Shown one piece after another: positions 1 to 64,000 of a stretch of 64,000 bases of DNA (within the stretch, counting starts at the first letter, position 1; each line of letters starts with the position of its first letter). The notes under the pieces were generated by a model that saw only the letters and a program-made list of their open reading frames with translations, was not told the origin of the DNA and did no database searches. The stretch is taken from assembly GCA_021787595.1 (NCBI GenBank), contig JAJYLQ010000014.1, forward strand, positions 1-64,000, given 5' to 3'. The DNA comes from Chloroflexota bacterium. GTDB lineage: Bacteria; Chloroflexota; Anaerolineae; Anaerolineales; Villigracilaceae. The translations under genes and the position numbers were made by a program.

Positions 1-70
1 TCCAGCGTTGCCCTATCCTCTGCACGAGTTCCTTCAGTCTATCACTCCCTCCCCTTCTCCCTTCTCCCAG

Positions 71-120
71 GGGACACTTCTACTTTGCAGAAGAAGGGAC
101 ATTTCTACTTTGCATTGACA
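71..120. mobile_element. Probable outer end of an insertion element (tandem 19-bp sites)
   Basis: Two near-identical 19-bp copies, GGGACACTTCTACTTTGCA (71-89) and GGGACATTTCTACTTTGCA (96-114), are followed by TTGACA. Read outward, the end is TGTCAATGCAAAGTAGAAAT. Tandem sites ending in TGT/ACA are the pattern of transposase-binding termini (IS21/IS481/Mu-like). No transposase is visible, so the body would lie left of the window. The family assignment is inference. Confidence 0.45.
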
Positions 121-131
121 GGACGAAGCGT

Positions 132-602
132 CTACGCCGTCAGCACATAGGTCACAAAATAAACCGCTACTCCAGCCAACGCAGCGAACATATAGAGCGA
201 ATAAGCCGTCCGCATGAAAAGCTTGTAATTCTTGAAGCGCAAAGCCTGCGGGACAAGCTTGTTAGCCCTTAGCACAACAAAAACTCCGAACAGAAAAGTG
301 ATCGTTCCGATAAAGGCGTGGACCGTCGTAACCCACACCGCTGGTTCAGCCAGATGGCTTGCAATTTTCGGGAGCGTGAATCCCCAAAAAGATCCGACCA
401 TCACCACGAGCACCGCCGAGGCGTTGATAATAGCCGCCGAAGTCTGCATCCAGCGATGGACTTCATAACGTTTATGAACGGCCAACTGCCAGCCAATGGT
501 AAATAACGTCGAAGAAATCAGGATCAACACAAGCGCCAAATCGGGACCGAACGTGGCCCTCGTTCCCAGAAAACCGGGCCAGAGATAAAAATCAGACGAC
601 AT
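132..602 (-). CDS. DUF420-like four-helix membrane protein
   Basis: A 156-residue integral membrane protein with four hydrophobic spans and conserved histidines in and near the helices (VHKRYEVHRWMQ, ITFLFGVFV), as in the DUF420/YozB family. Some members of that family sit near heme-copper oxidase genes; no oxidase gene is in this window. The start is set at MSSDF because AGGAGG lies 5 bases upstream; a start 15 bases further upstream would put that Shine-Dalgarno site inside the gene. It is transcribed divergently from the helicase at 726. The exact function is unknown. Confidence 0.7.
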   Translation of the reverse strand: MSSDFYLWPGFLGTRATFGPDLALVLILISSTLFTIGWQLAVHKRYEVHRWMQTSAAIINASAVLVVMVGSFWGFTLPKIASHLAEPAVWVTTVHAFIGTITFLFGVFVVLRANKLVPQALRFKNYKLFMRTAYSLYMFAALAGVAVYFVTYVLTA

Positions 603-690
603 TCGAGCCTCCTGCATAAACTAAAGTGGATAGCACCTAAACTTACATCCATTAACCCGATATCCATGGAGGCGTTCCTGCTTTTTCTTG

Positions 691-719
691 TTGACAAATC
701 TCTCTGCATCCGCTAATCT
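691..719 (+). promoter_or_regulatory. Consensus promoter giving a leaderless helicase mRNA
   Basis: TTGACA (691-696), a 17-base spacer and TAATCT (714-719). The GTG start of the helicase begins 6 bases after the -10 box, so transcription should begin at or next to the start codon. There is no Shine-Dalgarno sequence. Confidence 0.7.
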
Positions 720-725
720 TGACGT

Positions 726-2849
726 GTGACCCGCCTCCCTCTGACCTCGAACCAGCTCGCCATCATCGAAGCCGACTCGGCCTCGAAGCTTTTCCTCTCC
801 GGCCCCGCGGGGACAGGCAAATCCACCGCCGGCGTCGAACGTTTGAAGTATTTGCTGGCTTCGGGAATCCCCGGCGATTCGATTCTCGTCCTCACCCCGC
901 AGCGGACCCTGCAGGAACCTTATCTCGAAATCATCCAATCGCCCGAACGGGTCGCGGGCGGCGAAGTGACTCCCGCCACGATTGGCGGTTTGGCGCGGCG
1001 CATGGTGGACTTGTTCTGGCCGCTCGCCGCACAGAAGGCCGGCTTCGCGCATCCCGAACGTCCGCCCGTTTTTCTGACGCTCGAGACCGCGCAATACTAC
1101 ATGGCACACATCGTGCGACCATTGCTCGATCAAGGTTATTTCGAGTCGCTGACGATTGACCGCAATCGTTTGTATTCCCAAATCGTTGATAACCTGAATA
1201 AATCCGCCGCAGTCGGATTCCCGTATACAGAAATTGGCTCCCGTCTCGACTCAGCCTGGATCGGTGACCCAGGTCAACGAAGCATCTATGCCAACGCACA
1301 GGACTGCGCCACGCGCTTCCGCGAATTTTGTCTGCAAAATAATCTGCTCGATTTCTCGCTCCAGCTTGAAATTTTCCTGAACCATCTTTGGCCCGACTCA
1401 CTGGTGCGCGATTACTTGGTTCGCAATTATCGTCACCTGATTTACGACAACATAGAGGAAGATGTTCCGCGCGCTCACGATTTGATTCGCGGATGGCTGC
1501 CGCAATTCGACTCGGCTTTACTGATCTATGATGAAGATGCAGGCTATCGCCGTTTCCTCGGTGCGGACGTGGATACTGCTTTCGCTTTACGCGAATTATG
1601 CGATGAGCAAATCAAATTCGATGAATCGTTCGTGATGTCAAATGAGATTGCTCATCTTTCAAACTCATTGGTGGAAGCAATCGTTCCTGACCTTACCCCC
1701 CATCCCCCTCTCCGAATCGGAGAGGGGGCGCAGGAGGAGAGGTCATTACAAATCATCACTGCCCATTTCTATCCCGAACTCCTCGACACCATTGTTGAGC
1801 AAATCGAACGTCGAATTAACGAAGATCGAATATCGGCTTCTGACATCGTCATCCTCGCGCCCTATCTTTCCGATGCACTTCGTTTCGCCATCACGAGTCG
1901 ACTCGAAGCGAAGAATATTCCATGGCGAACGCATCGCCCGTCGCGGTCATTGCATGATGAACCCGCATCGCAAGCGCTTTTGACTCTCGCCGCGCTGGCG
2001 CATCCGTATTGGAATGTCCGCCCATCCAAATTCGATGTGGCGTACGCGCTCAAGCTCGCCCTCGATATGGATCTGGTGCGCGCACAATTATTGGCTGAAA
2101 TCGTTTATCGCATCAAAGATTTCACGCTTTCGACTTTCGATCAAATCAATCCCGATAAACAGGAACGCATCACGTTTACATTCGGGAATCGATATTCGAC
2201 ACTTCGAGATTGGATTCTGAATTATCGCGAAGACTCACCTTTGCCGTTGGATCATTTCATGCGCCGCTTCTTTGGCGAGATTCTGTCCCAGCCTGGATTC
2301 GGATTCCATCGCAACCTCGACGCGGCACGCGTCGCCGCCAGTTTGATCGAATCGATTCGGAAATTCCGTCTGGCGATGGAGCCGTCGTTCGTGGATCGAG
2401 ATCATCCCGATTTTGATTTCGGCAAAGAATATTTCGCCATGCTCCAAGAGGGCGTCATCGCCGCGCAATATTTGGAATCGTGGAAATCGGAAAACGAAGA
2501 ATCGGTTTTGGTCGCACCTGCCTACACGTTCCTGATGATGAACCGACCCGTGACCGTCCAGTTCTGGCTCGACGTTGGCTCGAGCGGATGGTATGAGCGA
2601 CTCGACCAGCCATTGACTCATCCGCAAGTATTGAGCCGCGCTTGGACGATTGGCAGACCGTGGACATTCGCCGACGAAGAGCAGACCAATCAGCAGACGA
2701 TGGCACGCTTGGTTTCGGGCTTATTGCATCGCTGCCGCGAGAAACTTTATCTCGGCATCAGCAATTTGGGCGAGAGTGGATTCGAGCAACGCGGCGAATT
2801 ATTGAGGGCGTTTCAAAGAGTATTACAGGAGCAAGAGAATGGTTCATAG
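726..2849 (+). CDS. Degenerate SF1 (UvrD/AddB-like) helicase
   Basis: A 707-residue UvrD/AddB-like protein. The Walker A motif is intact (GPAGTGKST, residues 26-34). The Walker B region is changed (LIYDNIEED near 237-246, where active helicases have a DExxD box), and motif III is an unusual YDEDAGYRRF near 268. The C-terminus (about 590-690) keeps the motif V/VI layout but lacks the usual VALTRA sequence. Such decay is known for AddB, the non-translocating partner of AddA, and fits pairing with the intact helicase at 8813. No nuclease domain is attached. Residues about 320-338 come from an in-frame palindromic repeat. The GTG start lies 6 bases after a consensus promoter. Its last codons recur four times downstream. 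The AddB-like role is inference. Confidence 0.75.
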   Translation: MTRLPLTSNQLAIIEADSASKLFLSGPAGTGKSTAGVERLKYLLASGIPGDSILVLTPQRTLQEPYLEIIQSPERVAGGEVTPATIGGLARRMVDLFWPLAAQKAGFAHPERPPVFLTLETAQYYMAHIVRPLLDQGYFESLTIDRNRLYSQIVDNLNKSAAVGFPYTEIGSRLDSAWIGDPGQRSIYANAQDCATRFREFCLQNNLLDFSLQLEIFLNHLWPDSLVRDYLVRNYRHLIYDNIEEDVPRAHDLIRGWLPQFDSALLIYDEDAGYRRFLGADVDTAFALRELCDEQIKFDESFVMSNEIAHLSNSLVEAIVPDLTPHPPLRIGEGAQEERSLQIITAHFYPELLDTIVEQIERRINEDRISASDIVILAPYLSDALRFAITSRLEAKNIPWRTHRPSRSLHDEPASQALLTLAALAHPYWNVRPSKFDVAYALKLALDMDLVRAQLLAEIVYRIKDFTLSTFDQINPDKQERITFTFGNRYSTLRDWILNYREDSPLPLDHFMRRFFGEILSQPGFGFHRNLDAARVAASLIESIRKFRLAMEPSFVDRDHPDFDFGKEYFAMLQEGVIAAQYLESWKSENEESVLVAPAYTFLMMNRPVTVQFWLDVGSSGWYERLDQPLTHPQVLSRAWTIGRPWTFADEEQTNQQTMARLVSGLLHRCREKLYLGISNLGESGFEQRGELLRAFQRVLQEQENGS
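1704..1728. repeat. REP-like hairpin inside the helicase gene
   Basis: CCCCCTCTCCGA and TCGGAGAGGGGG form a perfect inverted repeat, translated in frame as part of residues 320-338 (TPHPPLRIGEG). The same hairpin family stands in the intergenic spacers at 2881, 3694, 4848 and 5690 and inside the second helicase at 10436. Confidence 0.8.
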
Positions 2850-2880
2850 TGAATGGAACATAGTCTGTTGCGCCAGCCCG

Positions 2881-3003
2881 TTCCCTCTCCCTTTATGGGG
2901 GAGGGTTAGGGTGAGGGCAAAATACGAAAGCGGATTTGAGCAACGAGGAGAGTTATTGAGGGCGTTTCAAAAAGTTTTACAAGAAGGAAATGGTTATAAT
3001 TGA
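2881..3003 (+). repeat. REP hairpin plus helicase 3'-end copy B
   Basis: A CCCTCTCCC...GGGAGGGTTAGGGTGAGGG hairpin runs in frame into a second copy of the helicase tail (2926-3003). It encodes ESGFEQRGELLRAFQKVLQ and then the alternative ending EGNGYN and a stop. The true gene already ended at 2849. The tail ends in TATAAT (2995-3000), a possible -10 box for the TA pair that follows. Confidence 0.8.
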
Positions 3004-3019
3004 CTCCAAAGGAGTTCAT

Positions 3020-3259
3020 ATGAACTGGCAAGATCGAATCATCGTTGATCCGAAGATTCTAGTCGGCAAACCCGTTATCAAAGGCACGCGGCTCGCCGTG
3101 GAATTCATCGTTGATTTGATGGCACAAGGTTGGCCTGAAAACGAAATCATGCGAAACTATCCCGGCATCACGCATGATGACATTACTGCTTGCCTGAACT
3201 ATGCCGCAAGCATTCTAAAGGCTGAAAAGATTTACCCATTTGAACCATCAAAGGCATGA
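3020..3259 (+). CDS. DUF433 antitoxin
   Basis: A 79-residue protein of the DUF433 family, small winged-helix-like proteins that act as antitoxins to PIN-like DUF5615 toxins. The family signature is clear: DPKILVGKPVIKGTRLAVEFIVDLMAQG, with a hydrophobic helix and GITHDDITACLNYA after it. The start at 3020 follows AAAGGAG at a 5-base distance; an upstream ATG at 2990 belongs to the repeated helicase tail. The stop is 3 bases before the ATG of the toxin gene, so the two are translationally linked. It should bind and neutralise the downstream protein and repress the pair. Confidence 0.88.
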   Translation: MNWQDRIIVDPKILVGKPVIKGTRLAVEFIVDLMAQGWPENEIMRNYPGITHDDITACLNYAASILKAEKIYPFEPSKA

Positions 3260-3262
3260 TTG

Positions 3263-3619
3263 ATGCGTCTTCTCGCGAACGAGAATTTCCCATTGGATGC
3301 GGTCGAAGCCTTGCGAGAAAAAGGGCATGATGTTGCATGGATTCGAGAAGACGCGCGCGGAAGCAGTGATGAACAAGTTCTCGCCCGCGCTCAGCAGGAA
3401 GAACGCATCTTAATCACATTTGATAAGGATTTTGGGGAGCTAGCGTTTCGCTCAAAATTACCAGCAACCAGCGGGGTTATTTTGTTTCGCATCTCTACAC
3501 CATCTTCACAACATATCGCACGAATTGCAGTACAAGCGATTGCTAACCGCACCGATTGGGCTGGACACTTCTCGGTTGTAGAAGATCATCGAATAAGAAT
3601 GACTCCACTACCACAATAG
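3263..3619 (+). CDS. DUF5615 PIN-like toxin
   Basis: A 118-residue DUF5615 (Mut7-C/PIN-like) protein. It has the N-terminal LLANENFP motif, with the family's conserved acidic position after the first strand, GHDVAWIRED, and the ITFDKDFGELAF block, which carries the acidic residues expected to hold the metal of an RNase. DUF5615 proteins are the toxin partners of DUF433 proteins, and that gene ends just upstream. A TTG at 3260 could also start the frame, but the ATG at 3263 is preferred. mRNA cleavage is family-based inference. Confidence 0.85.
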   Translation: MRLLANENFPLDAVEALREKGHDVAWIREDARGSSDEQVLARAQQEERILITFDKDFGELAFRSKLPATSGVILFRISTPSSQHIARIAVQAIANRTDWAGHFSVVEDHRIRMTPLPQ

Positions 3620-3693
3620 AGAGTTTGCTTCAAGGGAGTTACAGAAAAGAACCACAGATGAACGCGGATAAACACGGATTTCAAGCGCACATT

Positions 3694-3810
3694 TCCCTTC
3701 TCCCAAATTGGGAGAGGGTTAGGGTGAGGGCAAAACGCGAAAGCGGATTTGAACAACGCGGCGAATTGCTGCGAGCGTTTCAAAGAGTATTGCAAGCGAG
3801 CGATGAATAA
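3694..3810 (+). repeat. REP hairpin plus helicase 3'-end copy C
   Basis: The hairpin CCCTTCTCCCAAATTGGGAGAG is followed by GGTTAGGGTGAGGGC and then by helicase-tail codons (3739-3810) reading ESGFEQRGELLRAFQRVLQ and ending ASDE-stop. It is preceded at 3650-3681 by a second dispersed repeat, ACCACAGATGAACGCGGATA. Confidence 0.8.
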
Positions 3811-3856
3811 TCAATGCGACATCGTGTTAAAATAGGATGGCAGCAAGGAGATATTT

Positions 3857-4138
3857 ATGTTAGAAACTACTCTCAATGTGCATATTCCCAATGACCTTTT
3901 GACCTTAGGATTATCTCAAGAAGAAATCCAACGCCGAATTTCGGAATGGCTGGTCTTTTCACTTTTCTCCGAAGGGAAGATTTCATCGGGCAAGGCAGGA
4001 AAACTGCTGGGTTTGTCGCGGCTTGAATTTATCGAACTCTTGAAAACTCGCGGGATCGCTTTCGTCAATTACAACGAGGAGGAACTAAAAGCAGAGATCG
4101 AATCGGTCAGGAAGATCAAGCCCAAAGCGAAAAAATGA
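3857..4138 (+). CDS. UPF0175 family antitoxin
   Basis: A 93-residue UPF0175 protein, a helix-turn-helix-type antitoxin family. It begins with a strand (TTLNVHIPNDLL) and carries the typical LFSEGKISSGKAGKLLGLSRLEFIELLKTRGI helix-turn-helix block near residues 37-68. The tail is Lys-rich. AAGGAG lies 8 bases before the ATG. Its stop overlaps the start of the next gene (ATGA at 4135-4138), the usual antitoxin-first order. UPF0175 proteins are commonly paired with DUF3368 PIN toxins, as here. Confidence 0.88.
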   Translation: MLETTLNVHIPNDLLTLGLSQEEIQRRISEWLVFSLFSEGKISSGKAGKLLGLSRLEFIELLKTRGIAFVNYNEEELKAEIESVRKIKPKAKK

Positions 4139-4623
4139 TCGTCGTCTCCGATACTACACCGTTGATTAGATTAGCGTCCATCGGCAGACTTGAACTTCTG
4201 CAAGAGATTTTTGGGGAAGTTTATATTCCGCAAGCTGTTTACGATGAGACGGTTACGCATGGACGAAAAGAAGGGATGGCAAAGCAAGCGGTCGCCAACG
4301 CAAGTTGGATTCATGTTGTAGAAGTAAAGGATCGTCTTGCCGTAGTAGAGGTTCTGCTCGACGAAATGGATTTAGGGGAAGTGGAAACGATCATCCTTGC
4401 AAAAGAAATGAATGCCGACTGGGTTTTAATGGACGAAAGAAAAGGCAGGAGAAAACTCGATCAACTCGACATTCCCAAAGTTGGGACAATAGGAATTTTA
4501 CTCAAAGCTAAACAACTTGGATTGATCCCAAAATTGAAATCAGAGATCGAAAATTTGCAAAGATCGGGTTTCAGTATTTCTCAAATGATTGTGGATGAAT
4601 TGTTGAATTCTGCTGATGAGTAA
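4135..4623 (+). CDS. DUF3368 PIN-domain toxin
   Basis: A 162-residue DUF3368 PIN-like nuclease. The first catalytic aspartate is in VVSDTTPLI (residue 6). The MDLGEVETIILAKEMNADWVLMDERKGRRKL block (about 83-113) holds the further acidic residues of the metal site. The C-terminus (GLIPKLKSEIENLQRSGFSIS) is the family's standard ending, so the protein is full length. It overlaps the UPF0175 gene by 4 bases. RNA cleavage is inferred from the family. Confidence 0.87.
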   Translation: MIVVSDTTPLIRLASIGRLELLQEIFGEVYIPQAVYDETVTHGRKEGMAKQAVANASWIHVVEVKDRLAVVEVLLDEMDLGEVETIILAKEMNADWVLMDERKGRRKLDQLDIPKVGTIGILLKAKQLGLIPKLKSEIENLQRSGFSISQMIVDELLNSADE

Positions 4624-4643
4624 ATGTTGGACAAGATGGAGCA

Positions 4644-4823
4644 ATGAACAATATTGATAAACTCAAGCGCATGATTGTCGAAGCGGTCAAAAGAATGCGA
4701 ATGCACAAGAAAGATAAAGCTCAAATGAAATTGTCTGAATTCTTTCATTCATCACCGCTTGCAGACATTGACTTAAGCCGCGATAAGAGTTTGCTGCGCA
4801 ACATAGAAAAGAGCCACAGATGA
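4644..4823 (+). pseudogene. Remnant of a Phd/VapB-type antitoxin C-terminus
   Basis: A 59-codon ORF. Its stretch KLSEFFHSSPLADIDLSRDKS (residues 29-49) matches the C-terminal toxin-binding tail common in small antitoxins (the FFRxSPLxGxxLDLxRD pattern), but the N-terminal DNA-binding part is absent. The last codons are supplied by the dispersed repeat GAGCCACAGATGAAC. There is no toxin gene next to it. It is probably a leftover of a third TA module. It could still be expressed, as it follows the PIN gene by 20 bases. Confidence 0.5.
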
Positions 4824-4847
4824 ACTTAGATTCTATGTGCTCGTGTT

Positions 4848-4967
4848 CCTCTCTCCTTTTGGGAGAGGGTCACAAAGCGCGCCGAAGGCGATTATGGGTG
4901 AGGTGGCAACGTCGAATTATTGAGAGCGTTTCAAAGAGTGTTGCAAGAAGGAAATGGTTATAATTGA
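4848..4967 (+). repeat. REP hairpin plus helicase 3'-end copy D
   Basis: The hairpin CTCTCTCC...GGGAGAG is interrupted by an extra segment (CACAAAGCGCGCC...). It then gives a shorter helicase-tail copy (4905-4967): GNVELLRAFQRVLQEGNGYN and stop. The ending is identical to that of copy B and again includes TATAAT (4959-4964). Confidence 0.78.
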
Positions 4968-4987
4968 TTTGTCAAAAGGAGAGCATT

Positions 4988-5284
4988 ATGGTTCTCACCT
5001 CTCGCACGCAAAATTTACTAAGCGACCTGCAAAAAATCTTAGCGCTCAACGAAGATGAAATCGTTCAACGCGGCATTGCCCAAGCCGCGACCGATCGCAT
5101 CATCGAATTGCGCCAGCGCGCAAGTCAATTATCCGAAAATTATGGCAAGATCGACAAACTGGAAGCACAGGTAAAAAAACAAAAAGTCACTGCCGATGAT
5201 CACACATCGTATACCGACCTGTTGGAGTGGCACAGTATTCAACACGAACTCGAGCAATTGACTCGTTTTCTGGAGACTGTGTGA
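4988..5284 (+). CDS. Small coiled-coil protein, putative antitoxin of a TumE-type pair
   Basis: A 98-residue, largely helical protein with heptad-like stretches (RIIELRQRASQLSENYGKIDKLEAQVKKQ, about residues 37-65). I do not recognise a named domain with certainty. The start at 4988 follows AAAGGAG by 6 bases; an upstream in-frame TTG is less likely. It overlaps the next gene by 4 bases (GTGA at 5281-5284). That layout, next to a TumE-like protein, suggests it is the antitoxin. This is inference from context. Confidence 0.6.
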   Translation: MVLTSRTQNLLSDLQKILALNEDEIVQRGIAQAATDRIIELRQRASQLSENYGKIDKLEAQVKKQKVTADDHTSYTDLLEWHSIQHELEQLTRFLETV

Positions 5285-5670
5285 GTATCTGGCACGCGTC
5301 TATTATCCGCATTCTGCGCGAGAGCGGACTGTTCACGAGTGTTCAGCTGATCGGCGGCAAAGTGCGCGCTTTCATTAGCACGACGCGATTTCTTGATATT
5401 CACTTTGACCCAACGACCAACGGTTATTCCTACGCATTGATTGATCTGACCCTGCCATACGCGGGCGATAAAAGACTCTTCGGCTGGGATGATTTCCCAC
5501 ATCCCGATTATGCCGCACTCAAGAATTTGAAAAGCTACCCTCATCATTTTCAAGAACGACTTCCAGATGGAACATGGCGGTTCAGCGAATCAACTTTTCG
5601 CGGGGATGTTGAAAATGAAATCCACAAAGTTATCGAAACAGTTCGTCAACGAATATCGAGTGCGAAATAA
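5281..5670 (+). CDS. TumE-like (DUF6516) putative toxin
   Basis: A 129-residue protein with a GTG start overlapping the upstream stop codon. It resembles the TumE/DUF6516 family: a strand-rich N-terminal half (VQLIGGKVRAFISTTRFLDIHF), a central YSYALID strand, the aromatic/His segment FGWDDFPHPDY...SYPHHFQERLPDGTWRFSEST, and a final helix (EIHKVIETVRQRI). The PHHxH-like segment followed by DG is the part I rely on most. The biochemical target is not known to me. The pairing with the 98-residue protein follows gene order. Confidence 0.6.
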   Translation: MSIWHASIIRILRESGLFTSVQLIGGKVRAFISTTRFLDIHFDPTTNGYSYALIDLTLPYAGDKRLFGWDDFPHPDYAALKNLKSYPHHFQERLPDGTWRFSESTFRGDVENEIHKVIETVRQRISSAK

Positions 5671-5689
5671 TTCCTCGCAGTTCATCGCA

Positions 5690-5817
5690 TCCCCCTCTCC
5701 GCTTATAGGAGAGGGGTTAGGGGTTAGGGGTGAGGTGGCAGCGCGGCGAATTGCCTGCGGCACGAAGTGCTGTTGAGGGCGTTTCAAAGAGTGTTGCAAG
5801 AAACATCAAATGATTGA
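5690..5817 (+). repeat. REP hairpin plus helicase 3'-end copy E
   Basis: The hairpin CCCCCTCTCC...GGAGAGGGG is followed by a doubled GTTAGGG motif and a fifth copy of the helicase tail (5739-5817). This copy is split by a short GC-rich insertion near 5754-5763 and ends EVLLRAFQRVLQETSND-stop, 9 bases before the STAND gene. Confidence 0.78.
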
Positions 5818-5826
5818 GGATGAACA

Positions 5827-8799
5827 ATGGCACAACAACCTTCAGCCGATCCAGAAACTGATGATTTGGTAAAGTATTTCACTGACGTAGAATATTTACG
5901 TGATTTATTTGCCAAACTTGTTGTCACCGAAAAACTTCCAAAACGAATTCTCGCAATTCACGGTGTAGGCGGTGTAGGAAAATCATCTTTATTACGAATG
6001 TTTCGCTTACATGCCAAAAGCGTTCATGTTCCTGTTGCCCTTACTTCAGCAGAGGAATCAAAATCAGCAGTGGATGTACTTTCAAACTGGTCAAATGAGT
6101 TGAAAGCTGAAGGCATTACACTCAACAATTTCCAGAAAACGCTAGTTCATTACAAGGCAATTCAAGCAAAAGTAGAAGATCAAGTTAAGAAGGCGCAAGA
6201 GGCACGAAAGAAAGCGGCAGAAAAAGTTGGTACAGCTGTTGCCAAAGCGATTATCGGCGCGGCAATCAGTTTGATTCCTGGTGGACCAATTGTTAACGCA
6301 TTAGGTGGAATTGGAGTCGATGCATTAGTAGATTGGTTAAGTAGCTTCCTAACAAAACCAGATATTGATTTACTCCTTGATCCTACTAAAACGCTTACCA
6401 AAGATTTTCTTGAAGACATTGCTACAGTTGTGAAAAGAAAGCGTTTAGTATTGATGCTCGACACCTTTGAGCAAATGAGTGCACTAAACGATTGGGTATG
6501 CGATGTCGCCAAACAATTAGATTCAAATATTTTATTGGTGATCGCGGGACGTGAAATGGTAAATTGGGATCGCAGGTGGGAGGGTTGGTTGGCTCACACC
6601 CAAGTGGAAGAGTTAAAAATCATGACCGAAGATAATATGCGCGAATTGGCGCGTCGCTATTACGCAACGATGGTCGGAGGCGAACCTGATCCAAAGCAAG
6701 TTGAAGCAATAATTGCATTTGCGCGCGGCTTACCAATGGTTTTAGCAACCGCGGTAAGGTTATGGGTAAAGTATGGTCAGGAATTTAACATTGAAGAACA
6801 CAAAGCAGAAGTTTATGGAGATGTTGTAAAGCGACTTCGCGAGGGAGTATCACATGAATTACTTCCTATATTGGAAGCAGCCGCCATTGTTCGCTGGTTC
6901 GATAGATCAATTTTACGAGCAGTAACAAAATTAAAAGATGTAAGCGCCGCATACGAAGAACTTCGGCAATTTCCTTTTATTAAGTCTAGTAAAGACGGAC
7001 TCCGATTCCATGATAGCGTACGAGATGTCATGGAAGAGAGTCTTAGCATTGATGATCCTCAGCGCCACAAAGATTTGCATGAGCGGGCTGCAAAGTATTT
7101 TGAAATACAGTTGAAGAAAGCGACAAGCAACGAATCAGAGAAGTGGGAGTTAGAACGTTTATATCACCGTGTCAGCGCGAATGAAAAAACAGGCATAAAA
7201 TTGTTTCAAGAAACTGCCGAAGAACTCACGCGGTTTAGATTGGTTAGCAAATTAAAAACATTAATAAATGATGCGAGTACTTATAGCGTAAAGACCACGG
7301 AAGGAAATTTATGGTTGAAATACTACAATGCGCGTCTCATATATTTACAGGATTATAGGCAAGAGTATAGACTAGAGGCAGAAAGTTTATATCAAGAAAT
7401 AATTAATAGCAAAAATACGGATTCAAAACTTCGTGCATACGCTCTGCACGATTGGGGAATGATACAACGCGAGCGAAGAATCATGATTCCTGCAGTGGTA
7501 GACAAAGCAATTTGGTGCTTTGAAGAAAGTTTGAAAATAAGCCCTTTAGACAACAAACTTGCTTTGAGTCTCTTAGAGCTCAGCCCCATATACAGGGATA
7601 AAGGGCAATGGGAGAGAGCTTTAGAATATCTGAACAGAGCCTTAAATTATTACAAAGAATATAACGCTATTTATGATCTTGCTATCATTTATCTGCGCTT
7701 TGGATGGCATTACACGTATCGAGGAGATTGGCCTAGTGCATATATAGCGCGTGAACATTGCCTAGCGAAAATCCGTGAAGCAAATGATCCTCCCTTCCTA
7801 AAAATGACAACTTCTTCTTGGATGACTTGGTTTTATACGGGGCGTTGGGAAGAAACAGAGGAGGGTTTAAAGGAGGCCTATGAGATTAGCAAGGATCTTG
7901 GGATACTTTCAGGGTTTGAAACACGGGATACTGCTCGCGTAGCTGGTTATTGCAATAAGTTCGATATTGCCGAACGCCACTTTGCTATAGATTTAGAAAA
8001 AAGTCGAGCCCTTTCCAAATACACCCCTAGAGAGGAATCCGTTGCACTTGGATTCTATGGCGCTGTTCTTGCACGAAAAGGTGAACTTTTAAAGGCTTTA
8101 GATTTACTCAAAAAAAGTCTATCTATCAAAAAAGAAATCCAAGACACTTCATATATGCTTGAAACTATAAACTGGCTTGGCATTGTTCATGAAATGTTAA
8201 ACAAATGGAGCGACGCAGAAAAGTATTATCGCGAGAATCTCGTTGATTATAAATGGACAGGTCGTCTTTATTATTATTGTGGAGCGATTACAGGACTTAT
8301 CCGTGTTAAGCACATACAAGGGAATTATGAATCAATTTCACCTTTAGTTTCAGAAGCAGAACAACTTGCACAGCAATATGAATACAACGATCACCTTGCC
8401 TCGCTCCAGTTAACGCAAGGTCACCTCGCATGGGAACAACAGGCTTCTGAAATTCTAAAATACTATCAACATGCACTCATCTATGCTCTGCGATATAACC
8501 GCTTTCTATTAGATGAAGTATTAGGCGGTCGCTCGCAAGGAACACCTTTACGCCCTATAATTTCATTCTGCCTTGAACATGGAGAAGAAGGGCGTAAAAT
8601 GCTTTCGACACTACGCGATTGGTGGAATATAGGCACAAATGACGTTGGAGCACCACGCTCTGATTCTATTTCACCAATTCCAGAAAATATCCCATTGCTA
8701 GAAGCAGAAAAACTTGCAAGAGAACGCGAACCCGGCGATGGCTCACCGCAAAAAACTGTAATTGAGCAAATAGATGCCGCGCTAAACACTGGCAACTAA
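5827..8799 (+). CDS. STAND (NB-ARC-like) ATPase with TPR-like C-terminus
   Basis: A 990-residue STAND NTPase. Visible elements are Walker A GVGGVGKS (46-53), Walker B LVLMLD (207-212), an IAGRE sensor, a GLPM motif (about 301) and an FHDSVR winged-helix motif (about 394). Residues about 480-890 are helical repeats resembling TPR (RGDWPSAYIAREHCL, KWSDAEKYYRENL). Between Walker A and B is an unusual insert: a charged coiled coil (110-135) followed by a Gly/Ala-rich hydrophobic stretch (137-170) that could enter a membrane. STAND ATPases with repeat sensors serve as phage or stress sensors. The gene is visibly more AT-rich than its neighbours, so recent transfer is likely. It ends 13 bases before helicase 2. 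An antiviral role is inference. Confidence 0.8.
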   Translation: MAQQPSADPETDDLVKYFTDVEYLRDLFAKLVVTEKLPKRILAIHGVGGVGKSSLLRMFRLHAKSVHVPVALTSAEESKSAVDVLSNWSNELKAEGITLNNFQKTLVHYKAIQAKVEDQVKKAQEARKKAAEKVGTAVAKAIIGAAISLIPGGPIVNALGGIGVDALVDWLSSFLTKPDIDLLLDPTKTLTKDFLEDIATVVKRKRLVLMLDTFEQMSALNDWVCDVAKQLDSNILLVIAGREMVNWDRRWEGWLAHTQVEELKIMTEDNMRELARRYYATMVGGEPDPKQVEAIIAFARGLPMVLATAVRLWVKYGQEFNIEEHKAEVYGDVVKRLREGVSHELLPILEAAAIVRWFDRSILRAVTKLKDVSAAYEELRQFPFIKSSKDGLRFHDSVRDVMEESLSIDDPQRHKDLHERAAKYFEIQLKKATSNESEKWELERLYHRVSANEKTGIKLFQETAEELTRFRLVSKLKTLINDASTYSVKTTEGNLWLKYYNARLIYLQDYRQEYRLEAESLYQEIINSKNTDSKLRAYALHDWGMIQRERRIMIPAVVDKAIWCFEESLKISPLDNKLALSLLELSPIYRDKGQWERALEYLNRALNYYKEYNAIYDLAIIYLRFGWHYTYRGDWPSAYIAREHCLAKIREANDPPFLKMTTSSWMTWFYTGRWEETEEGLKEAYEISKDLGILSGFETRDTARVAGYCNKFDIAERHFAIDLEKSRALSKYTPREESVALGFYGAVLARKGELLKALDLLKKSLSIKKEIQDTSYMLETINWLGIVHEMLNKWSDAEKYYRENLVDYKWTGRLYYYCGAITGLIRVKHIQGNYESISPLVSEAEQLAQQYEYNDHLASLQLTQGHLAWEQQASEILKYYQHALIYALRYNRFLLDEVLGGRSQGTPLRPIISFCLEHGEEGRKMLSTLRDWWNIGTNDVGAPRSDSISPIPENIPLLEAEKLAREREPGDGSPQKTVIEQIDAALNTGN

Positions 8800-8812
8800 T
8801 TACTGGTCACTG

Positions 8813-11179
8813 ATGACTGTCTTCACTCCTCGCCCCTCGCAACGTGAAATCCTCGCCTATCGCGGCGGCACGCTTGGCATTTCTGCTGTGCCTGGTTCGG
8901 GCAAAACACACACACTCTCGGCGCTCGCCGCGCAAATCATATCCAGTGGCGCGCTCGAACGCGATCAGGAAGTGCTCATCGTCACGCTGGTCAACTCGGC
9001 GGTGGACAATTTCGCCTCACGAATTGGCGAGTTCATTCAAGCGCGCGGGCTCATCCCTCAACTCGGCTATCGCGTCCGCACCTTGCATGGATTGGCGCAC
9101 GACATCGTCCGCGAGAATCCGCCGCTGGTGGGTCTCGACAAAAAATTTTCCATCGTGGACGAGACCGCTTCATCGTCCATGATTGCCGACGCGGCGCGCG
9201 CCTGGGTTCAAACGCATCCCGACTTTCTCGATCAATACATTTCCGAATCGATTGATGATTATCAGATTCGACGCGTGCGCGATAAGGACTGGCCCGACTT
9301 AATCGAATCGATCGCGTCGAGTTTTATTCGATCCGCCAAAGACAGGCGACTCACGCCGGATAAACTCCGCCTCGCCCTCGACCCTTCGACCGGCTCAGGG
9401 CAGCGCCGTCAGCCTGCTCCTCTTTCTTTAGCTGAGATGGGTCTGACAATTTATTCCGATTACCAACGCGCCCTCGCCTATCGCGGTGCAGTGGACTTCG
9501 ACGATTTGATTCGACTCGCGTATGAGATGTTGAACACCTCCGATGAACTCCTCGAACGTCTGCGTTATCGCTGGCCCTTCATCCTCGAAGACGAAGCGCA
9601 GGACTCATCTCAATTGCAGGAAGATATTTTGAGACTCCTTTCAGGCTATCCCCTTGAGCGGAGTGGCGCCTCGCGCCACGAAGTCGAAGGGGCGCTTCGA
9701 CTACGGTCTCGATACGCCGAAGAACACGGCTACTCGACCTCCGCTCAGCGCGATGAGTCTCAAGGCAATTGGGTTCGCGTCGGCGATCCAAACCAAGCCA
9801 TCTTTGAAACCTTCACCACCGCCGATCCAAGATTGCTCAAGCATTTTAGAGAAAACGCGGATCAATCTCTTGACTTACCGAATTCAGGACGAAGCCAACA
9901 ATCCATTATCAACCTCGCCAATTATCTAATTGATTGGACGATGACTGAGCATCTCGTTCCCGAAGCGCGCGACGCGTTATCGCCTCCGTACATCCAACCC
10001 ACGCCGAAGGGCGATCCACAACCCAACCCGCCCGATGATCCAAACGCGATAAACCTATTGAGCAACAAATACAATCCTGATCAAGAGATCGAAGCGGTCG
10101 TCAAATCCATTGAGAATTGGTTGCCCGATCACAAAGATTCGACCGTTGCAGTGTTGACGTCCACCAACGATCACGCTGCCAGAGTTGCAGAAGCGCTAAA
10201 GCAACGCAAAATCGAATACCGCGAACTATTGCGAAGCACATCGCCGACGCGTGCTGCGGCTGGTGCATTGAGTTATGTGCTGGCTTATCTCGCCGCGCCG
10301 GATAGCGCATCGAAGCTGGCGCAAGCCTATCGAGTCTGGCGACGCGATTGGCGCGATGATGAAGAGCATGAACCATTGGTTGAAGATATTGCAAGGTTGA
10401 TTCGCAAGTTCAAGAATGTGGAAGAATATCTTGCGCCCCTCACCCCCTCCCCTCTCCCAATGGGAGAGGGGTTAGGGGTGAGGGAGAATGAAATTATCAC
10501 TGAACTGAACTCTTTCCGCGAAGTCATCCTCCGCTGGCACGACGCGACTGTCTTACCAATTGATCAATTGATACTCACATTGTCTCAAGATATATTTACA
10601 TCGCCCACTGATCTGGCTTTGTCACATAAACTTGCGCTAGTACTACGTCAGGTCGCGGACGAGAATCCGCAGTGGCGATTGCCTGAATTGACACCGAGCT
10701 TGCACGAGATCGCACGCAACGAACGGCGCTTCATCGGCTTTTCATCAGATGACGCGGGCTTCAATCCCGATGATTACAAAGGTATCGTTGTGATTTCGAC
10801 GGTGCACAAAGCTAAAGGCTTGGAATGGGATCGCGTATATTTGATGTCCGTGAACAACTACGATTATCCGTCGAACCAGCCGAACGATCATTTTATTTCG
10901 GAGAGATGGTTCGTGCGCGACAGTTTGAATCTCGAAGCTGAAGGGTTGGCGCAACTGACCTCCGCAACTTCGATCAGCGAGTATGATTATTACGAAGAAG
11001 GTTCAGCCACGCGGCGTTCGCGCTTGGACTATGTCCGCGAGCGCTTGCGACTGTTTTACGTCGGCATTACGCGTGCGCGCAAAGAATTAATTATTACTTG
11101 GAACACAGGCCGCAAAGGTGACGCGACTCCATCGCTTCCGTTTGCGGCGTTGATGGGATGGAAAGAGAACCATCCATGA
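8813..11179 (+). CDS. UvrD/AddA-like SF1 DNA helicase
   Basis: A 788-residue helicase with a full motif set: Walker A AVPGSGKTHT (25-34), DEAQD Walker B (about 258), GDPNQAIF motif III (about 323), motif V STVHKAKGLEWDRV (about 661) and motif VI FYVGITRAR (about 748). It should translocate 3'-5' on single-stranded DNA. There is no nuclease domain at the C-terminus, so any end-processing would need a separate nuclease such as the one at 16871. Three dispersed repeats lie in frame, one of them between motifs II and III. The stop codon falls inside another repeat (11177). Pairing with the degenerate helicase at 726 is inferred from the shared island and repeat history. Confidence 0.85.
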   Translation: MTVFTPRPSQREILAYRGGTLGISAVPGSGKTHTLSALAAQIISSGALERDQEVLIVTLVNSAVDNFASRIGEFIQARGLIPQLGYRVRTLHGLAHDIVRENPPLVGLDKKFSIVDETASSSMIADAARAWVQTHPDFLDQYISESIDDYQIRRVRDKDWPDLIESIASSFIRSAKDRRLTPDKLRLALDPSTGSGQRRQPAPLSLAEMGLTIYSDYQRALAYRGAVDFDDLIRLAYEMLNTSDELLERLRYRWPFILEDEAQDSSQLQEDILRLLSGYPLERSGASRHEVEGALRLRSRYAEEHGYSTSAQRDESQGNWVRVGDPNQAIFETFTTADPRLLKHFRENADQSLDLPNSGRSQQSIINLANYLIDWTMTEHLVPEARDALSPPYIQPTPKGDPQPNPPDDPNAINLLSNKYNPDQEIEAVVKSIENWLPDHKDSTVAVLTSTNDHAARVAEALKQRKIEYRELLRSTSPTRAAAGALSYVLAYLAAPDSASKLAQAYRVWRRDWRDDEEHEPLVEDIARLIRKFKNVEEYLAPLTPSPLPMGEGLGVRENEIITELNSFREVILRWHDATVLPIDQLILTLSQDIFTSPTDLALSHKLALVLRQVADENPQWRLPELTPSLHEIARNERRFIGFSSDDAGFNPDDYKGIVVISTVHKAKGLEWDRVYLMSVNNYDYPSNQPNDHFISERWFVRDSLNLEAEGLAQLTSATSISEYDYYEEGSATRRSRLDYVRERLRLFYVGITRARKELIITWNTGRKGDATPSLPFAALMGWKENHP
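9380..9403. repeat. In-frame repeat fragment in helicase 2
   Basis: GACCCTTCGACCGGCTCAGG is translated as DPSTGSGQ (about residue 190). It is the sequence type of the dispersed CTTCGAC...CTCAG elements seen at 52725 and 55880. Confidence 0.6.
9651..9756. repeat. In-frame ~105-bp repeat between helicase motifs II and III
   Basis: It contains GAGTGGCGCCTCGCGCCACG, also present at 33103-33122, then GGTCTCGATACG and CTACTCGACC, also found in order at 33155-33186. It is translated as about 35 extra residues (280-315). Confidence 0.75.
10436..10484. repeat. REP-like hairpin inside helicase 2
   Basis: CCCCTCTCCCA and TGGGAGAGGGG are followed by TTAGGGGTGAGGG. It is translated in frame as APLTPSPLPMGEGLGVREN (about residues 541-559). 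Confidence 0.85.
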
Positions 11180-11412
11180 TTCTGCGAGGAGGGCGCTTTC
11201 CCCGACGAAGCAGTCTCATCGCACCTGCAATTGATTGTTTGAAGCCAACATGAGATTACTTCGGGCACGCTTCGCGGCGCCCTCGCAATGACATGGATAC
11301 AACATGATTCTGCGAGGAGGGCGTTCTCTCCCGACGAAGCAGTCTCATCGCACTTGCAATTGATCATTTGAAGCCAACATGAGATTGCTTCGCGGCGCCC
11401 TCGCAACGACAT
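11177..11412. repeat. Two tandem ~115-bp palindromic repeat units
   Basis: Direct copies lie at 11177-11293 and 11305-11412. Each begins TGATTCTGCGAGGAGGGCG and ends GCGGCGCCCTCGCAA(T/C)GACA, with an inner pair (AGCAGTCTCAT / ATGAGATTGCTT), so each unit can fold into a long hairpin. The TGA of helicase 2 is the first triplet of the first unit. The right ends match the element at 33093-33204. Confidence 0.8.
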
Positions 11413-11425
11413 AATATAAATAGAC

Positions 11426-11717
11426 ATGTCCGAAAAACAGTACTGCGTTTACATAATGACTAATGAGCATAATCATGTTCTATACACAGGCGTGACCAAT
11501 AACCTGAAGCGCCGCGTGTATGAGCACAAATCCGGGCTGGGGGGAATCTTCACCAAAAGATATAACGTCACCAAATTGGTTTACTATGAATATGGTTCAA
11601 GTATTAATTCAGCGCTTCTCCGCGAAAAGCAAATCAAAGGGCGGCTCACGGCAAAAGAAGATTGATTTGACAAACAGCTTGAACCCAACTTGGAAAGATT
11701 TATACGACGAAATCTAA
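11426..11717 (+). pseudogene. GIY-YIG nuclease-domain protein, frameshifted
   Basis: The first 70-odd residues carry the small stand-alone GIY-YIG fold (YCVYIMTNEHNHVLYTGVTNNLKRRVYEHKSG...FTKRYNVTKLVYYE). The frame then ends early at 11665. The expected ending GSRQKKIDLTNSLNPTWKDLYDEI continues in the next frame to 11717. One extra base near 11640 (AAAGGGCGGCTC) explains the shift. It may be a true inactivation or a sequencing error in a GC run. It stands directly after two palindromic repeat units. Confidence 0.8.
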
Positions 11718-11744
11718 AATCAATGACATCGTATCAAGAACGTT

Positions 11745-12161
11745 TTACTTCACGGGCGTCAACACAAAAACCGGAATCTTTCGTGTGGTCTTCTTCCGGT
11801 AATCATCGAAGCCTGGCATCATCTCGACCATCTTGTTGTATAACCGTGTCCGCTCCGGTTCTTCGGCAATTGACGCGTGAACATGAAAAGTTTCCGTTCC
11901 AACTTCAACCATGAGATCGGGATGGGCGACGATGTTGTAATACCAATCGGGGTTTGTCGGCGCGCCGCCTTTCGATGCGATCACCACGTATCGTTCACCG
12001 TCTCTCACATAAGCAACCGGATTGACTAGCTCCCGTCCGCTTTTCGCTCCTTTTGTGTGTAAGAGAAGCAGCGTTCTGCCTTCAAACGGCCCACCGACTT
12101 TGCCGCCGTTTGCCCGGAATTCGTCAATGATGCTTTTGTTTCGATCATTCACTGCGCTCAT
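11745..12161 (-). CDS. Deazaflavin (F420)-dependent nitroreductase-family protein
   Basis: A 138-residue split-barrel protein of the Ddn/FDOR type. It starts with an RNKSIIDEFRANGGKVGGPFEG helix-turn, the family's usual opening, followed by LLLLHTKGAKSGRELVNPVAY and YVVIASKGGAPTNPDWYYNIVAHP, the segment that lies against the F420 cofactor. It ends RKIPVFVLTP. Members reduce varied substrates with F420H2. A putative F420:NADP reductase lies 1.5 kb away on the same strand. AAGGAGAT precedes the ATG. The specific substrate is unknown. Confidence 0.85.
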   Translation of the reverse strand: MSAVNDRNKSIIDEFRANGGKVGGPFEGRTLLLLHTKGAKSGRELVNPVAYVRDGERYVVIASKGGAPTNPDWYYNIVAHPDLMVEVGTETFHVHASIAEEPERTRLYNKMVEMMPGFDDYRKKTTRKIPVFVLTPVK

Positions 12162-12224
12162 TACATCTCCTTATGAAATCGAAATTCACGATGCTGTCAA
12201 AATATCTTTTCTTACCAACTCATA

Positions 12225-12230
12225 TATAAT
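12225..12230 (+). promoter_or_regulatory. -10 box for leaderless fructokinase mRNA
   Basis: TATAAT ends 6 bases before the ATG at 12237. No ribosome-binding sequence is present and no clear -35 box is seen. Confidence 0.55.
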
Positions 12231-12236
12231 AGTCTC

Positions 12237-13121
12237 ATGAACATCTATGGCGGCATCGAAGCCGGCGGGACAAAGATCGTTTGTGTGATCGGCAGCGGAC
12301 CGGAAGATATTGTCGAACAAACGCGCATCGAAACGTCCGCGCCGGATGAAACATTTCAAAAGATCATTCGATTCTTTCAGCCTTGCACAACTTCAGGAAA
12401 AATCAAATCCATCGGCATCGGATGTTTCGGCCCGCTCGATTTGAATCCCGATTCGCCAACATACGGATTTATCGCCTCCACGCCAAAGCTGCGCTGGCGC
12501 GGCACGGATGTGCGCGGACGGATTCAGCGCGCGCTGAATGTCAACGTTGCGATTGACACCGACGTCAACGCCGCGGCGCTTGGAGAATTTCGCTGGGGCG
12601 CAAGCCAGGGCTTGGATCCGTCACTTTACCTGACCATCGGCACGGGAATCGGCGGCGGATATATCAAAGACGGCAAGCCATTGCTCGGATTGTTTCATCC
12701 AGAAATGGGGCACATCCGCATCCCGCACGATTTGGAGCGCGATCCGTTTCCAGGCCAGTGTCCATTCCACGGAGACTGCTTCGAGGGACTCGCCTGCGGC
12801 CCCGCCATCGAAAAAAGATTCGGCGCGCGCGGCGAAAAACTTTCAGACGACGATCCGTTCTGGGAACTCGAAGCGGAGTACATTGCTTTGGCATTGAACA
12901 GTTTCATCGTCACGCTCGCGCCGAAGCGAATCATCCTCGGCGGCGGGATCATGAACCGGACCTTTCTATTTCCGGTCATCCGGCGAAAAGTTTTGGAAAC
13001 GATGAATGGTTATGTTGAAAGCGAAACTTTGCTGAAACATATTGATGAATACGTTGTCCCGCCTGCGCTCGGAAATCAATCGGGCAGTCTGGGCGCGATC
13101 GCGCTGGCGCAGATGAGATAA
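12237..13121 (+). CDS. ROK-family fructokinase
   Basis: A 294-residue sugar kinase. It has the N-terminal phosphate-binding GGIEAGGTKIVC motif, IDTDVNAAALGEFRWG, the ATP-site TIGTGIGGGYIKDGKP, and the ROK zinc site H-x(n)-CPFHGDCFEGLACGPAI (about 160-190). The EMGHI catalytic region and the FPGQCPFHGDC spacing are typical of fructokinases (ScrK/GmuE) rather than glucokinases. It converts fructose to fructose 6-phosphate. It stands alone between divergent and convergent genes. Confidence 0.85.
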   Translation: MNIYGGIEAGGTKIVCVIGSGPEDIVEQTRIETSAPDETFQKIIRFFQPCTTSGKIKSIGIGCFGPLDLNPDSPTYGFIASTPKLRWRGTDVRGRIQRALNVNVAIDTDVNAAALGEFRWGASQGLDPSLYLTIGTGIGGGYIKDGKPLLGLFHPEMGHIRIPHDLERDPFPGQCPFHGDCFEGLACGPAIEKRFGARGEKLSDDDPFWELEAEYIALALNSFIVTLAPKRIILGGGIMNRTFLFPVIRRKVLETMNGYVESETLLKHIDEYVVPPALGNQSGSLGAIALAQMR

Positions 13122-13126
13122 AACAC

Positions 13127-13159
13127 AAAAATCGGGACCCGCTCGAAGTCCCGATTTTT
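13127..13159. terminator. Bidirectional intrinsic terminator
   Basis: AAAAATCGGGAC (13127-13138) and GTCCCGATTTTT (13148-13159) form a 12-bp stem with a U-run on either strand, between convergent genes. Confidence 0.9.
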
Positions 13160-13186
13160 GATTCGCTCATCACCATCTGATTTTCG

Positions 13187-13609
13187 TTATGGCACGGCCA
13201 CGTCGAAATCGAATTGCTGCGAGGCAACGTATCCGCCCTGGAAGCGTGCGCCCGCCACAACAGAAACCGGTGCGACGCCGCCCGGGAATTTACTGGCGGT
13301 GGAACTCTTGGCTTTGAATGTAATTTGCAAAGTGGCTGTTGTGCCTGAACCCGCGTGATCACCGCCTTGAACAGCAACCACGCCTTTACCCGGATATTGA
13401 AAATTGGGCAGCATCTGGGCAAAGTTGAACGGTTGATCGCTCGTGACCTGCACGACAACCGTCGCGGTATCACCGACATTCATTGTGGCTGGCAGTCCGC
13501 TGACCAGCGTGAAAGTCACATTTGGCGTGGGTGACGCGGCAGTCAATGCGCCCGTCAACAAAACCAGCAATGCCGACCAACCGATTAGGGAAATGATTTT
13601 CTTTGTCAC
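13187..13609 (-). CDS. Secreted cohesin-like beta-sandwich protein
   Basis: 140 residues with a signal peptide (TKKIISLIGWSALLVLLTGALTAA). The mature part has the pattern of a cohesin/Ig-like beta sandwich: NVGDTATVVVQV, FNFAQMLPNFQYPGKGVVAV, TLQITFKAKSS and an alternating hydrophobic C-terminal strand. The cohesin-type assignment rests on this pattern only. The GTG start follows GGAGG at 6 bases; an upstream in-frame ATG would add 11 non-signal residues. It has no lipobox or anchor, so it is exported to the cell surface or medium. Confidence 0.6.
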   Translation of the reverse strand: MTKKIISLIGWSALLVLLTGALTAASPTPNVTFTLVSGLPATMNVGDTATVVVQVTSDQPFNFAQMLPNFQYPGKGVVAVQGGDHAGSGTTATLQITFKAKSSTASKFPGGVAPVSVVAGARFQGGYVASQQFDFDVAVP

Positions 13610-13674
13610 AATACGCCTCCGTATGGATAAAGTATACAACAAAAAACAGCGGTGGCATGGACTTTACATTTTTA

Positions 13675-14322
13675 CTAACTGACGATCTTGAAATTGAACT
13701 TTGAAGAGTCGATCACGCCCCACAATCTCAGCCAGAGCGGGACGAGCATTTCGACGCCGCGCGAAGTGGTGATATCGCCCAGGTCAATGACGGAATGCCA
13801 GCCGAACCATTTCTTCAGGATGTTGATGACTTGCGCCTTGGCTTCGATGTCATTGCCGCTGACGAAGGCATCATGATCGCCGGGAATGATGGTCGGGTTG
13901 ACCATCACATTGACGTTCATGGTATTCAGCGTTTTGACCACGCGCGTCTCGGGGAACGCGCGCTGGATCTGCTCGCCAAGCGAATCCGTGTTGCAGACGG
14001 AAAGCGCCGGAGTCGGCCCGGTGGAATAATCCAATGGATTCGACAAGTCAATCAGAATCTTGCCCTTCATATTTTCGGCGCCCGCCTGCTGCAACGCGTC
14101 GAGGCTGGCCGTGCCCAACGTGCAATTGAAGATGATCTCGCCGAAAGCCGCGGCCTCGGCAAACGTACCGAACAAGGCATTACCGCCCTCTTCCTTGGCC
14201 CACACGACTGCCCGCGGGTTGGCTTCCGTTCGTGATCCCAGCATCACGCTGTGGCCCAACTGAACCAGCTTGGAACCAATCGTCTGCGCGACAACTCCCG
14301 TACCCAAAATACCGATGTTCAC
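13675..14322 (-). CDS. F420-dependent NADP reductase-like protein
   Basis: A 215-residue Rossmann protein starting NIGILGTGVVAQTIG (residues 2-15), then MLGSRTEANPRAV, the position that binds the NADP phosphate in NADPH:F420 oxidoreductases. It also has ILIDLSNPLDYSTG and VKTLNTMNVNVMVNP, both typical of that family. The GTG start follows AAGGAGG by 6 bases. The reaction would pass hydride between NADPH and F420 and feed the nitroreductase-like protein at 11745. Members of the wider family may use other partners, so the cofactor is inferred. Confidence 0.7.
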   Translation of the reverse strand: MNIGILGTGVVAQTIGSKLVQLGHSVMLGSRTEANPRAVVWAKEEGGNALFGTFAEAAAFGEIIFNCTLGTASLDALQQAGAENMKGKILIDLSNPLDYSTGPTPALSVCNTDSLGEQIQRAFPETRVVKTLNTMNVNVMVNPTIIPGDHDAFVSGNDIEAKAQVINILKKWFGWHSVIDLGDITTSRGVEMLVPLWLRLWGVIDSSKFNFKIVS

Positions 14323-14403
14323 TGCCTGCCTCCTTGTTAGTCTTGTCTGGTTATCCGATTTTAACCCATCTGCATGAATTTGCAATTAACTGAATTATGG
14401 CTC

Positions 14404-14508
14404 TCTGGGACTTGCCGTGGTGCGCTGCCAGCCGTAGGTCAAATTGCCAATTTGACCTACTACATCATGCCGCCAAATATGCTGGTCCATCACGGCAATT
14501 CCCAATGA
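14404..14508. repeat. Nested palindromic repeat in the gap before marR
   Basis: Outer arms GGGACTTGCCGTGGTG and CATCACGGCAATTCCC enclose a perfect inner hairpin GTAGGTCAAATTG/CAATTTGACCTAC (about 14440-14464). It fills much of the 450-base gap between 14322 and 14772. I see no gene in this gap. Confidence 0.65.
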
Positions 14509-14708
14509 ACCTGAATTATGGTTCGCCGAGAGTTGTCATGATTCTGTACGCGGGTGACATGGATGTCGCGGATCGGCGCGGGAAAAAATTTGGAGAATCC
14601 GTGAACGTCCGCGCTTTCCGCGCAGTCCGCGTCCAGAGAATCTGGATCACGGCGCTCCCCAGAGAGCCCAGGTTCTCTTGGAAATTCGTAAGACCTGCTG
14701 TGCCAGGC

Positions 14709-14736
14709 TTGACAACCCCGATTCGCAAAATATAAT
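14709..14736 (+). promoter_or_regulatory. Perfect-consensus promoter of the marR-MFS operon
   Basis: TTGACA (14709-14714), a 16-base spacer, then TATAAT (14731-14736). This is the strongest promoter in the window. A MarR operator would be expected here, but no clear dyad overlaps it. Confidence 0.8.
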
Positions 14737-14771
14737 TGCCTTTTGCAACTATTCTCAAAGGAAACCAAATC

Positions 14772-15242
14772 GTGACATCTTCCCGTCAGACCGCCGCGCT
14801 CGTCATGGATATCGTCCCGTTGTTGACGCGCCTGATGCGGAAAAAATTCCGCGAGAAGCGCGTCGGCGACCTCTCCATGGCGCAGTTCCGCACCCTGGCC
14901 TTCCTCGATGCGAATCGGGGCGCGTCGCTCTCAGATGCAGCCGGCCACATCGGCCTGGGGCTCCCCTCGATGTCCAGGCTGGTGGACGCGCTGGTCAATC
15001 GAAAACTCGTCACGAGGGCCACGCACGGGAGCGACCGCCGGCGGGTTTGTCTGACGCTGACCCGCCAGGGCAAACACGAACTGGAGGAGGCCCACAGGCA
15101 CGCGCAGGCTTATTTTACGGACAAGCTTTCGGAACTGTCGAACGAGGAGCGGGACCGCGTTTCGGAAGCGATGAATCTGCTCTGCGAGCTCTTCACGCTC
15201 GACGGAAAAATCTCCGCGCACGAACCCGCAGAATCGTCGTAA
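14772..15242 (+). CDS. MarR-family transcriptional regulator
   Basis: A 156-residue winged-helix repressor. MAQFRTLAFLDANRGASLSDAAGHIGLGLPSMSRLVDALVNRKLVTR is the helix-turn-helix (about 35-82), followed by the wing GSDRRRVCLTLTRQGK and a long dimerisation helix. The GTG at 14772 with AAAGGA upstream is preferred; a TTG at 14736 lies within the -10 box and cannot be used. The MFS exporter follows on the same strand, so it probably represses its own efflux operon and responds to a small phenolic or drug ligand. The ligand cannot be read from the sequence. Confidence 0.85.
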   Translation: MTSSRQTAALVMDIVPLLTRLMRKKFREKRVGDLSMAQFRTLAFLDANRGASLSDAAGHIGLGLPSMSRLVDALVNRKLVTRATHGSDRRRVCLTLTRQGKHELEEAHRHAQAYFTDKLSELSNEERDRVSEAMNLLCELFTLDGKISAHEPAESS

Positions 15243-15300
15243 GAAATCTCGAATCACAAACCTTCTATTAATGCTGGCTAAAGGAGAGACACAAAAGAAA

Positions 15301-16785
15301 ATGGAAACACAGCGTTCTTTATTTGGAAAAAAGATCGAATACAAGTGGATCGTATTGAGCGTGACGACCATCGGCGCGCTGATGGCTTCGATTGACAGCA
15401 CCATCGTCATTTTGGGCCTGCCCGATATGCTGGTTAAGCTGCACGCCGACCTGATCGAAATGATCTGGGTCATCATGGGTTACATCCTCGTCAGCACGGT
15501 CTTCCTGTTGAGCTTTGGCCGCGTGGCCGACATATTGGGCCGCGTGCGGATGTACAACCTGGGCTTCGTGATCTTTACGATTGGCTCGGCATTATGCGGC
15601 TTTTCGGGCAATGCCACACAGCTGATCATTTTCCGTTTGGTGCAAGGCAGCGGCGCGGCGATGATGGTGGTCAACAGCGTGGCGCTCATCACCGAGGTTT
15701 TTCCGCCCAATGAGCGCGGCAAGGCATTGGGCATCAACGCCATTACATTCTCAATCGGCGGCGTGGCCGGGCCCATTCTCGGCGGCCTCATTTTGACTTT
15801 AGCCGACTGGCGCTGGATCTTCTTTATCAACGTGCCGGTCGGAGTCTTCGGCGCGATCTGGGGCTACCGCGCATTGAGAGAAATGAGCACCCGCAAGCAG
15901 GGCGAACGTTTCGACACTGTCGGCGCTGTCAGTTTCAGCGCCGGCCTGACCGCCCTGCTGATCGCGTTGACCCTGGGGATCGAATATGCCTTCACTTCCA
16001 CGCCGATCCTGATCTTGTTCGGGATATTCCTTGTCGGCGTTGCATTCTTCCTGTGGTGGGAACGCCGCGCGGATAATCCGGTGCTCGATCTTTCGTTGTT
16101 CAACGACCGCATTTACAACTTCTCCGTGCTTTCAGCCATGATGCAGTCATTGGCATTGTTCGCCGTCAACTTCCTGATCGTGTTTTATCTTCAGGGTGTG
16201 CTCGGATACGATCCGTTGAAAGCGGCTTTGCTGCTGATCCCTCTGCCAATCGTTACCTCGGTCGTTGCCCCATTGGGAGGCAACATTGCAGACCGCATCG
16301 GGGCGCGCATCCCGGCGACGATTGGGCTGTTGATTCAGGGTGCGGCATTGGTCTGGTTCACGCGAATCACTCCGGCCATGCCATATTGGCAGATCGCAGT
16401 CGGGCTCGGATTGATGGGCTTCGGCGGCGGCCTGTTCTATCCGCCGAACACCAGCGCGGCCATGAATGCGTCGCCCAAGAATCGCCTCGGCATTGCATCC
16501 GGAACGCTGGCGACCCTCCGTCAGGCAGGAATGGTCACGAGCTTTGCGCTGGCGCTGGCGGTCGCGGCCAGCAGCCTGCCGCGCGATGTGATGATGCAAT
16601 TATTCGTCGGAACAAACGTCGCGCTCGGCTCGGCCCCGATGCAGGCATTTGTTACCGGCATGCACAGCGCGTTCTATGTCTCGACGGTCCTGGTCCTGAT
16701 CGCGGCAGGCATCTCCTTTGTGCGCGGCAAGGAAGATCGCAGCAAACTTGCGGAGGAACACGCCTCCGTTGTGATCGGCGAATAG
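15301..16785 (+). CDS. DHA2-family MFS drug exporter (14 TM)
   Basis: A 494-residue proton-driven efflux pump. The first span holds the DHA2 motif (LMASIDSTIVILGLP). The loop after span 2 carries motif A (GRVADILGRVRMYNLG). RLVQGSGAAMM and GPILGGLI (motif C) follow. About 14 spans are visible, with two additional spans between the halves (ALLIALTLGIEYAF, ILILFGIFLVGVAFF). The ATG at 15301 gives a usual short N-terminus; an ATG at 15271 is possible, and AAAGGAG lies between the two. Its distance of 58 bases from marR and the downstream terminator define a two-gene operon. Confidence 0.85.
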   Translation: METQRSLFGKKIEYKWIVLSVTTIGALMASIDSTIVILGLPDMLVKLHADLIEMIWVIMGYILVSTVFLLSFGRVADILGRVRMYNLGFVIFTIGSALCGFSGNATQLIIFRLVQGSGAAMMVVNSVALITEVFPPNERGKALGINAITFSIGGVAGPILGGLILTLADWRWIFFINVPVGVFGAIWGYRALREMSTRKQGERFDTVGAVSFSAGLTALLIALTLGIEYAFTSTPILILFGIFLVGVAFFLWWERRADNPVLDLSLFNDRIYNFSVLSAMMQSLALFAVNFLIVFYLQGVLGYDPLKAALLLIPLPIVTSVVAPLGGNIADRIGARIPATIGLLIQGAALVWFTRITPAMPYWQIAVGLGLMGFGGGLFYPPNTSAAMNASPKNRLGIASGTLATLRQAGMVTSFALALAVAASSLPRDVMMQLFVGTNVALGSAPMQAFVTGMHSAFYVSTVLVLIAAGISFVRGKEDRSKLAEEHASVVIGE

Positions 16786-16805
16786 AATTCATTCGAGTCA
16801 ATTCG

Positions 16806-16848
16806 ATCATCCTGCCGCCCGAAAATGGGCGGCAGGATGATTCTTTTT
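16806..16848 (+). terminator. Intrinsic terminator of the marR-MFS operon
   Basis: A perfect 15-bp stem, ATCATCCTGCCGCCC (16806-16820) with GGGCGGCAGGATGAT (16827-16841), then TTCTTTTT. Confidence 0.92.
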
Positions 16849-16870
16849 CAGCCGCACTTGTGGTACATTT

Positions 16871-17704
16871 GTGCCAGCAAACATGGCAGCACTTCCAACA
16901 CCGTTCGCATTCTCACAATCCTCCCTGCAGGATTACGCGGACTGCCCGCGTCGTTTTCAATTGCGATACATGGACCAGCTTGCGTGGCCGGCAGTTGAGT
17001 CCGAGCCGGTTGTCGAGAACGAAAAACGCCAGCAGGAAGGCCAATTATTTCACCGGCTCGTCCAGCAGCACCTGCTTGGTTTGCCGACCGATCAATTGGG
17101 CGAACTGGCAAATACGACAAACCTCGAACGCTGGCGGAAAAACTGGTTGGACTTCCAAAGTCTTGAAGACTTTGGAAGTCTGTCGCCAGAGTTGACTCTC
17201 TCTTGTCCCATCGGGGATCATCGCCTGCTCGCGAAATATGATTTGGTTGCGATCAAGCCGGGGGAGAAAGCCGTCATCTTCGACTGGAAAACATACGCCA
17301 AGCGTCCGCGCGACGAATGGATGGCGGCGCGCTGGCAGACGCGCGTTTACCGGCTCCTCCTGATCCTGGCCGGGTCCCATTTAAACGGCGGCCAGCCCCT
17401 CGTCCCGGAACAGATCGAGATGATCTATTGGTACGCCGACTTTCCCAATGAACCGGCGCGTTTCATGTACTCGTCCGCTCAATTCAAACGCGACCAGTCC
17501 GCCATCGAAAAAGTCATCCATGAGATTTCAAAAGCCGATGAATTCCCGTTGACCGAAGACGAAAAGATGTGCCGCTTCTGTGTCTATCGTTCGTACTGCA
17601 ATCGCGGCGCACAGGCGGGGCAACTCGGCGAAGCCGAAGCGGAAATGGAATCCGAAACAGCGTTCGATATTAACTTCGAACAAATTGGGGAGATCGAATT
17701 TTAA
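16871..17704 (+). CDS. Stand-alone RecB/Cas4-type PD-(D/E)XK nuclease with Fe-S cysteines
   Basis: A 277-residue nuclease. An N-terminal DYADCPRRFQLRY holds the first cysteine, and the C-terminus MCRFCVYRSYC (about 235-245) holds the other three. This 1+3 layout binds a 4Fe-4S cluster in AddB and Cas4. The catalytic core is KYDLVAI...VIFDWKTY (about 120-140), then QTRVYRLLL, the QxxxY motif. It resembles the nuclease domain that AddB usually carries at its own end, which both helicases in this window lack. A perfect 31-bp palindrome lies in frame at 17150. The GTG start at 16871 or the ATG at 16883 are both possible; no Shine-Dalgarno site is seen. A role with the helicases is inference. Confidence 0.8.
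   Translation: MPANMAALPTPFAFSQSSLQDYADCPRRFQLRYMDQLAWPAVESEPVVENEKRQQEGQLFHRLVQQHLLGLPTDQLGELANTTNLERWRKNWLDFQSLEDFGSLSPELTLSCPIGDHRLLAKYDLVAIKPGEKAVIFDWKTYAKRPRDEWMAARWQTRVYRLLLILAGSHLNGGQPLVPEQIEMIYWYADFPNEPARFMYSSAQFKRDQSAIEKVIHEISKADEFPLTEDEKMCRFCVYRSYCNRGAQAGQLGEAEAEMESETAFDINFEQIGEIEF
17150..17180. repeat. Perfect 31-bp palindrome inside the nuclease gene
   Basis: GACTTCCAAAGTCTT-G-AAGACTTTGGAAGTC is translated as DFQSLEDFGSL without breaking the frame. It resembles the AGTCCAACAAGTCT element at 42681. Confidence 0.85.
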
Positions 17705-17712
17705 ATTATGCA

Positions 17713-17735
17713 GGGGCGGAGCATCACTCCGCCCC
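17713..17735. repeat. GC-rich hairpin after the nuclease gene
   Basis: GGGGCGGA and TCCGCCCC lie around a 7-base loop. A sister hairpin, AGGGGCGGG/CCCGCCCCT, stands at 18640-18662, so the pair brackets the DUF1385 gene. There is no U-run, so it is a dispersed repeat more than a terminator. Confidence 0.6.
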
Positions 17736-17741
17736 CATGAA

Positions 17742-18623
17742 TTATGTCACAATTTCCTGTTCGGCTTGCCGCATCGTTTTGAACGATTCGATGGCGACTT
17801 CGAGCATCGAGGCATCCGGCTCGCGCGTCGTGAGTGATTGAAGCGCCAGATTTGGTTTGATCAACCAGCGGACGATTCGGCTGTCCAAATGATTCGCCGT
17901 CCAGCGGATGTATTCGAGCGCGATCCCAGCCAGCACCGGAATCAACAAAACGCGGCTGACCAGTCGCCAAAGGATCGGCAGCGGTCCGAGCGCGGTGAAG
18001 ACAAGAATGGAAACCAAAACCAATGTAAGCAGGAAAGCTGTGCCGCAGCGCGGATGTTCAAGAGAAAATTTTGCGACAGATTCAGGGGTCAATTCTGCGC
18101 CAGCCTCGTAAGCGTTGATCGTTTTATGTTCCGCGCCGTGATAGGCGAACAATCGTTTGATATCCGGCATAAGGCCGATCGCCCAAATGTAACCGACCAG
18201 CAACAAAAGCCGCACCGCGCCTTCGAGCAAATTATTCCACCAAACATTCCAGCCAAGATATTTCCCGGCCAGCCCGCCGATCCCCGCAGGAAGCAAAAAG
18301 AAAAGGCCAATTCCAAAGATCAGGGCAAAGCCCAAAGTCACATAGAGAGCCGGGCCTTCGAGTTTTTGATCCTCGCCGGTTTGCGTGTTGGCCGCGATGG
18401 TCAAGGCACGCATCCCGAGTCCGAGCGCATCCCATAACAAAATCACGCCGCGCAAAAACGGAATCTTCGTGATCTTCGACCGGTAGATCGAATCCAGCTT
18501 TTCTTTATGGACGACGATGCGGCCATCGGGTGCGCGCATCGCAATGGCAAACGCCTTTTGCCCGCGCATCATCACGCCCTCGATGACTGCCTGACCGCCG
18601 TATGTGATAATTCGATCTTCCAT
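17742..18623 (-). CDS. DUF1385 (YqhQ-like) membrane protein
   Basis: 293 residues. The N-terminal YGGQAVIEGVMMRG signature is diagnostic of DUF1385/YqhQ. About five membrane spans follow. A conserved YHGAEHKTINAYEAG (about 160-175) and HPRCGTAFLL lie between spans, with His, Glu and Cys residues that suggest metal or substrate handling. The family is widespread in Gram-positive bacteria and Chloroflexota and has no settled function. It ends close to the nuclease stop (convergent) and is probably read from its own promoter after the M20 gene. Confidence 0.85.
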   Translation of the reverse strand: MEDRIITYGGQAVIEGVMMRGQKAFAIAMRAPDGRIVVHKEKLDSIYRSKITKIPFLRGVILLWDALGLGMRALTIAANTQTGEDQKLEGPALYVTLGFALIFGIGLFFLLPAGIGGLAGKYLGWNVWWNNLLEGAVRLLLLVGYIWAIGLMPDIKRLFAYHGAEHKTINAYEAGAELTPESVAKFSLEHPRCGTAFLLTLVLVSILVFTALGPLPILWRLVSRVLLIPVLAGIALEYIRWTANHLDSRIVRWLIKPNLALQSLTTREPDASMLEVAIESFKTMRQAEQEIVT

Positions 18624-18639
18624 TAAATTCCAATCGCGC

Positions 18640-18662
18640 AGGGGCGGGATGACCCCGCCCCT
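18640..18662. repeat. GC-rich hairpin between DUF1385 and M20 genes
   Basis: AGGGGCGGG and CCCGCCCCT flank a short ATGAC loop, the same family as 17713-17735. It could slow transcription from the M20 gene into the DUF1385 gene. Confidence 0.55.
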
Positions 18663-18668
18663 ATAAAT

Positions 18669-20033
18669 TTATTTCAAATTGTAGAAAAAATGGATCAGCG
18701 TATCAATGCCTTTATAGAATGTCGGCAGATGCAGTTTTTCATTCGGCGAATGCGCGTCGCAATCCGGCAGGGCAAAGCCGGATAAAACAGAATCAGCCTT
18801 GAGATGCTTCTGCAATTGGACAACGACGCCAATCGAACCGCCCTCGCGCGGGAAAAGCGGACGCTTGCCCCAAACAGATTCCATGGCCTGGCTCAATGCC
18901 CGCACGCCCGGATTATCCGTGCTGGTCAATGCCGGGCCTGCGCCGTGCAAATATTCGAGTTCCCATTTGATATCCTTGGGCGCTTTCTCTTTGAGATATT
19001 TCTTCATCTGCTTGATCGTCTCTTCCGGCGTTTGATCCGGGACGAGGCGGCAGGAGATTTTTGCCATCGCCCACGCGGGCAGCACGGTCTTGGAACCGGT
19101 TCCGGTAAAGCCGGATAACAAACCATTCACTTCCAGCGTTGGCCGTCCGCCGATGCGTTCGGATGGAATGAATTGCGGTTCGCCCCACAACGCGGGCACG
19201 CCGGTCATTTCCAGCAAGGATTTTTTATTCATCGGCAGCCGCAGAAAATCCCGATGTTCCTTTTTGCTGATCTTGCGGACCTTGTCATAGAAGCCGGGCA
19301 AAGTCACTTTGCCATTCTTGTCGTGCATCCCCGCGACCAGTTCCATCAAAGCCTGCGCCGGGTTGTGAACCGTCCCGCCGAACAGACCGGAATGCAAATC
19401 TTTTACCGGGCCATAGACGCGGAGTTCGAAATAAGCCAATCCGCGCAAGCCGGTCGTGATGGACGGCAGGTCCTCCCCAAGGATGCCCGCGTCGGGATTC
19501 AAACAAAATTCGCAGGCAAGAAGTTCCTTATGATTCTTGATGAAATCATCCAGATGGTCCGAACCGATTTCCTCTTCGCCTTCGATCAGCCATTTGATAT
19601 TGACCGGCATCGTACCGGACCTCATGACGGACTCGACCGCCTTGAGCGAAGCCAGCACCTGACCCTTCATGTCCGCTGCGCCGCGCGCGTAAAGATTCTC
19701 GCCGCGCACCGACGGCTCGAACGGCGGCGTTGTCCACAACTCGAGCGGATCGGGCGGCTGGACATCGTAATGTCCGTAGATCATCACGGTCGGCGCGGAT
19801 TTGCCCGCGCCCATCCACTCGCCATACACAACAGGATGGCCGCCGGTTGGCATGATCTGCACATTATCCATGCCCAGTGAACGCAACTGCGAAGCCATCC
19901 ACTCGGCCGCCTGCTGCATGTCTGGATTGTGATCCGGGTCAGTGGAAATGGAGGGGATCGTCAGAACTTCCTTCAACTCGGCAAGAAAACGCCCGCGATT
20001 TTCATTTGCATAACTCAAAGCTTTATCAAGCAT
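18669..20033 (-). CDS. M20-family dipeptidase
   Basis: A 454-residue zinc peptidase. Metal ligands are visible in YGHYDVQPPDP (about 85-95), ARGAADMKGQ (bridging Asp, about 115), EGEEEIGS (catalytic and ligand Glu, about 150) and DCDAHSPNEKL at the C-terminus. The long lid domain between them suits dipeptidases of the M20A/CNDP-like group rather than amidohydrolases. It is cytoplasmic, as there is no signal peptide. The oligopeptide-binding protein upstream on the same strand makes a peptide-scavenging role plausible. Confidence 0.88.
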   Translation of the reverse strand: MLDKALSYANENRGRFLAELKEVLTIPSISTDPDHNPDMQQAAEWMASQLRSLGMDNVQIMPTGGHPVVYGEWMGAGKSAPTVMIYGHYDVQPPDPLELWTTPPFEPSVRGENLYARGAADMKGQVLASLKAVESVMRSGTMPVNIKWLIEGEEEIGSDHLDDFIKNHKELLACEFCLNPDAGILGEDLPSITTGLRGLAYFELRVYGPVKDLHSGLFGGTVHNPAQALMELVAGMHDKNGKVTLPGFYDKVRKISKKEHRDFLRLPMNKKSLLEMTGVPALWGEPQFIPSERIGGRPTLEVNGLLSGFTGTGSKTVLPAWAMAKISCRLVPDQTPEETIKQMKKYLKEKAPKDIKWELEYLHGAGPALTSTDNPGVRALSQAMESVWGKRPLFPREGGSIGVVVQLQKHLKADSVLSGFALPDCDAHSPNEKLHLPTFYKGIDTLIHFFYNLK

Positions 20034-20083
20034 ATCGTCTCCTTTTCTCTGCGAACCAGCGAAGATTTATTTTAATATGGATT

Positions 20084-21769
20084 TCAAGGATGAGCCGTAG
20101 GCGTTTGCTCGAGGGAACGGCGCGTGACCAGATACCAGTTCGCCAGGAAAGCCAGGCGGTCGCTCGTATCGTACAACAACGGCGCTATCTGAACGCCATG
20201 CACCTGCGCGTCCACGCCGTAGTTATAGACGGGGAAATACAACGGAAGCGACGGCATATCCTTCTCGAACACAACCTGGAAGTTGCGATACAGACGGGCG
20301 CGGACGGTGAAATCCGTCGTGGTGCGCGCCTGCTCGAGATATTCGCTGGCGGCGCGGCTGTCCCATTGCGAATAATTCTGCCCGCTGGTGGCTTCGGCCT
20401 GGTGCCAGAACGGGTATGGATCGGGATCGGGCGTCCGCGCGAAGTTCAGGTCAATCAACGCGGCCTGGTAGGAGCGCGGCGCAAGATAGGTCGCGATCAA
20501 CTGGTCGTACGGAACGGCCTGCAAATTGACCTGCACGCCAATATACGCCCATTCCTGCTGGATCAATTGCGCGATCCGCAGGTGAAGCGGATCGTCTGGA
20601 TGAACCATCGTAAAGCTCAGCGCGACCTTATCCTTGTTGGACCGGACGCTTCCGCCGGAAGCCGGGATAACATAACCCTCACTCTTGAGCATGGACGCGG
20701 CCGCGGTCGGATCATAGGCAATGTGATCAATGCCATCATAATATGCCCATGAATCAGGCAGGATCGGCCCGTCTGCCGCGATGGCCTGGCCTTTCAGCAA
20801 GGTCGAAACAATATAATCGCGGTTGAGTCCGAGCATCAACGCGTGCCGGACATTGGCGTTTTGCAGGAATGGCACCTGGTTGTTGTTTAGATTGAGCATG
20901 ACGATGCTCAACTGCGGCAGTATGCTGGTATAGACTGAAAGATTCGAGTCCGCCAGCGCATTGGGCAAAACGTCCGTTGAAATCCGGCTGACTCCCAATA
21001 CCTCGCCCTGGTTGTACGCGTCCAACGCGGACTTGGAATCAGGATAGTAGCGGAAAACAACCTGCTGAATGTAAGGGCTCTTTCCGTAATACTTGTCGTT
21101 TACCGTCAGCACCACTCCGGTGATTTTGCCGTTGTCCAAAATAAGATGATCGAACTTATAGGGTCCCGTCCCCACCGGGTTGATGTTGAACGGCGCGCTG
21201 GCAAGCTGCGCGGGATCCGTCGTGCCAAGAATATGCTGGGGAAGCACGCCAAACGTCATGTAGTCCAGGAACGGAGCGAACGGTTCGGGCAGTGTGAATT
21301 TCAGATTCTTGTCGTTCAGTTTTTCGATGTGGATTTGATTCCACAGATCCTTCACGTCCTGCGGAAAGAGCGAGCTGGACTTGATCAGGCCAACCGTGAA
21401 CATCACATCCTCGCTGGTGACCGGAGTCCCATCCTGCCAAACCGCGTTATCGCGAATCGTGAAGTTGTAAACCGTGCCGTCGGGTGTTACACCCCACGAA
21501 TCGGCCAGGTCCGGCTGGGGCAGGCCGCGCGCGTCAAATTTGATCAGGCCGCTGAAGATGAGACGATCCACATCGCGGTCTGCCGGATTATTCCAATCGA
21601 GCATTGGATCGAGACGTCCAAGCGATCCGATCAGCGCTTCGGTATAGACGCCGCCGGGAGCGGCTTGCGGCAGAAGCGGCGTCAGCACCGGTTGCTGGCT
21701 GACCAGCAGCGCGGCCACAATCACCAGCGTGAGAACCACCACCAGAATCTGCCAGCGTAAACGTTTCAT
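20084..21769 (-). CDS. Family 5 peptide-binding protein of an ABC importer
   Basis: 561 residues. It begins with an uncleaved-looking membrane anchor (RWQILVVVLTLVIVAALLV) and no lipobox. The SBP_bac_5 pattern is clear: GLIKFDARGLPQPDLADSWGVTPDGTVYNFTIRDNAVWQDGTPVTSEDVMFTV (about 75-125), NVRHALMLGLNRDYIV and FARTPDPDPYPFWH. It captures oligopeptides or similar ligands outside the membrane. No permease or ATPase genes lie nearby, so the transporter core must be encoded elsewhere. The start is set at MKRLRW; the upstream 18 in-frame residues are hydrophilic and unlike a signal. Confidence 0.85.
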   Translation of the reverse strand: MKRLRWQILVVVLTLVIVAALLVSQQPVLTPLLPQAAPGGVYTEALIGSLGRLDPMLDWNNPADRDVDRLIFSGLIKFDARGLPQPDLADSWGVTPDGTVYNFTIRDNAVWQDGTPVTSEDVMFTVGLIKSSSLFPQDVKDLWNQIHIEKLNDKNLKFTLPEPFAPFLDYMTFGVLPQHILGTTDPAQLASAPFNINPVGTGPYKFDHLILDNGKITGVVLTVNDKYYGKSPYIQQVVFRYYPDSKSALDAYNQGEVLGVSRISTDVLPNALADSNLSVYTSILPQLSIVMLNLNNNQVPFLQNANVRHALMLGLNRDYIVSTLLKGQAIAADGPILPDSWAYYDGIDHIAYDPTAAASMLKSEGYVIPASGGSVRSNKDKVALSFTMVHPDDPLHLRIAQLIQQEWAYIGVQVNLQAVPYDQLIATYLAPRSYQAALIDLNFARTPDPDPYPFWHQAEATSGQNYSQWDSRAASEYLEQARTTTDFTVRARLYRNFQVVFEKDMPSLPLYFPVYNYGVDAQVHGVQIAPLLYDTSDRLAFLANWYLVTRRSLEQTPTAHP

Positions 21770-21870
21770 TATCAAGATTGTTTTGGATTCGGAGTCAGGC
21801 AAAAAAGAAAGGCCGTATGCCATCCCCGCAGAGATCGCGCGAACAGCCGGCCTCTCCTGATTGGGTTGAG

Positions 21871-22095
21871 TTAGCGCGCAATCAAGATGATCGTAATTGC
21901 GAGCGCAAAGAACAAAATGCTCAAGATGATCGTGACCCAGAACAAAACGCGTTCGATGCCGCGCCGGGCCGTAAATACGCTGCTGACGTCGGAACCCGTC
22001 AGGCCGCCGAGCCCTGCGCCTTTGCTTTGCAAGATGACGCTGAGGATAAGCCCCACAGCAGTTATAATCAGCGCGATATCCAGAAACTGTACCAT
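21871..22095 (-). CDS. secG: SecG, preprotein translocase subunit
   Basis: A 74-residue protein with two membrane spans joined by the conserved loop SKGAGLGGLTGSDVSSVFTARRGIER, which is diagnostic for SecG. It is a small part of the SecYEG channel and aids export by SecA. AGGAGG lies 8 bases before the ATG. It is followed 100 bases later by the peptide-binding protein on the same strand. Length is normal for the family. Confidence 0.92.
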   Translation of the reverse strand: MVQFLDIALIITAVGLILSVILQSKGAGLGGLTGSDVSSVFTARRGIERVLFWVTIILSILFFALAITIILIAR

Positions 22096-22166
22096 GCGTG
22101 TGCCTCCTGAAAATTAGCGGGCAAATTATACCTGTGATAAACGGAAGTCGTCAACCGAGCGCCGCG

Positions 22167-22246
22167 AAGTCTAAAGTGCGAAGTCTCAAGTGCAAAGTAA
22201 GCCAACTTTAGTCACTCGACACTTCCAACCTTAGACACTTTGCGTG
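22167..22246. repeat. Dispersed AAGTCTAAAGTGC-type repeat, left of PHP gene
   Basis: Contains AAGTCTAAAGTGCGAAGTC, GTGCAAAGTAAG and CTTTAGTCACTCGA. A related block lies at 23353-23428 on the other side of the PHP gene (ATGCAAAGTGCCTAAAGTC, CTTTAGTCACTCGA). Confidence 0.65.
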
Positions 22247-22276
22247 CGCATCACGTTTTTATAACTCAGAGAACCT

Positions 22277-23335
22277 ATGCAGGAAATCATAGTCAACTTA
22301 CACATGCACACCCGTTACTCCGACGGCAGCGGCAGCCACCAGGATATTGCAAACGCCGCGCTCAAAGCCGGTTTGGATGCCGTGATCGTCACGGACCACA
22401 ATATCCTGGTAAAAGGATTCGAAGGCTATTACAAAAACGACCGGCGCAAGATCCTGGTGCTGGTCGGGCAGGAAATCCACGACCAGCACCGCGACCCGCA
22501 GAAAAATCACCTGCTGGTTTTCGGCGCGCAGCATGAACTGGCGCCCTTCGCCGACGACCCGCAATTGCTCATCAGCGCAGTAAAAGATTCGGGCGGGCTG
22601 TCTTTCATCGCCCACCCGAATGATCCATCCGCGCCGGTCTTCGGCGAAATGGATATTTCATGGACGGACTGGACTGTAAAGGATTTTACAGGTATCGAAC
22701 TCTGGAACGGGTTGAGCGAATTCAAGACCGTCATCCCGACCAGACTGCACGGCATCTTCTACGCCTTCTTTCCCGAACTCATCGCGCGCGGTCCGCTGCC
22801 GGTCACGCTTCGCAAATGGGACGAGCTGCTCGAAGAGAATCGCGTCGTCGTCATCGGCGGTTCGGACGCGCACGCGCTCCAGCAGCATCTCGGCCCATTG
22901 CACCGCATCATCTTTCCATACGAATTTCATTTCCGCGCCATCAACACGCACATCTTCCTCCCCGGGCCCCTGGCTGGAGATGCCGCCGTTGACAGGCAGA
23001 TGATCTATGACGCGCTCGCCGCCGGACATTGTTTCGTCGGATACGACCTGCCCGCGCCCACGCGCGGTTTTCGCTTCACTGCCCAGGGACGCGAGGCGGA
23101 CGCCGTTATGGGAGACGAAATCCAGGCCCAGGGCGGAGTCACACTTCAGGCGCATCTGCCATCCATGGCCGAGATCAGACTTTTTAAGAATGGTCAACTG
23201 GTTCGGGCGACCAAAGGAAAACAAGCCATGACGCACATCACAAACGAGCCTGGCGTCTACCGCATCGAATCTTATCGGAATTATCTCGGGCGCAGGCGCG
23301 GCTGGATTTTCAGCAATCCGATTTACGTCCGGTAA
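22277..23335 (+). CDS. PHP-domain phosphoesterase
   Basis: 352 residues with the four PHP metal-binding motifs in order: NLHMHTRYSDG (7-17), VTDHNI (about 45), SFIAHPND (about 115) and GGSDAH (about 193). The C-terminal 100 residues, with GDEIQAQGGVTLQAHLPSMAEIRLFKNGQL, form a beta-sandwich-like tail seen in CehA-type PHP proteins. It probably hydrolyses a phosphoester with two or three metals. The substrate is not evident. It stands alone, flanked on both sides by the same dispersed repeat. Confidence 0.8.
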   Translation: MQEIIVNLHMHTRYSDGSGSHQDIANAALKAGLDAVIVTDHNILVKGFEGYYKNDRRKILVLVGQEIHDQHRDPQKNHLLVFGAQHELAPFADDPQLLISAVKDSGGLSFIAHPNDPSAPVFGEMDISWTDWTVKDFTGIELWNGLSEFKTVIPTRLHGIFYAFFPELIARGPLPVTLRKWDELLEENRVVVIGGSDAHALQQHLGPLHRIIFPYEFHFRAINTHIFLPGPLAGDAAVDRQMIYDALAAGHCFVGYDLPAPTRGFRFTAQGREADAVMGDEIQAQGGVTLQAHLPSMAEIRLFKNGQLVRATKGKQAMTHITNEPGVYRIESYRNYLGRRRGWIFSNPIYVR

Positions 23336-23352
23336 GATGCGAAAATAAATGT

Positions 23353-23428
23353 ATCGAAAGTCGGAAATGCAAAGTGCCTAAAGTCAGCCCGCTTCGAATT
23401 TTTCACTTTAGTCACTCGAGTTTACGAC
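23353..23428. repeat. Dispersed repeat, right of PHP gene
   Basis: The partner of 22167-22246. It shares the ATGCAAAGTGCCTAAAGTC and CTTTAGTCACTCGA blocks. Confidence 0.6.
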
Positions 23429-23476
23429 TCCGCCCTCCCCAAAATCAAGGTCTTAGCGTACAATCAACCTGCTCGT

Positions 23477-23499
23477 AAGGTACGTCTCATACGTGCCTT
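23477..23499 (+). promoter_or_regulatory. Hairpin in rpsF leader, possible S6:S18 control site
   Basis: AAGGTACGT and ACGTGCCTT form a stem in the rpsF 5' leader, followed by CCG-rich sequence. A putative -10 (TACAAT, 23457-23462) lies upstream. Many bacteria autoregulate this operon through an S6:S18-binding leader with an important CCG. The match here is only suggestive. Confidence 0.35.
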
Positions 23500-23559
23500 T
23501 CCGCTCCCGGCCCGCCCACGGCGTGAACAGGAGCAAACCCAAGGAAAGGAGGCATCCCC

Positions 23560-23844
23560 ATGCGAAAATATGAATTGGTTTGTGTGATCCAGCCGGACCT
23601 GGACGAGGCCGCGTTCAACGGCGTGCTCGACCGCGTCAAAGGCTGGGTGAGCGAATCAGGCGGCAGCGTGGACAAAGTGGATATTTGGGGAAAGCGCAGA
23701 ATGGCCTACGCGATCCGCAAACACCGCGAAGGCAATTACGTGCTGTTCAATGTATCACTCAAGCCAGACACAACCGCCGCGCTGGAGCAGAACCTGCGTT
23801 ATACTGAGACGGTCATGCGGCACATGCTGACGCTCGTTGCATAA
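23560..23844 (+). CDS. rpsF: 30S ribosomal protein S6
   Basis: 94 residues, normal length. It has the S6 signature MRKYELVCVIQPDLDE at the N-terminus and WGKRRMAYAIRKHREGNYVLFNVSL (about 46-70), with the final RYTETVMRHMLTLV. It binds S18 and the 16S rRNA platform. AAAGGAGG precedes the start by 6 bases. It is first in an rpsF-ssb-rpsR operon. Confidence 0.96.
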   Translation: MRKYELVCVIQPDLDEAAFNGVLDRVKGWVSESGGSVDKVDIWGKRRMAYAIRKHREGNYVLFNVSLKPDTTAALEQNLRYTETVMRHMLTLVA

Positions 23845-23881
23845 TTTTTGTTTTGCCCGGTTTTAGAAAAAGGAGATTGAT

Positions 23882-24295
23882 ATGAGCCGAGGCTTGAACA
23901 AGGTAATGATCATTGGTCATCTTGGCAAGGACCCCGAAATGCGCTACACACCATCCGGCCGTCCTGTGACCACGTTTACGGTGGCCGTCAGCCGTTCGTG
24001 GAACAGCGCCGACGGAGAGCGCCACAGCGAAACGGAATGGTTCAACATCGTGGCGTGGGGCAACCTGGCCGAGATCTGCAAACAGTATCTCAACAAGGGC
24101 CAGCAGGTTTACGTGGAAGGCCGCCTGCAAACCCGCCATTGGGACGACAAGGAGGGACAAAAGCACACCAGTGTCGAGATCGTTGCCAATGAAATGATGA
24201 TGCTCGGCGAACGCCGAGAAGCCAATCACAGCGAGGATCAATCCATGCCGGCGGAAGGCGAACAAGCCGCCGAAGAGGATGAGTTCCCGTTCTAA
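23882..24295 (+). CDS. ssb: Single-stranded DNA-binding protein
   Basis: 137 residues. The OB fold opens NKVMIIGHLGKDPEMRYTPSGRPVTTFTVAVSRSW, then TEWFNIVAWGNLAEICKQYLNKGQQVYVEGRLQTR. A Glu-rich linker leads to the acidic tip DEFPF that recruits repair and replication enzymes. It lies between rpsF and rpsR in the order common to bacteria. AAGGAG lies 7 bases before the ATG. Confidence 0.96.
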   Translation: MSRGLNKVMIIGHLGKDPEMRYTPSGRPVTTFTVAVSRSWNSADGERHSETEWFNIVAWGNLAEICKQYLNKGQQVYVEGRLQTRHWDDKEGQKHTSVEIVANEMMMLGERREANHSEDQSMPAEGEQAAEEDEFPF

Positions 24296-24316
24296 TTGTA
24301 TGGAGTGAATTAAATC

Positions 24317-24604
24317 ATGGCTGAAGAAGAAGTCGAACGAAGCAATGAAAGCGGCCCCGGCGAGCGCCGCTACTTTGCCAAACCAAAAACCTGTCAATTT
24401 TGCGCCGACAAGAGCCTGAACATTGATTACAAAAAGGCGGACATGCTCAGGCGCTTCGTCACGGACGACGGCAAGATCCGCCCCCGCCGCCAGACCGGAA
24501 CCTGCGCGCGCCATCAGCGCGTGCTGGCCGGCGCGATCAAGCGCGCCCGCCATATCGCATTGCTCCCCTTCATTGGCGAGCGGTGGGACGAAAACAGCCG
24601 CTAA
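24317..24604 (+). CDS. rpsR: 30S ribosomal protein S18
   Basis: 95 residues with an acidic N-terminal extension ([15 protein letters not shown]) before the conserved core [45 protein letters not shown]. The core cysteines could bind zinc. It pairs with S6 on the 30S platform. A strong terminator follows, and rplI, which often ends this operon, is not here. Confidence 0.95.
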
Positions 24605-24616
24605 ATCCACGCAGAA

Positions 24617-24651
24617 CGGGGCATGGATCAGCTCCATGCCCCGAATTTTTT
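24617..24651 (+). terminator. Intrinsic terminator of rpsF-ssb-rpsR
   Basis: CGGGGCATGGA (24617-24627) and TCCATGCCCCG (24633-24643) form a perfect 11-bp stem, then AATTTTTT. Confidence 0.93.
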
Positions 24652-24671
24652 CAATCGAGGAGTAAGAGAAC

Positions 24672-26012
24672 ATGGCAAAACCGCGGGATAAACAACCCGT
24701 GATTCATACCAAGAAACACATTGCGCGCCTCGAACGCGAACGCCGGCAGACGCGCATCATTCTTTTCAGCTTCATTGGAATCGTGGTGGTCATTATCGGC
24801 CTGCTGGGATACGGCTACCTCGACATCAATTATTTGCAGTACCGCCGCGCCGTCGCCCAGGTTGGAAATGTTTCGATCACGGTCGGCGAATGGCAGGCGC
24901 GCGTCCGCATGTACCGGACGCAGTTGATCAACCAGCTTAACGTATATCAGCAATATACACAGATGTTTGGGATGAACTTATCCTCCCAAACACAGCAGAT
25001 CACATCTCAACTGAACGATCCGACCACACTGGGACAAACCGTGCTCGATCAAATGATCAACGAGGAATTGATGCGCCAGGAGGCAGCCAAGCGCGACATC
25101 ACAGCCAGTTCGCAGGAAGTGGACGATGCGATTCAAGCTTCGTATCAGTATTTCCCGAGCGGCTCGCCAACGCCGACCATCACCCCCACCTCGGTTACTA
25201 CTTTCCCGACCCTTTCGCCTGAGACGCTGAAGCTGGTGACGATCACTCCCACGCCTACGGAGTTCATGACCGCCACGGTGACACCCACCTTGGCGCCCAC
25301 CGCCACCCTCACGCCGAATCCCTCGGTCTCGCCGACTGCGACCCTTCCACCAACCTCAACGGCGACTCCCGGGCCGACGGCCACAATCACACCCACCGGT
25401 ACGCCAATCCCCACCGCCACGCCATTTACATATCAGGCTTTTCAAACTGAATACAATCAAGGCCTTCAATCCGCGGAAAAATTAGGCTTGACGGCGGAGC
25501 AGACAAGGCAGTTATATGCCGTCAACGTTTTGCGCCAAAAGCTGTTCAAAATTATCACAGCCGATGTCCCGCATTCACAGGATGAGGTCTGGGCGCGTCA
25601 CATTTTGGTCGCGGATGCGGCTACGGCCGAGACCATCCGCCAGCAATTGGTCAACGGCGCGGACTTTGCGACACTGGCCGCGAAATATTCAACCGACACT
25701 GGCACGAAGGACAAAGGTGGTGATCTTGGCTGGTTTGGCAAAGGTGTCATGGTTCAGGAATTCGAACAGGCCGCCTTCAGCTTGAAAGTTGGCGAGATCA
25801 GCCAGCCGGTCAAGTCGCAGTTTGGCTATCACATCATTCAGGTTTTGGCTCACGAAACGGTTCCGTTGGACGCCAGCGCGTACAGCCAGGCACAACAGAC
25901 CGCTTTCAACAACTGGCTGACTGGCCTGCGCAAAACCTACAATGTCCAAACTTTCGACATCTGGAAGACCATCGTCCCTACCAATCCCGCCATACCAACA
26001 GCCGCGCAGTAA
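24672..26012 (+). CDS. Membrane-anchored parvulin-type peptidyl-prolyl isomerase
   Basis: 446 residues. A cytoplasmic basic N-terminus precedes one membrane span (about 34-55). A SurA-like chaperone segment follows ([25 protein letters not shown], with Gln-rich helices). A Thr/Pro linker of about 80 residues (near 155-255) interrupts the chaperone part. The parvulin (PpiC) domain runs from about 305 to 395 ([44 protein letters not shown]). It should fold or guide exported proteins on the outer face of the membrane, like PrsA. It lies after the terminator at 24617 with GAGG upstream. Confidence 0.85.
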
Positions 26013-26046
26013 TAGACCGGCTGCAATCCCCTGAGCAAAATCAACG

Positions 26047-26080
26047 GACGCCCGGCTTTTGGATAAGCTGGGCGTCTTCA
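26047..26080. terminator. Hairpin between convergent foldase and smc genes
   Basis: GACGCCCGGCTT (26047-26058) pairs with AAGCTGGGCGTC (26065-26076). The U-run is short, so efficiency is uncertain. Confidence 0.6.
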
Positions 26081-26123
26081 TGTAAAGTGCCGTACTCGAA
26101 GAGTAACTTCGCGGCTGATTCTT

Positions 26124-29100
26124 TTACGTTCGACTTCTCCCCAGCATCTCTTCACTGATTTCATCCAGCTTCAGGCTGATGACCTGACTCGCCGAGTCGC
26201 GCCCCATCGTCACGCCATAGATCACGTCCGCGGCCTGGACCGTGTTGCGGTTGTGCGTGATGACGATGAACTGCGTGTCTTTGCTCAAATCAACAAGCAG
26301 GTCGCGGAAGCGCCCAACGTTGGCTTCATCCAGCATCGCGTCCACTTCATCCATCACGCAGACCGGCGTCGGCGAAACCTTGAGCAGCGCGAAGACCAGC
26401 GCGATCGCCGTCAGGCTGCGCTCGCCGCCGGAGAGCAGGGACAAACCTTGTTCGCGCCGCCCCGGCAGACGCGCTTCGATCTCGATGCCGGTCTCGACCA
26501 AATTGTCAGGGTCGGTCAAAGACAAATGCGCCGAGCCGCCGCCAAAAAGCCGGGTGAAGATCGCACGGAATTGTTTGTCCACGGCTTCGTAGGTCCGCGA
26601 AAATTCCTGCCGCGTCAATTCGTCCAACTCCGCGATCACCTGGCGCAAATCCGTTTCGGCCTGGCGCAAATCCTGAACCTGCGCGGACATGAAAGAATAC
26701 CGTTCGGACTCGGCATCGAATTCCTGTTTGGCATCGGGATTGGCCGGACCCATGCGGCGCAGATGCGCGCGCTGCCGCGTGAGATGATCTTCCAGATCAA
26801 GCGGCAGTTCTGTGACAACGGGAAGCTGTTGAACCAGCCCTTCAAGCGGCAATGGAACCGGGCCCTCGACATTTGCCGCGTACTCAAAAGACACCAGGCC
26901 AAAATCGTCCACGATTTTTTGCTGCAGCAATTCAAGCGCTTCCTGCTTGCGTAATTGTTCGAGCTGGACTTGTCCAAGGACACGCTCGGCGTTCGCAAGG
27001 TTTCTTTGCGCGTTCGTCTCGATTTCCTGCAAACGATTCTCTTCCTGCTCGGCGCTTTCCAAATCTTTTTCAGCCGGTTCGATTTTCACGCGCAGTTCTT
27101 CGATCTGCGCGTGCAGTTCGCTTTCGCGTCCGCGCAAAATTATTTTTTCTTCCTCCAGTTCCTTCAACTGACCTTCGATCTCGCCCTGCCGCGCCTGCAC
27201 ATCCTGTTGTTGAAGCGCAAGCCAGTCTATATTTTGCTGCCGCTCTGAATTGCGCGCTCGAACGCCGCTGGATGACTGCTCGACGACGGCCAAACGCGTC
27301 GTCCAATATGTGACTTGTTCCTGGACCTCATCGAGACTCAATTCATCGAACTGACTCGTCAGCCTGCGGATCTCGTCCTGTGCTTGAACTGTCTTCGTTT
27401 CGTTCTCGGACACCAAAGCGGACAACCGTTCCCGATCCTTTTCCGCGTCTGATATTTCCTTCTGCAATTCCTCACGCTGGCCCTCTTGCCATTCGAATTG
27501 GCGGCGCGCGGTTTCCAAATCCACCAAAGCTTTTTGGTCATCCGATTGCGCATTTTCAAATTCTGTGCGCGACCTGCGTAAATTTTCTTCGTGATTTGCG
27601 AGCGCTTTCTGCGCCGCGTTCAAATCATTCGAAAGATTTTCAACAGCGCGATTCAGGCCGTCGAGGCGCTCGTTGAGATACGCCAGCGTTTCGCTCAACT
27701 CGCGTTTTTGGCGCGGCCGGCTCAACGTTGAGCCTGATGCGGATTTGCCCGCGATGATGAGTCCGTCTGCGCGAAAGACTTCGCCGCGCAGCGTCACGAT
27801 GCGGGCGTGCACGGGAAGATCTGCAACCAAACGCCGCGCCGCCTGACGGTCGCGCACAACGAGCGTGTGACCCAGCAAAAGTTGGACCGCGGCGCGCAGC
27901 TCATCGGGCGCGTTGACCAGTTCGGCAGCGATGCCAAGACAATCCACATCGCCCGGTTTGTCGAGCGAATGATTCGACTGGCCATCCAACGGCACAAGCG
28001 CAGCGCGGCCGGCTTCCTCCGATTCGAGCAAATGCAGAGCTTCTTCAACTTGATTCGTTTCGAGCAAAACGGCATCGAGCGTATCGCCCAACGCCGCGGC
28101 AATCGCCGTTTCGAGTTCGGCGGGAACATCGAGGCTGGCGCTCAACGCACCGCGCGCATGGAGCCGCGATTGACGCGCGGCCTCGAGCAAATAGCGTGCG
28201 CCTTCCGCATAGCCCACCAACGATTGCTCGGCTTGAATGAGAACATCCAGCTGCGCCTGCGCCCGCGAATATTCCGCCTGGCGCGCCACGCGCTCTTCCA
28301 ATTTTGCGCGGCGTTCCGATTCGATCTTTTCGACCTCTTTCTTTTTACTTTCGAGTTCTGTTTCAGCTTTGCGAAGAGCGTCTTCGCTTTTTATGCGCGT
28401 TGTTTGCGCTGAACGATGAATCTGCTCGGCCTTTTTCACTTCCGCTTCCGCGGATTGAATGGTCTGCTGAGCCGCTTCGAATTTTTGTTTTTGCGATTCG
28501 AGCCGGGCCGCGAGTTCGTCGAGCCGCGCTTGAATCTCGGCTCTTTGCGAATGAAGTGCCGTGACCGCATTCCGCGCGGATTGCAATTGCTCATCTGCGG
28601 ACTGGCGCTCGGATTGGCGCATTTGCAAAGCCTGCTGCGCGTTTGCCAGTTGACTTTTCGCTTCTTCGAGTTCAGCCTGCAAACGCGAGGCTTCCTGTTC
28701 GACTTCCGCGAGTCGCTCGCGCGCCAGTTTTTCTTCGTTCGAAGCGCGTTCCTGTTCGGCCAATAACGCGGCATGTGACGCGCTCAATGCGCGCTGGCGT
28801 TCTTCCAGCACGGCCAGATCGCGGCTGACCGACTCACGCTGGCTGTGCAAATCCGAAGACTCGCGATGCCAGGCGTTGAGTTCGGCGCGCAATCCGCTCA
28901 AGCGTTCGCGGAATTGGGAATATTCCGCCTGGGCCCTCGCGTACACTTCGCGCGATTCGCTGACTTTGCCTTCCTGCACGCGGACGGTTTCGCGCGCGTC
29001 GTTCAATTGCTGCTGCGCGTGATGCCAGTGATAACCGTACCATTCGAGCAGCAATACTTTTAGATCCGCCTGGGCCGACGCGTACTCGCTGGCGCGCCTC

Positions 29101-29732
29101 GCCTGGCGCTCGAGGCTTTTCAGCCGCGGCTCGAGTTCGGCCATGATGTCGAGCACGCGCTCGAGATTCCGCTGTGTGTTTTCGAGGCGCTTGATCGCAT
29201 CTTCGCGGCGGACGCGATAAAGCCCAACGCCCGCGGCTTCCTCGAAGAGACGGCGGCGCTCGTCGGCTTTCAAAGCCAGCGAAGCGTCCACCAAGCCCTG
29301 GCCCAGGATCGTGTACGTTCGCTCCGAAAGCCCGGACGCCGCCAGCAGTTCATTCATGTCGCGCAGGCGAACCTGCTGGCCGTTCAACAAATAATCGTTG
29401 TGACCATCGCGATAGGCGCGGCGCGTGATCGCCACTTCCGCGAAATCAACCGGCAGCCAGCCCGAGGCGTTGTCGAAAACGATTTCAGCCGATGCCATGC
29501 CGGCCCGCGGCCGATGCTCCGAGCCGGAGAAGATCATGTCTTCGGTTTTCTTGCCGCGCAGAAGCGTGTAGGATTGTTCGCCCAGCACCCAGCGCAGCGA
29601 ATCGGCAATGTTCGATTTGCCGGAGCCGTTCGGTCCGACGATCGCGGTGATCCCGCCCGCGAACTCGAAGACCATGCGCGAGGCGAACGTTTTGTATCCG
29701 TGCAATTCGAGGGATTTGAGGCGAAGAGGCAT
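26124..29732 (-). CDS. smc: Chromosome segregation protein SMC
   Basis: A 1202-residue SMC ATPase. Walker A is GPNGSGKSN (33-41). Two long coiled-coil arms surround a hinge (about 500-660, with RYLLEAARQSRLHARGALSASLDVP and GEVFRADGLIIAGK). The C-terminal head has signature LSGGERSLTAIALVFALL (about 1100) and Walker B VCVMDEVDAMLDEANVGRF. It forms the condensin ring with ScpA/ScpB, neither of which is in this window. It is downstream of rnc with a 43-base gap, a conserved rnc-smc order. Confidence 0.97.
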   Translation of the reverse strand: MPLRLKSLELHGYKTFASRMVFEFAGGITAIVGPNGSGKSNIADSLRWVLGEQSYTLLRGKKTEDMIFSGSEHRPRAGMASAEIVFDNASGWLPVDFAEVAITRRAYRDGHNDYLLNGQQVRLRDMNELLAASGLSERTYTILGQGLVDASLALKADERRRLFEEAAGVGLYRVRREDAIKRLENTQRNLERVLDIMAELEPRLKSLERQARRASEYASAQADLKVLLLEWYGYHWHHAQQQLNDARETVRVQEGKVSESREVYARAQAEYSQFRERLSGLRAELNAWHRESSDLHSQRESVSRDLAVLEERQRALSASHAALLAEQERASNEEKLARERLAEVEQEASRLQAELEEAKSQLANAQQALQMRQSERQSADEQLQSARNAVTALHSQRAEIQARLDELAARLESQKQKFEAAQQTIQSAEAEVKKAEQIHRSAQTTRIKSEDALRKAETELESKKKEVEKIESERRAKLEERVARQAEYSRAQAQLDVLIQAEQSLVGYAEGARYLLEAARQSRLHARGALSASLDVPAELETAIAAALGDTLDAVLLETNQVEEALHLLESEEAGRAALVPLDGQSNHSLDKPGDVDCLGIAAELVNAPDELRAAVQLLLGHTLVVRDRQAARRLVADLPVHARIVTLRGEVFRADGLIIAGKSASGSTLSRPRQKRELSETLAYLNERLDGLNRAVENLSNDLNAAQKALANHEENLRRSRTEFENAQSDDQKALVDLETARRQFEWQEGQREELQKEISDAEKDRERLSALVSENETKTVQAQDEIRRLTSQFDELSLDEVQEQVTYWTTRLAVVEQSSSGVRARNSERQQNIDWLALQQQDVQARQGEIEGQLKELEEEKIILRGRESELHAQIEELRVKIEPAEKDLESAEQEENRLQEIETNAQRNLANAERVLGQVQLEQLRKQEALELLQQKIVDDFGLVSFEYAANVEGPVPLPLEGLVQQLPVVTELPLDLEDHLTRQRAHLRRMGPANPDAKQEFDAESERYSFMSAQVQDLRQAETDLRQVIAELDELTRQEFSRTYEAVDKQFRAIFTRLFGGGSAHLSLTDPDNLVETGIEIEARLPGRREQGLSLLSGGERSLTAIALVFALLKVSPTPVCVMDEVDAMLDEANVGRFRDLLVDLSKDTQFIVITHNRNTVQAADVIYGVTMGRDSASQVISLKLDEISEEMLGRSRT

Positions 29733-29775
29733 TTATCCGTTTACGATTTCAATTTTGAATTTTAGTTATCGCCGG

Positions 29776-30498
29776 TCAGCGAATATCGAGTGTCTCCAGC
29801 GCAATTTCCGCCGCAACCTGCTCAGCCACTTGTTTGCTCGGACCCTTGCCGCGTCCATAAGCTTGATCTTTCAGGCGGACCTCCACCTCGAAGACTTTGG
29901 CGTGGTCGGGCCCGCTCTGACTCACGACCACGTAACGAGGCGTTCCCAGCCTTTGAGATTGCGCCCATTCCTGGAAATGACTCTTTGGATCGTAGATTTC
30001 GGCGCGCAGGAGAACGCGCTCGCGAACAGAATCCAGCAATGGCTCCATGAACCGTTCGACCGCGGGAAGGCCGAGGCCAGGCTCCAGGTAGATCGCGCCG
30101 ATCAAAGCCTCGAAGGTCGAGCCGAGCAAATTGTCACGTTCGCGCCCGCCCGAAGCGTCTTCGCCGCGTCCCATCCGCATGGCTTTGCCCAGTTCGAGAC
30201 GACGGGCAAATTCCGCCAACTGCTCATTGCGGACGAGCGCCGAACGCATACGCGTCAACGCGCCTTCGTCCATTTCAGGACAATGGTTATAAACCCACGC
30301 GCCGACGATGAAATCCAGCACCGCGTCGCCGAGAAATTCCAAACGCTCGTTATCCTCCGACACATTCGAGTTCTCATTGAGATACGAGCGGTGCGTCAGC
30401 GCGCGCGTCAACAGGGCGAGATTGGTAAAGGTCAAACCCAGCCGCCTCGCTAAAATGGCCGGGGACTCAGGCAGACTTGCTTCCATGTGAGATGCCAC
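29776..30498 (-). CDS. rnc: Ribonuclease III
   Basis: A 240-residue double-strand RNA endonuclease. The catalytic signature NERLEFLGDAVLDFIV (about 49-64) contains the metal-binding Glu and Asp; the second acidic set is in LLGSTFEALIGAIYLE (about 124-140). The C-terminal dsRBD runs PKSHFQEWAQSQRLGTPRYVV...GRGKGPSKQVAEQVAAEIAL. It matures rRNA and controls mRNAs. ATGs at 30498 and 30486 are both possible starts. It leads the smc gene. Confidence 0.95.
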   Translation of the reverse strand: MASHMEASLPESPAILARRLGLTFTNLALLTRALTHRSYLNENSNVSEDNERLEFLGDAVLDFIVGAWVYNHCPEMDEGALTRMRSALVRNEQLAEFARRLELGKAMRMGRGEDASGGRERDNLLGSTFEALIGAIYLEPGLGLPAVERFMEPLLDSVRERVLLRAEIYDPKSHFQEWAQSQRLGTPRYVVVSQSGPDHAKVFEVEVRLKDQAYGRGKGPSKQVAEQVAAEIALETLDIR

Positions 30499-30505
30499 GG
30501 GAACT

Positions 30506-30800
30506 CCCTGGAACTCAGGGAGCGCACTCCCCTCACCCAGCGGTGAGGAAAAAGCGGCCCATCAGTTCCAAATAAAAAATTTAAAGTGATTTTATCGCGA
30601 AACAATCTGACTGGCTATATGCAACGCGCAGAAGGGTGTACGAAAAGGTTGTAAGCGTATTTTGATGCGCAGGGCTAAAGCCGCCTGCTCAATACGTGGA
30701 AATTGTCGCCACGGCGCCACGGCGACGCCTTCGGATTAGCCTCCTGAGTCGGCTTTTAGCCGACTTCCATGGGCTGAGGCAGGATTTCAATCCGCCGGAA
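30506..30800. repeat. Repeat-rich gap upstream of rnc
   Basis: The 380-base gap has no gene that I can see. It has a CTCCCTG/CAGGGAG hairpin near 30506-30524 and a composite repeat from about 30664. Within that, GTCGCCACGGCGCCACGGCG (30707-30726) recurs inverted at about 63815-63862, and GTCGGCTTTTAGCCGACTT is a second hairpin. Confidence 0.6.
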
Positions 30801-30877
30801 TAGTTGCAGGCTAACAAACTTGGAGCGCTCCCGCGCAGAACATTTTGAGATACAATCGCCCAATCTCCGGAGGCCAC

Positions 30878-31813
30878 ATGGACGATGCTGTTAGCAATGA
30901 AGTGCGCTTTTTGCACGCGGTTGAACTGGGATTGGGAGCCTGGTCATGGGGCGACAGGGTGGTCTGGCAATACGGACGCGGCTACACCGACGATGACATT
31001 CGCCAGGCGTTCCAGACTTCCATCACGGAGGGGATCCGTTTTATTGACACGGCTGAAGTCTACGGGTCGGGCCGCTCCGAACGCCTGGCCGGACAATTTC
31101 TCAAGGAAACTGACCAGCCGGTTCTGGTCGCGACCAAATTTTTCCCAATGCCGTGGCGCTTGACGAAAGATTCGATTTCGTCTGCGCTCAAACGCAGTCT
31201 CAACAGACTCGAACTCGAGAAGGTGGACCTATATCAAATCCACTGGCCGACGCCGCTGTTCGGAATCGAAAGAATGATGGAAGGCCTGGTCACCTGCATT
31301 GACAAAGGCTGGGCGCGCACGGTGGGGGTTTCAAATTTCGATCAGTCACAGATGCTGCGCGCGTACTCGGCTCTCGAGCGAAGGAACGTCCCGCTCGCGT
31401 CGAACCAGGTACATTACAGCCTGCTCAACCGTAGAGTCGAAAGGAACGGATTGCTGGCACGCTGCAGGGAATTGGGAATACGTCTGATCGCATACAGTCC
31501 GCTCGAAATGGGATTGTTGACCGGCAAGTACACGCCAGCGAATCCGCCGCCCGGCAGCCGCGGCGGAAGATATCTAAGCCTGATCTCTAGGATTGGCCCA
31601 TTGATCAAACAGATGACCGAAATCGGCCAGGATCACGGCGGCAAGTCGAACGCGCAGGTGGCGTTGAATTGGATTATGTGTAAAGGCGCGTTACCCATTC
31701 CCGGCGCGAAGAATGCTTCGCAGGCCCTGCAAAATGCCGGCGCGCTTGGGTGGAAATTGACCGATGAAGAAGCGGCAAAACTCGACGAAGTCAGCGATAG
31801 CGTAACAAAATAA
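30878..31813 (+). CDS. Aldo/keto reductase
   Basis: A 311-residue (beta/alpha)8 oxidoreductase. The catalytic tetrad is visible: Asp/Tyr in FIDTAEVYGSGRSE (about 60), Lys in VLVATKFFP (about 93) and His in DLYQIHWP (about 123). The NADP-binding region reads IPGAKNASQA near 275. The start at 30878 follows GGAGG by 5 bases; an upstream in-frame ATG lies before the promoter-like GATACAAT. The natural substrate cannot be told; the closest type is the general aldo/keto reductase group with GxGxWSWG at the N-terminus. Confidence 0.87.
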   Translation: MDDAVSNEVRFLHAVELGLGAWSWGDRVVWQYGRGYTDDDIRQAFQTSITEGIRFIDTAEVYGSGRSERLAGQFLKETDQPVLVATKFFPMPWRLTKDSISSALKRSLNRLELEKVDLYQIHWPTPLFGIERMMEGLVTCIDKGWARTVGVSNFDQSQMLRAYSALERRNVPLASNQVHYSLLNRRVERNGLLARCRELGIRLIAYSPLEMGLLTGKYTPANPPPGSRGGRYLSLISRIGPLIKQMTEIGQDHGGKSNAQVALNWIMCKGALPIPGAKNASQALQNAGALGWKLTDEEAAKLDEVSDSVTK

Positions 31814-31839
31814 TCAGGCGCACACAGGTATGTTGATCG

Positions 31840-32691
31840 TCAATCCGTATGTTCCGCGTCGAAGACCTGAGACTGCATATTCGCAATCCATTGCTGCCCA
31901 TCTTCGGTCAGGCGAAGATATTGCAAAGCATCCTGAATATAAGGGCTGACCATTCCCCAGTAGAACCTCGGATACTTGGCGCGCATGTCGCCCGGCGTTT
32001 TATAGCCGAACTTTTCGTTTGACCCGATTTCCTGGAATTCGTAGAACAGGGCCGGAGTTTTCCGCGTTCGATCCGGGTCACCAAGCTGACCAATGAAATC
32101 GGCTGCGCGTACCAGCCCGCCGTAACCCTTCGTGTCCTTATACATATCGCTGTCAGGAGACGGGAAACGGGTCATCTCGATATATGAGGCGATGACATCC
32201 GCATCCAAATGCTGGACCATTTCGTTCAGCAGGTCATGCCCAAACCGCTCGCGGACGAATAATTTGCTCCGGTCAACGTGATACGGCGTGAGAGCAATGT
32301 CGGTGCCGTCAGGAGGGATTTCTACTACACCATTCCCAACGCCAGTTGCAAATTTTCTCTTCGTATCGTTCCTGCAAATACCGCGAACGTACCCAATGTC
32401 ATGGCACATGAGCGCGATCATAAAGTGCATCCAATCGCGCGGCGAGACGCCGCCCTCGCGCAGGTGTTTTCCTTCGATGATCGCCATGCCCGCCGAAGAG
32501 ACCATGACGGTATGGTTCACGTTATGATACAAGGCATCTGAATTCGCGATATTTTCAAGTGCGAGTCTCCCGCTCCAAACCACCACCTCGCTGAATTCTT
32601 TTTGAAGATCGGTATACATCCGCCCGTAGGAAGAGCGGATATGGTCAACGAACGTATCAATGATGAGTTGCTGACAATTAATCATGCTCAC
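31840..32691 (-). CDS. HD-domain metal-dependent phosphohydrolase
   Basis: About 283 residues. HD motif residues are seen in YHNVNHTVMVSSAG (about 55-68) and ALMCHDIGYVRGICRND (about 95-110), followed by further His and Asp residues (ALTPYHVDRSKLFVRERFG). Such domains hydrolyse phosphate esters or nucleotides with a bound metal pair. It has no second domain, so the substrate is open. The GTG at 32691 with AGGAG 6 bases upstream is the preferred start; ATGs at 32685 and an upstream start at 32718 are alternatives. Confidence 0.78.
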   Translation of the reverse strand: MSMINCQQLIIDTFVDHIRSSYGRMYTDLQKEFSEVVVWSGRLALENIANSDALYHNVNHTVMVSSAGMAIIEGKHLREGGVSPRDWMHFMIALMCHDIGYVRGICRNDTKRKFATGVGNGVVEIPPDGTDIALTPYHVDRSKLFVRERFGHDLLNEMVQHLDADVIASYIEMTRFPSPDSDMYKDTKGYGGLVRAADFIGQLGDPDRTRKTPALFYEFQEIGSNEKFGYKTPGDMRAKYPRFYWGMVSPYIQDALQYLRLTEDGQQWIANMQSQVFDAEHTD

Positions 32692-32806
32692 ACTCTGCTC
32701 CTGTAACAAGTTTACCAAAAGCGGAGCCGAAACGAATCACCCACTGGTCATAGCGTGGCGCGTTTGGTGCCCAGTTTGCTCCCGGTTTTTTCCGTTAATC
32801 AGTTGA

Positions 32807-32885
32807 TGTTACGCACTGCCCGAAGGTTTGGGGCAGAAGCGAGTCTGAATTACTGGAGCCTTCGGGGCGTTTTGCGTAATGTGAG
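32807..32885. repeat. Imperfect ~80-bp inverted repeat
   Basis: Left arm GTTACGCACTGCCCGAAGG and right arm CCTTCGGGGCGTTTTGCGTAAT are near-complementary, with AT-containing ends. It lies between the HD gene and the aspS leader promoter and looks like a miniature palindromic element. Confidence 0.6.
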
Positions 32886-32912
32886 CTAATCAGATCTCGG
32901 GCCCGAACTTTA

Positions 32913-32921
32913 TGCTATAAT
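32913..32921 (+). promoter_or_regulatory. Extended -10 promoter of the aspS-asnS leader
   Basis: TGCTATAAT (TG at 32913, TATAAT at 32916-32921) is a full extended -10 element. No -35 consensus is visible. Transcription should start about 32928, one or two bases from the leader ORF start. Confidence 0.7.
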
Positions 32922-32929
32922 ACCGCACC

Positions 32930-33016
32930 ATGAACGGCAACATCAGCTTCGCCAATAATAATAACAACGACAATGACGACAACCCTCGTGTCGTTGGGCG
33001 AAGCTTTGCAGGTTGA
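32930..33016 (+). CDS. Asn/Asp-rich attenuator leader peptide of the aspS-asnS operon
   Basis: A 28-codon ORF, ATG to TGA. Residues 9-18 are NNNNNDNDDN, ten consecutive Asn/Asp codons (32954-32983); in all, 9 Asn and 3 Asp of 28. It lies just upstream of aspS and asnS. Its last codons contain GGGCGA (32996-33001), which can pair with TCGCCC (33039-33044) and so block the terminator that follows. A ribosome waiting at the Asn/Asp run would leave GGGCGA free; a ribosome at the stop codon would cover it. It starts next to the expected transcription start, so it is probably translated leaderless. The regulatory role is inference from sequence geometry. Confidence 0.75.
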   Translation: MNGNISFANNNNNDNDDNPRVVGRSFAG

Positions 33017-33038
33017 TAAAGAACCCAGGTCAAACCAA

Positions 33039-33084
33039 TCGCCCGACGTAGCGCCAGGACGCCACGAAGGGCGATTTATTTTGT
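33039..33084 (+). terminator. Attenuator terminator upstream of aspS
   Basis: TCGCCC (33039-33044) pairs with GGGCGA (33069-33074). Inner pairs are CGT/ACG and GCG/CGC around a CCAGGA loop, and the stem is followed by TTTATTTTGT. The left arm is also complementary to 32996-33001 in the leader ORF, giving a competing antiterminator (6 bp, extendable by GTC/GAC across a small bulge). Confidence 0.75.
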
Positions 33085-33092
33085 CAACATCA

Positions 33093-33204
33093 TGTCATTG
33101 CGAGTGGCGCCTCGCGCCACGAAGCAATCTCGATTTAGGGATTGCTTCGTGGCTCGGTCTCGATACGGACTTCGTCCTACTCGACCAGCGCCCTCGCAAT
33201 GACA
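33093..33204. mobile_element. 112-bp MITE-like element with perfect 12-bp terminal inverted repeats
   Basis: It starts TGTCATTGCGAG (33093-33104) and ends CTCGCAATGACA (33193-33204). Inside are a GTGGCGC/GCGCCAC hairpin and a GAAGCAATC/GATTGCTTC pair. It separates the attenuator from aspS. Related units lie at 11177-11412, and parts lie inside helicase 2. Confidence 0.8.
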
Positions 33205-33227
33205 GACAGTAAAGTTGGAGGCGCATT

Positions 33228-34997
33228 ATGTACAAAACTCATACGTGCGGAGAATTACGGGCATCGCACGCCGGCCAGAAAGTGACGCTGGCCGGCTGGG
33301 TGCATCGCCGCCGCGATCACGGCGGAGTGGTCTTCCTCGATTTACGCGACCGCTACGGAATCATTCAAATCACGATCAATCCCAATTTATCGAAAGAAAC
33401 ATTGAACGTCGTCGCTGACATCCGCTTTGAATGGGTGCTGCAAATCGTCGGCACGGTTCAGAAGCGGCCGGTGGGAATGGAAAACCCGAACATGCCGACC
33501 GGCGAAATCGAAGTGATTGCCAGCGGGATCAACGTTCTCAACCCCGCGAAAACTTTGCCTTTCATGGTCAACAACGGCGAGATGAACGAAGCCGATGAAA
33601 ACACGCGCCTCAAATATCGCTATCTCGATCTGCGCCGCGAACGGATGCGGGAAAACATGATCCTGCGTCATCGTGTGATCAAGTTCATGCGCGATTACCT
33701 CGATAAGCAAAACTTCATCGAAATCGAAACGCCGATTCTCTTCAAAGCCACGCCCGAAGGCGCGCGCGACTATCTCGTTCCGTCACGCCTCTATCCCGGT
33801 CAATTCTATGCCCTGCCCCAATCGCCTCAGCAATTGAAGCAGTTGTTGATGGTTGCGGGCATGGATCGCTATTTCCAAATCGCACGCTGTTTCCGCGATG
33901 AAGACCAGCGCGGCGACCGCCAGCCCGAATTCACACAGCTCGACCTCGAGATGTCGTTCGTTCAGCGCGACGATGTGCTGGCAATGGTCGAAGGGCTTTA
34001 TACCGCGATGATCCCCGCGGTCACGCCGCATAAAAGATTACTTGCATCACCGTGGCCCAAGTTGACCTATAAAGATGCTGTTGAGAAATATGGATCGGAC
34101 AAACCGGACTTGCGCTTTGGAATGCAACTCGTTGACGTAAGCGACATTTTTGCAAAGAGTGACTTCCGCGTCTTTCAATCTGCCCTCGAAGCGGGCGGCG
34201 TGATCAAGTGCCTCGTCGCGTCTGGTTGCGCGGACACATCCCGCCGCGAAGTGGACGAGTTGACCGAGATGGCAAAGTCGTTCGGAGCGAAAGGCTTGGC
34301 CACTTTAGCGGTGACCGCTGAAGGTCCGAAAGGAACGGCGGCGAAATTCCTTAAGGTTGAAGAAATCGAAGCAGCCAAATCCAAAGTCGGCGCGAAAGAA
34401 GGCGACTTGATTTTGTTCGCCGCAGATCAACGCGCGGTCGTCAATAAAGTCCTCGGCGGATTGCGGCTCGTCTTTCGCGATAAACTTGATCTGGCTGATA
34501 AAGATGTGATGGCCTTTGCGTGGGTCGTGGACTTCCCGATGTTCGAATGGAACGAGGAAGAAAAGAAATGGGACGCCGCGCATCATCCGTTCACGATGCC
34601 AAAGATGGAAGACCTGCCAAAGTTCGAGACGAACCCCGGCGAGATTCAGTCGGACGCGTACGATATGGTGTGCAACGGTTACGAGATGGCATCCGGTTCG
34701 ATCCGCATCCATCGCCGCGATATTCAGTTTAAAATATTTCAATTACTTGGTTTGAAAGACGAAGAAATCCAGTTGAAATTTGGTCACATGCTCGAAGCGT
34801 TCGAATACGGCGCGCCGCCACATGGCGGGATGGCTCCGGGCATTGACCGGCTTGTGATGCTGCTGGCCGACGAACCGAACATCCGCGAAGTGATTGCCTT
34901 CCCGAAAAATTCCGGTGCGCGCGATGTGATGGCTGATGCGCCCTCATCTGTTGAACCAAAACAGTTGAAGGAATTGCATATCAAAATCTCAGATTGA
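33228..34997 (+). CDS. aspS: Aspartyl-tRNA synthetase (bacterial type)
   Basis: A 589-residue class II synthetase. It has an N-terminal OB fold ([31 protein letters not shown]), motif 1, motif 2 ([23 protein letters not shown], about 217-240) and the bacterial GAD insertion (about 285-420). Motif 3 lies near the C-terminus ([21 protein letters not shown]). It charges tRNA-Asp. Its length with the GAD domain marks the bacterial D-type enzyme. GGAGG is 6 bases before the ATG. It is first in the aspS-asnS pair behind the Asn/Asp leader. Since asnS is also present, a strictly Asp-specific form is likely, but this is not certain. Confidence 0.97.
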
Positions 34998-35000
34998 ATT

Positions 35001-35060
35001 GTAGGAGCACAGCGAGTCCCGAATAGATCGCTGCAATCTTTCGTCTCGCTGTACCCCTAC
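35001..35060. repeat. Hairpin between aspS and asnS
   Basis: GTAGGAGCACAGCGAG (35001-35016) and CTCGCTGTACCCCTAC (35045-35060) are complementary apart from a few mismatches. There is no U-run, so readthrough is expected. It is the same sequence family as 36433-36479. Confidence 0.65.
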
Positions 35061-35081
35061 AAACAACGGAGGAACACATAC

Positions 35082-36425
35082 ATGCCAGAAATCATTCGTG
35101 TTGATGAAATCTCAAAATATGACGGTCAGGAAGTGACTGTCCAGGGCTGGGTCTATAACCGCACCGACAAGGGCAAATTGGTTTTCCTGTTGGTGCGCGA
35201 TGGAACCGGCTTTGTCCAATGCGTGGCATTCAAAGGCGATCTCGATGAAAAGATTTTTGATCAATTGATGCGATTGCCGCAAGAGTCAGCAGTAATTATT
35301 ACCGGCCCGGTTCGCGCCGATAAACGCGCGCCCGGCGTCCCCGGCGGATATGAGATCGGCGTGAAGAAGATCGAGATCGTGCAAACCGCCGACGCGGATT
35401 ATCCGATGTCGCTCAAAGATCACGGCGTGGACTTTGCCCTCGACAATCGCCACTTGTGGATTCGGATGCCGAGTCAGTGGGCGATCCTGCGCGTCCGCTC
35501 GACAGTGATGGCGGCGACGCGCGAATGGCTCGATAACAATGGCTTCATCGCCATGGACACACCGATCCTGACTCCTGCTGCAGCCGAAGGCACGACAACT
35601 TTATTTGAGACCGAATATTTCGATGAAGGCAAAGCGTATCTCGCGCAAACCGGACAGCTTTACAACGAAGCGAATATCTTTGCGTTTGGAAAAGTCTATT
35701 GCTTCGGCCCAACCTTCCGCGCCGAAAAATCAAAGACGCGCCGGCATCTGACTGAGTTCTGGATGCTCGAACCCGAAATGGCTTTTTGTGATTTAGACGG
35801 TTTGATGGAAATCGAAGAGCAGATGGTCACGCACATCGTCCAGCGCGTGCTTCGAGATCGAAAGCCCGAACTCCTTTCCTTGGGCCGCGATCTGACCAAA
35901 CTTGAAAACATCAAAGCGCCGTTCCCGCGCATTTCATACGATGATGCGGCAAAGATGATCGGCGAATTGCGGGAAAAAGAAACCGATCCAGAAAAAAAAG
36001 AGTTACTTAAATTCGACTGGGGAATTGATTTTGGCGCGCCGCACGAAACCGCGATCACGAATCAATTCGATAAGCCGGTGTTCTGTTATGGTTATCCCAC
36101 CGCGGTTAAAGCCTTTTACATGGAGCCGTGGCCGGGCCGGCCGGAAGTGTGCAAATCCGTGGATTTACTTGCGCCGGAAGGTTACGGCGAAATCTGCGGC
36201 GGCTCGGAGCGCATCAGCGACCATGATTTGTTGTTGAAACGCATTCACGAACAAAAACTTCCCGAGTCCGCATTCAAGTGGTATCTCGAATTGCGGAAAT
36301 ACGGTTCGGTTCCGCATTCGGGATTTGGCATGGGCGTGGAACGCGTCACGTCATGGATCTGCGGAATCGAACACATCCGCGAGGCAATCGCATTCCCAAG
36401 AACAATCAAACGCGTGTATCCGTAA
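35082..36425 (+). CDS. asnS: Asparaginyl-tRNA synthetase
   Basis: A 447-residue class IIb synthetase. The N-terminal OB fold (GQEVTVQGWVYNRTDKGKLVFLLVRDGTG) binds the anticodon. AQTGQLYNEANIFAFGKVYCFGPTFRAEKSKTRRHLTEFWMLEPEMAF (about 187-232) includes motif 2 with the asparaginyl-type AEKSKTRRHL. Motif 3 is GFGMGVERVTSWICGIEHIREAIAFPR. It charges tRNA-Asn directly. CGGAGG lies 10 bases before the ATG. It is co-transcribed with aspS, so both should share the leader control at 32930. A hairpin with a U-run follows. Confidence 0.95.
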   Translation: MPEIIRVDEISKYDGQEVTVQGWVYNRTDKGKLVFLLVRDGTGFVQCVAFKGDLDEKIFDQLMRLPQESAVIITGPVRADKRAPGVPGGYEIGVKKIEIVQTADADYPMSLKDHGVDFALDNRHLWIRMPSQWAILRVRSTVMAATREWLDNNGFIAMDTPILTPAAAEGTTTLFETEYFDEGKAYLAQTGQLYNEANIFAFGKVYCFGPTFRAEKSKTRRHLTEFWMLEPEMAFCDLDGLMEIEEQMVTHIVQRVLRDRKPELLSLGRDLTKLENIKAPFPRISYDDAAKMIGELREKETDPEKKELLKFDWGIDFGAPHETAITNQFDKPVFCYGYPTAVKAFYMEPWPGRPEVCKSVDLLAPEGYGEICGGSERISDHDLLLKRIHEQKLPESAFKWYLELRKYGSVPHSGFGMGVERVTSWICGIEHIREAIAFPRTIKRVYP

Positions 36426-36432
36426 AACATGC

Positions 36433-36484
36433 AGGGGCACAGCGTGCGCTCTGCGTGCTTCGCTAGCCGTGCCCCTACGTTTTT
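36433..36484. terminator. Hairpin terminator of aspS-asnS
   Basis: AGGGGCACAGCG and GCCGTGCCCCT with inner pairing are followed by ACGTTTTT. The last codons of the convergent VanZ gene (stop at 36475-36477) lie inside it. Confidence 0.65.
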
Positions 36485-36834
36485 AATCGAACCGCCAGCC
36501 ACGCAAAAAATGCGATTCCCAAACAGCTGAAAACAAAATCAAGCGGTTCGGAGTGCCGGGTTGGAAAGAATCGTTGAGAAAACTCTTCAATGCCGACAAA
36601 GAGAGCCAGGATCGAGCTGGCTATAACGGCATCCCGCTTATGGTCCGAGTGCGGACGCGCTTCAAAGACGCTCAAATCCACAACGAAGCTCAACAATCCG
36701 AACAGAACAAAATGTCCAACCCAATGGCCGCCAGGAAAGGCATAGATCAAACCTAGTTTTCCCAGATGCCCTGTATCCGCAAGGATAATGACGACAATGA
36801 TGAAAAGCCCGAAGAAGATCGCCCAACGTTTCAT
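36475..36834 (-). CDS. VanZ-like membrane protein
   Basis: A 119-residue protein with about four spans and the VanZ-like motifs GGHWVGHFVLFGLLSFVVD (about 34-52, with the conserved GHxxxFGLL) and EEFSQRFFPTRHSEPLDFVFSCLGI (about 82-106, with E-x-x-Q...R...D-x-x-x-N/S-x-x-G). The family is named for a teicoplanin-resistance helper, but most members have no known function. It lies between asnS (convergent) and a DedA gene. Confidence 0.82.
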   Translation of the reverse strand: MKRWAIFFGLFIIVVIILADTGHLGKLGLIYAFPGGHWVGHFVLFGLLSFVVDLSVFEARPHSDHKRDAVIASSILALFVGIEEFSQRFFPTRHSEPLDFVFSCLGIAFFAWLAVRLKT

Positions 36835-36870
36835 AAATTGAAAAGAGACACCGCAAGGCGTCTCACATTT

Positions 36871-37524
36871 TCAAGCCTCGGCTTGTTTGGTCTGTTTCGA
36901 CTCGCGCCGGCTTCTCCATGCTTCAAAGCCCATTGGAACGAGCGAGATCAAAATGATGGCAATGATCACCATCGAGAAATGATCGCGGATGAAGGGAATG
37001 TTGCCGAAGAAATAACCGGCAAACGTGAAGAGCGCCACCCAAAGAATGCCGCCAAACACATTATAGGAAAAGAAATAACTGTACGACATCCGCCCAATGC
37101 CCGCCACGAACGGAGCGAACGTGCGGACGATGGGAACGAAGCGCGCCAGAAAAATCGTCTTGCCGCCGTGTTTCTCGAAGAACGCATGTGTGCGGTCGAG
37201 ATATTCCTTTTTGATCCATTTGATGTTATAGGCGCGGTCGCCAAGGTAATGACCGATCCAATAATTGGCCGTATCGCCAAGCACTGCGGCCGCGGCCAGC
37301 AAAATGAAAAGCAACCAAATGTTGAGCGAGCCAAGTGCGGCAAATGTGCCGGCGGCGAAGATGAGCGAATCGCCGGGAAGGAACGGCGTCACGACAAACC
37401 CCGTTTCCATAAAGATGACAAAGAACATCAGACCATACGTCCACGCGCCGTATTGCGTGATGATGGCACTCAGATGCGTATCAAGATGCAGAAAAACATC
37501 AATCACAAATGTTACAAAGTTCAT
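36871..37524 (-). CDS. DedA/SNARE-associated (VTT) membrane protein
   Basis: 217 residues. DedA landmarks are VTPFLPGDSLIFAAGTFAALG (about 47-67), ANYWIGHYLGDRAYNIKWIKKEYLDRTHAFFEKHGGKTIFLARFVPIVRTFAPFVAGIGRMSY (about 88-150) and a final basic tail. The ARFVPxVRTFxPxxAG motif is the family hallmark. DedA proteins are linked to lipid-carrier (undecaprenyl-phosphate) or lipid flipping and to proton-motive-force upkeep. The start is set at MNFVTF, where AAAGGA lies 5 bases upstream; a longer in-frame reading to 37872 is antisense to the GlsB-like gene. Confidence 0.9.
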   Translation of the reverse strand: MNFVTFVIDVFLHLDTHLSAIITQYGAWTYGLMFFVIFMETGFVVTPFLPGDSLIFAAGTFAALGSLNIWLLFILLAAAAVLGDTANYWIGHYLGDRAYNIKWIKKEYLDRTHAFFEKHGGKTIFLARFVPIVRTFAPFVAGIGRMSYSYFFSYNVFGGILWVALFTFAGYFFGNIPFIRDHFSMVIIAIILISLVPMGFEAWRSRRESKQTKQAEA

Positions 37525-37556
37525 GGATATCCTTTCGGTTTGCGACAAGCGCCGAA

Positions 37557-37847
37557 TTATACCGCGTCGTCCCGGTCCGCGGGGCGGCGCGCGCCCACAA
37601 GGCTCAGCCAATCCCCGATGCCCAAAAGGACAAGGCTTCCAATGACTGCCGCGCCAAGATCGAGCGGGCCAATCGGGAACAGAATCCAGCCGCGCCAATT
37701 CCCGATCCAATGCCCGGCAAAGAATCCCGCGATGCTGAGGAACAAATACAAAACGAGTCGCCCGAACCCGCCGTCGCGCAGCAGGTGAAACAGGGCGCCG
37801 ATCAACAAGGCAACGATCGAACCAAAGACAATGGATGGAATGGTCAC
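37557..37847 (-). CDS. Small three-span membrane protein (GlsB/YeaQ-like)
   Basis: 96 residues with three hydrophobic helices and Gly-rich turns (GSIVALLIGALFHLL, FLSIAGFFAGHWIG, LDLGAAVIGSLVLLGIGDWL). It resembles the GlsB/YeaQ/YmgE (transglycosylase-associated) family in size and pattern, but the match is loose. It lies between mnmA and dedA on the same strand, 32 bases from each, and may be part of one transcript. Confidence 0.55.
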   Translation of the reverse strand: MTIPSIVFGSIVALLIGALFHLLRDGGFGRLVLYLFLSIAGFFAGHWIGNWRGWILFPIGPLDLGAAVIGSLVLLGIGDWLSLVGARRPADRDDAV

Positions 37848-37879
37848 GATGAAAACCCAGCCCGGTGGACAATTATATC

Positions 37880-38941
37880 TTACCGGATGATGCCCCCGCC
37901 CAGCATGACATCGCCCTGATAGAAGACCGCGGCCTGCCCGGCGGTGATGTCGCGCTGCGGCGCGTCAAACCGGACTTCGACCTGGTCGCCGTTCAGCGGC
38001 CTCACCTCGGCTGACGCTTCTTTCGCAGTGTAGCGAATCTTGACCTCCGCGCGGAACGACTCTTTCGGCGCCTCGCCGGAAATCCAATTGACATCATGCG
38101 CGGCAAGTTGATTGGATCCAAGCTCATCCCGCGTTCCGACGACCAGCGTATTGCGTATTGTGTTTTTCGTAATGACATACAGGGGAACCGCGGAAGAGAT
38201 ACCAAGACCTTTTCTTTGGCCGATGGTGTAATTTGGGAGGCCAGTGTGTTCGCCAACCACCCGCCCGTCGCGCGTCATGATCTGTCCCGGCTTCAACATT
38301 TCCGCCGCGTTGCGCCGCAGAAAGTTGCGATAATCGTCGCCGGCGAGAAAACACAAATCCTGGCTGTCGTGCCGGGAGGCGGTGGGCAATCCAAACGATT
38401 CAGCGATCCGGCGAATCTCCGGCTTGGTGTAATCGCCCACCGGGAACAGCGCCTTCGACAATTTTTCCTGATTCAAAACATGCAAAACGTAAGACTGATC
38501 CTTGCTTTTATCCACCGCACGAAGCAATTGATTCTTTCCTCTTTCATCTTTCTTTATTCGCACATAATGTCCCGTCGCCATAAAATCCGCGCCCAGGGCC
38601 AGCGCATGATCGAGCAAGAACGTCCAGCGGATTTGGCGGTTGCAAATCAAACACGGATTGGGCGTTTCGCCGCGCGCATATCCCTCCAAGAAATAATTTA
38701 CAACCGTGTTATGGAAGATTTCCTTTGCGTCCACCACATAAAATGGAATATCCAATTTTGCCGCCACACGGCGCGCCAGTCCCATTGAATCCGGCGTGCA
38801 GCAACGGTTCGAGTCCTCCTTCCCCGCTTCGGACCACAGCCTCAGCATCATGCCAATGACGTCATAGCCCTGCTGTTTGAGCAGAGCCGCAGCAACGGAG
38901 GAATCCACGCCTCCCGACATGGCAACAACAACTTTGGTCAT
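37880..38941 (-). CDS. mnmA: tRNA 2-thiouridylase MnmA
   Basis: A 353-residue enzyme that thiolates U34 of tRNA-Lys/Glu/Gln. The PP-loop AMSGGVDSSVAAALL (7-21) binds ATP. The catalytic cysteines are in TPNPCLICNRQIRW (about 98) and SQDLCFLAG (about 195). The C-terminal beta-barrels (GQRKGLGIS, QRDITAGQAAVFYQGDVMLGGGII) are complete. It takes sulfur from a cysteine desulfurase, and a nifS-type gene lies 450 bases upstream on the same strand, with a GxxExxY gene between. A dispersed repeat lies just before its ATG. Confidence 0.95.
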   Translation of the reverse strand: MTKVVVAMSGGVDSSVAAALLKQQGYDVIGMMLRLWSEAGKEDSNRCCTPDSMGLARRVAAKLDIPFYVVDAKEIFHNTVVNYFLEGYARGETPNPCLICNRQIRWTFLLDHALALGADFMATGHYVRIKKDERGKNQLLRAVDKSKDQSYVLHVLNQEKLSKALFPVGDYTKPEIRRIAESFGLPTASRHDSQDLCFLAGDDYRNFLRRNAAEMLKPGQIMTRDGRVVGEHTGLPNYTIGQRKGLGISSAVPLYVITKNTIRNTLVVGTRDELGSNQLAAHDVNWISGEAPKESFRAEVKIRYTAKEASAEVRPLNGDQVEVRFDAPQRDITAGQAAVFYQGDVMLGGGIIR

Positions 38942-38944
38942 GAT

Positions 38945-38978
38945 TCAGCCACAGATGAACACAGATGGACGCAGATAG
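38945..38978. repeat. CAGATGAACACAGATGGACG-type repeat, left of GxxExxY
   Basis: It reads CACAGATGAACACAGATGGA then CGCAGATA. The same family is at 39395-39419 on the other side of the GxxExxY gene, and at 3650-3681 and 4812-4825. Confidence 0.75.
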
Positions 38979-38987
38979 CCGGATGAA

Positions 38988-39371
38988 CTACCTTGCAATC
39001 CACGCGCTATTCGCAACAATCCTTTTGATCTCGAGCTTCGGGCGATAAAAATTGACAAGCCAACAAACGGGTAAATTCGTGGCTCGCAGGTAATTCAAAC
39101 ATTGAGCAGTATGCACATCCTCAAGCAATTTCACTGCTTTGAATTCAACCAAAACCAGGTCCGCGACAAGCAGATCAGCAAAGAACTGCCCGACAACAAT
39201 TCCATCGTACTTGACTTCGATTGGATATTGTTGTTTAACGTCCAGGCCTGTCTTGGCAATTTCGATTGCACCTGCATTTTCATAGACCTTTTCCAAAAAG
39301 CCGCCGCCAAGCGTATTACTGACCTTGAAAAGACAGCCTATTACTTTCTCAGTAACTTCGTTTACTTCCAT
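38988..39371 (-). CDS. GxxExxY protein
   Basis: A 127-residue GxxExxY protein. The naming motif is GGGFLEKVYENA (about 22-33). The core KYDGIVVGQFFADLLVADLVLVEFKAVKLL (about 54-83) contains D and ExK residues like a PD-(D/E)XK nuclease site. TAQCLNYLRATNLPVCWLVNF follows, the family's conserved ending block. The function of the family is not settled; a nuclease-like fold is predicted. It interrupts nifS and mnmA and is flanked on both sides by the same dispersed repeat, so it looks inserted. Confidence 0.88.
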   Translation of the reverse strand: MEVNEVTEKVIGCLFKVSNTLGGGFLEKVYENAGAIEIAKTGLDVKQQYPIEVKYDGIVVGQFFADLLVADLVLVEFKAVKLLEDVHTAQCLNYLRATNLPVCWLVNFYRPKLEIKRIVANSAWIAR

Positions 39372-39420
39372 TTGTTTATCCTCCCATCCGAGTTCATCCG
39401 CGTTTATCTGCGGCTAACTT
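39372..39420. repeat. Repeat forming the 3' end of nifS
   Basis: On the minus strand it reads CGCAGATAAACGCGGATGAA. It supplies the last codons (LAADKRG-stop) of the cysteine desulfurase and then the leader of the GxxExxY gene, including GGGAGG. Confidence 0.7.
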
Positions 39421-40566
39421 TCTCGCCTTCTCAACCAAAGATGGCAAGGTATTCAAAAACAGGCCAACCTGCCCAGGTGTAGAGTCTTTTCCAAGCGTCA
39501 CTCGCAAAGAACCTAAGGCCCAGTCACGCGAAAAGCCAAGCGATGTGATGACTTCGGATGGTTCGGGGTTGCCCGTTTTACAAGCGGAACCGGACGAACA
39601 GGCAAAGCCTGCCGCGTCCAGCAATTGCAGCAAAAGATTCCCATCCACATCTTTGAAGACGAACGAGGCGTGATTCGGAAGGCGCGATTCCAAATGACCC
39701 GTCAGTTTGGAATCGGGGATCGTCTCCAAAACCGCGCCAACGATTCGGTCGCACAAGGGCTTGACGTGCGCGGTGCGCTGTTCGCGTTCTTCGTCAGCCA
39801 GGCGCAGCGCCTCTGCAAAGCCGGCGATATACGGAACATTCTGCGTCCCAGCGCGCAGACCATTTTCCTGCCCGCCGCCGGTTTGAGATGGAATCAGCGG
39901 CTCACCTTTGCGGACGTATAACGCGCCGACTCCCTTTGGACCATACAACTTGTGCCCGCCAAGCGACATCAAATCCACGCCCAATGCGCTGACATCCACC
40001 GGCAAATACGCGGCAGCCTGTACTGCGTCGGTATGAAATAGAACGCCATGTCGGTGACAAACTTCGGCGATCTCGCGAATCGGATTGATCGTGCCAATCT
40101 CGTTATTGGCATACATCACCGAGACCAGCGCGGCCTTATTGCAAATCGCTTTTTCGACTGTCGCAGGCGTGACCATTCCATGCTCATCTACATCCAGCCA
40201 TTCAATTTGAAAACCATAATATTTTTCAAGTTGTTCGGCAGTCTTGCTGACGGCATGATGCTCGGCTTTCGACGTGAGAATCCGGTTCGCGCCGATTTTC
40301 TCGCGCATCGCCAGGGCCGCGCCGCGCAAAGCCAGATTGTCCGACTCGGAGCCGCAGGAGGTAAAGACGATTTCGTCGGGACGGCAATGCAGCACAGACG
40401 CCGCCGTCTCGCGCGCAGAATCGAGGGCGGCCTCCGCCTGCTGTCCATAACGGTGAACCGACGACGGGTTCCCGAAGGAAGCGGAAAAGTAAGGCATCAT
40501 CGCGTCCAGCACGCGGCGGTCAACCGGCGTGGTCGCGGCATGGTCGAAATAAATCGGCGCAGACAT
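39394..40566 (-). CDS. Cysteine desulfurase (NifS/IscS class)
   Basis: A 390-residue PLP enzyme that moves sulfur from cysteine to a protein persulfide. FDHAATTP (7-14) opens the fold. Lysine is in LMSLGGHKLYGPKGVGALYVRKG (about 197-219). The catalytic loop GFACSSGSACKTGNPEPS (about 317-334) is the class I form with an extended flexible loop. The start MSAPIY lies 9 bases after an extended -10 box; upstream residues in the same frame would precede the promoter. It is likely the sulfur donor for mnmA. It could also serve Fe-S assembly. Confidence 0.92.
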   Translation of the reverse strand: MSAPIYFDHAATTPVDRRVLDAMMPYFSASFGNPSSVHRYGQQAEAALDSARETAASVLHCRPDEIVFTSCGSESDNLALRGAALAMREKIGANRILTSKAEHHAVSKTAEQLEKYYGFQIEWLDVDEHGMVTPATVEKAICNKAALVSVMYANNEIGTINPIREIAEVCHRHGVLFHTDAVQAAAYLPVDVSALGVDLMSLGGHKLYGPKGVGALYVRKGEPLIPSQTGGGQENGLRAGTQNVPYIAGFAEALRLADEEREQRTAHVKPLCDRIVGAVLETIPDSKLTGHLESRLPNHASFVFKDVDGNLLLQLLDAAGFACSSGSACKTGNPEPSEVITSLGFSRDWALGSLRVTLGKDSTPGQVGLFLNTLPSLVEKARKLAADKRG

Positions 40567-40575
40567 TGTCCGACG

Positions 40576-40584
40576 ATTATAGCA
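40576..40584 (-). promoter_or_regulatory. Extended -10 box for leaderless nifS mRNA
   Basis: TGCTATAAT on the minus strand lies 9 bases before the ATG at 40566, the same box as for the aspS leader. There is no Shine-Dalgarno sequence. Confidence 0.65.
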
Positions 40585-40662
40585 TGTGCCAAATGGGGCA
40601 TCCCCCGCCAAAGCTGCCTGTGATATATTCGAGCATCAACCAATCGAATTAGAGGAGATGCC

Positions 40663-41670
40663 ATGAGCGACACAAAAACGTTTCAATGCCCGAGCTGCGG
40701 TTCTCCGATCCTGACGTCCGGCGCGGAGAAGGAAGTCCAGTGCCAGTATTGCGGGAACACCGTGATCGTGCCGGAGGAACTGCGCGAACAACCGGCCCCG
40801 CCCCCGCCGGTCGAATTCAATTACAGCGGGGAGACGATTCAAAGCAATGACCGGGCCATGCAGACCATCGAAACGGCTGGAAAGGTAACGGCTGGCGTGA
40901 CGGCTGCCGGTGTGATCCTGCCCATTGCATTAACATGCATTATCCTCGGGGCGGTTGGCGCGATCCTGTTCTATGTTTTTTCGAACGTCAATTCGGCTGC
41001 CAAGACTGCGCTTTCCACCGAGGCGCCAATCGCAAGCGTTCCAACCATTGCCCCGCCCACCGCTGCGCCGACCGCTACGCCCCAACCGATTGATACCCCG
41101 GTTCCATTTTCCAAAGTTCTTTTCAAAGACAACTTCACAAAGACCAACAGCGGTTGGGATACCTCGCACGACGCCAATTACACGCTCGAATACAAAAGCG
41201 GGAAGTATCACATTCTGATCAACAAAACGGACGGCGGCCAGGTTGTATGGAACGCGAATACCGATAACCTCACGGATATGAGCGTCGAGGTGGACGCGCA
41301 GGAAACGGCTGGCCCAAGCGATGGATTGATCGGCATTGCCTGCCGCGCGTCCCAGGATGGCGGCATGTATACGTTTGAATTCGATCAAAATGGGGATTAC
41401 GGAATCTATAAATATGACGCGAGCGGCAATGCAACTTCGTTGGATGAATCAACACTCAGCCCAAACACGGTCAGCCAGGGCAATGTGAATCACATCGAAG
41501 GTGTTTGTTCCGGCAGCACATTGACTTTGGTCCTGAACGGGCAAGCTCTGCTTCAAGTCGAAGATTCGGATTACACAACTGGCGGCGCGGGGCTGATCGT
41601 CCGAACCGGCTCGAGCGGCGACGCAGGCATTGATACGCTGTTCAGCAATTTCCTGGTCAAGGGACCGTAA
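40663..41670 (+). CDS. Zinc-ribbon membrane protein with extracytoplasmic jelly-roll domain
   Basis: 335 residues. An N-terminal zinc ribbon (CPSCGSPIL...CQYCGNTVI, 8-34) is in the cytoplasm. A Pro-rich linker, one membrane span (about 82-108) and a second Pro/Thr linker (about 125-148) follow. The C-terminal 180 residues (FKDNFTKTNSGWDTSHDANYTLEYKSGKYHILI...VNHIEGVCSGSTLTLVLNGQALLQVED) look like a LamG/DUF1080-type beta sandwich that may bind carbohydrate. GAGGAG lies 7 bases before the ATG. This architecture recurs in Chloroflexota; the function is unknown. Confidence 0.75.
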   Translation: MSDTKTFQCPSCGSPILTSGAEKEVQCQYCGNTVIVPEELREQPAPPPPVEFNYSGETIQSNDRAMQTIETAGKVTAGVTAAGVILPIALTCIILGAVGAILFYVFSNVNSAAKTALSTEAPIASVPTIAPPTAAPTATPQPIDTPVPFSKVLFKDNFTKTNSGWDTSHDANYTLEYKSGKYHILINKTDGGQVVWNANTDNLTDMSVEVDAQETAGPSDGLIGIACRASQDGGMYTFEFDQNGDYGIYKYDASGNATSLDESTLSPNTVSQGNVNHIEGVCSGSTLTLVLNGQALLQVEDSDYTTGGAGLIVRTGSSGDAGIDTLFSNFLVKGP

Positions 41671-41693
41671 CGGAAGGTCTCGTGGTAAAGCAG

Positions 41694-41724
41694 ATCAGCC
41701 CTGCAAAGGCGGGGCTGATTTTTT
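41694..41724 (+). terminator. Intrinsic terminator
   Basis: ATCAGCCC (41694-41701) pairs with GGGCTGAT (41712-41719), followed by TTTTTT. Confidence 0.9.
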
Positions 41725-41752
41725 CATGAAACAACGTTTCCATTCTGGAGCA

Positions 41753-42652
41753 TCACGGCTTCAACGTAACGATCTCGCTATAAACATACGCCGGACTGTT
41801 CAACAAATCATCCCCCTGGCGGATGAACAGCCGCGCCTGCGTTTGCGAGTCAACTTTATATGGAATCGTGGTGGAAAAATTTTGCAGATTGGCGTTCGGA
41901 AAATTCATCACGCGCAGCCCCAGACTCTTGTTGGTATTCGAGATCAATTCAAACACAACTTGCTGGCTGTTGTACGGCAAGAACTCTCCCTTAAGCGAAA
42001 GGACACCTCCAGACACCGTTGAATCCGCAGGGATGCTGTTGATCGCAACGCGTTCGTAAATAGTGTTGCCGGCCGGGTTGATGATGCTGTCGCCGTTCGA
42101 GATCAATAATACGCGGTCAGAGACCAGAGACTGGATATTTCCGAGGTCGTCCTTTGTGCTGACCTGAATCAACCCCAATTCAGCCGCGGCGCGGATCTCG
42201 AATGGGATTTTCACATACAAGTAATCGCCCAGCGGATGAGGCGGCGCGAACTGAATGGTTCTCCCGAGCAAGCGGCCGTCTTCTCCGTAAAGATCAAACT
42301 CGACTTTATTGCTCTTTCCCGGATAAGCGACCACGCTCAATTCCAACGGCGACGCGACCTTTGACATCGGACCCGGCTTGTTGATTTGAAGCGCAGATAA
42401 TTGGAACCCGGGTCCCAGCGTTGGGATGGCTGTCGGACCCGGCGTTTCGGGAACCGGCGTGGGCGTATCGGTCACCGCGAGCGTGGGCGTGGCCTCTGCG
42501 GCTTTGGTCGCGTTGATGGATTCGGCGGTCAGGTAAATCACCGTCGGCAGGTAATTGGCGGGATAAGCCGTCGGGATGGAAGTTGCTCTAGGTAACGCGC
42601 ACCCAGCCAAAAGTCCCGCGAGCGAAGCGAAGAAAAGGATTTTTCGAAGCAT
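41753..42652 (-). CDS. Lipoprotein with Pro/Thr linker
   Basis: 299 residues. A lipoprotein signal ends LAGLLAGC (cysteine 18). A Thr/Pro segment (about 50-80) follows, and then a beta-rich region: SKVASPLELSVVAYPGKSNKVEFDLYGEDGRLLGRTIQF, resembling Ig-like/BMP-type sandwich units, and a second sandwich (ILSLKGEFLPYNSQQVVFELIS). I recognise no catalytic motif. The start at 42652 puts the signal peptide at the N-terminus; the 13 upstream in-frame residues run into a repeat. It is surface-exposed on the outer face of the membrane. Confidence 0.7.
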   Translation of the reverse strand: MLRKILFFASLAGLLAGCALPRATSIPTAYPANYLPTVIYLTAESINATKAAEATPTLAVTDTPTPVPETPGPTAIPTLGPGFQLSALQINKPGPMSKVASPLELSVVAYPGKSNKVEFDLYGEDGRLLGRTIQFAPPHPLGDYLYVKIPFEIRAAAELGLIQVSTKDDLGNIQSLVSDRVLLISNGDSIINPAGNTIYERVAINSIPADSTVSGGVLSLKGEFLPYNSQQVVFELISNTNKSLGLRVMNFPNANLQNFSTTIPYKVDSQTQARLFIRQGDDLLNSPAYVYSEIVTLKP

Positions 42653-42680
42653 GAAGATCCAATGAGTCTGACAGTTAAAA

Positions 42681-42725
42681 AAGTCCAACAAGTCTACGAT
42701 GTCAATGGCCAGACTTGTTGGACTT
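42681..42725. repeat. 15-bp perfect inverted repeat
   Basis: AAGTCCAACAAGTCT (42681-42695) and AGACTTGTTGGACTT (42711-42725) flank a 15-base loop. It stands between same-strand genes without a U-run on the minus side. It resembles the palindrome inside the nuclease gene at 17150. Confidence 0.8.
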
Positions 42726-42749
42726 ACGAAATTTCTTGGACCGGCAGAT

Positions 42750-44255
42750 TTACAGAGCGTAGATGCCGCTGTATTTGGTCGTCAGATAACGGACATACGG
42801 TTCGGGAGTGATCTTCGAGCCGGTGATCGTTTGAACCAGCTCCTGCGGATAATATTTGCGTCCCTGGGTGTGGATGTGTTTTCGCAGCCAGCCCAGCAGG
42901 GAATCGAATTTGCCTTTGCGAATCTCTTCATCAAGGCCTTTGATATCCTTGTTGATCTTTTCCCATAACTGGGCCGAGACCAGGTTGCCAAGCGCGTAGG
43001 TCGAGAAGTAACCGATGGAACCATAAGACCAATGAACATCCTGCAAGACGCCTAACGCATCATTGGGAGGCGTGATGCCAAGATATTCCTTCATCTTTGC
43101 ATTCCAGATTTCAGGCAGGTCTTTGATGGCAACCTTTCCCTCGACCAATGCGATCTCGAGTTCGAGGCGCAGCATGATGTGAAGGTTGTATGTCGCTTCA
43201 TCGGCGTTGACGCGGATGAAGGACGGCTCGACCTTGTTAATGGCCTTGTAGAAATTCTTCAAACTGACGCCGTCCAATTGCGATGGGAAAACTTTCTTGA
43301 GTCTCGGATAGAAATATTCCCAGAACGGCAGCGAGCGTCCAACGAGATTCTCCCACATGCGCGACTGCGACTCGTGGACGGCCAGCGACGCGGCGTGACC
43401 AATGGGCGTGCGTTCCCAGGCCGGGTTCACGCCCTGCTCATACATCGCGTGTCCCGATTCGTGCATGGCGCTGAATAACGTTGCGAGCGGGCTGCTGGCT
43501 TCGAAGCGATTCGTGATGCGGACATCGTTGACGCTGAATGACGTCTCGAACGGATGCGGGGCCTTGTCCATGCGCCCGCGCGTCCAGTCATAGCCGAACT
43601 GCCTCGTCACGCCTGCAGCGAAGTTCCACAATTTTTCTTCGGTATATTTCTTGTGCAGGAATTTGTCATCCACCTGTTTGCGCGCAGCAATCGCCTTGAT
43701 CAATTCCACTTGCTTCGGGCGCAGGCCGTCGAAGATGACTTTTACATCGGCGGTCTTCATGCCCGGCTCGTAATCGTCAAGCAAAGTATCGTAGGGATGG
43801 TCCGCGGGCGGGAAGAAACTGATGTATTTCCTGACGAGTTCGACGACTTTTTCGAGATGCGGGCGGAAGATGGAGAAGTCCGATTTGGCCTTGGCTTCCA
43901 CCCAGGCTTCGAACGCCTTGGTCGTGACGATGGCCTGCTCCGCCACGAATTCGGACGGGACGCGCACGGCTTTATCGTAATCGCGCGCGGCCATGCGGAA
44001 CATGGCCGCCTCTTCCGATGACAACGGGTCAACACCCGCAAATTCCTGCTTCAGCTCATCCAGCAGTTTGCCGAATTCATCCGAGGTCATTTTATCGTGT
44101 GAGATCTTTCCAAGCGTGGCAAGCTGCTGGCCGCGCGCCTCGCCGCCGCCGGCCGGCATATACGTTTGCTGGTCCCAGCCCAGCAAGGCAGCCGCGTTGT
44201 TCAAATCAGAAATTTCACCGTACAGGTCTTTCAGTTGATTCAACTTTTCGCTCAT
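42750..44255 (-). CDS. M32 (Taq-type) metallocarboxypeptidase
   Basis: A 501-residue zinc peptidase that removes C-terminal residues. The zinc motif is SAMHESGHAMYEQG (HExxH near 265), with the third ligand in SLAVHESQSRMWENLVGRS (about 290-308). DVRITNRF and EATYNLHIMLRLELEIAL are other family blocks. The length is typical and there is no signal peptide, so it is cytoplasmic. It may work with the M20 dipeptidase in peptide recycling, though the genes are 23 kb apart. Confidence 0.93.
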   Translation of the reverse strand: MSEKLNQLKDLYGEISDLNNAAALLGWDQQTYMPAGGGEARGQQLATLGKISHDKMTSDEFGKLLDELKQEFAGVDPLSSEEAAMFRMAARDYDKAVRVPSEFVAEQAIVTTKAFEAWVEAKAKSDFSIFRPHLEKVVELVRKYISFFPPADHPYDTLLDDYEPGMKTADVKVIFDGLRPKQVELIKAIAARKQVDDKFLHKKYTEEKLWNFAAGVTRQFGYDWTRGRMDKAPHPFETSFSVNDVRITNRFEASSPLATLFSAMHESGHAMYEQGVNPAWERTPIGHAASLAVHESQSRMWENLVGRSLPFWEYFYPRLKKVFPSQLDGVSLKNFYKAINKVEPSFIRVNADEATYNLHIMLRLELEIALVEGKVAIKDLPEIWNAKMKEYLGITPPNDALGVLQDVHWSYGSIGYFSTYALGNLVSAQLWEKINKDIKGLDEEIRKGKFDSLLGWLRKHIHTQGRKYYPQELVQTITGSKITPEPYVRYLTTKYSGIYAL

Positions 44256-44279
44256 GGATTCTCCTTGATGCCCTCACTC

Positions 44280-44368
44280 ATCCCCACCCTGCCCTCCCCT
44301 TTCCTCTCCCAAAGTTGGGAGAGGAAAGGGGAGGGTGACCGCAGGTCGGGAGGGGTTAGGTGAGGGAA
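44280..44368. repeat. REP-like hairpin cluster between M32 and serA
   Basis: CCCCTTTCCTCTCCCAAAG and TTGGGAGAGGAAAGGGGAGGG form a long stem, then GGGAGGGGTTAGGTGAGGG. It is the same family as the hairpins in the helicase island. Confidence 0.8.
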
Positions 44369-44370
44369 AA

Positions 44371-45312
44371 TTATGAAACTTTCCAACGCAATGGTTCGCC
44401 GCGCAGCGCGGCCAGGACTTCGTTGGCAATATCTTCCGCGGCACGCGCCTGCGCTTCGACCGTCTGCGCACCGATGTGCGGAGTGGCGATCACCTTTGGA
44501 TGTTGGATCAGGTCGGTCGGGCCGGGCGGCTCGTTCGTAAAGACATCCAGCGCCGCGCCTGCGACCTTCCCGGAATTCAAAGCGGCCAGCAGCGCCGACT
44601 CGTCAATGATCCCGCCGCGCGCCGCGCAGACGATCCGCACGCCATCCTTCATTTCGGAAAAAGCCAGCGGGCCGACCAGGTCACGCGTCTGAACATTGAG
44701 CGGCAAATGCAAAGAAATAAAATCAGACCATTCGTACAAATCCTGAATCGAAACCGGCTCCGCGCCGCGCGCCTTGATGTCAGATTCTTGAATCAGCGGA
44801 TCGTACGCGAGGACGTTCATCCCGAATGTAGCGGCGCGCTTTCCCACTTCCATGCCGATGCGTCCGTAACCAATGATGCCAAGCGTTTTGCCGTTCAGTT
44901 CGACGCCTTCGAGTTCCTTCTTGAGCCAGTCGCCTTTTTTCATCGCCGCATCCGCGCGAGGGAATTCACGTGCTAAAGCCAAAAGCAGGCCAAACGTCAA
45001 CTCTGCAACGGCGACCGTGGTCGAGACCGGCGCGTTGACAACGGTCACGCCATGCTTCTTTGCGGATGCGAGTTCGATGTTGTCAACGCCGACTCCGGCG
45101 CGGCCCACCACTTTGAGTTTTTTCGCGGCGTCGAAAACCCCGGCTGTGACTTTGGTGCGGCCGCGCACGATCAGCGCTTCGTACCCGCCGACAGCGTTGA
45201 CCAGCTCCGAGGCGGAGATGCCCGCTTTATCGTCCACGCGGGAGGCGGCGCGAAGAATGGACTGGCCGCTCTCTTCCAGTCCATCCGAAATCAGAACATT
45301 GAAGTTTGTCAT
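44371..45312 (-). CDS. D-3-phosphoglycerate dehydrogenase-like 2-hydroxyacid dehydrogenase (short form)
   Basis: A 313-residue NAD-dependent dehydrogenase. The nucleotide site is LGIIGYGRIGMEVGKRA (about 143-159). Catalytic Arg is in VCAARGGIIDE (about 228-238), Glu in DVFTNEPPG, and His in ATPHIGAQT (about 276-284). The N-terminus (VGRAGVGVDNIELASAKKHGVTVVNAP) matches SerA. It lacks the C-terminal ACT domain, so it would not be feedback-inhibited by serine as full-length SerA is. Other short 2-hydroxyacid dehydrogenases are an alternative. A -10 box stands 6 bases before its ATG. Confidence 0.85.
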   Translation of the reverse strand: MTNFNVLISDGLEESGQSILRAASRVDDKAGISASELVNAVGGYEALIVRGRTKVTAGVFDAAKKLKVVGRAGVGVDNIELASAKKHGVTVVNAPVSTTVAVAELTFGLLLALAREFPRADAAMKKGDWLKKELEGVELNGKTLGIIGYGRIGMEVGKRAATFGMNVLAYDPLIQESDIKARGAEPVSIQDLYEWSDFISLHLPLNVQTRDLVGPLAFSEMKDGVRIVCAARGGIIDESALLAALNSGKVAGAALDVFTNEPPGPTDLIQHPKVIATPHIGAQTVEAQARAAEDIANEVLAALRGEPLRWKVS

Positions 45313-45318
45313 GCCGCA

Positions 45319-45327
45319 ATTTTAGCA
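45319..45327 (-). promoter_or_regulatory. Extended -10 box for leaderless serA-like mRNA
   Basis: On the minus strand TGCTAAAAT lies 6 bases before the ATG at 45312. No ribosome-binding site is present. Confidence 0.6.
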
Positions 45328-45353
45328 CGGCTCACGTTGGATGCCAATCATAA

Positions 45354-46091
45354 TCAGGGTGCCGGGCATTTGTGTTTGTGCCCGCTGCCGTCCACAGTGA
45401 CGCTAATCTCAGAGCCTTCCCTGACCTCGACCTTCATAACTTCCGGGCTGCCGGTGACAGTCGTATCGTGGATGGTATAGACTCCCGGATTGATCTGGAT
45501 GCGGTTATCCGGAAAATAAGCAGACGAAGGAAGAACGATCGCGCCGGGATCAATTTCCATTTGATCGGACATGCAATTTTGGATGAAAGCCAGAACCGGC
45601 CAAACGGCGGGCGCGGCTTCTGGAAGACTCATAACATCACCGGTGATGGAGGAGTACGTGGTCTGAATGGAAATCCAACCGGCCTTTCCCTCCTGTCCCG
45701 GAATTGGAATTTGAAGCCACTTCGACAACGGATCGCGCGCGGTCGCAGTTTCGCTTTGACCATCCATCAGCGCGCCGACGGGATCAAATGCCATGTCGGG
45801 CCCGCGCCGGATGAAGAGATTCCCTTTTACGGCGGAAACCGTAACCGCGGGAGGGATCTGCGCTGCTGTTGGGGTCGCTATCGCGGGAGGCGCGACCGTC
45901 GAAGTCGGAACGGGGGTATTGACGAGCGGCGAGGCAGAGGATTCCGTCGCAGATGTAACCGGCGTCATGGTGGACACACTGCCGTTGGTCACCTGGTTGG
46001 CAAATCGATTCGCTGTCTTCTGCAGTTTGCAGCCGCTCAAGAGCAGGCTGCATAGAACAATGAAAGCAAGTTTATTTCGCACAGTCACCAC
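45354..46091 (-). CDS. SH3-like domain lipoprotein
   Basis: 245 residues. The lipoprotein signal ends LCSLLLSGC (cysteine about 21). A long Thr/Pro/Ala linker (about 38-82) follows. An SH3b-like domain (VSAVKGNLFIRRGPDMAFDPVGALMDGQSETATARDPLSKWLQI...AGWIS, about 84-145) is next, and a beta-rich C-terminus with a His/Cys tip. Bacterial SH3 domains often bind peptidoglycan. The ATG overlaps the end of the methyltransferase gene by 7 bases, so it ends a five-gene operon with the MacAB-like pump. Confidence 0.75.
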   Translation of the reverse strand: MVTVRNKLAFIVLCSLLLSGCKLQKTANRFANQVTNGSVSTMTPVTSATESSASPLVNTPVPTSTVAPPAIATPTAAQIPPAVTVSAVKGNLFIRRGPDMAFDPVGALMDGQSETATARDPLSKWLQIPIPGQEGKAGWISIQTTYSSITGDVMSLPEAAPAVWPVLAFIQNCMSDQMEIDPGAIVLPSSAYFPDNRIQINPGVYTIHDTTVTGSPEVMKVEVREGSEISVTVDGSGHKHKCPAP

Positions 46092-46669
46092 ACGAATGGA
46101 ATTAGGGCTTTGGTGTGTTTCTTATACGCCAAATACTCCTCGGAAAAATGCTGCGCCAGGATCTTTTCCTCACCGCATAATTTCAGCCAGATTGCCAGCA
46201 TAACGATGAGAAAGCCGATGACCGCGCTAAGCGTTCCAAACGAGAGCGCGGTTCCCAGCGTCATCAGCAGAATGCCCGAATAGATCGGGTTCCGAACATG
46301 GCGGTACAGACCGGTCGTAATGAGCTCGTGTCCTTCCTTGATGGCAACTTCCCTGCTCCAATTTCCGGCAAGCGTTTTCCGGGCGATGACCGCAACGATC
46401 AGACCTGCCACAGCAAAAACAACCGAGAGAAGTTGGATGACCAGCGTCGGCGAGGCAATGGAAAAGGCAATTGGGTTGACCCTGGCAAGGCCCAGAGGAT
46501 TCGAGATAAGCAGAAATCCCGCCAACAGCAATATCTGATGCCAATTGCCCCTGAGCCATCCGCTTGTCCTCTGAATCGGCTTGACCGGTCCGGCAAGAAT
46601 GTACCAGTAAAGAAGAAAAATCAACCAGCATGCCAGGATGGTCCCTTTTACAGTGGTCATATTACTCAT
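46085..46669 (-). CDS. Isoprenylcysteine/phospholipid methyltransferase-like membrane protein
   Basis: 194 residues with about five spans. The C-terminal half carries the ICMT/PEMT pattern: GHELITTGLYRHVRNPIYSGILLMTLGTAL (about 105-135) and EEKILAQHFSEEYLAYKKHTKALIPF. These residues bind S-adenosylmethionine at the membrane. The substrate in bacteria is usually unknown. The start at 46669 overlaps the permease stop by 8 bases; an ATG at 46660 is also possible. Confidence 0.78.
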   Translation of the reverse strand: MSNMTTVKGTILACWLIFLLYWYILAGPVKPIQRTSGWLRGNWHQILLLAGFLLISNPLGLARVNPIAFSIASPTLVIQLLSVVFAVAGLIVAVIARKTLAGNWSREVAIKEGHELITTGLYRHVRNPIYSGILLMTLGTALSFGTLSAVIGFLIVMLAIWLKLCGEEKILAQHFSEEYLAYKKHTKALIPFVW

Positions 46670-47903
46670 AGCGCAGCGCTTCGACCGGTTCGAGGCCTGC
46701 GGCGCGGTTGGCCGGATAAATTCCAAAGAACAGGCCGACAGCCGCTGAGAAAACCGTTGCCAGCAGGATCGCGTCCGCGCCGACGACCGGCGTGAAGTTG
46801 TTGCCGGTGGCCGCGGCGACTTTTCCAACCGTGAAAGCGATCAGCCAGCCAAAGAGGATCCCGACGATCCCGCCGATCAAACTCAACAGCGACGACTCGA
46901 CCAGAAACTGAATGAGAATATCACGCTTGCGCGCGCCGAGCGCTTTTCGCAATCCAATTTCGCGCGTTCGTTCGGTGACGGATACGAGCATGATATTCAT
47001 GATGCCAATGCCGCCCACCAGCAAAGAGATGGCCGCAATGCCGCCGAGGAAAATCGTCAGGATTCCGGTAACGCTTTGCGCGGTATTCAAAATACTTTGC
47101 TGTGTAAACACTGTGAAATCGTCCATGCCCACCGCGGTACGGTGCCGCGTGCGAAGGATTTGTGAAATCTCATCGGTCGCCGCGGTCACCGTGCTGAAAT
47201 CGGTGGCCTGCACATAGATCACATCCACGGCATCGGGGGCAGACTTGGGCCGGGTCGCCGAGAATCTGGCCTGCAAAGTTGTGATTGGAACAAGAACCTC
47301 GTTGTCCTGCGAACCAAATGCGCTTCCGCCGGTGGGCGTTAGAACGCCGATGATTCGAACCGGCTGACCGGAAATCCGAATCGTTTCACCCACCAGACCA
47401 TCGCGGCGGCCAAACAGCGCGTCGGCCACATCCACGCCGATCACGGCTACCGAAGCCCGCCCAAGTTGGTTTGCCTGGCTGATGAATTGTCCATCCAGAA
47501 GGCTGATATTACGGACAGAATAATATTCAGGGGTGACGCCGATAATCGTCGTGGTTTTGGTATTCCCATTAAAGTCTGCAATCCCATTCGTCTGCAAAAC
47601 CGGCGCAACCGCCTTGACGTCCGGCGCAGCATATTGATCCATCATGGCATTGGCATCTCCCATCGTAACCGGGCGCGGGTTTTTGACGGCAGAATTATTC
47701 CGTGCGCCGGAGAAAACGAACAGTAGGTTTGTACCAACGCCGTTGATCGATCCGAGAATCGAAGCCTGCGCGCCATTTCCAACCGCCAGCATCGCGATGA
47801 CCGCCGCAACACCGATGACGATGCCCAGCACGGTCAGTCCCGAACGCATTTTGTTGGAGTTAAGACTCTCGAGCGACTCTAAAATCAACTGCGTAAGATT
47901 CAT
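46662..47903 (-). CDS. MacB-type ABC transporter permease
   Basis: 413 residues. One N-terminal span ([24 protein letters not shown]) precedes a periplasm-like extracytoplasmic domain (about 60-280, MacB_PCD type). Three C-terminal spans follow with the FtsX motif [37 protein letters not shown] (about 291-327). This is the mechanotransmission permease fold rather than a pore-type importer. It works with the ATPase upstream (4-base overlap at 47900-47903) and the adaptor, moving peptides, lipids or drugs out of the membrane. Confidence 0.92.
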
Positions 47904-48598
47904 TTGTTCCTGCCGTTCGATGAACTTTCCACAAGCCCATCCCGAATGCGGATGATCCGCTGCGCCTGCTCGCCCACCGTCGGGTCGTGAGTCACGATAA
48001 TCAACGTGGTGCCGCGCTCTTTGTTCAAGTTCAGCAGCAGCGCCATGATCTCCTTGCCGACTTTCGAATCGAGGTTCCCGGTTGGCTCATCGGCCATGAC
48101 GATGGCCGGGTTGTTGACGATGGCACGCGCGATCGCCACGCGCTGCTGCTGTCCGCCCGAAAGCTCCGTTGGACGATGGTTGATGCGATCGCTCAATCCC
48201 ACCGCCTCAAGAGCGGCCCTGGCGCGTTCGCGGCGTCCGCCATTCACAAGGCCGGAGTAACGCAAAGGCAATTCCACGTTGGACAGGGCCGATTGCCGCG
48301 ACAGCAAATTGAACGACTGAAAAACAAATCCAACTTTGTGGTTGCGGATGTTTGCCAATTGATCGTCGTTCAGCGAGGAAACCGATTCGCCATCCAGGAT
48401 ATATTCGCCCGAGGTTGGGCGGTCGAGGCAGCCGAGGATGTTCATCATCGTGGATTTGCCGGAACCGGAGGGCCCCATGATGGCGACCACCTCGCCGCGC
48501 CCAATCTGCAGCGATGCGCCGCGCAGTGCCTCGACCTCGACCTCGCCCATCTTATAGACCTTTCTCAAGTCCCGGGCTTCGACCACCCAGTCGGTCAT
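47900..48598 (-). CDS. MacB/LolD-type ABC transporter ATPase
   Basis: A 232-residue ATPase. Walker [10 protein letters not shown] (about 40-48), Q-loop [12 protein letters not shown], signature [14 protein letters not shown] (about 141-154), Walker [13 protein letters not shown] and switch His VTHDP are all intact. The [14 protein letters not shown] segment is typical of the MacB/LolD group. Start and stop codons overlap both neighbours, so three pump genes are translationally coupled. Confidence 0.94.
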
Positions 48599-49935
48599 TA
48601 CCCGCCTCCTCGAATGACTGCTCCTCCGCCACCTCCCGGACCCTGAAGCTGGGTTGGGGGATTCAAGATGACAAGATCGCCCTCCTTCAAAGCCCCGCCC
48701 TCGACTGCGCTCATCGTATCCGACGAAGCCCCAAGCGTGACTTCTACTTGTTTGGGCTGGCCGCTGACCAGAATGTAGACAACACGCTTCCCATTTACAA
48801 AACGAACCGCCTGATTCGGAACCAGGATCGTATCCTTCACCTGGTCCACGATGATGTTCACCGCGGCGGTCATGCCCGGCTTGACAGACGAATCGGCATC
48901 CGTCAGCTTGACCGTCACCGTAAAGTTGACCGAACCCGATGTGACGTCGCCGGCCTGCGAAACTTCGGTGACGACGCCGTTATATTGTTTGCCCTGAACC
49001 GCATCGAATGTCAGGGTGGCCGGCTGGCCGACCGTGATGCTGTTGATGTCCACTTCCGAAACCTGGACATCCACCAGCAGCGCGGAAAGATCATCCACGC
49101 GGAAGGCAAACGTTCCTGCCGCAACCTGGTCCCCTGGCAGCGGATCGGCCTGGGTCACCGTGCCGCCGAACGGAGCGACGATGCGCGCCAAATTTATAGT
49201 GGCTTGCGCGGCGTCAACATTCGCCTGCGCGGCGGCCACATCGTCCGGGTTGGGTCCATTCTTCACACGGTCATAATTTCGCTGGGCATCATCCAATTGA
49301 GCCTGCGCCAGCGCCAGGCTGTTATCGGCATTCTGGATCGTTTGTGCGTCCCAATACCCTTTTTGCCACTTGATGACAGGAATCTCATGACCATTGTTGT
49401 ATTGAATAACAACCGTCTTGATCCATTGCTCACCATTCAAGGAGAGCCGATAGTTATAAGCTCTTTGGTAGGCATCCTGAGCGTTCTGCAAATCGATCGC
49501 CGCCTGTGCGGTAGCCGTGTTGGAGGACGTCAGGTCCTGAAGCGTCTTCTGCGCTGAGACGAGATTGGCCTGAGCCTGAATGATATTCTGCGGCAATGAA
49601 CTCGAATCCAATTCGGCAAGCACATCATTCTGATTTACTTGATCGCCGACCTTGACATTGACCTTGCCAACCGTGCCGCTGACCTGCCAGGCAAGAGACG
49701 CGTTCTGCGCGGCGCGCACACTTCCCGTCGCGCCGACGATCGCGTTCAGGTCGCCGCGTGCAATGGCTTGAGTTTGGTAGGTGTTCTGATTCTGGCCGCG
49801 GCCGCGCGTCAGCAAAAAGGCCAGGACAATGACCAGCACGATCCCAAGTGGAATCGTCAACTTGCGTTTGCTTTTCAGGAACTCCATGGCTTTCCTGAAA
49901 AAAACATTAACTGAATTGAAAAACTTCGACATCAC
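48598..49935 (-). CDS. MacA-like membrane-fusion (HlyD) adaptor
   Basis: 445 residues. An N-terminal anchor ([18 protein letters not shown], about 24-41) precedes the lipoyl half-motifs ([50 protein letters not shown] and [34 protein letters not shown]), which embrace a helical hairpin (about 108-215). A beta-barrel and a Gly-rich tail follow. It links the permease to the exterior. It is first in the operon adaptor-ATPase-permease-methyltransferase-lipoprotein. Confidence 0.9.
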
Positions 49936-50132
49936 TTAACCTCCGCGAGGTACCTCGCAACGTGTGATTTTACCTTAACCATGGCGCGGTGACACGGCCC
50001 TGATGATATTTTAAATAATATGTATATAAAATTGTGACGATTGTCGTCCGCATAGGTGACATTAAAGCTTGTGCCTGCCAAATGGCTTTGGGTATCATGG
50101 AATAGATAGCCTTTATTGTATACGGAGGAAGC

Positions 50133-51572
50133 ATGCAGGCCGTTCCAAGCGAATTTCTCGCCATTGACCGCAAGGCGCGCGCAAACAAACCATTTTATGA
50201 TCTGGACTTGCGGCCGCCCGAAACCCGCACCTGTGATTTCGAGGCGGTTGTAGTCGAGTTTAACGCGGAACGCGCCATGGTCGAGGCGTCACGTTGCATC
50301 CATTGCCCGGACCCGGCGCCCTGCATGTTAGCCTGCCCAGCAAACAACGATATTCCATCTGCCATGTGGCTGATCGAACAGGGCAAATTCATCGAAGCCG
50401 CGCAGATCTATCACCGGACCAGTTCCCTGCCGGAAGTTTGCGGGCGCGTTTGCCCGCACGAGCAGTTGTGCCAGGGTTCCTGTGTTTTGAACAAACACCA
50501 TCAACCGGTCCTCACCGGCGAACTGGAAGCCTTTGCTGTTGACTATGAACGCCGCACTGCGGGATACGTGATCCCGCTCGGCACTCCGACCGGGAAACGG
50601 GTCGCCGTTATCGGGGCCGGACCCGCCGGTTTGGCCTGCGCCGATGCCCTCGTCCAGAAAGGGCACGAGGTCACCGTCTTCGATACCAAACCCGCGCCGG
50701 GCGGACTGCTCGTCTACGGAATCCCAAATTTCAAACTCCCGAAAAATATCTGGTTCGAAAAATGGGACGAGCTTGAACGCGTGGGAGTCAAATTCATTCC
50801 GAACACTTACATCGGCAGGGACAAAACCATTGACGGGCTTTTCGTGGAAGGCTTCGAGGCCGTTTTCATCGGCGTCGGTTCGGAAGTCGACGCGCCCATG
50901 GAAAATACGCCCGGCACCGACCTGCCCGGCGTTTATCAGGCGACAGACTTTTTGATCCGCACCAATGTGGACAAGAAACTGCTTCCCGAAAATATGAAGG
51001 AGCCGGTCGAGATTGGCAAGCGCGTGGCCGTCATCGGCGGAGGCGACACAGCTTCGGATTGTCTGCGTACCGCGCTGCGACTCGGCGCGGAAGAAGTGAC
51101 CTGTCTGTATCGCCGCACGGAAAGAGAAATGCCCGGCGGACGAAAAGACCGCCAGATGGCGCGCGACGAAGGCGCAAAATATCGCTTCCTGACCCAGCCC
51201 GTGAAATTCATCGCTGGCGAAGATGGACATCTGGCTGCCATCGAATGTATCGAAATGGTGCTTGGCGAACCGGATGCCAAAGGCCGCCGCAGACCCGTGC
51301 CTGTTCCAGATTCAAATTTCAGCGTCGCATGTGATACGGCCATTCTCGCGCTCGGTTATTGGCCCGATCCCATTATCGGCAAAACCACGCCCGATCTCGA
51401 AACTCACGATTGGGGTCTGGTCACTGTGAAGAATAAAGCCACCGGCGAAACGTCACGTCCCGGCGTGTTCTCCGGCGGAGATTGCGCCACCGGACCCGAT
51501 CTGGTTGTGACCGCCATGGTCGGCGGGCGCAGGGCCGCGCTTGCCATTGACGAATATTTGAAGAACAGATAA
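50133..51572 (+). CDS. GltD-type NAD(P)-dependent Fe-S flavoprotein
   Basis: 479 residues. The N-terminal Fe-S domain has RCIHCPDPAPCMLACPANNDIP and EVCGRVCPHEQLCQGSC (about 55-115, two 4Fe-4S cysteine sets). The FAD site is AVIGAGPAGLACADAL (about 152). The NAD(P) site is VAVIGGGDTASDCLRTALRLGAEEVT (about 298), and GVFSGGDCATGPDLVVTAMVGGRRAALAI lies at the C-terminus. It matches the glutamate synthase small subunit and NADPH-binding subunits of related enzymes (NfnB, dihydropyrimidine dehydrogenase). No gltB is adjacent, so which partner it serves is unclear. GGAGGAA lies 3-4 bases before the ATG. Confidence 0.88.
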   Translation: MQAVPSEFLAIDRKARANKPFYDLDLRPPETRTCDFEAVVVEFNAERAMVEASRCIHCPDPAPCMLACPANNDIPSAMWLIEQGKFIEAAQIYHRTSSLPEVCGRVCPHEQLCQGSCVLNKHHQPVLTGELEAFAVDYERRTAGYVIPLGTPTGKRVAVIGAGPAGLACADALVQKGHEVTVFDTKPAPGGLLVYGIPNFKLPKNIWFEKWDELERVGVKFIPNTYIGRDKTIDGLFVEGFEAVFIGVGSEVDAPMENTPGTDLPGVYQATDFLIRTNVDKKLLPENMKEPVEIGKRVAVIGGGDTASDCLRTALRLGAEEVTCLYRRTEREMPGGRKDRQMARDEGAKYRFLTQPVKFIAGEDGHLAAIECIEMVLGEPDAKGRRRPVPVPDSNFSVACDTAILALGYWPDPIIGKTTPDLETHDWGLVTVKNKATGETSRPGVFSGGDCATGPDLVVTAMVGGRRAALAIDEYLKNR

Positions 51573-51594
51573 TTTTTCCCGAGGGCAGGGTGTT

Positions 51595-51623
51595 GCAGGG
51601 ACGAAGCTATGCTTCGTCCCTGC
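51595..51623. terminator. Perfect 13-bp hairpin after the GltD-type gene
   Basis: GCAGGGACGAAGC and GCTTCGTCCCTGC surround a 3-base loop. There is no U-run, so it may be a dispersed repeat of the GCAGGGG class as much as a terminator. The rest of the gap to 51819 holds a GACGCAAAG/CTTTGCGTC repeat pair. Confidence 0.6.
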
Positions 51624-51818
51624 ATTGGTTTAAAGAGTATTCTTATCGCAAGCTGCCGCTTTGCGAAACTCACGCCGAATTTAACGCTGAGACGCAAAGA
51701 ACAAAATTATGAAATCCTGACGTCCCAGCGCCTTTGCGTCAAAAATTGCGGCGAAGATGGATTTGAAGAGCAAGGACAACAACGGGGGTATTCTTATTCA
51801 CGGCTAACCAAGCCTCGT

Positions 51819-51824
51819 TATAAT
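51819..51824 (+). promoter_or_regulatory. -10 box for leaderless mRNA
   Basis: TATAAT ends 7 bases before the ATG at 51832. No Shine-Dalgarno sequence is present. Confidence 0.6.
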
Positions 51825-51831
51825 CGCCGCC

Positions 51832-53133
51832 ATGTTGTATCGTATCCGTCGCATCTTCGAATGGTCGTTCATTTCTGCGATTTGCTTGATGCTGTTCACG
51901 TATAGCGCGCCGCGCGCCACAAGTCAATTCGACCGTGTGAGTGTCTACACGCGCGACATCGAGTTTGATTACATATCGTGGATGCTCGACGCGGCCCGCG
52001 TAAAAATCCAGCAGGGCGCGGTTGGGATGCCGGGCTACCTGAACCGCGAATCCAGCAAAGTTGTGGTGAGCGACGATCTGTTTGTCACACAGCAAATCAA
52101 CCAGGCAAACGACGCATTGAATCGCGTGTACGCCGATCCATCCATCACAGACAAAACTGCGGCCTCTGCTCGAATCCGCGCCGAACTCGCCGCGCTCGAC
52201 AAACAACAAGCCAGCCTGGCTCCCATCGCCGAGGCCATTTTACAGGGACAAGTCAGCCAGGTCGCGGCGGACTTCGGCCTCACCACACTCGGACAGCCGA
52301 TCCCCACCATTTCGTTCCATTCCACAGCGGTGCCGGACGCGCTGATCGTCTCGCCGCGCGACCACATCGAAGAAGTCGCGAACATTTCGCTCCTGCCTGG
52401 TCTGAGCGTTGACCAGCAAGCCGCGCTGGAAGACCGCGTAGACAAGGGTTTGAATGTTTCTTCGCTGGTCGTCCCGATTGGCGGTGTCGGCGTTTATCCG
52501 ACCATGATCATGCAGACCACCGATCTTGCGTGGCTCGTCAGCACGATCGCGCACGAATGGACGCACAATTATTTGACCCTTCGTCCGCTCGGAATGTTGT
52601 ATGATGCGTCGCCCGAACTTCGTACGATGAACGAAACGACGGCAGATATTTCCGGGACGGAGATCGGCGCGGAGGTCATGAAGCGTTATTATCCCGAATA
52701 TGGCAGCGCTTCATTTCCGGACGCTTCGACTTCGCTCAGCGCAGGCTTTGGGCTGGCCGCGTTCCCTAGAATCATTTCCAACGCTGACAATGCCGCGGCG
52801 CCCCCGCCCTTCAATTTCAACGCTGAGATGCACACGACGCGTGTCCATGTGGACGCGCTGCTTGCGCAAGGAAAGATCACCGAAGCCGAAGCCTACATGG
52901 AACAGCGCCGCCAGATCTTCGTGCAGAACGGTTATTACATTCGCAAACTCAACCAGGCCTATTTTGCATTTTATGGCGCGTACGCGGACGTCCCCGGCGG
53001 CGCGGCCGGCGCGGACCCGGTCGGCCCGGCAGTGCGAGCCTTGCGCGTTCGAAGCAAGTCCTTGGCTGATTTCATCAATCGCATCGCGTGGATGACTTCA
53101 TTTGACGAATTGAAGAAAGCAGTGGGACAATAG
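51832..53133 (+). CDS. Membrane-anchored HExxH (putative zinc protease) protein, unnamed family
   Basis: 433 residues. An N-terminal span (FISAICLMLFTYSA, about 13-26) is followed by a helical region and then the zinc-binding candidate WLVSTIAHEWTHNYLTLRPLG (HExxH 241-245). A downstream Glu in MNETTADISGTEIG (about 266) could be the third ligand, which would make a gluzincin-like site. I do not recognise the family. Residues about 297-308 (DASTSLSAGFGLA) come from a CTTCGACTTCGCTCAG repeat inserted in frame. It is followed by a MITE-like hairpin. Activity is inferred from the motif. Confidence 0.65.
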   Translation: MLYRIRRIFEWSFISAICLMLFTYSAPRATSQFDRVSVYTRDIEFDYISWMLDAARVKIQQGAVGMPGYLNRESSKVVVSDDLFVTQQINQANDALNRVYADPSITDKTAASARIRAELAALDKQQASLAPIAEAILQGQVSQVAADFGLTTLGQPIPTISFHSTAVPDALIVSPRDHIEEVANISLLPGLSVDQQAALEDRVDKGLNVSSLVVPIGGVGVYPTMIMQTTDLAWLVSTIAHEWTHNYLTLRPLGMLYDASPELRTMNETTADISGTEIGAEVMKRYYPEYGSASFPDASTSLSAGFGLAAFPRIISNADNAAAPPPFNFNAEMHTTRVHVDALLAQGKITEAEAYMEQRRQIFVQNGYYIRKLNQAYFAFYGAYADVPGGAAGADPVGPAVRALRVRSKSLADFINRIAWMTSFDELKKAVGQ

Positions 53134-53158
53134 GGAAAATCGCTTCTGTTTCATTCAA

Positions 53159-53204
53159 TGTCATTCTGAGTGGCGCCTTTAGCGCCACTTCGCTCAGGGT
53201 GACA
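53159..53204. repeat. 46-bp hairpin element with TGTCA/TGACA ends
   Basis: It starts TGTCATTCTGAG, contains TGGCGC/GCGCCA, and ends CTCAGGGTGACA. Sister elements are at 59850-59891 and 63789-63810. Confidence 0.75.
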
Positions 53205-53250
53205 TGAAGATAAACAATATTCGCGCCTTTTCACAGAGAGAAAACTCTTC

Positions 53251-54501
53251 ATGCGTTTGAAAACCTCTTTCCTCTTACTTCTTTCTTTCTCCGCATTAGT
53301 GCTTCTTGCATCCTGCTCATCGCAAGCCGCGGCGACACCAACCGCCAACGCGGTTTCATCTCCAACACCAACGCTTATTCCCGCCGCAACGTCGGCAGGA
53401 GCCGGCTGCACCGCGATCAACACCATTCCCACGCCGGAGGCCAGTTCATCAAATTTCCCGGCAGTCACCGCGACAGACTTTACACGCGGCCCATCCAACG
53501 CGCCGGTGACGATGATCGAATACTGCGATTTCCAAACGCCGATCTGTCTTTCGATGGCGGCGGTCGCAAGCAATCTCGTTTACAAACATCCAAAAGATTT
53601 GCAGTTTGTCTTTCGGCCTGTGCCAATCGCCGCGTTGGACAAATCACAAATGGCCGTGGACGCCGCCCTCGCCGCAGATGAACAGGGACATTTTTGGGAA
53701 ATGTACGATGTGCTGTTCCAGAAAAATGCGGAATGGGCAAACCTTTCCGAGACGGATTTCGAATCGTGGCTGGACAAACAAGCCTCGAGCCTCGGACTTG
53801 ACGCGTCCAAATTCTCAGCGGCGTTGAACAGTCCCGAAACGGCGAGCAAAGCCAAGTCCATGTTCGACGCGGCAAACACCGCGGGACTCCAGGCTGTCCC
53901 GTTGGTTTTGCTCAATGGCAAGCCGCAGCCCCTGTTCCAGCTCGATTTCAACACAATGGACTCAACCATCAGCCTGATCGCGTTAGGCGCGCGGCAATTC
54001 AAATCCTGCCCGGCGTTCAACATTGATCCGTCGAAGCAATACCTCGTGACCATTCACACAGAGAAAGGCGACATCGTGATTCAGCTTTTTCCAGACAAAG
54101 CACCGCTGGCTGTGAACTCGTTCGTCTTTCTCGCGCAAAATGGCTGGTATAACGGCGTGACGTTTCACCGTGTCATCCCCGGCTTTGTGGCACAGGCCGG
54201 CGATCCAAGCGGAACCGGCAACGGCGGGCCGGGATATGTTTTCAATGACGAAACGAACAATGGCCTGCAATTCGACAAACCCGGCGTAGTTGGCATGGCA
54301 AACTCCGGGCCAAACACGAACGGCAGCCAATTCTTCATCACGTACGCGCCGCAGCCGGGTTTGGATGGCCGGTACACAATTTTTGGGCAGGTTCTTCAAG
54401 GCATGAATGTTGTCGAGAGCCTGACGCCGCGCGACGCATCGAAGGATCCCGGCGCAGCGCCCGGCGATGAAATCATCAGCGTGAACATCGAGGTGAAATG
54501 A
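53251..54501 (+). CDS. Lipoprotein fusing a DsbA-like thioredoxin fold to a cyclophilin
   Basis: 416 residues. The lipoprotein signal ends LVLLASC (about 22). A Thr/Pro linker follows. The DsbA-like domain (about 75-240) has VTMIEYCDFQTPIC (residues 86-99): the usual CxxC is TPIC, so the first, nucleophilic cysteine is replaced by Thr. FRPVPI and LQAVPLVLLNGK (cis-Pro) are kept. The cyclophilin domain (about 260-416) has VTFHRVIPGFVAQAGDP and GMANSGPNTNGSQFFITYAPQPGLDGRYTIFGQV. It may be an exported foldase whose thioredoxin part holds clients rather than oxidising them. The next gene overlaps by 4 bases. Confidence 0.85.
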   Translation: MRLKTSFLLLLSFSALVLLASCSSQAAATPTANAVSSPTPTLIPAATSAGAGCTAINTIPTPEASSSNFPAVTATDFTRGPSNAPVTMIEYCDFQTPICLSMAAVASNLVYKHPKDLQFVFRPVPIAALDKSQMAVDAALAADEQGHFWEMYDVLFQKNAEWANLSETDFESWLDKQASSLGLDASKFSAALNSPETASKAKSMFDAANTAGLQAVPLVLLNGKPQPLFQLDFNTMDSTISLIALGARQFKSCPAFNIDPSKQYLVTIHTEKGDIVIQLFPDKAPLAVNSFVFLAQNGWYNGVTFHRVIPGFVAQAGDPSGTGNGGPGYVFNDETNNGLQFDKPGVVGMANSGPNTNGSQFFITYAPQPGLDGRYTIFGQVLQGMNVVESLTPRDASKDPGAAPGDEIISVNIEVK

Positions 54502-55742
54502 TGCAGAGCCGCGGTCGCGATTGGCGCACCATCCTGCTTGTCATCGGAGGCGCATGCGGCGCGCTGGCTGCGTTTGGCCTGGCAGTATTGACGATGTTCG
54601 TCGAAAGCGTCCAGGCCGTTCTGCATACGCTTTCAAAGAACAGCCCGACGCTGGTCGAAACCCTTGTGCTGGCAAGCGCGCTGATATTTGCAGGCGCGGT
54701 ATTATTGCCCGCCGTTTATTTTGGAATCCAACGATTACGCGGCAGGGAAATCGCGGCGGGGGCGCCGCGGCCGCTGAGATTTTGGGAAGCAGTTTTCATC
54801 CTCGCCATCTGGATTGGAGTTTCATTTCTGGCCCAGGCGCTTTTCGACTTTGGGATTCTCGGCTGGCTCGCGCCCCCATTTTATCTGCTTGCAATCGTTC
54901 TGCCCGTTTATCTTTTGGTGCGGCTCGCCGCCGGAGGCCTGGACGCGGGCTCGCGTGAACGCTTTTGGGGCGCGCTGGGGACCGGCATGGCCGTTGGCAC
55001 ATCCATTGCTGTTTTGAGCGAGCTGGCTCTTCTGATCATTGGATTGCTCGGCGTCGGAATTTATCTGGGATTGAATCCGCAGCTTCTGGATAGTTTTCAG
55101 CAAATCGCAAACCAGCTTTCGAATGCCGCAAACCTGGATGACGTGTTGACCATCGCAAGCCCGTGGCTGACAAGTCCGTGGGTCATTTTGCTGGGATTAT
55201 TTTTCTTCTCCGTATTAACTCCGCTGATCGAGGAAACCAGCAAATCAATCACAACCTGGCTGGTGTTTGATCATCTCAATTCGCCCGCGCAGGGATTTGT
55301 GGTCGGCGCGTTGAGCGGCGCGGGCTTCGGCCTGTTGGAAAGTTTGCTGGCATCCGCAACGCCCGATACGGGCTGGGCTTCGACGCTTTTGGTGCGCGGC
55401 GGAAGCACCATGATGCACATTGCCGCGGCAAGCATCACCGGCTGGGGCATCGCATCCTTTCGCGCCAGCAAACGTTTTCGATTTGCCGTCGGCTCGTATG
55501 CCCTGGCTATGTTCCTGCACAGCTTGTGGAACGCATGTGTCGTGTTCATCGTAGCCGGCGCCGCCGGGACAAATTCGCCTGACGCGGTTGGAACGGTCAT
55601 GGCGTTTGCCGGGATTTCCATCCTAGTCATTTTGTGCATCATCATTCCGCTGGCATTGGGATTGGGCAATTGGAGATTCCGCTCCGCGGCGAAACCAACA
55701 ACACTGATGCAGCCTCCAACTTTGGAGAACAACCAACAATAG
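54498..55742 (+). CDS. PrsW-like intramembrane metalloprotease
   Basis: 414 residues and about ten spans. PrsW/CAAX-type motifs occur in the second half: PLIEETSKSITTW (EExxK, about 243-255), GALSGAGFGLLESLL (about 271-285, FxxxE), STMMHIAAASITGWG (His) and AMFLHSLWNACVVF (HxxxN). These residues hold the metal in the membrane. PrsW cuts anti-sigma factors in Bacillus; the target here is unknown. It is translationally coupled (ATGA) to the DsbA-cyclophilin lipoprotein, suggesting a joint envelope-stress role, which is inference. Confidence 0.85.
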   Translation: MMQSRGRDWRTILLVIGGACGALAAFGLAVLTMFVESVQAVLHTLSKNSPTLVETLVLASALIFAGAVLLPAVYFGIQRLRGREIAAGAPRPLRFWEAVFILAIWIGVSFLAQALFDFGILGWLAPPFYLLAIVLPVYLLVRLAAGGLDAGSRERFWGALGTGMAVGTSIAVLSELALLIIGLLGVGIYLGLNPQLLDSFQQIANQLSNAANLDDVLTIASPWLTSPWVILLGLFFFSVLTPLIEETSKSITTWLVFDHLNSPAQGFVVGALSGAGFGLLESLLASATPDTGWASTLLVRGGSTMMHIAAASITGWGIASFRASKRFRFAVGSYALAMFLHSLWNACVVFIVAGAAGTNSPDAVGTVMAFAGISILVILCIIIPLALGLGNWRFRSAAKPTTLMQPPTLENNQQ

Positions 55743-55754
55743 TCCATTTACCAC

Positions 55755-55965
55755 GAAGCCGCCAAGACTCAAAGAGTTTTGGGTGACTTTGCGCCTTGAT
55801 GGTTTTGTGGATGCTCAAAAAAGGAATTGAAAGTTTGTCGTCCTGAGCGGAGCGGCGCCCTGAGCGCCGCGCAGTCGAAGGACATTTCAGCGGCATTGTG
55901 AGCGCCACGCTTCGGCTACGGTGCAATCCTTCGGCTTCGCTCAGGATGCACCTCCGCTCAGCGCG
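55755..55965. repeat. Composite dispersed repeats
   Basis: A CACGAAGCCGCCAAGACTC/TTGCGCCTTGATGG pair (about 55751-55808) is followed by TCCTGAGCGGAGCGGCGCCC, TGAGCGCCGCGCAGTCGAAGGA and GCTTCGGC...CTTCGGCTTCGCTCAGGA modules to about 55960. I see no gene in this gap of about 290 bases. Confidence 0.6.
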
Positions 55966-56021
55966 ATGCCGCTCTTCAAAAAAGTTTCAATAAGTTCAAG
56001 GAACGGAATTAAACTCAGCGG

Positions 56022-56027
56022 TAAAAT
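56022..56027 (+). promoter_or_regulatory. -10 box for leaderless trmI mRNA
   Basis: TAAAAT ends 6 bases before the ATG at 56034, with no ribosome-binding sequence. Confidence 0.5.
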
Positions 56028-56033
56028 ATCTTC

Positions 56034-56909
56034 ATGACTTTCAACAATACAACGTCCCCCGCCATGGGCGGGATTTCCAATATCGCACGCGACGGCGACC
56101 TTGTCGAACTCGTGGGCCTGCGGCATAAACATTTCATCATCCCGCTCAAAGCCGGTGCGAAGTTCGAGACGCATCGCGGCGTCATCCAGCACGACGACCT
56201 GATCGGCAAAGCCTGGGGCACGCAAGTCTTCAGTCATTTGGGTGCACCGTTCTTTTTGCTGCAGCCATCGCTCGCAGATTTGCTCACCGACCTGCCGCGC
56301 TCCACACAAATCCTTTATCCGAAAGACATCGGTTTCATTTTGGTGACGATGGGAATCGGGCCGGGCAAAAAAGTCATCGAAGCGGGAACCGGTTCCGGGT
56401 CCATGACGATCGCAATGGCGTACGCTGTCGGCGCGGAGGGACGCGTCATCTCGTACGAAATCCGGCCAGATATGCAGAATCTGGCGAAGAAGAATCTCGA
56501 GCGCGTCGGCCTCGCTTCGCGCGTGGACTTCAAGCTGCGCGACATCCAATCGGGCTTCGACGAAACCGACAGCGACGCGTTCTTCCTCGACGTGCCGAAT
56601 CCGTACGATTACATTCCGCAAGTCCGCGCCGCGTTGAAGCCGGGTGGATTCCTTTGCAGTCTTTTGCCAACCGTGAATCAGGTTGAACAATTATTGGTCG
56701 CACTGCGGCGCGAACGTTTTGCGTTCATCGAAGTCTGCGAAATTTTGGTGCGCTATTACAAAGCCGAGCCGGCGCGCCTGCGCCCCACCGACCGGATGGT
56801 GGCTCACACCGGCTTTTTGATTTTCGCGCGGCGGATCGAGCCGAGCGAAGATGAACGCGGCAAAGAGTTGGAAAAAGAAATCGACTCTGCCGATGTGTTC
56901 GGCCATTAG
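56034..56909 (+). CDS. trmI: tRNA (adenine-N1)-methyltransferase TrmI
   Basis: A 291-residue enzyme that makes m1A58 in tRNAs. A small N-terminal beta domain (GDLVELVGLRHKHFIIPLKAGAKFETHRGVIQHDDLIGKAWGT) is followed by QILYPKDIGFILVTMGIGPGKKVIEAGTGSGSMT (SAM motif I, about 116-124) and AFFLDVPNPYDYI (catalytic Asp motif, DxPxP, about 184). The C-terminus has RPTDRMVAHTGFLIFARRI. Archaeal- and Thermus-type TrmI enzymes share these blocks. The length is typical. Confidence 0.9.
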   Translation: MTFNNTTSPAMGGISNIARDGDLVELVGLRHKHFIIPLKAGAKFETHRGVIQHDDLIGKAWGTQVFSHLGAPFFLLQPSLADLLTDLPRSTQILYPKDIGFILVTMGIGPGKKVIEAGTGSGSMTIAMAYAVGAEGRVISYEIRPDMQNLAKKNLERVGLASRVDFKLRDIQSGFDETDSDAFFLDVPNPYDYIPQVRAALKPGGFLCSLLPTVNQVEQLLVALRRERFAFIEVCEILVRYYKAEPARLRPTDRMVAHTGFLIFARRIEPSEDERGKELEKEIDSADVFGH

Positions 56910-56938
56910 CAAATTTTATATGAAGGAGGCACTTTATT

Positions 56939-57490
56939 ATGCGTCGAATGTTTCGCCGTGAATTACGCCGGAGCTACGCTCCGCCCGATATGATCCTTGT
57001 TTTGCAGCGCGCCAACGAACTGATGGCGACCGGTGATTATGCCGGAGCTGCAAGTTCTTTTGAACAATTGGCGCGTGCCGCGGAAGGCCGTGCTGGAAAA
57101 CGCGCACCGCTGCTTTACATCCAGGCCGGACGCGCCCGCATCTTCGCCGGACAAAATGCGATGGGTGTGGATTTACTCGAACGCGGACTTGGCTTGTTCG
57201 CTGTGCGCGGTCGCCCGCGCAAGCTGGCGCGCGCCGCGTATCAGATCGTCAATGAACTGAATCAACGCGGGCTGACCAAAGAAGCTCAACAAATTACCAA
57301 ATACGTCATGGAACTTGAGCCCGGCATCAATCTGAATAATGTGCCAGCCGAAGACTTGGAGAAACATCCGACTTTGCCGACGCATTGCCCCGGCTGCGGC
57401 GCGCCGATCCATCCGGACGATGTGGATTGGATTGATAATTCCACCGCTGAATGTGAATATTGTGGGAGTCCGGTGCGAGGAGAAAATTAA
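56939..57490 (+). CDS. TPR-like protein with C-terminal zinc ribbon
   Basis: 183 residues. Residues about 20-130 are helical hairpins like TPR units (LQRANELMATGDYAGAASSFEQLARAAEG, YIQAGRARIFAGQNAMGVDLLERGLGLF, AYQIVNELNQRGLTKEAQQITKYV). The C-terminus is a zinc ribbon, CPGCGAPIHPDDVDWIDNSTAECEYCGSPV (about 151-180). GAAGGAGG precedes the ATG. It follows trmI by 29 bases, so it may share its transcript. I do not recognise a named family. Confidence 0.65.
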   Translation: MRRMFRRELRRSYAPPDMILVLQRANELMATGDYAGAASSFEQLARAAEGRAGKRAPLLYIQAGRARIFAGQNAMGVDLLERGLGLFAVRGRPRKLARAAYQIVNELNQRGLTKEAQQITKYVMELEPGINLNNVPAEDLEKHPTLPTHCPGCGAPIHPDDVDWIDNSTAECEYCGSPVRGEN

Positions 57491-57555
57491 ACACAAGGGA
57501 CTCAAAGGGCACGAAGCTTTTCTTTGTGTTCCTTTGTGCTCTTCGTGGTTAGAAA

Positions 57556-58155
57556 ATGAATCTGACCGAAGATTACATTGCCCAAAAATTACGCGAGGCC
57601 ATCGAAGCCGCCGGCCCATCAACAGATGGCTATGCCGAGATTGATCTCACAAAGGACGCGCGCCTGAAATGCGCGGCGGTGCTTGTGCCACTTCTTTGGC
57701 AGGCCGATGAATGGCATTTGCTTTTCACGCGTCGGACAGAACATGTGGAAAGCCACAAGGGACAAGTTTCCTTTCCTGGCGGCGCGTGCGATGAAGGCGA
57801 AGCGACTCCTGAAGAGACGGCTTTACGCGAAGCGAACGAAGAAGTCGGGATTGCTCCGCGTGACGTCCGCGTGCTGGGACGATTGGTCAACATGATCACG
57901 GTCACCAGCTTTCGCGTCACGCCGGTGGTGGGAATCATCAAATGGCCGACGGTTCTGCGCGTCGGACAAAACGAGGTCGAGCGCGTGTTTACCATTCCAC
58001 TCAATTGGCTGGCTGACAAACGCAATCGCTGGGAATTCACGATGCTGGGGCGCAGCCGTTCGCTGATCGCCTATCATCCGTATGACGGCGAATTGCTCTG
58101 GGGTGCGACCGCAAGAATGACCGTGGATTTTTTGAAAGTATTGAAGCTGGCATAA
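57556..58155 (+). CDS. Nudix hydrolase, CoA-pyrophosphatase-like
   Basis: 199 residues. The Nudix box GGACDEGEATPEETALREANEEVGI (about 75-99) fits Gx5Ex7REUxEExGU. Just before it, TRRTEHVESHKGQVSFPGG matches the LLTxR..HxGQxxFPGG motif of the NudL/CoA diphosphatase group. It would split CoA or related dinucleotides. The 65-base gap before it is a palindrome of the CACAAAG type (AACACAAGGGACTC...CTTCGTGGTT), a dispersed repeat. Confidence 0.85.
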   Translation: MNLTEDYIAQKLREAIEAAGPSTDGYAEIDLTKDARLKCAAVLVPLLWQADEWHLLFTRRTEHVESHKGQVSFPGGACDEGEATPEETALREANEEVGIAPRDVRVLGRLVNMITVTSFRVTPVVGIIKWPTVLRVGQNEVERVFTIPLNWLADKRNRWEFTMLGRSRSLIAYHPYDGELLWGATARMTVDFLKVLKLA

Positions 58156-58164
58156 TCAGAAAAA

Positions 58165-58350
58165 AATTTAACGCAAGGTCGCAGAGCCGCGAAGACGAAT
58201 TCGTGTTGAAGCGCGGACTTCAGTCCGCCAGCCGAAAAATTCGCAGACTGAAGTCTGCATTCCGCAAAATTTGTCTGCGTTCCGCAAAATTTGCCCTTTG
58301 CCGAAATTCAAAAAGACTTTGCGCCTTCGCGTCTTGGCGTTAAATCATGC
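58165..58350. repeat. Nested repeats between Nudix and L25 genes
   Basis: Outer TTAACGCAAGGTCGCAGAGC and TTTGCGCCTTCGCGTCTTGG blocks surround GCGGACTTCAGTCCGC and GCAGACTGAAGTCTGC hairpins and a repeated TCTGCGTTCCGCAAAATTTG. No gene is seen in this 330-base gap. Confidence 0.65.
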
Positions 58351-58440
58351 CGCGAAAAAAATCTGCGTCTATCTGCGTCCAATGCCCTACGCCCTTTGTA
58401 CTTTGAGGGTTCAGGGTCTGTGGCTGAACCAGAAAACAAA

Positions 58441-58466
58441 AACTCCCCGCCAGTTGACGGGGAGTT
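58441..58466. terminator. Terminator hairpin at the 3' end of rplY
   Basis: AACTCCCCG (58441-58449) pairs with CGGGGAGTT (58458-58466). For the minus-strand gene it is followed by TTTTGTTTTCT. Confidence 0.75.
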
Positions 58467-58483
58467 CGCTTTCACATTGGAAC

Positions 58484-59170
58484 TTATTTCCTCTTTTCGC
58501 CTTCTTCGGGAGCTTCTTCTTCCTTCTTGCCGCGTTCCACGGAGAGTTCTGGCTCGGCGGCTTCGCCTTCAACAGGCACCGCGCCTTCCGCCGCGGCAAC
58601 CGGAGCTTCTTCCTCGATCTTGGCGAAGGTCGCAACCACGACCATTTCATCGAGATCATCCAACACGCGTAATTTTTCGTCAATCACCAGGTCGCGCACA
58701 TGGATGCCATCGCCGGGTTTCACCAGCGGAGCAATATCCACAACGATCTTGTCCGGCAGATCAGCAGGCAAGCACTCCACAGAAAGCGAATGCAGGCCGG
58801 TAACCAACACCGCGTTCTGATCCTTCACCGCGAGCGAAAGACCGGTTAATTCGATGCGGACTTCCGCATGCAGCTTCTCGGTCAGCGAGACAGCCAGGAA
58901 ATCAACGTGGATCAGATTCCCTTTGATGAAATTGCGCTGGCGTTCGCGAACCAGTGTCGGATACTCTTTTCCATCCAGGGAAATTGTCACCAGCGTGGAC
59001 GAACCGACTTTGCCCAACGCCAAGTTCGCGTCGTGCGCATCCAATGAAATATTGAGCGGATCGGTGTGACGACCATAGATCACTGCCGGCAACTTTCCAG
59101 CGCGGCGCAAGGCGCCAACCTGCTTGCCTCGCACATCGCGCCTGGATGCTTTTAGAACAACTTTCTCCAT
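58484..59170 (-). CDS. rplY: Ribosomal protein L25 (Ctc/TL5 type)
   Basis: 228 residues. The N-terminal 5S rRNA-binding domain (LKASRRDVRGKQVGALRRAGKLPAVIYGRHTDPLNISLDAHDANLAL) is followed by the TL5/Ctc beta domain (LIHVDFLAVSLTEKLHAEVRIELTG; LPDKIVVDIAPLVKPGDGIHVRDLVIDEKLRVLDDLDEMVVVAT). A low-complexity acidic tail with Glu/Ala/Lys (about 185-228) ends it. The start at 59170 has AGGAG 5 bases upstream; a longer frame to 59197 is unlikely. Confidence 0.93.
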   Translation of the reverse strand: MEKVVLKASRRDVRGKQVGALRRAGKLPAVIYGRHTDPLNISLDAHDANLALGKVGSSTLVTISLDGKEYPTLVRERQRNFIKGNLIHVDFLAVSLTEKLHAEVRIELTGLSLAVKDQNAVLVTGLHSLSVECLPADLPDKIVVDIAPLVKPGDGIHVRDLVIDEKLRVLDDLDEMVVVATFAKIEEEAPVAAAEGAVPVEGEAAEPELSVERGKKEEEAPEEGEKRK

Positions 59171-59281
59171 CTTTTCTCCTCGAGCGCCTCTCACCAATGA
59201 CAGCGGCTAAAGTCGCTACTCCGGTTACCTTCGCTCTTTAGAATGAATTTCTGCAAAGCGGACGAACCGCTTAACATTCAA

Positions 59282-59812
59282 CTAATCGCGGCGGAACAAA
59301 CCGCGCACCAACAAGAATAACACACCGCCGAATAATCCACCGAGCAAACCTGCGATCAACGCGCTGCGGGCATCCATCACGGTGTGGACTTCACCTTCGA
59401 CGCGATTGCCAAACAGAACAAGAGCTTCGATCCGTTCGCCCCGGACCTCGCGGCCGGCAACCACGCCCGCGTATGTGTTTCCCAAATTGGCTGTTCCTGC
59501 CACCGCGGCTCCGACAGCGCCATTCACAACATTGACCGTGTCCGCGCGGACGACAGCCGCGGCGCTGGTTTGCATGGACACTTCGCGGGCATTCATCAAT
59601 GCAAGCGCAGACTCGTGCGCGTCGACTTTGTCAACTTTCAATTCAGCCGCGGCGCTCAAATGCAATTCCACTTCGTCCGCAGAAATTTCCTGCGCCGCGC
59701 TCTGATTCATCCGCACCAATTCGGCTTTGACGGACTCAACGCTCGATTGCGACAGGTTGGACACCTGAGGCAGTTCGTTGTCAGAGTCGCTGGTTGAAAC
59801 GGAGTCCGGCAT
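59282..59812 (-). CDS. Tail-anchored protein with regular Ala/Ser-rich repeats
   Basis: 176 residues. The middle (about 25-130) has short repeating units in which hydrophobic and small residues alternate (AAQEISADEVELHLSAAAELKVDKVDAHESALAL...TSAAAVVRADTVNVVNGAVGAAVAG), the pattern of a stacked beta-solenoid. A C-terminal membrane span with a basic end (LIAGLLGGLFGGVLFLLVRGLFRRD) anchors it. The start at 59812 avoids the dispersed repeat that encodes the longer frame's N-terminus. The family is unknown to me; a surface or scaffold role is a guess. Confidence 0.55.
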   Translation of the reverse strand: MPDSVSTSDSDNELPQVSNLSQSSVESVKAELVRMNQSAAQEISADEVELHLSAAAELKVDKVDAHESALALMNAREVSMQTSAAAVVRADTVNVVNGAVGAAVAGTANLGNTYAGVVAGREVRGERIEALVLFGNRVEGEVHTVMDARSALIAGLLGGLFGGVLFLLVRGLFRRD

Positions 59813-59849
59813 AAGTCCAAGAAGGGTGCGTAAGTTTTTATCAAAGAGC

Positions 59850-59935
59850 GAGATTCTTCGTGGCGCCAAAGCGCCACTCAGAATGACAGAAAGTATTATT
59901 CAGAAAAATGCGTGGCGCTGAGGCGCCACGCCAGT
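59850..59935. repeat. GTGGCGC hairpin elements
   Basis: GTGGCGC/GCGCCAC followed by TCAGAATGACA (59861-59889), and a second GTGGCGC/GCGCCAC unit near 59912-59931. They match the element at 53159. Confidence 0.65.
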
Positions 59936-59972
59936 CGAGCGGCTTGAATTTTAGCCGGGCAAGATGCTTTCG

Positions 59973-61010
59973 TCAAGACGACACAAATTCAGGCAGGTTC
60001 GTGATGAACGGCGGATACACGATGCCGTTCTCGGTGACGATGGCCGAGATCAGGCGATTGGGCGTCACGTCGAAAGCCGGGTTGCGCGCCTTTGCATTTT
60101 GCGGTGCGACGCGTTCGCCGCGGAATTGAAGATCGAGCACTTCGCCCGCATCGCGCTCCTCGATGGGAATCTGGCTGCCGTCTTTCAGGCTCAGATCAAT
60201 CGTCGAGGTTGGAACAACGGAATACGCCGGAACGTTGTTATCGTGCGCCGCGAGCGCCAGCATGTACGTGCCGATTTTATTTGCGACATCGCCGTTGGCC
60301 GTCACGCGATCCGCACCGAAGAAAACCTTTTGAGCCTTGCCTGCGCGCAGGAAAAAACCCGACATATTGTCGCTGATGATTTCATACGGAATTTTATATT
60401 GCTCCAATTCCCAGGCCGTCAGGCGCGCGCCCTGCAAACGCGGACGAGTTTCGTCAACCAGAACATGGACGCGCTTGCCTTGCTCATGCGCCATGCGGAT
60501 CACGCCTAATGCCGTCCCCCAATCCACGGTTGCCAATGAGCCGGTGTTGCAGTGATGAATGACGGTATCGCCATCATTAATCAATGCCGCGCCGTGCTGC
60601 GCCATTCGCTTGTTGATCTCGACATCTTCATCCGCAATTTTTTGAGCTTCATCCAACACGGCCTGGCGAAGTTCATCTGCTTTCAAATTTTTGTTTTCAA
60701 CAGAACGCATGACTCGATCCACTGCCCAGGCCAGATTCACGGCAGTCGGCCGCGCGGACTTCAAAGTGGACGCGGCGGATTTTAGATCGGCGAGCAAATC
60801 ACGGGTCGAGGCTGAAGCGGATTCGCGCGCAGCGAGTGCGAGTCCAAATGCAGCCGCGGCGCCAATCGCAGGCGCGCCGCGCACCACCATGTCTTTGATT
60901 GCAACCGCGACTTCTTTATGACTTCGATACGCCGCAATTTCAAATGTGCCGGGCAAGCGGCGCTGGTCAATCATCCTGGTTTGGTTGTCTTCCCAAAAAA
61001 CAGTTCGCAT
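59973..61010 (-). CDS. mtnA: S-methyl-5-thioribose-1-phosphate isomerase
   Basis: A 345-residue MtnA enzyme converting methylthioribose 1-phosphate (or 5-deoxyribose 1-phosphate) to the ribulose form. RLPGTFEIAAYRSHKEVAVAIKDMVVRGAPAIGAAAAFGLALAA (about 19-62), the catalytic Cys in HHCNTGSLATVDWGTALGVI (about 155-174) and Asp in FFGADRVTANGDVANKIGTY (about 234-253) are present. The downstream partner in salvage, a class II aldolase/dehydratase-like protein, is immediately upstream in the same operon (6-base gap). Confidence 0.94.
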   Translation of the reverse strand: MRTVFWEDNQTRMIDQRRLPGTFEIAAYRSHKEVAVAIKDMVVRGAPAIGAAAAFGLALAARESASASTRDLLADLKSAASTLKSARPTAVNLAWAVDRVMRSVENKNLKADELRQAVLDEAQKIADEDVEINKRMAQHGAALINDGDTVIHHCNTGSLATVDWGTALGVIRMAHEQGKRVHVLVDETRPRLQGARLTAWELEQYKIPYEIISDNMSGFFLRAGKAQKVFFGADRVTANGDVANKIGTYMLALAAHDNNVPAYSVVPTSTIDLSLKDGSQIPIEERDAGEVLDLQFRGERVAPQNAKARNPAFDVTPNRLISAIVTENGIVYPPFITNLPEFVSS

Positions 61011-61016
61011 GATATC

Positions 61017-61685
61017 TCACTTCTTGAATAATTGTTCGCGCAGTTGCAGCAATTTCTCGCCCACCGCCGGCGAAATACGTTCGACGTGTCCCATCGCCTG
61101 CGCGCGCCAGAAAACTTCGGCCACGTGTTCGACGCGTTCGAGCGCGATGAGACAGTCTTCCAAATCCCTGCCAACGGTCAAACTTCCATGCTGGCGCAGA
61201 AGAATCGCATCGTGATCCCGGATCAATGGCCGGACGACGTCCGCATCTTCGTGCGACGACGGCATCGCATACGCGCTGACCGGAACATCGCCAAGCGTTA
61301 GCATCACTTCGGGCAAAACGTCGGCGGGAAATTCCATGCCCGCCACGGTCAACGCGGTGGCAAAAACCGGATGAGCATGAATCACCGCGCGCACGTCGGG
61401 ACGTTGTTTATAGACTTCGATGTGCATCGGCGTTTCGGACGAAGGCCGGCGATCCTTTTTTGACTGATGCACTTTGCTTTGCAAATCCATCACGATCAGG
61501 TCGCTCGATTCCATGCGGCCTTTTGAAAGTCCTGAGGGCGTGATCAGGATAAGATTTTCATCGAGGCGCACGGAAATATTTCCGTCATTGGAGGTCAGCA
61601 AATGGCGTTCGTAGCAAATCCGTCCGCATTCAAGGATCGCAAGACGTAATTGTTGTTCATCTGCATACAAGGGAAATCGTAACAT
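61017..61685 (-). CDS. Class II aldolase/adducin-family protein (salvage partner of MtnA)
   Basis: 222 residues. Metal and active-site blocks: GNISVRLDENLILITPSGLSKGRM (about 39-62), RPSSETPMHIEVYKQRPDVRAVIHAHPVFATALTV (about 80-114, two zinc His) and LLRQHGSLTVGRDLEDCLIALERVEHVAEVF (about 158-188, third His). With mtnA next to it, it may act either as MtnB dehydratase or as the aldolase of the 5-deoxyribose/DHAP shunt. The sequence alone does not decide. A TACAAT box stands 9 bases before the ATG. Confidence 0.85.
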   Translation of the reverse strand: MLRFPLYADEQQLRLAILECGRICYERHLLTSNDGNISVRLDENLILITPSGLSKGRMESSDLIVMDLQSKVHQSKKDRRPSSETPMHIEVYKQRPDVRAVIHAHPVFATALTVAGMEFPADVLPEVMLTLGDVPVSAYAMPSSHEDADVVRPLIRDHDAILLRQHGSLTVGRDLEDCLIALERVEHVAEVFWRAQAMGHVERISPAVGEKLLQLREQLFKK

Positions 61686-61694
61686 AGCGGGCGA

Positions 61695-61700
61695 ATTGTA
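61695..61700 (-). promoter_or_regulatory. -10 box for the aldolase-mtnA operon
   Basis: On the minus strand TACAAT lies 9 bases before the ATG at 61685. There is no ribosome-binding site. Confidence 0.5.
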
Positions 61701-61891
61701 AAGTTAGCAACGCAAGCCGTCAATACAGCGTGCCGCTAAATTCATGGCGTTTTGGAATCGCAATGAGGGACGATCCTTAACGCGGATTCCACGAATTAGC
61801 AAATGACACGAATGAAGAAAAAACCTGCGTACTCTGCGGATCCTCTTCGCCTTGACGGTATAATAATTGCAATTCCTTCCCAAGAGCAGAC

Positions 61892-63445
61892 ATGCGTAAA
61901 TACTTATACTTCACCGTCTTCGTCTCCGGCATGACCACATTGGCCGCGGAGCTTTCAGCCTCGCGTTTGATCGGCAACGTGTTCGGGACGAGCAATCTCG
62001 TGTGGGCCAGCATCATCGGACTCATTCTGATCTATCTGACGCTGGGATATTTTCTCGGCGGCCGCTGGGCGGACCGTTGGCCGGACTCAGCCACGATGTA
62101 CCGTGTCCTCGCCTGGGGCGCGTTCACGCTCGGCATCGTGCCGTACATCGCCGCGCCCGTTTTGCGATTCGCTGCCAAAGCTTTTGAAGGTTTGGATGTC
62201 GCCGTTTTGCTCGGCTCGTTCGTCGCGGTGCTGATTTTGTTCATCGTGCCAGTGACATTGCTTGGGACGATCTCGCCGTTTGCCATCCGCCTGAGCGTGG
62301 ACGATCCCAAAACGTCTGGCGTTACTTCGGGGACAATTTATGCCATCTCAACACTTGGTTCCTTTATTGGAACATTCCTTCCGGTGCTGGTCACGATTCC
62401 AACCATTGGAACGCGGCTCACATTTTTCGTTTTCAGCATCGTTCTTTTGCTCGTCGCCTTGATTGGCATGTGGCAATATGCAAGTCACAAAATGATGCTC
62501 CAGCATTCATGGATGCCGGTGATTTTGATCGTCATCGCGATCCTTGCCAGCAATCAGAATTTAAAAGACTCGACCGGGCAGATTTACGAAACGGAATCGG
62601 CTTACAACTACATTCAAGTGCAAAAGATCAACGGTTATACTCTTTTGCGTTTGAACGATGGCGAAGGCGTGCATTCGATTTACAATCCCGATACATTGAA
62701 TTACGGCGGGCCGTGGGCGCAGTTCCTCGTCGGACCGTTCTTTTATCCAAACGCTTCAACATCACAAGTCAGGCGGATGGCGATTGTCGGGTTGGCTGCG
62801 GGGACAACCGCGCGCATGGCGACAGCCGTCTATGGCCCGATCCCGATTGACGGGTTCGAACTCGATCCGAAGATCATCGAGGTCGGCAAAAAATATTTCG
62901 ATGAGAATCTGCCGAATCTAAATATCATCATCGGCGATGGACGCTGGAATCTCGAACAGAGTCCGTACAAATATGACATCATCGCCGTGGACGCGTATCG
63001 CCCGCCGTACATTCCTCCGCACATGACCACGCAGGAGTTCTTTCAAATTTGCTACAACCATCTGACGGACAGCGGCGTGGTCGCGATCAACGTCGGCAGC
63101 GTGCCCGGCGACCGGCGACTCATCAACGGCTTGGCGACCACGATGGCAACGGTCTTTCCATCCATTCACATCATGGACATTCCCGGCACGCTGAACACGA
63201 TGATCTTCGCCACCAAACAGCCGACCAGGCCGGAGAACTTCGCCATTAACTTAACCTCGCTTGCACGAAATCCCAACACGAATCCAATTCTCCTAAGCAC
63301 CATGCAGACAACCTTTGCGAATTTGAAACCCGGTTATCAAACCACGCAGGTCTTCACCGATGACCGCGCACCGATTGAGTGGATCGTCAACGGCATGGTC
63401 ATCCGCTTTGCGTTGAGCGGAGGACTGAGTGGATTGCAGCCATAA
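61892..63445 (+). CDS. Membrane-fused spermidine synthase-like protein
   Basis: 517 residues. The N-terminal third has seven or so membrane spans (FTVFVSGMTTLAAELSASRLIGNVFGTSNLVWASIIGLILIYLTLGYFLGGRWADR...). The C-terminal half is a spermidine synthase-type Rossmann methyltransferase fold: IVGLAAGTTARMATAVYG (SAM site, about 297-314), IDGFELDPKIIEVGKKYF (acidic ribose ligand), IIIGDGRWNLEQSPYKYDIIAVDAYRPPYIPPHMTTQEFF. The catalytic Asp of true aminopropyltransferases appears as VDAY. Such fused proteins are common in Chloroflexota and their reaction is not established. Confidence 0.85.
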   Translation: MRKYLYFTVFVSGMTTLAAELSASRLIGNVFGTSNLVWASIIGLILIYLTLGYFLGGRWADRWPDSATMYRVLAWGAFTLGIVPYIAAPVLRFAAKAFEGLDVAVLLGSFVAVLILFIVPVTLLGTISPFAIRLSVDDPKTSGVTSGTIYAISTLGSFIGTFLPVLVTIPTIGTRLTFFVFSIVLLLVALIGMWQYASHKMMLQHSWMPVILIVIAILASNQNLKDSTGQIYETESAYNYIQVQKINGYTLLRLNDGEGVHSIYNPDTLNYGGPWAQFLVGPFFYPNASTSQVRRMAIVGLAAGTTARMATAVYGPIPIDGFELDPKIIEVGKKYFDENLPNLNIIIGDGRWNLEQSPYKYDIIAVDAYRPPYIPPHMTTQEFFQICYNHLTDSGVVAINVGSVPGDRRLINGLATTMATVFPSIHIMDIPGTLNTMIFATKQPTRPENFAINLTSLARNPNTNPILLSTMQTTFANLKPGYQTTQVFTDDRAPIEWIVNGMVIRFALSGGLSGLQP

Positions 63446-63470
63446 ATGCGTTTTACGCTTATCTCTGGAT

Positions 63471-63731
63471 TTAAGGCAACATTACATTCACAGCCAATAC
63501 AGTTCCATCGTCCCTCTTCCGCCCAATAATTTCCACATATTCCCCATCTCGAGGCAAGATCAGGTCATCCTGATAACTGAACTCAGCTCCAACGCTGCCC
63601 TCATATATTTTTGTCAACGGTGAAATCATGATATGGTCACTCTTCTGATATTGATCTGTCATGTTAAAACTGGCGCTATTGCCCTCGCGTGCAACATCAC
63701 TGACTTTTCCTTGTATACTGAACACGGGCAT
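63471..63731 (-). CDS. Small beta-rich hypothetical protein
   Basis: 86 residues without a signal peptide. Alternating strands (FSIQGKVSDVAREGNSASFNM, KSDHIMISPLTKIYEG, GEYVEIIGRKRDDGTVLAVNVMLP) suggest a small OB- or barrel-like fold similar in style to DUF5666. It may be the end of a larger gene cut off by the repeats just upstream (63740-63910), since no promoter or Shine-Dalgarno sequence is obvious. No family is recognised. Confidence 0.45.
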   Translation of the reverse strand: MPVFSIQGKVSDVAREGNSASFNMTDQYQKSDHIMISPLTKIYEGSVGAEFSYQDDLILPRDGEYVEIIGRKRDDGTVLAVNVMLP

Positions 63732-63734
63732 AAA

Positions 63735-63930
63735 TCGCGCTTTTGTTCAACGGGATTCGGCAAGGGATAAATCCCCGCCTCAGCGCATGAAAGTGGCGCC
63801 AAGGCGCCACTCGTTGCGCCAGTCCGAAGGCGTCGCCGTGGCGCCATGGCGACAACTTTCACGTACTGCCTGCGCCAGTGCCGCAGGCACAGGTGAGCAG
63901 GTGGCTTCAGCCCCGCGAATCAAGCGGTAG
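63735..63930. repeat. Composite dispersed repeat block
   Basis: AGTGGCGCCAAGGCGCCACT (63790-63809), CGAAGGCGTCGCCGTGGCGC and CCATGGCGACAACTTTCACG (inverse of 30695-30735), then GCCTGCGCCAGTGCCGCAGGC. No gene is seen from here to the window end. Confidence 0.65.
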
Positions 63931-64000
63931 AAAACCGCAATTTGTGACCGTGCCTGGTATACCTTGTAGTACTACTCTATTGAGCAAAACTTTTTTGACT

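Follow-up and report, generated by a model that had tools for sequence, protein, structure and literature searches.

The window, by which we mean the whole 64,000-nucleotide stretch of DNA analysed here, belongs to a genome of 4.08 Mb that is 99.6% complete (G000), and carries aspS and asnS behind a short leader (Table 1). The nearest named relatives of its aspS are metagenome-assembled Chloroflexi and Anaerolineae. This gene begins 143 nt beyond the leader switch, and neither a promoter-like nor a terminator-like pattern was found between aspS and asnS in the window. The initial annotation had described an extended -10 element, a 28-codon open reading frame (ORF) and a run of ten Asn/Asp codons within it, and all three lie exactly where it had placed them. 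Likewise present are the motif GGGCGA at 32996-33001, TCGCCC at 33039-33044 and a second GGGCGA at 33069-33074, after which TTTATTTTGT extends to 33084.

Table 1. Features of the leader and the genes behind it (positions in the window)
Feature	Position	Strand	Basis
Extended -10 promoter element, TGCTATAAT	32913-32921	+	Sequence
Predicted leader peptide ORF, 28 codons, MNGNISFANNNNNDNDDNPRVVGRSFAG	32930-33016 (ATG 32930, TGA 33014-33016)	+	Sequence
Strand 1, AGCTTCGCC; pairs with strand 2 (anti-antiterminator)	32945-32953	+	Predicted fold
Putative sensor, ten consecutive Asn/Asp codons (codons 9-18)	32954-32983	+	Sequence
Strand 2, CGTTGGGCGA; 5' side of the antiterminator, within the last ORF codons	32992-33001	+	Alignment, fold
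Strand 3, TCGCCCGACG; common to antiterminator and terminator	33039-33048	+	Alignment
Predicted intrinsic terminator, stem ATCGCCC..GGGCGAT (33038-33075) and T-rich tail	33038-33084	+	Alignment, 104 distinct sequences
aspS, bacterial-type aspartate--tRNA ligase; first gene downstream of the leader	33228-34997	+	NF001750 and TIGR00459 above cut-off
asnS, asparagine--tRNA ligase; second gene	35082-36425	+	NF003037 and TIGR00457 above cut-off

The end of the leader ORF (CGTTGGGCGAAGCT..) has two possible partners, AGCTTCGCC (strand 1) on its upstream side and TCGCCCGACG (strand 3) on its downstream side; strand 3 in turn has an alternative partner in the second GGGCGA (strand 4), with which it would form the terminator. 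The upstream option, a 1:2 hairpin of AGCTTCGCC (32945-32953) and GGCGAAGCT (32997-33005), had been overlooked in the initial annotation. Its antiterminator of GGGCGA and TCGCCC stands as a pairing but not in its length of 6 bp, since CGTTGGGCGA and TCGCCCGACG pair over 10 bp. The predicted energies are -17.5 kcal/mol for this antiterminator, -20.6 kcal/mol for the terminator hairpin and -15.4 kcal/mol for the 1:2 duplex. As a whole, the leader (32931-33084) folds at -54.5 kcal/mol, compared with a mean of -35.6 for shuffled sequences (z -5.4; 0 of 200 shuffles as good). A simple terminator scan of the plus strand, with a loop limit of 8 bases, did not report the leader terminator. Between the terminator and aspS lies a partly palindromic dispersed repeat (GTCATTGCGAG..GAAGCAATCTC, approximately 33088-33204) with dozens of matches in the genome. 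In the repeat search, which yielded at least 47 matches to the whole query and in which 40 of 161 first-look candidates were scored, the leader part matched only itself and all other matches started at query position 202 or beyond; the repeat was rejected as the element that is conserved.

Leaders of this kind recur among relatives of the window's genome. All five genus-mates have one, and among the first 26 upstream regions read the leader was absent from 15, including Anaerolinea and Thermoflexus relatives, and present in 11. Nine of the 11 were recognized by an Asn/Asp filter; the other two, L054 and L101, have diluted runs and were recognized by their switch. The covariance model R1, whose start lies no earlier than the end of the codon run, matches 134 of 400 genomes of the order at E<=0.01, G000 included; 96 of them fall in the window's family, itself counted, and 38 in other families. 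From 100 fetched stretches, which represent part of the 134 genomes and do not include the aspS leader of G108, 135 matches were reduced to 103 sites by keeping the better strand at each place. At 95 of these sites aspS follows 10-202 nt downstream, at five asnA follows, and the three weak sites with neither gene (L154, L174 and L185) were excluded from alignments, codon counts and family folding. The broader model R2 matches 45 of 396 genomes of the class and 28 of 400 of the phylum, samples with few genomes from other leader-bearing families. Its strong matches are restricted to the window's family, and 21 genomes outside the family have a weak one. Neither aspS nor asnS was found in the stretches fetched around 18 of these 21 matches and around a second place in G067 (G411, G688 and G758 were excluded, some stretches end shortly past the site, and asnA was not sought).

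Within the 64-kb window the ten-codon run is the only one of ten RAY codons, and none arose in 100 dinucleotide shuffles. At 106 leader sites the run contains 867 AAY or GAY (RAY) codons and 44 AAR or GAR (RAR) codons against a pyrimidine background of about 52%, in a frame picked blind to third bases (L173 had no anchor for this count). Third bases in the run vary and are nearly always pyrimidines. Codon changes between 61 pairs of near relatives, which were taken from the 68 leaders with a definable segment and are not independent of each other, comprise 96 synonymous changes, 95 Asn-Asp exchanges and 26 others. The run is thin in some leaders (L231, L165, L169 and L179 among them), and L171 has no ATG leader. 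Relative to the run, the GGG of the pairing element is in frame 0 at 70 of the 106 sites, in frame 1 at 32 and in frame 2 at 4, so that its translation varies among genomes (VGRSFAG, YRWAKPC or other peptides). As judged from these comparisons, the run is conserved at the amino-acid level and the pairing element at the RNA level. The leader thus offers what is found in ribosome-mediated attenuators, a short ORF with a codon run that matches the amino acids of the downstream genes.

In a wide alignment of 104 distinct sequences, 90.8% of the antiterminator cells are paired, compared with a mean of 89.8 for shuffles and at most 44.0 for slid structures; for the terminator the values are 98.7%, 96.3 and at most 44.7. 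Compensatory cells number 27 in the antiterminator (shuffled mean 3.2, 0 of 500 as high; slid structures at most 10) and 17 in the terminator, including changes from U-A to A-U and C-G (shuffled mean 0.9, 0 of 500; slid structures at most 10), with shuffle statistics that for both helices take no account of relatedness. Neither the paired fraction nor the compensatory count of either helix is attained by any shuffled or slid structure. The most variable antiterminator pair is U-A in 39, U-G in 39 and C-G in 22 sequences. In further pair types the antiterminator is no better than its shuffles (312 of 500). When slid by -2, the antiterminator has five pairs with two-sided change versus four in the true structure; the terminator slid by +3 equals the true structure in such pairs (three) and shows nine pair types versus eight. 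The outermost antiterminator pair fails in 69 of the 104 sequences, and a C in L010 breaks one pair of this helix. Covariation was uninformative in a first alignment of 11 sequences because the helices hardly vary there: the antiterminator lacked two-sided change and only equalled its shuffles, and the 1:2 helix, with 77.8% of cells paired, surpassed slid controls (at most 49.4%) without surpassing its shuffles. L011, whose terminator loop is long, was excluded from alignments A2 and A4.

The predicted antiterminator and terminator are thus mutually exclusive helices with a common strand, and both display compensatory change in the wide alignment, though not in the 11 sequences alone, as is characteristic of an attenuator. 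Covariation in related upstream regions had been named in the initial annotation as the check to make, and the wide alignment provides it for both alternative stems. Homologues devoid of Asn/Asp codons or of the alternative pairing were to count against the proposal; the homologous leaders keep both.

In the window the leader ATG follows the -10 box after 8 nt, and the leader mRNA may therefore be leaderless. Across the 106 leaders, the distance from TATAA(T/A) to ATG is 7-10 nt in 50, at least 11 nt in 39 and 6 nt in one (16 unmeasured); L187, L189 and L207, for example, have 19-20 nt between the two together with a GAGG motif. Leaderless initiation is consequently likely in many lineages, including that of the window, albeit not in all. 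The -10 element is invariant in all 11 leaders of alignment A1 by construction, as the sequences were cut from that motif.

asnS is encoded in each of the 46 leader genomes tested. Its position relative to aspS differs: 14 long fetched stretches provided seven gene maps in which the two are not adjacent, six with gatC-, gatA- and gatB-like genes after aspS and one (L261) with other genes. One strand runs through to asnS in L259, L260 and L266 (in L260 asnS was placed by a separate asnS search). In L255, L256 and L257, ORFs on the opposite strand separate gatB from asnS, which may thus be outside the operon there. For L266, NCBIfam confirmed gatA, gatB and asnS; the short gene that we take to be gatC stayed below the threshold used. 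Where gatCAB-like genes follow, the predicted leader stands ahead of genes for the direct route as well as for amidation. Control of both synthetases by one leader, as put forward in the initial annotation, is accordingly likely to include asnS in the window but is not general, given the intervening genes or opposite-strand ORFs in several genera. Two genomes (G256 with L149, G232 with L150) possess, a few kb upstream of their aspS-asnS copy, a second aspS that is 68-69% identical to that of the window and has an Asn/Asp leader of its own; this extra gene is followed by a gatA-like one in L149. 6S RNA (RF00013) lies near aspS-asnS in three of four related stretches searched (L187, 3774-3949; L146, 1444-1620, minus strand; L168, 55-231, minus strand) and has no match at gathering score in the window.

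The gene for asparagine synthetase A, asnA, occurs in 9 of 400 genomes of the order. The switch precedes it in all five asnA-bearing members of the window's family and was seen in none of the four genomes outside; three of the five genes were called by TIGR00669, those at L146 and L153 by homology. Each of the five asnA leaders has between 5 and 9 Asn within its best ten codons and is devoid of Asp there (one Asp stands immediately behind the run in L147, and one near the start in L152), whereas Asp occurs at least once in 97 of the 101 other leaders, which as a group have means of 5.1 Asn and 2.5 Asp. The Asp contrast holds within each of the genomes G272, G282, G329 and G352, for which both leaders were read. 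G329 (L146) displays the two in tandem, in the order Asn-only leader, asnA, leader with Asn, Asp and His codons, aspS, asnS. Since the five asnA genomes represent three genera, they are not five independent events. In the sequences compared, codon composition tracks the gene, with Asn and Asp before aspS and almost only Asn before asnA, and this contrast suggests an amino-acid gauge that can be re-tuned. We lean, with some reserve, towards a codon-programmable attenuator module: one switch that was duplicated in one family, before aspS-asnS (with gatCAB in some cases) and before asnA, whose specificity is reset by the run alone and which is often leaderless. Paired asnA and aspS leaders in one genome amount to a natural codon-swap experiment, which opens the specificity to direct test.

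To simulate translation of the leader, we assumed a ribosome footprint that leaves RNA free from P site +16. In the window, at equilibrium, the antiterminator has a P of 0.87-0.999 only while one of codons 12-16, which belong to the run, occupies the A site; with arm 4 still unmade, this helix forms for A-site positions from codon 3 to codon 18. The terminator has a P of 1.0 with the ribosome at the stop codon and without a ribosome. Across the family 105 of 106 leaders could be folded. Before arm 4, a stall in the run gives a mean antiterminator P of at least 0.5 in 102 of these, and a ribosome at the stop codon yields the terminator in all 105, a result that is partly given by construction, since strand 2 is hidden under the footprint assumed. 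Once arm 4 exists, equilibrium favours the antiterminator for any stall in only 52 of 105 leaders, which means that the switch must in many cases act kinetically. In ribosome-free folds the terminator is favoured in 88 and not in 17. With the assumed footprint, and for 52 of 105 leaders also at equilibrium, the geometry is that of an attenuator, in which a stalled ribosome frees strand 2 and one at the stop codon covers it. The logic of paused versus terminating ribosomes in the initial annotation is thereby borne out in predicted folds, for the window as well as for the family.

We consider it very probable that the leader is a trp-like, ribosome-mediated transcription attenuator through which the charging of tRNA-Asn and tRNA-Asp determines the expression of aspS-asnS. 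This proposal is founded on the anatomy of the leader, its conservation, the compensatory changes in antiterminator and terminator, the gene association, the codon composition and the predicted folds; transcript start, translation, stalling, termination and the physiological response are what we infer from them. Transcription would begin a few bases ahead of the leader ATG and give a nearly leaderless mRNA, on which a ribosome would load. With both tRNAs charged, it would reach the stop codon and cover strand 2 (32992-33001), strand 3 would pair with strand 4, and transcription would end near 33084. When Asn-tRNA or Asp-tRNA is scarce, the ribosome would stall in the ten-codon run and cover strand 1, leaving strand 2 free to pair with strand 3 before strand 4 is made; no terminator would then form, and aspS-asnS would be transcribed. 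If the leader is not translated, the 1:2 and 3:4 helices would form and transcription would end.

Other readings of the same features deserve consideration. The GAY codons might merely be tolerated, being one first-base change away from AAY, so that only the charging of tRNA-Asn matters. Asn indeed exceeds Asp in the non-asnA leaders (5.1 versus 2.5), 4 of 101 have no Asp in their best ten codons, and Asn-Asp exchanges are common (95 of 217 codon changes); sensing of Asp and tolerance of Asp are not separated by the present comparisons. The asnA leaders, however, employ the same switch, and none of the five has Asp in its best ten codons compared with 97 of 101 others, a contrast repeated within G272, G282, G329 and G352, the five asnA genomes being from three genera. 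We thus regard sensing of Asn alone as unlikely. The ORF could also encode a functional microprotein, with an ordinary terminator or another kind of attenuator as the RNA structure, and a VGRSxAG-like C-terminal peptide is kept in many genomes. Yet the same nucleotides are read as VGRSFAG, YRWAKPC or RRAVRCGLP depending on the genome, the peptide is kept mainly as its Asn/Asp run, and the RNA helices covary. Owing to the change of reading frame in the pairing element among genomes, we rejected the microprotein, which seems barely credible.

A T-box, which binds tRNA, or a metabolite riboswitch might stand in place of a translated leader. T-boxes are common in these genomes: G000 has eight matches at E<=0.001 (best 90.2 bits, none over the 93-bit cut-off), each of the five genus-mates has one over the cut-off, as do 12 of the 16 genomes searched in all, and matches per genome in G000 and 15 relatives number 4-8, which makes it probable that synthetase control in the clade mixes T-boxes with leader-peptide attenuation. 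At the leader itself the picture is different. No Rfam family reaches its gathering score in the window, the interval 32700-33400 gives a single sub-threshold match, to a snoRNA family, and none of the G000 T-box matches is on the leader's contig. Furthermore, neither a T-box nor a metabolite riboswitch needs an in-frame codon run. RF00230 (T-box) and other Rfam families were rejected for the leader, and we hold this class of explanation to be extremely improbable. Finally, the structures may control downstream translation or mRNA stability instead of transcription termination. Leaderless polycysteine upstream ORFs (uORFs) of Mycobacterium smegmatis regulate downstream translation, according to PMC9031893, and aspS begins just 10 nt past the switch in some genomes. 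Against this, nearly all leaders have a T-rich tail behind the stem, and the 143 nt between switch and aspS in the window place the ribosome site of that gene outside the stem; such control in place of attenuation of transcription is quite unlikely.

One R2 match outside the window's family (L273) precedes proS (NF006625) in another family of the class. In the 330 bases before the ProRS start, four regions (L289 from G573, L290, L291 and L292) contain short ORFs with a Pro-x-Pro motif (YPIPSGPV, HPVPSNPV and LPVPAGPR by script, HIPVPTGS by eye), followed by a GC-rich, terminator-like hairpin; the other 8 of 12 upstream regions, some partial or misplaced, did not show this arrangement. A Pro-codon leader acting as a Pro attenuator before proS is possible, and hints that leaders of this type have been overlooked in the phylum.

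If the attenuator model is correct, ribosome-mediated attenuation gains Asn and Asp as signals and aspS, asnS, gatCAB and asnA as targets, and the covariance model can be used for annotation. Literature on an Asn/Asp leader peptide for aspS, asnS or asnA was not found in a search that had subscription journals mostly outside its scope, nor was a ribosome-mediated attenuator in the phylum Chloroflexota found in the literature searched. PMC2965389 contains none of the terms sought for Asn, Asp or Chloroflexi.

The trp and his leaders are the classical ribosome-mediated attenuators of amino-acid operons. In common with classical systems, the present leader has an ORF with regulatory codons, alternative antiterminator and terminator, a T-rich tail and a synthetase target; it differs in its Asn/Asp codons, in its targets aspS, asnS, gatCAB-like genes and asnA, in its start, which is probably near-leaderless in many cases, and in its Chloroflexota host. 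The leaders of thr (Thr, Ile) and ilv (Ile, Leu, Val) likewise sense more than one aminoacyl-tRNA, whereas in the present switch the codon set differs between its gene targets. We know of no described leader that pairs Asn with Asp. Attenuators before trpS and leuS of Streptomyces are reported, and pheST is mentioned, in PMC1262725. For Shewanella, aspS appears among structured-leader candidates of the tRNA synthetase leader class (PMC2659441, in part); a predicted structured leader before aspS is shared, but the text on that candidate names no Asn/Asp leader peptide. The leaderless polycysteine attenuators of mycobacteria (Canestrari 2020, as cited in PMC9031893) resemble the present leader in having a short ORF with a run of a single kind of codon as sensor, and a leaderless start, established there, is likely for many of the present leaders; they differ in regulating downstream translation, with no terminator switch mentioned in the passage on them. 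According to PMC2494555, two Chloroflexi (Dehalococcoides) have T-boxes for an Ile ligase and trp genes, no Asn ligase is reported for the Chloroflexi then known, and in Clostridium acetobutylicum one of three aspS genes bears a T-box. Titles by Saad (2012, 2013) cited in PMC4206432 add T-boxes of this species for tRNA-dependent amidation and the two-codon T-box. As far as these excerpts and titles tell, the Clostridium T-boxes share with the present leader the genes for Asp/Asn charging, the tRNA-charging signal and, by title, two tRNAs per leader; they differ in binding tRNA directly, without translation, whereas the Chloroflexota leader would read charging through a translating ribosome.
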